From positions 1-21,133 of the forward strand of contig CALSCO010000550.1 of NCBI GenBank assembly GCA_943704415.1: a DNA stretch of 21,133 nucleotides, written 5' to 3'. The position numbers were made by a program, and so were the translations under genes. Of this stretch, positions 1 through 21,133 are shown piece by piece. Numbering within the stretch: the stretch's first letter is position 1; each line of letters begins with the position of its first letter. The notes below the pieces were generated by a model that worked only from the letters and a program-made list of their open reading frames with translations, ran no database searches and had not been told where the DNA came from. The DNA is from Parvularia atlantis (Eukaryota; Opisthokonta; Rotosphaerida).

Positions 1-42
1 CCCCCCCGGCGCGTCGCTTAATTGCGCCGCCCGCCCGCACAG

Positions 43-395
43 CCCGCCGCCCGTCCGACCGTCGACGACCTCCTGCGCCTCCTGCCCGTGCGCGTCTGCG
101 TGCGCGAGCGCAAGCTCAACCAACAGTGCGCGCCACGCGCGATTTAAGAGGTAACCACTGACGCTCTGCCGTGCGCGGCAGCTATGTCGCGCTCAAGAAG
201 AAGGAGGAACAGCTCAACGCGCGCGAGGCGCAGCTCGAGGCCCGCGAGCGCGAGCTGGCCGCGCGCGAGCTCGTCCTGCGTGACGGCGGAACGTCGCCGG
301 TCGGCCTCGCGCTGCGCCCAGGCGCCCAGCGCACGTCCGGCACCGGCAGCCCGACCGGGTCCGACGCCGGCTGGCCCTCACCGCTGGCTCTGTGA
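43..395 (+). CDS. C-terminal exons of a coiled-coil protein (5' end outside window)
   Basis: Two exons are supported: 43-125 and 182-395. Between them lies a 56-nt intron (126-181) with donor GTGCGC, an ACTGACG branch motif and acceptor GGCAG. The splice is phase 2 and the frame is continuous. The exon starting at 43 follows an ACAG acceptor at 39-42; the same frame has a stop at 19-21, so the preceding bases are intron. The peptide contains a short, strongly charged heptad-type helix (KKKEEQLNAREAQLEARERE) followed by a Gly/Ser/Pro-rich tail that stops at 393-395. Repeated E/R/A heptads of this type occur in many coiled-coil proteins, including the N-terminal part of SCAMPs, but too little is visible to assign a family. 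The gene converges on the PP2C gene, with 53 bp between the stop codons. Confidence 0.6.
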
Positions 396-448
396 GCGAT
401 GCGTGCGTGTGTGTGCATGTACAAAAGATCCTGCGCAGCCGCGAGCGA

Positions 449-1477
449 TCAGCGTCGGTCGGGCGAGTCCTCCGAGTCGACGACGACGGCGACGACGACG
501 GTGATGTCGTCGCGCTTGCCGCCCTCAAACATCATGCCCTGCTCGACCGCGCGCAGCTCGTACGGCGAGCGCCGGCGGCGGTCGCAGGAGGCGTCGTAGG
601 CCTCGTGCACGAGGCTCTTGGCGAGGGCGTCGAGGTCGAGCGGGAGCGACGTGGGCGAGGTGCTGGCCCAAGGGTAGATGTGCTTGCGCACAAGCTCAAG
701 GATCTCTTCGTCAAACAGGTTGTCGAAGAGGCCGTCGGTGCCGACGATGAGCAGGTCGTTGCGCGTGACGGTGAGGGTGCGGGCGATCACGTCGGTGACG
801 GTGTCGCGGCTGTGCGCGCCCAGCTGGTACGGGAAGTTGAATGCATGCACCTGCTCGACCGAGCGGAAGATGGGCGCGCCGTTGCGCACGAGCAGCGCGC
901 CGCAGTCGCCCAGCTGGGCTAGGCGGAGCGTGTCGTCCTGCACGGTCGCGACCAGCGCGGTGCTGCTGCCGAGGACGCTCGCGGTCTGCGCCGCGGCAAA
1001 CTCGAGCAGCTGCTGCGGCGTCTCGTTGGTGAAGAACTGGTTGGCGCGCTCGAGCTGCGCCGCCGCGTGGTGCATGAGCAGCCGCGCGTACAACTGCGAG
1101 TTGGCCTTGTCGCGCTCGTCCCACCCGCTCACGCCGTCGGCCACCCCGATCCCGTCCGCGCGCACGAAGAACGCGTCCGCGCCGAACCCGCCCGACTGCA
1201 GGTCCACCTCGGTCATGCCGGACGGCAGGCCCGCCGGCACGTGCCACGACATGGGCGACGACGGCAGTGGCGAAGGCAGAGGCGCCGCGCTGGCTGTCAC
1301 GGACGCGCGCTTCTCGACCGGCGCCGCGCGCCCCTCGGCCGCGGCGCGGAACTGGTACACGGGCGGGCGCAGCACCGTGCGCGGCCTGAACGTGTCAAAG
1401 TACTCGAAGATGTCGGGCGGGCGGTGCTCGTGGCGCAGGACGCGCGACGCCGCGGCGCGAAGGCTGCGCGCAGCCAT
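449..1477 (-). CDS. PP2C-family protein phosphatase, PPTC7-like
   Basis: An uninterrupted reading frame of 342 codons encodes a metal-dependent Ser/Thr phosphatase. PP2C landmarks appear in order: ADAFFVRADGIGVADGVSGW (first metal-binding Asp-Gly), GSSTALVATV, LGDCGALLV, GTDGLFDNLFDEEI and, near the C-terminus, KRDDITVVV. The ADGVSGW and FDNLFDEEI versions are typical of the PPTC7/Azr1 branch, which in animals and yeast acts on mitochondrial proteins. I chose the ATG at 1477 (MAARSLRAAASRVLRHEHR) because it gives an Arg/Ala-rich, acid-free amphipathic leader like a mitochondrial presequence; the frame is open to 1510 but has no ATG there. The mitochondrial location is inferred. The gene is intronless, unlike its intron-dense neighbours. 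It is transcribed away from the DnaJ gene across 125 bp. Confidence 0.9.
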   Translation of the reverse strand: MAARSLRAAASRVLRHEHRPPDIFEYFDTFRPRTVLRPPVYQFRAAAEGRAAPVEKRASVTASAAPLPSPLPSSPMSWHVPAGLPSGMTEVDLQSGGFGADAFFVRADGIGVADGVSGWDERDKANSQLYARLLMHHAAAQLERANQFFTNETPQQLLEFAAAQTASVLGSSTALVATVQDDTLRLAQLGDCGALLVRNGAPIFRSVEQVHAFNFPYQLGAHSRDTVTDVIARTLTVTRNDLLIVGTDGLFDNLFDEEILELVRKHIYPWASTSPTSLPLDLDALAKSLVHEAYDASCDRRRRSPYELRAVEQGMMFEGGKRDDITVVVAVVVDSEDSPDRR

Positions 1478-1602
1478 ACATATATGCTGCCGTTGGAGGT
1501 TAATAGACAACTTCGCCTGTACTCGAGCGTGTCACAAACGCTGAGCGTGCAGCGGGGGCGAGGCGCGGCGGAGGCAGAGCAGAAGGGTAGACAGGAGCAC
1601 GG
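1478..1602. promoter_or_regulatory. divergent promoter region, PP2C / DnaJ
   Basis: These 125 bp separate two divergent ATGs, so both promoters must lie here or overlap the genes. The PP2C side holds a short A/T island, CATATATG at about 1478-1485, and TTAATAG around 1500-1506. The rest is GC-rich without a recognisable element. I saw no heat-shock element here, although one of the genes is a DnaJ. Confidence 0.45.
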
Positions 1603-2628
1603 ATGGCCGGGCCACGCGCAAACTACTACGAGGTGCGCGGTGGTCGCACGTGCGGGCGGGCAGCCTGAGCGCGGCGCGCGGTGTCTGACACCGTGACGCG
1701 ACGGCGCGCTCGCGGTGTGTGACATGTTGCCCATCTGGCGCGCCTGCTGGCTGAAAGGTGCTCGGCATCGAGCGCGATGCGAGCCCGACCGAGGTCAAGG
1801 AGGCGTACCGCCGCCTGGCCAAGCAGCTGCACCCGGACAAGAACGGCGGCACGAACGAGGCCAAGGAGCGGTTTCAGCTGCTGAACGACTCGGAGGGTGC
1901 CGCTTCTCACGCTGCCGCAGCCGTAAACACTGGGTCCCGTGGGCTGACCGCGCACGGCGCGCAGCGTACACGGTCATCAGTGACAACACGAAGCGCGCGC
2001 GCTACGATGGCTGCCTGGACGCTGGCGTGGACTACGATGAGCACGGTGTTGCGCGTGCTCGCGTTCAGTCTGGGTTGCGATGCCGTCAGCTGAGTTGCGC
2101 CCGCCGCGTCGCAGCCCGGCGGCAACCCGTTTGCCCCGTTCGGCGCGGGCGCGGGCGCAGACGGCGCGCCGATGCCCGAGATCTTCGAGGAGCTCTTCAA
2201 GGGATTTTTCGGCGCGGCACAGGCCGACTTCCAGCGCGAGCGTGCGTGCGACCCGACGCCATCGCGACCGTGGACCACGCAGCGTGCTGAGCGCATCGCC
2301 GCGCCCGCCAGCGTTCAGCGCCGCCTACCGCAATGGCCACGCGCCTTCGGACCACGACTACCACAACCGCCACGTCCCGCTCGTGCCCGTCCGCCTCGTC
2401 GCGTCGTACACGCTCGAGGAGGTGGCGCAGGGCGCGACGAAGCGGGTGTGTGCGCGCGCGCGAAGCGCACGACGGCAGGTCGCTCACGCACGCTCGCGGC
2501 GCCGGCAGCTGCACTTCCAGCGCAACATCCCGTGCGATGGGTGCCGCGGCACCGGCGCGGCGTCACGGTCGCAAGCGGACGTGGACATGTGCAAGGCGTG
2601 CAAGGCGCGCACTCTGGGCACTGGCATG
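1603..2628 (+). CDS. type I DnaJ (HSP40) co-chaperone, 3'-truncated
   Basis: Exons 1603-1632, 1758-1896, 1965-2047, 2115-2241, 2312-2445 and 2509-about 2628 join in one frame. The protein begins MAGPRANYYE/VLGIERDAS and carries a full J domain (residues about 8-75) with the Hsp70-stimulating HPD motif in KQLHPDKNGG and the closing RARYDG. A linker with a MPEIFEELFKGFFG segment follows. Next comes the client-binding strand region (VPVRLVASYTLEEVAQGATK), and then the first zinc-finger unit, CDGCRGTG, and a second Cys pair, CKACK. After that DnaJ similarity stops: the remaining zinc-finger units, C-terminal domain II and stop codon are absent. The DNA instead reads as a YbjN-like gene on the other strand. 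Family members are about 350-420 residues; about 205 are present. Introns are 63-125 nt. The third intron needs a GTTGCG donor at 2048 to hold the frame. The gene is real, but its 3' end is missing or displaced. Confidence 0.85.
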
Positions 2629-2666
2629 TGCATGCGCCGCAACTGCGGCCTGACACGCTGCTGCGC

Positions 2667-3077
2667 GCCGTCGCCAAAGGCCTGGGCCGCGCGGAAGCGC
2701 AGCTCGCCGTCGTTGCAGTCGACTTCGTACGTGCCGATGCGTAGCTTGTAGTTGACGCGCGTGACGAACTCGATGGCCATCGCAACCTGGCCTATCGGCA
2801 CCTTGCCGTCGTACTTGGCGTAAAGCACGGCGATTTTCTGGTCCGTAACGACCTTCATCCGGAACTCGACGCGGAGGCTGGGTGCCAGTGCGGGCGCGTG
2901 TCACACACCGACTCGGACCTCAGGCTGCCAGTCAGGTGGGTCGCGCAGCCTGAGTGCGCACCCGTCGTTCGCGGTCATGAAGAAGTGGTAGACGGTGTCG
3001 TTGCCCTCGCTCTTGCGCTCGAAGCGCAGGCCGCGGCCCGTGAGCTCCTGGTTGAGCGCGGCGTCGACCTGGGCCAT
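2667..3077 (-). CDS. YbjN-domain protein, 3'-truncated
   Basis: The ATG at 3077 opens MAQVDAALNQELTGRGLRF. An 84-nt intron (2878-2961, donor GTGCGC, acceptor CCCAG) joins in phase 2 to an exon reading LRVEFRMKVVTDQ. The block from about residue 58 on, with EFVTRVNYKLRIGTYEVDCN followed by DGELRFRA, matches the core of the YbjN family (type-III-secretion-chaperone-like fold; known from bacteria, cyanobacteria and plants), where the usual form is FLTRxNYGLxIGNFELDxxDGEIRY. The family's C-terminal helix, roughly 40 residues usually ending near a MDRY motif, is missing. Past 2667 the strand turns into the antisense of the DnaJ zinc finger. The gene is transcribed divergently from the MLKL-like gene, 62 bp away. 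YbjN proteins have no settled biochemical role. Confidence 0.72.
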
Positions 3078-3139
3078 GATCGTGTGACACCAAACACGAA
3101 CATTCCAGAAGGTCGCCCACTTCCGAGTCGGCCCTCGTC
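3078..3139. promoter_or_regulatory. 62-bp divergent promoter with a perfect heat-shock element
   Basis: Only 62 bp separate the YbjN-like ATG (3077, minus) from the MLKL-like ATG (3140, plus). At 3098-3110 the plus strand reads GAACATTCCAGAA, which fits GAAnnTTCnnGAA: three inverted 5-bp units, the minimal strong binding site for an HSF trimer. It lies about 30 bp from the plus ATG and about 20 bp from the minus ATG. There is no TATA box. Heat-shock control of one or both genes is inferred from this site alone. Confidence 0.6.
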
Positions 3140-6100
3140 ATGGACACGGCCGGCGCCGCCCTGGCCGTGGCCAGGGTCGTGCTGGGCAAGATCCGCGAGC
3201 TGCGCAAGTGCAATGAGAACTGCAAGAAGCTGGCGGTGCAGGCCGAGACGTGCGTGCCGATCCTCGAGCACCTCAGCACGAGCATCACGCCCGAGCAGCT
3301 CGCGGACGACCAGCTCGCGAGAGCGCTCGACATGACAAACGAGGCGCTCGAGGACGCGCAGAGCTACGTCGAGGACGTGCTCAAGCAGGAAGGCGACTTG
3401 TGGCACCCGTTCCTCTGGGCCACGTTCCACGCGAAGCAGATGCTCATGGGCCGCAACGCGTTCCTTGAGACGTCGTGGAAAATGGAGGTGGGCCTCAGCA
3501 TGCTGAACTTGGCCGTCTCGTCGGCGACCTACACGCACGTTGTAAGACTGTGGGACCGCCAGTTGGACCGCGACCGCGAGGACGCCGAGTTCGAGCAGGC
3601 GCGGCTGCGCATCATGCAGGAGCGTGACGTCAGACAGGCCGAGCGCGACAAGGCCCTGTTCGACGAGCTGCAGCGGCTGCGCAACATCATCCAGGCCAAC
3701 AACGCCCTTGGTCAGATGCCCACCGCGCCCGCCCGCCCGGCGCCACAGCAGCAGGTGCGGCGGCGCGCGCGCGCCCCGCCACCCGCCATCCGTGCTCACG
3801 TGCTCGCTCACTCGCCGCGCGCAGCGCTACTCGTCGGGTGGCAGCGCTGCCCAGGCGAACCAACAAAACATCGGCAAGTGTGGCTGGGACAACAGCTACA
3901 TGCGCGAGATCGGCAAGGCGCTTGAGATTGATCTGGGGCCGGCCGTGCTCGACGACGACCTGAACGCACTCTCGCTCGCCGACGCGGTGAGCCTGCGCAC
4001 GCTGTGCGCGCCGAGCCATCTGGCTGACGCTGCCCCTGTCGCCGCGCACAGTTTGACAATGTGGAGGAGTTTGGCAAGCCCACGCCGCGGTACCTGCCCG
4101 ACCTCAAGGTCACGGGCTGGTCGTGCGACGGCTGCCTGCGCGACGGCGAGGTCGTTCGCTTCCGGTGCGACGAGTGCGTCGACTTTAACCTGTGCGGTGT
4201 GTGCTACAACGTCAACATGCAACCGCTCGCCCACTCGATCTTCCACGCCATGTCGTGGAACGTGGACAAGACCGCGGGCGAGGTGCGCTCGGAAGGGAGG
4301 GTTGGTCGCACTTGAGAGAGGGCTGACGACTTGCGCAGGCCGAGAGCATCAGGCTGTTTATGGACAAGGGCCGGCACACGCTGGCCGCACTCAACGCGCT
4401 GCAGGACGCGCTCAAGCACATCGGCGGCCCGATCACGCCCGCGTCGTTCAGCCAGACCAGCCATCGGCTGCGCACGCAGAGCCTGGTGCGTGCGCGCGCA
4501 GCCGGCCCACGGCGACACTGATGCGCATCGCGCGCGTGCACAGCAAAAGCGCCCATCGGTGTACAACTACCCGAGCTTTGTCTTGAGATTGCTCAACAAC
4601 AAGACCAAGCTGCGGATCCAGCAGGCCGAGCACGTGATGCTCTTGGGCGCGAACGACGTCTGGGGCTGGCTCTCGACCATGGACTTCTCCAACGGCGAGG
4701 TCGGCCAGCCGCTGATCATGCACGCGTTCGATCCGGCCCTGATCCCGACCGGCACGACCGTCGCCGAGCTCAACGCGGCGCTGACGGTCCTGCCCCAGCC
4801 CAACCCGCGCATGATCTCGCATCGCAGCCTGCACAAGATCGACGTGTTTGAGGCCGACATCAAGAAGACCACGCCGCTCGTCGTCGTCGTCTCGCCCGAC
4901 CTCATCGTCGGCACGCTCGGCGGCCTCGTCCCGCCGCACAAGCTACCCGAGAACATGGCCGTGCCCGTGCTGCTGCAGGTGGCCGACGCGCTCAAGTTTG
5001 CCCACCGCACGGGCTGCGTCCACGGCCAGCTCTCGCCGCACAACATCTTCCTGCGCCACGTCCCGCCCGTCTCCAAGGCGCTCGCGACCAAAGACGTTGT
5101 GCTCACGTCCGTTTGCGTCAGCTACTTCCACCTGGCCCTGCCCGCGGCCAAGATGGCGCCGATCCGCGAGGCGCCCGAGATGCGCTCGGGCGCGCTCACA
5201 CCCGCCACGGACGTGTACCTCTGGGCGGCCCTCGCCGTGTCGCTCCTGCCAAAGACCTACTCGGCCGAGCTGGCCGAGCTGATCGAGCTGTGCCTGCGCG
5301 AGAACCCGCACGACCGGCCCGCTGACGGCACCGAGCTGGTCAGCCGCCTGTGCACCCTCTCCATCGTTAAGCCGCTTCTCAAGGCCGTGGGCGGCGCGCT
5401 CAGCCTGTGGATGCTAAGCGACGGCTGGTTTGCTGCCCCGCCGACCGTCGAGCTGCGCCCGATGAACCGCTCAGAGATGCGCTTCTCCTCCGTCGCCGAG
5501 GCCGTGGCTTACGGCACAAACGACTTTCTCGAGCCGGTCGACTCGGTCTCGCGCCACGTGCTCAGCTCGAAGAATACGCAGCTGTGCGCGCGCCTGCGAG
5601 CGATCAGCGCCAACCGCTTCGCCGCGCGCGACATCCGCTTCACGGCCGCCGCCATCCTCACCGAGCCGTTTGAGCACCGCTCAGGGTACCTCAAGGCGAT
5701 CATCCACGTGGCGGCGCTGCCGCTCGACTTTTTCAAACAGAAGAACGCGGCCAATTACAACAAGGACGATCTCATGCAGTTCATCGCCAACGCCGTCTGC
5801 ACCGCGTGCATGACTGCATCCAACCAGCGCTTCCGCTCGCTCGACCTGTTTGTGCGCGAGCGACCGCAATATCCTGACCGTCGCCGAGGTCGTCGCGGCC
5901 AACATGCAGGGCATGCAGTACTTCCTGCTCCAGCGCGACGTGCGCTCGCGCCTGGACCTGATCCTGTTTGAGGTCTACTCGAGCGCCGAGAGCGTGCGCG
6001 ACACCTACATGACCGAGATCAACCGCCAGAAGGAGTTTGTCAGGCACGACCTGCGCGCCACGACCGACATCGCCGCCGGCGACGGCCCCATCACCGTCTT

Positions 6101-6584
6101 CGTCAGCAGCAGCGGCACGGCCAGCAGCAACTCGGGCAAGCGCCTCGTGGCCACCGCCGGGCGCAAGATCACCGACGGCGTCGTCGGCACCACCGTGGTC
6201 GAGAACCGGTTCCTGCTCGCGATCGACAGCGTCCAGATCGGCACTGCCCCGGGCCACGTCGAGCCGCTCAAGCGCTTCAGCGCCACACGCACGGCCGTGC
6301 TCGAGGCCCTCAATGGCAAGTCGTCGACGCTCGAGATCTGCCTCGGCGTGGCCACGCCGCGCTGGCAGCGCACCTTTGTCGACACGGCCGCGGTCGTGCG
6401 CTCGGTCGCGGCCGCGGTCACGAGCCTGTGGCCACGGATCGTCGCGCGCCCGCTCAAGATCGTGCTGCTCCTGGCCAAACCGGAGGAGCATGTCGAGTTT
6501 GGCGACGAGGGGCACGTGACCGTGCGCAGCAGCGCGGACGTGATCGACCTGTTCCGCTTCTGCGTGCCCCACCACCAGGCGTGA
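3140..6584 (+). CDS. MLKL-like four-helix-bundle / ZZ zinc finger / pseudokinase protein
   Basis: Six exons (3140-3754, 3825-3986, 4052-4282, 4339-4485, 4544-5851, 5910-6584) give about 1045 residues. Residues 1-150 form a helical bundle of the MLKL N-terminal/HeLo type, with KCNENCKKLAVQAETCVPIL and a hydrophobic helix after KMEVGLSMLNLAVSS. A long charged helix (about 155-190) sits where MLKL has its brace. Residues 284-324 are a complete ZZ finger: C284-x2-C287, C298-x2-C301, C307-x2-C310, H320-x3-H324. Residues about 395-650 are a kinase fold without catalytic residues: HGQLSPHN (545-552) replaces HRD, no DFG is found and no beta-3 Lys is evident, but APE (595-597), DVYLW (608-612) and a C-terminal HDRP remain. 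Residues about 690-1045 match nothing I know. MLKL itself is a pseudokinase with HGK in place of HRD. A signalling or membrane-acting role is inferred. The last intron (5852-5909) restores the frame; a 37-nt version ending GAG at 5888 is also possible. Confidence 0.82.
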
Positions 6585-6698
6585 GCTCCCCTGTGTGGCG
6601 TGCATCGTTGTGTCTTTTTGCTTGCGTTCTTGTCCTTCACTGGACGGCACCCAAAGACAAAACGCGTTTCGAGCACAACACCCCTCAGCCTCGGCCGA
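6585..6698. other. convergent intergenic spacer
   Basis: These 114 bp lie between the stop of the MLKL-like gene and the stop of the kinase fragment on the other strand. They are less GC-rich than the surroundings and include TCTTTTTGCTT and AAAGACAAAACG. They probably hold overlapping 3' UTRs. I see no canonical AATAAA. Confidence 0.4.
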
Positions 6699-7207
6699 TC
6701 AGTTATTGGAGAAGCGCGGGTCAAGCAGCACGACGTCGACGATCTCGGGCAGGCGGTCGCGCAGCGTGAGGAAGGTCGGACGGCGGGCCGGGTCGTGCTG
6801 CCAGCAGTTTTGCATGACGTCTGCCAGCTGCTCGGGCGGAAGGGCGGCTGCGGGCACCGCGATGTCAGCAAGGTCGTGTGTGGGCGCGACAACGTCGCGG
6901 CACCTGCAGCGTGCCGTCGCGGACGAGCGACGGCAGCATTTTGAAGTTCATTTTGCGGTCGCTGTACGGCATCGACTTGATCCAGACCTCCCACATGGTG
7001 ATGCCGTAGCTGAACACGTCGGAAGGGAACGTGACGTCCTGACCCATCAGCGCCTGCGCCACACGCGCGTCCATCAGCGGCAAGCGCGCGAGCATCGCCA
7101 CGTGCACCTCGGGCGAGGCGTAGAGCTCCGTAACGCCCTCGACCTGGTGCCGATCGTGACGGCGAGGCCAACGTCGCCAATCTTGACCGCTTCGTGTTCA
7201 TCGGCAT
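6699..7207 (-). pseudogene. 3' fragment of a TKL-like protein kinase
   Basis: The last exon (6699-6847) encodes LPPEQLADVMQNCWQHDPAR followed by RPTF, which is kinase subdomain XI, and ends SNN-stop. A 46-nt intron (6848-6893, CTGAC branch, GCAG acceptor) joins it in phase 1 to an exon reading DVFSYGITMWEVWIKSMPYS, the helix-F region, with an SPE at the end of the activation segment. Further 5', LDADEHEAVKIGDVGLAV fits the strand before DFG plus a DVG variant, at the right distance from SPE, but it is one base out of frame with SPE near 7146-7150. No catalytic loop, no N-lobe and no start exist, and there is no room for them before the ABCB gene. On the plus strand the same bases become a VWA domain. 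I read this as a truncated gene copy; a sequencing or assembly error is the alternative. Confidence 0.65.
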
Positions 7208-7379
7208 CCAGCTCAACGGTACGGGCGAATCGGCTCTCAAGCGCCTGGCCGCGTCCGGCGGCGACGCGGCCGCGTTCTACAACTCGCGCGACATGGACCT
7301 GTCGGAGATCTTTGACCGCATCGCCGTCAGCCTCCAGGTCCAGACCACCATGGGCCACGTGCAAGCCACGCGCCGCTGA
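7158..7379 (+). pseudogene. 3' fragment of a von Willebrand factor A (VWA) domain protein
   Basis: The open frame ending at the TGA at 7377-7379 reads RFVFIGIQLNGTGESALKRL, a GGDAAAFYNSRD stretch and MDLSEIFDRIAVSL. This is the classic end of a VWA fold: a buried beta strand (FVFIGI), a short helix, a glycine-rich turn with a Tyr/Asn pair, then the last amphipathic helix. DGEAN at 7158 resembles the DGxAN after beta-4 of VWA domains, but it lies closer to FVFIGI than usual and overlaps the antisense kinase motif, so the true left limit lies between about 7158 and 7215. No MIDAS DxSxS and no 5' exon precede it. It is truncated at its 5' side and ends 63 bp before the converging ABCB stop. Confidence 0.55.
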
Positions 7380-7442
7380 GTGAGCCTGTCCAACTTGAAG
7401 TGCCCGTGTGCTCCGTTGTTTGTCTGTTCGGACCAGTGATAC

Positions 7443-10400
7443 TCATTCAGATGGCGCGGGCGCGAGCATCGCCGCGTAGGCCCCGCCCTTGCGCTGTCGC
7501 AGCTGCTCGTGCGTGCCGCGCTCGACCACGCGCCCAGCCGCAAACACGAGGATCTCGTCGGCCTGCGCCACAGGCCTCCGCCGTCAGTGCCATCGTGCGC
7601 GGCTGCCGCGCCCACACCTGCGCGATCGTGTGCGCCTGGTGTGCGACTGAGACGATCGTGCGCCCTCGACGGCGTTGCTCTTGCTCGAGCGTGCGGCGCA
7701 CATGCGCCTCTGATTCGGCGTCCAGTGCGCTCGTCGCCTCGTCCAGCAGCAGCAGCGCCGGGTCGACGATGAGCGCGCGGGCGAGGGCGATGCGCTGCCG
7801 CTGCCCACCCGACAGCATGGAGCCCTGCGGCGGCGCGTCAAACCGGTCGCCCATCCCCGCACGAGCCCCTCGGCGCACCCGTTCGCCGGCACGCGTCTGA
7901 TACCCGTCCGGCAGGGCCTTGACAAAGTCGTGCGCCCCTGCTGCCGTCGCGGCGCGCACGACGTCTTCATCAGAGGCGAGCGGCCTGCCGTAGGCGATAT
8001 TGTCGCGAATGCTTGGCGCGAATCGTCAGGGCGACCGCTCACGACGACACAGGCAACCGGAGCGCACCTCAGGTCAAAGACGTCTGCGTCCTGCGCCACC
8101 AGGCACATGCGCGCCCGCAGCGGCGCAAGCGCCCACTCGTCCAGCGCATGGCCGTCCAGCAGGACCACGCCCTCGTCCGGGTCGTACAGCCGCTGCAGCA
8201 GCGCGAGCAGGGTAGACTTGCTGCGCACGGGAAGGTGAGGCATGCTGCTTCGGGGCAGCTACAAGCGCACACCCGCTGCCTGACTGGCCGACCACGCCGA
8301 CAAAGCTGCCGGGCCTGATGAGCGCGCTGACGTCCTCCAGGGCGGCGGCGTCGGGGCGCTGCGGGTACGCGAAGCCGACACGTTGCAGATCGGCGTGCGC
8401 GGGCTGCGATCCGCGTGTCTCGGTCGACCGCTTGCCTGCCCGCACCAGCGCACCTTGTGTTCGGCTGTGCCGGCAAAGCCGCCGCTGCGCTGCAAGTCGA
8501 TGCGCACCGGCACTCGGTCGATGATCGCGTACAGCTGCTCGAGCACCTGCCACGCCTCGCCGAGCCCGTTCACGACGCGCTCGACGGCCACGCCCGTCGC
8601 CGCCGAGGAGACCGTCACCGTGATCATGACCGTCAGCAGCGCCTGGTTGGTGATCAGGCCCGCCAGCAGCAGCTGCCCACTGTACTGCAGCCCGATCGAG
8701 AACACGGCGATCAGCAGCGCGTCCTGCAGACCGCTCGCGGCCGCGGTCACGGCGGCCTGGCGCACGGCCAGCCGGAAGGGCTGCTCGAGCAGCGCGCTAA
8801 AGTGCCGCACGAACCACGCCTCTTTGGCCAGCTGGCGTGCGGGCGTTGGGTGAGCAGTGGCCGGCCGCCCGTGGGCAGCGGTGCGGGCGCACCAGCGTGA
8901 TCTGTCGCGCGTTGCGAAGTGCTTGTGCGGCGTACTGCATCGGCTGCTCGTATATGGCGCGCGCTTGCAGGGCGAACCTGGTTGACGCGCGCTCAGGTCG
9001 CTGTGCTGGGCCGCCCCCGCCCCTCAGGTGCACACACCCAACCAGCGTGCGCCCGTGCAGCAGCGACACGGCGGCGATGGCCGGGATGCACACGAGCATG
9101 AGCAGCGTCAGGCGCCAGTTGCTCCAGAACGCGATGCTGAGCCCGAGCACGCCCATGAACACGCCCTTGACAATCTCGCCCAGCAGCGCGCCCGACAGCG
9201 ACTCGACCGCGTGCATGTCGCCCGCCAGGCGCGCACACAGCCGCCCGGGCGCGTTCTCGGGCGCATCGAAGAACGCCTGGTCCTGGCGCATCACGGCCGC
9301 AAACAGGTCCGCGCGCAGCCGCTCGACGCTGTTGTGTACGTCGCGGCCTATCAGGGCACGTGCTCGCGCGCCACGCAGCCGCACGCACAAGTACGCCTTA
9401 GAGCGGCCAAAGCACACCCACACGACGGCGTGGTACAGCAGCGACCACATACCGAGACCGGCCAGCATCAGCGTCCTGCGCGGGGCGTCACGCGCCGCCG
9501 GACACGGCCCTCGCGCGCACACACCACGTGCCGTACGGCCCCGGCTGTCCGTTCCTGTCGAGCGCGAGGTCGGCGATGAGCCCGGCGAGCACGACGCCTT
9601 GCATCGGCGGAAGCAGGCCCTCCATGACCGAGCCCACGACGCCGCCTGCGATCAGCCCTCGCAGCGGCCACACCAGCTCGCGCAGCCGCGCCCAAGTCAG
9701 GCGCGGCGTCAGGCGCGGCGTCAGTCGCAGCGGGGCCGCAGAGACCTCTGCCGCGCGCTCCACCAGCTCGGTCTGCGTGTGCAGCGGCGCACCGTGCGAG
9801 ACGCTGCGAGGACCAAGCCGTGTTCACTGCAAAGTCCGTCACAGCAATCGCCGCGCGCGCGCACCCGTTCTGGAGGCCGGCGGGAGGCGGCTTGCCGCGC
9901 TCGGTCGCCGCCGCCGATACGAGCTGGCTGAACCGGCTCTGGCGCCGCTGCCGCAGGGCTGCCGGCGTGCCCGTCTCGACGATGCGGCCGTCCTCGAGCG
10001 CCACCACGGACGCGCACGAGCGCAGGGCGTTGTTGCGGTGCGAGACGACGATCACCGTGACCGTCAGCGCTTGCGCAGCGACTGCGCCCGCGAGCGTCGG
10101 CCGTCGCAGCGAGCCGCGGGGCACGCACTGGCCATGTCGAGCGCGCGCTGCACGTCGGCCTCGGCGTGCGCGTCCAGTGCGCTCGTGGCCTCGTCGAGCA
10201 GGAGGATCCTAGGGTTCTGCAGCAAGACGCGCGCGATGGCGATGCGCTGCGCGATGTATTACTCGCCGCCATGGCGCAGCACCGCCGCGCGACGCACTTG
10301 CTGCTGCCCGCCGCTGAGGCCGCTGTTCCAAGCCGACACGCGCGTATTGTAACCATCCGGCAGGTGCGTGATAAAGTCGTGCGCCTGCGCGATGCGGCAC

Positions 10401-11757
10401 ACGCGCTCTGCGGCCGGAAGCACGTGAGTGCCACGCGTGCAACTAAACCCGAGCAAGCGTCGCACCGACGTCGACCTGCGAGACCGTGTCCGGATCGTCG
10501 GCGCCCAGCCGCACGTTGTCGGCCACCGTCCCGTCAAACAGCACCACGTCCTGGCTGACGATGCCGATTGCACGTCGCAGCGCACGCAGGTCGAGCTCGC
10601 GCACGTCCACGCCGTTCACGAGCACCGCGCCCGCACTCGGCTCATACAGGCGCAGCAGCAGGTGAAACAGCGTGCTCTTGCCCGAGCCGCTGCGCGCGAC
10701 GACGCCGACGCTGGTCCCCGGCGCCACGTGCAGACTGAACCCGTCCAGCACGCGGTGCTCCGGGCGCGCAGGGTACGCAAACACCACGTCGCGAAACTCG
10801 ACGCTCCACGGCGAGCCGTCGTCGAGCACGGCCATGCCCGCGCTGTCCGCTGCGCGCGCGTCTGTCCCACTGCTCTCGATCACGTCAAACAGCTCGGCCG
10901 CGGCCGTGCGCCCCTGCGACACCGCCTGCACGTAGTTGCCGAGGTTGCCGACTGCGGTGACGCCTGTACGAGCGCGCGGGTTGGCACGCCCGCTGCGTTT
11001 GCCGAGGGGGTGTGCGCGCACCAAACGCGATCTGCGTGAACGTGCTCATCACGTCACCCGGCGACATCAAACCCAGCGCGAGCAGGTAGCCGCCCGCGTG
11101 GAAGCTCGCGGCGATGGCCAGAAACATGGTCAGGTTGTACAGCCTGCGTGCCAAGGCTCAACTCGACGCAGACCGTGGGCCGGCGTGAGCGTGCGCACCC
11201 CCAGCCGAGGCCGAGCACCGCGCTGTTGCGCTTGAGCGTCGCGGTGACGTCGCCGAGGTTGCCGACGTAGCGCTGTACCTCGCGCGCCTGCATGTTGAAC
11301 GTCACGACGGTACGCATCGACGAGAGGGCCTGCGCGTCGTTGAGCGTGAGCGGCCAGCTCGCAGGACGGCGCCAACCGCACCTCCTGGGCGACCTTGGCC
11401 GCGCGGGCGTACGCGTCCAGGGCGCGCTTGTCGTTGTCGCCCGACACGGCCCACATCCGGTTGAGCACGACGCCTGCGCGGCTGCAGCGTGAGGCGCTGC
11501 TGCAGAGCACCGCAAACCGTCGCTGCACCAACGACCGGGAACACGGCCAGGACGACGAGCGCGAGACGCCACCCTGCGAGACGCGCGCGTCAAGAGCCGT
11601 CGCGCCCAGCAGCAGCAGGCGCGGCAGCAGTGACGCACCGGACCACAGCGCGGCCGCGACGCCGCTGACGAACGTGACCAGGCTCTGCACGATCATCCCG
11701 ACCTTCTCGCCCACGCCCTCCTGGTACACGGGCACGTTGCTGCCGACCGTGGCCCGT

Positions 11758-11800
<43 letters not shown>

Positions 11801-12531
11801 GGCACGGCGACGAGGGGGCGCACGCACGCCGTCAGCCGCGCCATCACATCGGCCGACGGGTGCAGCTCGCGCCACGCAGCCGACTGGCGCAGCGCTGCGC
11901 TGACGTAGAGCTCACGCACGCGCTGCGCACCACATGTCACATCCGTGTGACACGTCGCTGCGCGCACGTGCCGCACCCGCGTCTGCAGCTCGGCCGCGTA
12001 CGTCCACAGGAAGCGGCTGAGGCCCGACACGAGCCACGATGCGGCGGCCAGGGCCATCCCGGCCACGAGCGCCGTCCACAGCTCGTCGGCGAAGCGTGCG
12101 CGCGCGGCACCGTCGTCCAGGCGCGCGGTGGCGAACAGGTCGGTAAAGCGCCCTGCGCGCCCACGTGTGAGCGGCGCTTGCCAACAGGCGCGCATCGCGG
12201 GACGTCACACCGATCAGCAGGTTGCGCAGCGGCATCGATGCGCCTGCCGCATGCGCACGCTTAATCTGCCGCACCGCGCACACGTGCCCCCAGCACCGCG
12301 CGCACCGCTCAGCGCGCTCGTGCACACGCCCAGCGCCACATACAGCCGCGCGTGCCCGTCCGCGTGCGCCATCAGACGCCACAACGGCACGTCGCGCGGC
12401 CGCGGCGGCGCCCGCGTCCCGGCGTCGCGCTCACGGGGCGCGGGCGAACGCGATCGGCGTGCGCCGCGTGTGCGCTGGCGCGCCCCGTCGCCCGGCGGCG
12501 CCTCGACGGCGGTGCCCGAGCGCAGGCGCAT
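7443..12531 (-). CDS. full-length ABCB (MDR/P-glycoprotein type) transporter
   Basis: Twenty-three exons from ATG 12531 to TGA 7443 sum to 3846 nt (1281 residues), the usual size of a TMD-NBD-TMD-NBD exporter. TMD1 begins after [32 protein letters not shown] and [11 protein letters not shown] are ABCB signatures. NBD1 (about 400-615): Walker [11 protein letters not shown]-loop IGIVSQD, LSGGQ, Walker [13 protein letters not shown] and H-loop VVSHR. TMD2 begins about residue 690. NBD2 (about 1040-1281): [33 protein letters not shown]-loop SVAHQ. ATP-driven export of lipids or xenobiotics across a membrane is the family role; the substrate is unknown. Exon boundaries from the start are 12531-12306, 12243-12211, 12152-11977, 11922-11828, 11739-11639, 11573-11511, 11473-11382, 11329-11199, 11143-11022, 10963-10466, 10407-10298, 10246-10129, 10081-9865, 9803-9525, 9475-9389, 9328-9038, 8977-8893, 8831-8454, 8403-8273, 8220-8068, 8011-7879, 7824-7618 and 7562-7443. 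One intron splits NBD2's Walker A between GSG and KST. Confidence 0.93.
11474..11510 (-). other. 37-nt intron in the ABCB gene
   Basis: Exons ending at 11511 and starting at 11473 join in phase 1 only if these 37 nt are removed, giving [13 protein letters not shown]. Donor GTGCTC, a CTCAC motif and acceptor GCGCAG are present. It is the shortest intron in the window. Confidence 0.75.
11758..11796 (+). repeat. (CAG)13 / (CTG)13 trinucleotide repeat inside an ABCB intron
   Basis: Thirteen perfect CAG units on the plus strand are followed by CAA. On the coding (minus) strand this is a CTG tract inside the 88-nt intron 11740-11827. The splice on either side (MARLTA / [10 protein letters not shown]) is required for the frame, so the tract is not translated as polyLeu, nor as polyGln on the other strand. 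The last CTG plus the next two bases form the CTGAC branch motif. Confidence 0.85.
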
Positions 12532-12646
12532 GGAACGCGTGGTATGTACACGGCCTTTTCCCACGCAGCTAGCTTTATAACATCAACTGCTGCGCATAGA
12601 CACTCACTTCTCTCTCTCTCATTCTCTCCGCGCTCAGGTCCGCGAG
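12532..12646. promoter_or_regulatory. divergent promoter, ABCB / DOCK
   Basis: These 115 bp separate the ABCB ATG (12531, minus) and the DOCK ATG (12647, plus). TTTATAA at 12574-12580 reads TTATAAA on the minus strand, 43 bp from the ABCB ATG, a plausible TATA box for that gene and perhaps for both. On the DOCK side a pyrimidine tract (CTTCTCTCTCTCTCATTCTC, about 12607-12626) is followed by GCTCAG just upstream of the ATG. This looks like an initiator-type CT patch or, less likely, a 3' splice site of a 5' UTR intron. Confidence 0.5.
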
Positions 12647-15600
12647 ATGGCCGACCGGCTGTCGTCCGACTCGCCGGGCGCGTCGACGCCGACGAGCGCG
12701 TCCAGGTGCGCCGCGATTTGCGCGCGCGGGGGGCGCGCGCGGCGGCTGCCGCCGCCCGCAATCCCATTGTTTACTTTGGCGACCGTGCGACGTACAGTGG
12801 CCGCCGATGGGCCGAGAAGAAGTCGGGGCTGACGGCGACCGAGCTGCGCAACATGGCCCGCCTAGACATCCAGAACAAGAAGCGCAGCGACAGCGTCGCG
12901 ACGGTCGGCGCCGAGGTGCCGCGGCACGCGTGTGACGTGCCCGTGGCGCGGATGGCCGACCGACACGCGACAACGCGACGCGCAGGCGCTCGGCGGCAGC
13001 GCCACGCCCTCGTCGGACTCGCTCGCGGGGCCGACGGGGCCGCCCACGGCCGTGCCGGAGCACGTGCAGGGCGAGGAGGTGTGTGTGTGCGCGCGCGCGT
13101 CTGTCTGCTGGGCGCACGTACCAACGCTCCTCGCAAGGTCGTCATGGTCGAGGCCATCGACTACGACAAGCTGCTCAAGGAGAAGAAGAAGGCGCGCTGC
13201 GCGCCTAGTGACGGGGCGTGCGCGCCTGACGCCCGATCGCCCCGCGGCGCAGATCATCGACAAAGACCCGGTTAGGAGCCTGTTGCTGTTCCCGGAGGAC
13301 GACGTCTCGTTCGACGTCGTGCCGCACGAGTACCGCACCGTGCGCAGCAGTCTGCCGGTGCGGGTCGCCGACCCGGCTGCGGTGCATACTCACCCGCATC
13401 GCGAGCGCAGAAGCAGGCGAGCGATCCGCAGCTGCCGGTGTACATGCAGGACGTGTTTGACTTTTACACGGCCGACTGGTTTGTGGTCAACCGCAAGTAT
13501 GAGGCGCTGGCGAGCTTCCCGCGCTCGAGCATGCGCCTGATCGAAGACGCGTCGTCGTCGTCCGAGAAGCGCAAGTGCGTGCGGCGCAGCGCTCTGTCAC
13601 GTCCCGCACTCACGCATCAGCAGGATGTCGACCCAGACCTCGGCCGCGATCGCCATGCAAAAGTACGAGGTCGACCTGCTCAGCAAGGACAAGGGTACGC
13701 ACGCGTTCAGCAGCGGGGCGCACCGGCTGGGGCTGACGGCACGGCAGGCGGCGAGACGGTCGCGTCCGAGGCGGCGACGGACCCGCAAACGGGCGGCTCG
13801 AGCAAAGAGCGCGACATCCGCACCATCTTTAGCGGCGACGGGCCCGCAAACGCCAACGACCGCCGCGGCTCGACGCCGCAGGAGCTCTCTGTGCGCGCCG
13901 CCCATGTCGCGACCCGCTGCTGACCGGCCCCGGCTGCGCCAGCGCTCCGAGGCGGACCCGCTCGTGCCGCACTTCCTCACCGCAGACGGCAAGGCCGACG
14001 CCGAGGTGCGCCGCGCTCGCCACGTGTGCTGTGCGTGCACGCTGACGCCTTGGCAGGGCGGCGACGCGGCCGAGCATGGCCTGACGATGCTGCGTTACTT
14101 CCGCGACTTAGAGTTCATTGAGCAGGCCGAGGACATCGAGGAGCGCCCGCGCGGCGAGCCGTACAAGGAGGAGTTGTGCGTCTGCGCCTCCCATGACCGT
14201 GCCTGCGCCTCACGCGTCAAACGCGCAGCGGCCGCCGCTTCCTGGTCGAGTGCAACAACCTCATCATTGGCGACGGTGCGCACGCGGTGCCGCTGCTGCA
14301 CGACGTCTGCTCATCGATCGGTCGCAGGCGGCGCGAGCGAGCCTTTCTTCGGCATCCTCGCGCTCTACGACCTCCAGGCCAAGAAGAAGATCTCGGAGAA
14401 CTTCCACTTTGACCTCAACTCGGACGAGGCCATGGACCTCATCTCCAAGCACGTCTCGGCCAAGGAGTTTGTGAGCCTGGCGCGGCAGGCGCTCTTCCAG
14501 GTGTGCGCGCATACGCTGCGGTGTGCAGCCGGACTTAGAGCGTTCGCAGGTCAACTACCCGAACCCGGATATCTACCTCGTGCTGCGCATCGAGAAGGTG
14601 CTCGAGGGCGACGTGAGCCCGGCGTTTGAGCGGTGCGCTCCGACGCGCTGCGGGTGCGGCGGCGGCGCCTGACCCTTCGCACGCCGCCTTAGCTACATGG
14701 CCGGCAAGGGCAAGGTCGGCAAGGATGTCGTCGGCGAGTTTTGCGAGCGCCTCGGTGCGTGCAGCGCTTGCTCGAACGCACGCGTCCTGACGGCTTTGCG
14801 GTGCGCGCCAGGCAAGTTCCGCCAGCCGTTTGCGTGGGGCTACACGCAGATGTTCAACGGCGACCTCGACATCGACGTCGGCCAGGAAGGTCAGGACGAA
14901 TACGTGATTAGGCCGCTATTCCGGCAGGACACGGAGAAGGTGCGGGCGTCGTCGGCGGCGGCTGCGCGTGTGTCTGACGCGCGCCACGGGCATGCAGATC
15001 AGTGACGACGAGATCATTGCGAGCATCATGTCAATCAACAACCAGAAGGGCACGAAGAAGGCCAAGTTTGTGACGGGCGAGCTGCGGTTCAAGATCACCG
15101 AGGTCGGCGAGGACGATCAGCCGCAGAACTGCTTTACGCCGTTCCTCGTGCCCGTTAAGGCGCGCCAGGCGTGGGGCCGCCGCCGTCGCTCACTGACATG
15201 TACGATTGTGCAGCCGTTCGCCAACGACACTGACGTCAAGATTGTGCGCGAGATCGAGGAGTTCCCGCAGAGCCCGATCGTGCGGCCACAGATCGACTAC
15301 GTCAACACGCTCTACGTCTACCCGGTCATGCTCAACATGAACAAGTACCAGGGCACGTCGTCGGCGCGCAACATCGGTGCGCGGCCGCTGCGAACTGCGC
15401 CGTGACGGGCTGACACGCGCGTGCGCGCGCGCAGCCGTGCGCATCCAGTTTGTGCCGAGCGCGGACCCGTCGCAGCCCGGCGCCAACGCGATGAAGGCAC
15501 GCGCGCGCGCGGCATGCGCAGATAGCACCGTCTTACAGTCGCGCAGGCCATCTACGGCAAGTCGTCGTCCAAGGCGTTCGTGGCCGAGACGTGGACCGCG

Positions 15601-18600
15601 GTCAACTTCCACAACAAGTCGCCGACGTTCTACGAGGAGGTCAAGGTGGCGCGGTGCCTGGCGAGCGCGCGCGCACACACACATGCTGACGCCGCGACCG
15701 CAGATCGCCATCCCGCTCAATCTGAGCAAACAGCACCACATCCTGTTCTCGTTCTACCACATCGGGTGCAAGCCCAAGAAGGGCCAGCCGTCGGAGGAGG
15801 CGCTGCTGGGCTACTCGTGGCTGCCCGTGATCGAGAACGGGCAGTGCGTGTGCTCCCCCGCGCGTTTGTGCACCGTTCTGATCGACGCCGCCGCAGCATC
15901 ATCCCGGACACGGTCTACCAGCTGCCGATCGCGAGCGAGGTCGACAAGAACTACGACACGTCCACCAACAACAAGGTGCGCAGCGCAGAGAATGACGCGC
16001 GTCTCGCGGCCTCACCCGCCCGCCGCAGTACATGGACGCCAAAAAGCCCCTGTTCCAGGTCCGCACGAAGCTCATGTCGTCCATGTACACGCACGACGTG
16101 CCCACAACCAAGTTCTTCAATGCGCTGCAGGACGTCAACCGGCCGGGCAACACGGGCGACGACCTGTCGAAGGTGCGTCGCGCTTGCGTGCGTGCTGGGG
16201 TGCTGACCACCGCCGTCGGGCAGGCGCTGCTTGAGCTGCTCGACGCCAACCGCGCGACGCTGGTCCAGTTCTCGCCGACGCTGCTGGACGAGCTCTTTAC
16301 GATCCTCTCGCGCAACTACACCAACGAGACCGTGTATACGAACGCGTTCCGCGCGCTTGTGCACATCGTGTCGACGTGCGTGCCGTGGCCGTGGCCGTGG
16401 CGCTGGTCATTGCATCTGACCATGACGAGCGACGCAGCGTGCATGCCGAGCGCGGTTCGGGCGCGAAGCGCGACGCGACGCTTGTGTCGTATGTCAAGTA
16501 CCGCTTTGCCAACAAGCCGACGGCGCAGCGCAGCGTGTACGAGGAGGTAGTCCGACTGATGCTGTTCTACGTCGAGCAGATGGTGCGTCGCGGCGCTCGA
16601 CCGGTGCACGTTGCTCACGCACGCGCGCGCATGCGCGCCCAGCCGAACGAGCAGATCGTGAAGGACATGGAGCGGTACTCGTGGTTCTTCTTTGAAGTGT
16701 GCATGAAGAGGTGCGCGCGCGTCGCTCTCGTGCGCAGGGCGAGCGCTGATCGGCGCGGCGCGGCGCATGGGGTCGCAGCTCGCTGCAGCACCTACACGCC
16801 AACTGCCAGTGGAAGCCCGGAATGATCCCCGAGCCGAAGACGTGGTTCAAGCCGGACCACATCAAGAACATCAAGAAGCTGTTCCCGCTGCTCACGCAGG
16901 AGGGTGCGCCACGCGCGCGTGTTGTGGCAGCACTGAGGTCGCTGCTGGCGGCGTGCAGTGCTCAAGCACAGCAAGACTAGCTTGATCATCGGCAAGGACC
17001 TGAACGAGGCCATGGCCTACTTCCTGACCGACATGGCCGCGTGCTTTGAGCGCAAGATGATCTTCAAGCTGGTGCGCTGTGACGCGCGCGCACGTGTGCC
17101 GGAGCGAGCGCTGACGCGCGACGTGCAGGTGCAACACCACGTGGGCGAGGTCACGTTCAACGATTCGGAGGTGCTGCTCTCGTTCAAGTTTGACTTCTTG
17201 CGCATCGTCTGCGGCTGCGAGCATTTTGTCGCGCTCAACCTGCCGACGTCGGACTACTTCGAGAAGCCGTTCGAGAAGCTGTCGACGATCGAGAAGGACT
17301 TTTGGTGCGCTCGCGGGTGCTGGCGCGTTGGGTGCGGGGAAACACCTGACGCGTTGTTGCGGCCGTGCAGGAAGCGGCACTACCTCGTGGGCCTGCTGCT
17401 GCACGAGGTCGACATGATGCTCGACCACACGAGCCGGCTGTCACGCCAGAGGGTGCGCTGCGCGTGCCCCCGCGCATGGTCGCGTCGCTGCTGACGCGCA
17501 CGGACGAGCCCAGGCGATCAACACGCTCAAGGAGATCATCGGCAAGCACGACGCCGACCCGCGCATCGACACGAAGGAGAAGCGTGCGCGCGTCGCCGGC
17601 ATGTACTTCCCGCTCATCCCGATGGTGCGTCTTTACCTTGACGCGCGGGTGCGCGCTGACGTGCCGCGCGCAGCTGATCCGGCACTACTCGGCGCTGTCG
17701 GACGAGCGCACGGACGACGTGACGCTCACGGCCGTTGAGCGGCGCGCGGTCTTGGTCTGCTTCCTGTTTGTGATCCGCAGCCTCGAGACCAAGTGCGCCG
17801 CGGCGCTGCGCCGTTTGCCTGGTCGGGCGCTGACATTCGCGCACAGGTGGCTGTTTGAGTGGCTGCGCAAGGAGACGGTGCAAAACTTTGCCGTGTTCGT
17901 GGACTTGATGGGCATGTGCATCAACACGTTCCAGGTCTGTGCCGGGCGCGTGCCGGGGCGCGCGTGCTGACCGCGCGCATGTGCACAGTACATCGGCAAG
18001 GACGCGATTGCGGAGCGGCACAGCAAGGCCGACAAGAAGGGCGCGAACCTGGCCAACGACATGAAGCGCCAGTTTGAGAACTTTTACGGCAACTCGCTGC
18101 AGAACCGCCTGAGCCAGCGCGGTGCGGGCGGCTCGGTCAAGTCGGGCACGAGTGCGTTTTTTTTTTTTTTTGCCGCGTCCGGCGGTACTGGCAGCTGACG
18201 GACGGACACACAGTGAGCAAGGTCGTTAAGGGCTCGCTCACCGCGCGGTCGTCCATCTCGAGGAGATCGCAGAATTCGTCCTTCCAGAACACGATTTCGA
18301 AGAGCAAGTACAGCGCGACGCTCGAACTGCAGGACGAGATCAAGCTGGTGCGCTTGCGCGGCGCTCGGCGTGCGGGGCTGAGGCCAGCGGCTGGTGCGCA
18401 GGAGGGCGCGCTGAGCGCGGAAGTCAGCCTGGTCGTGCTGGACCTGTTTGAGGTGATTCTGATGCACCAGAACCCGAAGGTGCGCGCCTGCATCGCGTTG
18501 CGCTGGCTGGCCTCACGCACACCGCACTGGTGCAGGCCCAGGACTCGAAGCAGTCGACGAAGATGTTTGAGCTGCTCACGCGCCTGCTCGAGAAGAACCA

Positions 18601-21133
18601 GTGCGAGCGCGTGCTGCTGCGGCTGCTCACGACCGTCAAGGCGTTTGTCTTCAAGGTGTGGTGGCGCGGGGCTGCGGCCGTTCGCGGCTGACCTGCGCGC
18701 GTGGCAGTTTCCGCACCCGATCTTCCGCGAGGGCACAATCTTCTGCTCGGAGCTGTGCCGGCTCGTGCTGCGGTGCGCATGCGCGTCTGCTCTCCAAGTG
18801 GGCGCTGACAACGCGACGCAGGTACTGCTCGTCGGTGATCTCGAGCGTGCGGCAGTACGCGGCCGCGTTGCTGTACCTGCTGATGAAGAAGAACTTTGAG
18901 GCAACCAACCAAGACAACTTTATGAAGGTGAGTTGCCTGCGCGCAGGCAGAGTGTGGTGCTGAGTGGGTGCGTGTGCAGGTCCGCGTCCAGGTCACGGTG
19001 GCGCTCGCCAAGCTGTCGCTGAAGGAGGACGAGTACCTGCGGCGCTCGTTCGCAACGGTGCTCGAGTACTCGGCCAACGACAAGGAGCTGGCCAAGACCA
19101 AGTTCCCCGCGCAGGTCAAGGACGCGATCGAGAAGCTCTTCGTGATCCTGCGCGACTCGGTCAAGATGAACGACGTCAAGGACGACATCGACATGACGTG
19201 CGACATGCACTACCGCATCGCCAAGGGTTACATGAACGCGCCCGAGCTGCGCCTGGCATCGCTGGAGGTGCTCAAGGGTCTGCACCACAAGGCACGGCCG
19301 GCGTGCTGTAGCGGCGGTCGCTCGGGCTGACGGCGGGGCGCGCAGGAGGAGAACTTTGCGGAGATGGCCGTGTGCATCCTGCACTCGGCCGCGCTCGTCG
19401 CGCAGTGCCTCCTGACGATGCAGCAGAGGCACAAGACCGACATTGACCTGACCGGGCTGCCGCAGGGCGCCAAGGCGTTTGCGTACATCTCGCCCAACCT
19501 GGTCGAGGAGGAAGGCGCGAGCACGGTGCGCGCGCTCTGCCAGCAGAGCGCGCACAGGCGGCGCTGACTGGCTGCTGTGCAGGAGGGCGAGGGCATCGGC
19601 GAGTCGCCGTCGTTCAGCGAGCAGGGCCTGACGAAGATGATCGAGTCGTCGATCCACCACCTGGCCAAGGTTCTGCGCAACGCGTTGTGGGCGGGACCAG
19701 GCGCTCAGCGCCGCACGCAGGCGTCGATGTACGAGACGATCAACGACGTCTACAAGCTGCTCCTGCCGATCTACGAGAAGAACAAGGAGTGGGAGAAGCT
19801 GAGCACGGCGCACTTTACCATCCACAAGCACCTGACCGAGCTCGTTCAGTCGGTGCGCTGCTGCCGGGCGCTCTGGCCGCTCACGCCCACACGCTTTGCG
19901 CGCGTCGCCGACAGAACAAATCGGGCAAGCGGTTCCTTGGCACGTACTTCCGCGTGGCCTTTTTTGGCAGGCTCTTTAGCTCGCTCAACGGGCAGGAGTA
20001 CATCTACAAGGAGAAGAAGATCACGCGTCTGGCGGACGTGTCGCTGCGGATGGAGGTGAGCGGTTGCCCGCTGTGCGCGTTGTGCGTGGGCTGAGGACGG
20101 GGGGTCGCGCCGCAGGACTACTACAGCAAGCGGTTCAAGCCGGAAAACTTTGAGCTGATCACGGACTCGAACACGGTCGACCCGGCCAAGCTGAACCCGA
20201 ACAAGGTGCGCGCCGTGTGGGCGTGCGGACGTGCTGCTGAGCGTAGCGCGCGCGCGCGGCAGGCGTACCTGCAGATCACGTTCGTGGAGCCGTACTTTAC
20301 CGAGGACGAGCTGAAGACGCGGACGTCGTCGTACGAGCGGTCGAGCCTGATCAGTGCGGACCTGGGGGCTGCGGGCGCGCTTGCTGACGCGCGTCGTTGC
20401 GTAGAGCGCTTCTACTATGAGACGCCGTACACGCCCGACGGCAAGCCGCACGGTGGCGTGGACGTGCAGTGGAAGCGCAAGACGATCCTGGCGACGGAGA
20501 TGTACTTCCCCTACGTCAAGCGGCGGCAGCTGGTCGAGACGCGGCATGTGATCGAGATGAACCCGCTCGAGGTCTCGGTCGAGAGCATAGCCAAGCGCTG
20601 CGAGGCACTGCAGGCCGCGATCACGGCGCGCGAGGCCAAGACGCTGCAGGTGGTGCTGCAGGGCTCGGTACGGTTGCAGGTCAACGCCGGTCCGCTCGAG
20701 ATCGCCAACGCGTTCCTGGGCGTGGACAAGCGGCAGCAGGTGGGTCTGCGCGCGCGGCGCCCCTGAGCGGCTTGCTGACGACGCGTGCGTGCGGGTGACA
20801 GTACGACCAGGGGCTCGTGCGGCAGCTGATGCAGAACTTTGCGATGTTCCTGCGGCTGTGCTACGAGGCGCTCAACCTGAACCGGAGGTGTGCGCGGTCG
20901 AGCGTGCGCCGGGTGGTGCCGGCTGATCGCGTCGTGCATGTACAGCCTCGTCAAGCACGACCAGCGCGCGTACCAGGAGGACCTGGAGGAGGGCTACGAG
21001 GACGTGAAGCGGCAGCTGGTGCCGTTCCTGGACGCGTCGCTGCTGACGGACGTGAACAAGAGGTGCGTCACGTGCAGGTGCTTCGTGGCCGTCCTCGGCT
21101 GCGTTGCGGGCGAACACACGATGCAAGGCCTCG
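12647..21133 (+). CDS. DOCK-family Rho GEF, class C/D (DOCK7/zizimin) type, 3' end beyond window
   Basis: Forty-eight exons joined by 47 complete introns give 1913 residues without a break before the window ends inside intron 48 (from 21063). The N-terminal region has AIDYDKLLKE, DPVRSLLLFPEDDVSF and YTADWFVVNRKYEAL, the signature of the DOCK-C/D N-terminal domain. SEPFFGILALYDLQAKKKIS and FHFDLN follow. DHR-1, the phosphoinositide-binding C2 module, spans about residues 575-735, with TLYVYPVMLNMNKYQG and HHILFSFYHIGCK. A long helical-repeat middle follows. DHR-2, the catalytic GEF region, runs from about residue 1340, with MHYRIAKGYMNAPELRLASL, AVCILHSAALVAQ, RFLGTYFRVAFFG, YLQITFVEPYF and VLQGSV/GPLEIANAFL. 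It should load GTP on Rac/Cdc42-type GTPases and drive actin remodelling. No PH domain is evident, more like class C than D. ATG 12647 is the first ATG in the frame that splices onward. Only the last few residues can be missing. Confidence 0.94.
13192..13252 (+). other. GC-AG intron in the DOCK gene
   Basis: The exon ending LLKEKKK (AAG at 13189-13191) must join in phase 0 to IIDKDPVRSL at 13253. The intervening 61 nt begin GCGCGC, contain CCTGACG and end GCGCAG. No GT in the right phase is available, so the donor is GC. The exon before it is supported by DOCK similarity (AIDYDKLL). Confidence 0.75.
15160..15213 (+). other. probable GC-AG intron in the DOCK gene
   Basis: The exon ends LVPVK (AAG), then GCGCGCC, a CACTGACATG branch motif and a GTGCAG acceptor before PFANDTD. 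A GT donor six bases upstream (GTTAAG at 15154) would also keep the frame and drop Val-Lys, so the GC donor is likely but not certain. Confidence 0.5.
15497..15546 (+). other. GC-AG intron in the DOCK gene
   Basis: The exon ends GANAMK (AAG at 15494-15496), then GCACGC and a GCGCAG acceptor before AIYGKSSSKAF. Phase 0 on both sides, with no GT at or near the boundary. The branch motif is weak (CTTAC). Confidence 0.7.
18157..18171 (+). repeat. T15 homopolymer inside a DOCK intron
   Basis: Fifteen consecutive T lie 5 nt inside the donor of intron 18152-18213 (GTGCG then T15). The intron has a CTGACG branch motif and ACACAG acceptor and is required by phase. It is the longest A/T homopolymer in the window. 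Confidence 0.85.
19292..19345 (+). other. GC-AG intron in the DOCK gene, DHR-2 region
   Basis: The exon ends LKGLHHK (AAG at 19289-19291), then GCACGG, a GCTGACG branch motif and a CGCAG acceptor before EENFAEMAVC. Nearby GT dinucleotides are all in the wrong phase. The conserved DHR-2 sequence on both sides fixes the boundary. Confidence 0.75.

Follow-up and report, generated by a model that had tools for sequence, protein, structure and literature searches.

In MLKL, the executioner of vertebrate necroptosis, the brace helix runs into the kinase domain without an inserted domain, and the catalytic loop reads HGK. As described in the parts of the sources available to us, MLKL-type executioners occur in animals, plants, and fungi (PMC11476962, PMC12881547), and related bundles attack membranes or bring about cell death (PMC12881547, PMC10197012, PMC10951266). 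The MLKL-type proteins of plants, among them the AtMLKLs and wheat Pm13, have an MLKL_NTD/DUF1221 bundle, a helical brace, and a kinase-like domain; a ZZ finger goes unmentioned in the portion of that source available to us, and the kinase of Pm13 is predicted to be active (PMC10951266). The accessible part of a further account describes fungal HeLo/HELL proteins in which a bundle and a kinase or pseudokinase occur in one protein, many of them tied to NLRs and amyloid motifs (PMC12881547).

We analyzed a window of 21,133 nucleotides, which is one whole contig (67.7% G+C) of an assembly of 16.25 Mb in 616 contigs. The plus strand encodes a predicted protein whose domains appear to follow the same plan as those of the plant and fungal proteins above. 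In common with MLKL, it seems to have a bundle from residue 1, then a long helix and a C-terminal dead kinase in which HG- replaces HRD and DFG is missing. In contrast to MLKL, a ZZ finger (residues 284 to 324) lies between the helix and the kinase, and a tail of about 390 residues follows, giving a length of about 1045 residues compared with about 470 in MLKL (469 in the 4btf chain). The MLKL_N score is also below the cut-off here, and the position of the beta-3 lysine is apparently occupied by histidine, as judged by eye. Unlike the fungal HeLo proteins, this protein is not matched by the Pfam HeLo profile. Our best reading is that a protein of the MLKL/HeLo kind with an inserted ZZ finger is a new architecture. 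The original prediction that this domain order is undescribed stood after our literature searches, but those searches were limited. No MLKL-type protein carrying a ZZ finger came up in the literature searched, which consisted mostly of papers outside subscription, and limited searches returned by title no protist MLKL-type protein with this domain order.

The gene begins with the ATG at position 3140. The nearest upstream in-frame stop lies immediately ahead of 3080, and the interval contains no further ATG; residue 1 is therefore well defined. We found five exons separated by four GT-AG introns of 70, 65, 56, and 58 nt, all in phase 0. Exon 1 (3140 to 3754, GC3 0.93) encodes the putative MLKL_N-like bundle and the long brace-like helix, and exon 3 (4052 to 4282) encodes the ZZ finger. 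Linkers are encoded by exon 2 (3825 to 3986, residues 206 to 259, GC3 0.83) and exon 4 (4339 to 4485, residues 337 to 385, GC3 0.94). Exon 5 (4544 to about 5851 to 5863) encodes the pseudokinase and the start of the C-terminal region. The rest of this region (5919 to 6584) is in another frame, which is open back to 5814 and closes with a TGA stop at 6582 to 6584. The five exons have GC3 values of 0.83 to 0.94, and the value for the frame downstream (5865 to 6581) is 0.95. The exons, the GT-AG introns, and the strong coding bias bear out the claim of a coding gene at 3140 to 6584.

The bundle part of exon 1 covers residues 1 to 130 (3140 to 3529) and, taken as such, begins at the N-terminus. 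MLKL_N was the top Pfam family for exon 1 (24.0 bits; E, 2.9e-5), with residues 6 to 114 aligned to profile positions 3 to 106, at a score under the curated cut-off of 27 bits. The match scored 20.3 bits (E, 4.3e-4) within an 825-residue model of the protein, and MLKL_N was again the top family when residues 1 to 128 were compared alone (E, 3e-5). Exon 1 also gave weak matches to other families. We found no MLKL_N match among nine controls (one reversed and eight shuffled versions of exon 1), for which the best E value to any family was 0.0017. A search of the assembly with the MLKL_N profile at E values up to 1 gave two places, this gene at 24.5 bits and another at 17.8 bits. We rejected the second place, which by eye is the coiled tail of an apparent ammonium transporter. 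Among 14 control genomes, one had a below-cut-off match to MLKL_N. The HeLo profile (PF14479) matched nothing in the assembly at E values up to 1 and was absent from the Pfam matches of exon 1.

We compared the same region with the sequences in the PDB. With phmmer, residues 1 to 128 gave 10 matches at E values up to 10, six of which were MLKL chains (E, 0.67 to 1.2); these six represent one family rather than independent matches, and all are nonsignificant. In the one alignment examined, the start of MLKL was collinear with residues 1 to 128. MalT, a glycoside hydrolase, and rootletin ranked above MLKL (E, 0.078 to 0.45). When the whole of exon 1 was used, MLKL chains accounted for two of the seven matches, in fifth and sixth place, and MalT and ClpX-type chains ranked higher.

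A single-sequence structure model of exon 1 was of low confidence (mean pLDDT, 59.9; pTM, 0.34). It contained helices at residues 3 to 20, 26 to 47, 56 to 84, 89 to 103, 112 to 125, and 131 to 191, of which only the last was confident. The order of the helices suits a bundle followed by a brace, in a low-confidence model for which no significant fold match was obtained. The same model places a short helix between h3 and h4, a feature described for MLKL and HeLo-like proteins in the accessible part of one report (PMC9815663). Foldseek returned 192 matches to the model, none of them at an E value of 0.001, with a bacterial helical protein first (E, 0.18); among the best 50 were five MLKL chains from four entries (E, 0.87 to 2.6; root mean square deviation, about 12 to 14). 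With VIA-align, no MLKL chain was among the best 50. The brace-like helix (residues 131 to 191, 3530 to 3712) is present in the model as a long helix, but its basis is a single-sequence model. The first 150 residues did not come out as an unrelated coiled coil, the outcome that the original prediction had named as speaking against it, although the model they were judged by is of low confidence. As for the MLKL/HeLo bundle itself, MLKL_N is the best Pfam family and none of the nine controls matched it, but the score is below the cut-off and no confident fold was obtained. We consider it probable that the N-terminal domain is truly homologous to the MLKL/HeLo bundle, and, going by the sequence, a relation of the protein to MLKL is likely.

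The predicted eight-ligand ZZ finger is secure. All eight ligands are present at residues 284 to 324 (4124 to 4246), arranged as C..C, C..C, C..C, and H...H. The ZZ profile (PF00569; cut-off, 21.4 bits) scored 24.4 bits in the exon frame and 24.9 bits in a search of the genome, as opposed to 18.8 bits, under the cut-off, inside the 825-residue model. The full ligand set and the score of the exon frame confirm the ZZ finger originally predicted. Its best matches among PDB sequences were MIB1 (E, 3e-5), a fission yeast ZZ protein, and KCMF1, followed by HERC2, plant BIG, and p62. MIB1, KCMF1, HERC2, and p62 have ZZ ligands and spacing in common with this protein, and we know of no MLKL-type bundle plus pseudokinase in any of the four. 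In the accessible parts of two reports, the ZZ finger of p62 binds N-terminal degrons (PMC5524641), and the contact of p62 with RIP1 needs the ZZ finger (PMC12775214). By this precedent, a docking or sensing role for the ZZ finger is a lead. The ZZ profile had no match in the 14 control genomes.

The kinase-like domain lies in exon 5, at about residues 386 to 650 (4544 to 5338), with the limits of the N-lobe set by eye. Exon 5 matched the Pfam family PK_Tyr_Ser-Thr at 23.2 and 23.1 bits with two references, against a cut-off of 23.1, and at 20.9 bits within the 825-residue model; Pkinase scored 21.3 and 21.2 bits, under its cut-off of 31.7. Reversed exon 5 gave no kinase matches. In a protein search that scored 7995 candidates, exon 5 had one match, the ordinary kinase P0001 (E, 5.7e-3). 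BLASTP aligned P0001 collinearly from helix E to helix I, across exon 5 residues 124 to 269. In this alignment the equivalent of the catalytic loop, VHGQLSPHNIFL (5018 to 5053), stands opposite VHRDLKPANIMV, APE stands opposite SPE, and TDVY stands opposite TDIF. HGQLSPHNIFL takes the place of HRDxxxxN, and DFG is absent. Other kinase landmarks are kept, namely, APE, the D of TDVYLW, and the R of DRP. When exon 5 was compared with PDB sequences, the best 60 of 112 matches were all named kinases, with LRRK2 first (E, 0.0033). NCBIfam gave nine families at E values up to 1, all far below their cut-offs, five of which were kinase families. The others were three ThiP permease models, one of them the top match (E, 2.2e-5), and one helicase-like family. 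We took the ThiP match, which covers exon 5 residues 203 to 298 and reaches into the C-terminal region, as a chance match.

Because HGQ replaces HRD and DFG is missing, the kinase C-lobe of exon 5, which lacks the catalytic aspartates, is by its sequence a pseudokinase. This agrees with the predicted HGQ pseudokinase as to the C-lobe, the HGQ, and the missing DFG, but no tool confirmed an N-lobe. The single-sequence fold model of exon 5 had a mean pLDDT of 34.3 and gave no support for a kinase fold or an N-lobe. A failure of this region to model as a kinase had been named as a result against the prediction; it was not obtained, the model being too poor to serve for it.

From about residue 650 to the end, some 390 residues had no Pfam match. 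The C-terminal region matched no PDB sequence under an E value of 0.18, and NCBIfam gave no match on 5865 to 6581. The description of the protein as complete is weakened also by these final residues, in which no domain is recognized.

Searches for relatives gave no MLKL-type protein. The 825-residue model had no match at an E value of 0.001 in a collection of 5.8 billion proteins, with 7995 candidates scored, and residues 1 to 160 of a 654-residue prefix had none at an E value of 1 among 1466 candidates from the protein collection. The absence of MLKL-type relatives says little, as we suspect the collection to be poor in eukaryotes, and it does not imply that the protein is an orphan. In the assembly, which is possibly incomplete, we found no paralogues of exon 1 at E values up to 0.1 or of exon 5 at E values up to 0.01. 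A scan of viral contigs limited to close relatives matched no pattern of exon 5, and 10 stretches matched exon 1, none of which was confirmed. The introns, the DOCK-type DHR-2 lobes that the assembly also codes for, and the ZZ fingers, absent from the control genomes, mark the source as a eukaryote. The actin family, with 27 matches in the assembly, is a weaker sign, as it was also matched in 5 of the 14 control genomes.

We tentatively propose, at somewhat less than even confidence, that the protein is a divergent MLKL/HeLo-type effector of a probably microbial eukaryote, an autoinhibited one in which the ZZ finger serves for docking and the pseudokinase as a switch. According to this model, the dead kinase would keep the bundle off until reshaped by a partner or through phosphorylation by another kinase. 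The ZZ finger would offer a docking site to a partner protein or N-terminal peptide, and the long helix would transmit the signal and might aid oligomerization. The layout of a bundle, a transmitting helix, a docking finger, and a shape-switch kinase fits an autoinhibited effector. We infer autoinhibition, oligomerization, membrane permeabilization, and cell death for this protein. Against the effector reading, the ZZ insertion and the tail of about 390 residues are unlike MLKL, the frame may be broken, and there is no evidence of conservation, as only one ordinary kinase was found as a relative. It would be a bolder proposal, and an unlikely one, that the trigger is built in, such that a danger signal (such as an adaptor or an N-terminal peptide that has become exposed) is sensed by the ZZ finger, the fully dead kinase acts as a pure shape switch, and the bundle opens the membrane.

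The main rival of the effector reading is a signaling scaffold. Here the bundle would be a true MLKL/HeLo/DUF1221 bundle used for protein contact or membrane anchoring without killing, and the ZZ finger and dead kinase would recruit. ZZ fingers and pseudokinases often act as scaffolds, and among the best ZZ matches in the PDB are ubiquitin ligases as well as p62, an autophagy adaptor. We also found that helix 1 has no more than moderate amphipathicity and that residues 1 to 130 carry a net charge of -6, both of which suit a scaffold. Pm13, with its predicted active kinase, points the same way, as its authors leave the role of the N-terminus open in the part of the report available to us (PMC10951266). 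However, the scaffold has no positive evidence, and the related bundles are described in the accessible parts of the literature as membrane attacking or death inducing (PMC12881547, PMC10197012). We regard it as rather doubtful.

A decayed or misassembled gene, whose product is cut short or carries a different tail, is about as doubtful as the scaffold and is compatible with the other readings. Exon 5 is in one frame and the last 225 to 240 or so residues are in another, and the G+C bias places the switch at about 5850 to 5910. Either a fifth GT-AG intron (5852 to 5909 or 5852 to 5918) or a break in the coding frame would account for it. A scan for GT-AG introns that restore the frame gave 10 candidates, 3 of which combined a GTGC donor with a CAG acceptor. 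Candidates 5852 to 5909 (58 nt) and 5852 to 5918 (67 nt) have this donor and acceptor and a length like that of the other introns, and they would yield proteins of 1045 and 1042 residues, respectively. In contrast, the codon usage score of 5853 to 5909 was 1.72, whereas none of the four introns exceeded 0.40 in whichever frame it was read, on a scale whose coding pieces (median, 1.33) were in-sample and overlapping and from which the disputed stretch was held out. Because the codon usage of 5853 to 5909 is coding-like, we lean toward a frame break, whether an assembly error or a true one, over a fifth intron at about 5852. The adjoining kinase on the minus strand also appears by eye to change frame, near 7150, and it overlaps a plus-strand frame; this too would fit decay or misassembly. 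However, old decay is made less likely by the strong codon bias before and after the frame switch (GC3, 0.92 and 0.95). A canonical intron could also account for the switch, and the recognized domains all lie upstream of it. As to the claim of a complete protein in one spliced frame, a canonical intron could yield the 1045 residues proposed, but the disputed stretch reads as coding.

The second rival of the effector, an unrelated helical dimerization region that matches MLKL_N by chance in what would be a ZZ-pseudokinase adaptor, fits the below-cut-off score, the weak matches to other families, the unrelated chains above MLKL in the PDB sequence searches, Foldseek, and VIA-align, and the below-cut-off matches in the coiled tail (17.8 bits) and in one control genome, but we consider it improbable given an E value of 3e-5 against none of nine controls, matched residues (6 to 114) that exclude the long coil, and six collinear MLKL matches among 10 in the PDB.

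If the bolder proposal of a built-in trigger is true and the lineage is a protist one, a death effector resembling MLKL and having a sensor of its own would occur beyond the animals, plants, and fungi. The age of lytic cell death is one question on which an MLKL version with a ZZ insertion, perhaps of protist origin, would bear. Another is whether a pseudokinase switch and a docking or sensing finger can share one chain.

A profile search of the assembly placed ZZ fingers, each above the cut-off, at six places besides the MLKL-like pseudokinase gene (L001 to L006). We found that the ZZ finger at the first of these, L001, sits within an open frame of 988 residues.

Around the MLKL-like gene, Pfam profiles matched a PP2C-type phosphatase at 449 to 1531 on the minus strand (E = 2.7e-10) and a DnaJ J-domain at 1755 to 2090 on the plus strand (E = 7.4e-15). 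An ABC transporter with a membrane region and an ATPase (E = 3.3e-18 and 2.8e-15) lies at 8797 to 11045 on the minus strand. By eye, its flanks reach about 7447 and 12204, and the frames on both sides resemble a second half. A DOCK-type exchange factor was recognised at 18932 to 20763 on the plus strand by its three DHR-2 lobes, with best E values of 6.4e-12 for lobe A, 1.3e-21 for lobe B, and 4.9e-11 for lobe C, and this gene probably extends past the contig end.

Upstream, a divergent gene on the minus strand at about 2484 to 3079 gave a weak YbjN-like match below the cut-off (E = 0.012). Since this gene, judged by eye, apparently starts only about 60 bases from the ATG of the MLKL-like gene, the two may have a promoter region in common.

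Downstream, the C-lobe of a tyrosine/TKL-like kinase lies at 6699 to 7220 on the minus strand (PK_Tyr_Ser-Thr, E = 2.7e-6 on 6865 to 7197). Inspection by eye suggested that DFG is replaced by DVG and that the reading frame switches near 7150. A plus-strand open frame at 7134 to 7379, which by eye resembles the end of a VWA-type domain and had no match in the Pfam search, overlaps this kinase on the opposite strand. This overlap suggests an assembly misjoin or inversion here. The kinase and the MLKL-like gene (3140 to 6584, plus strand) are arranged tail to tail, with about 115 bases from stop to stop. It is conceivable that this kinase is an activator adjoining its effector, the MLKL-like protein.
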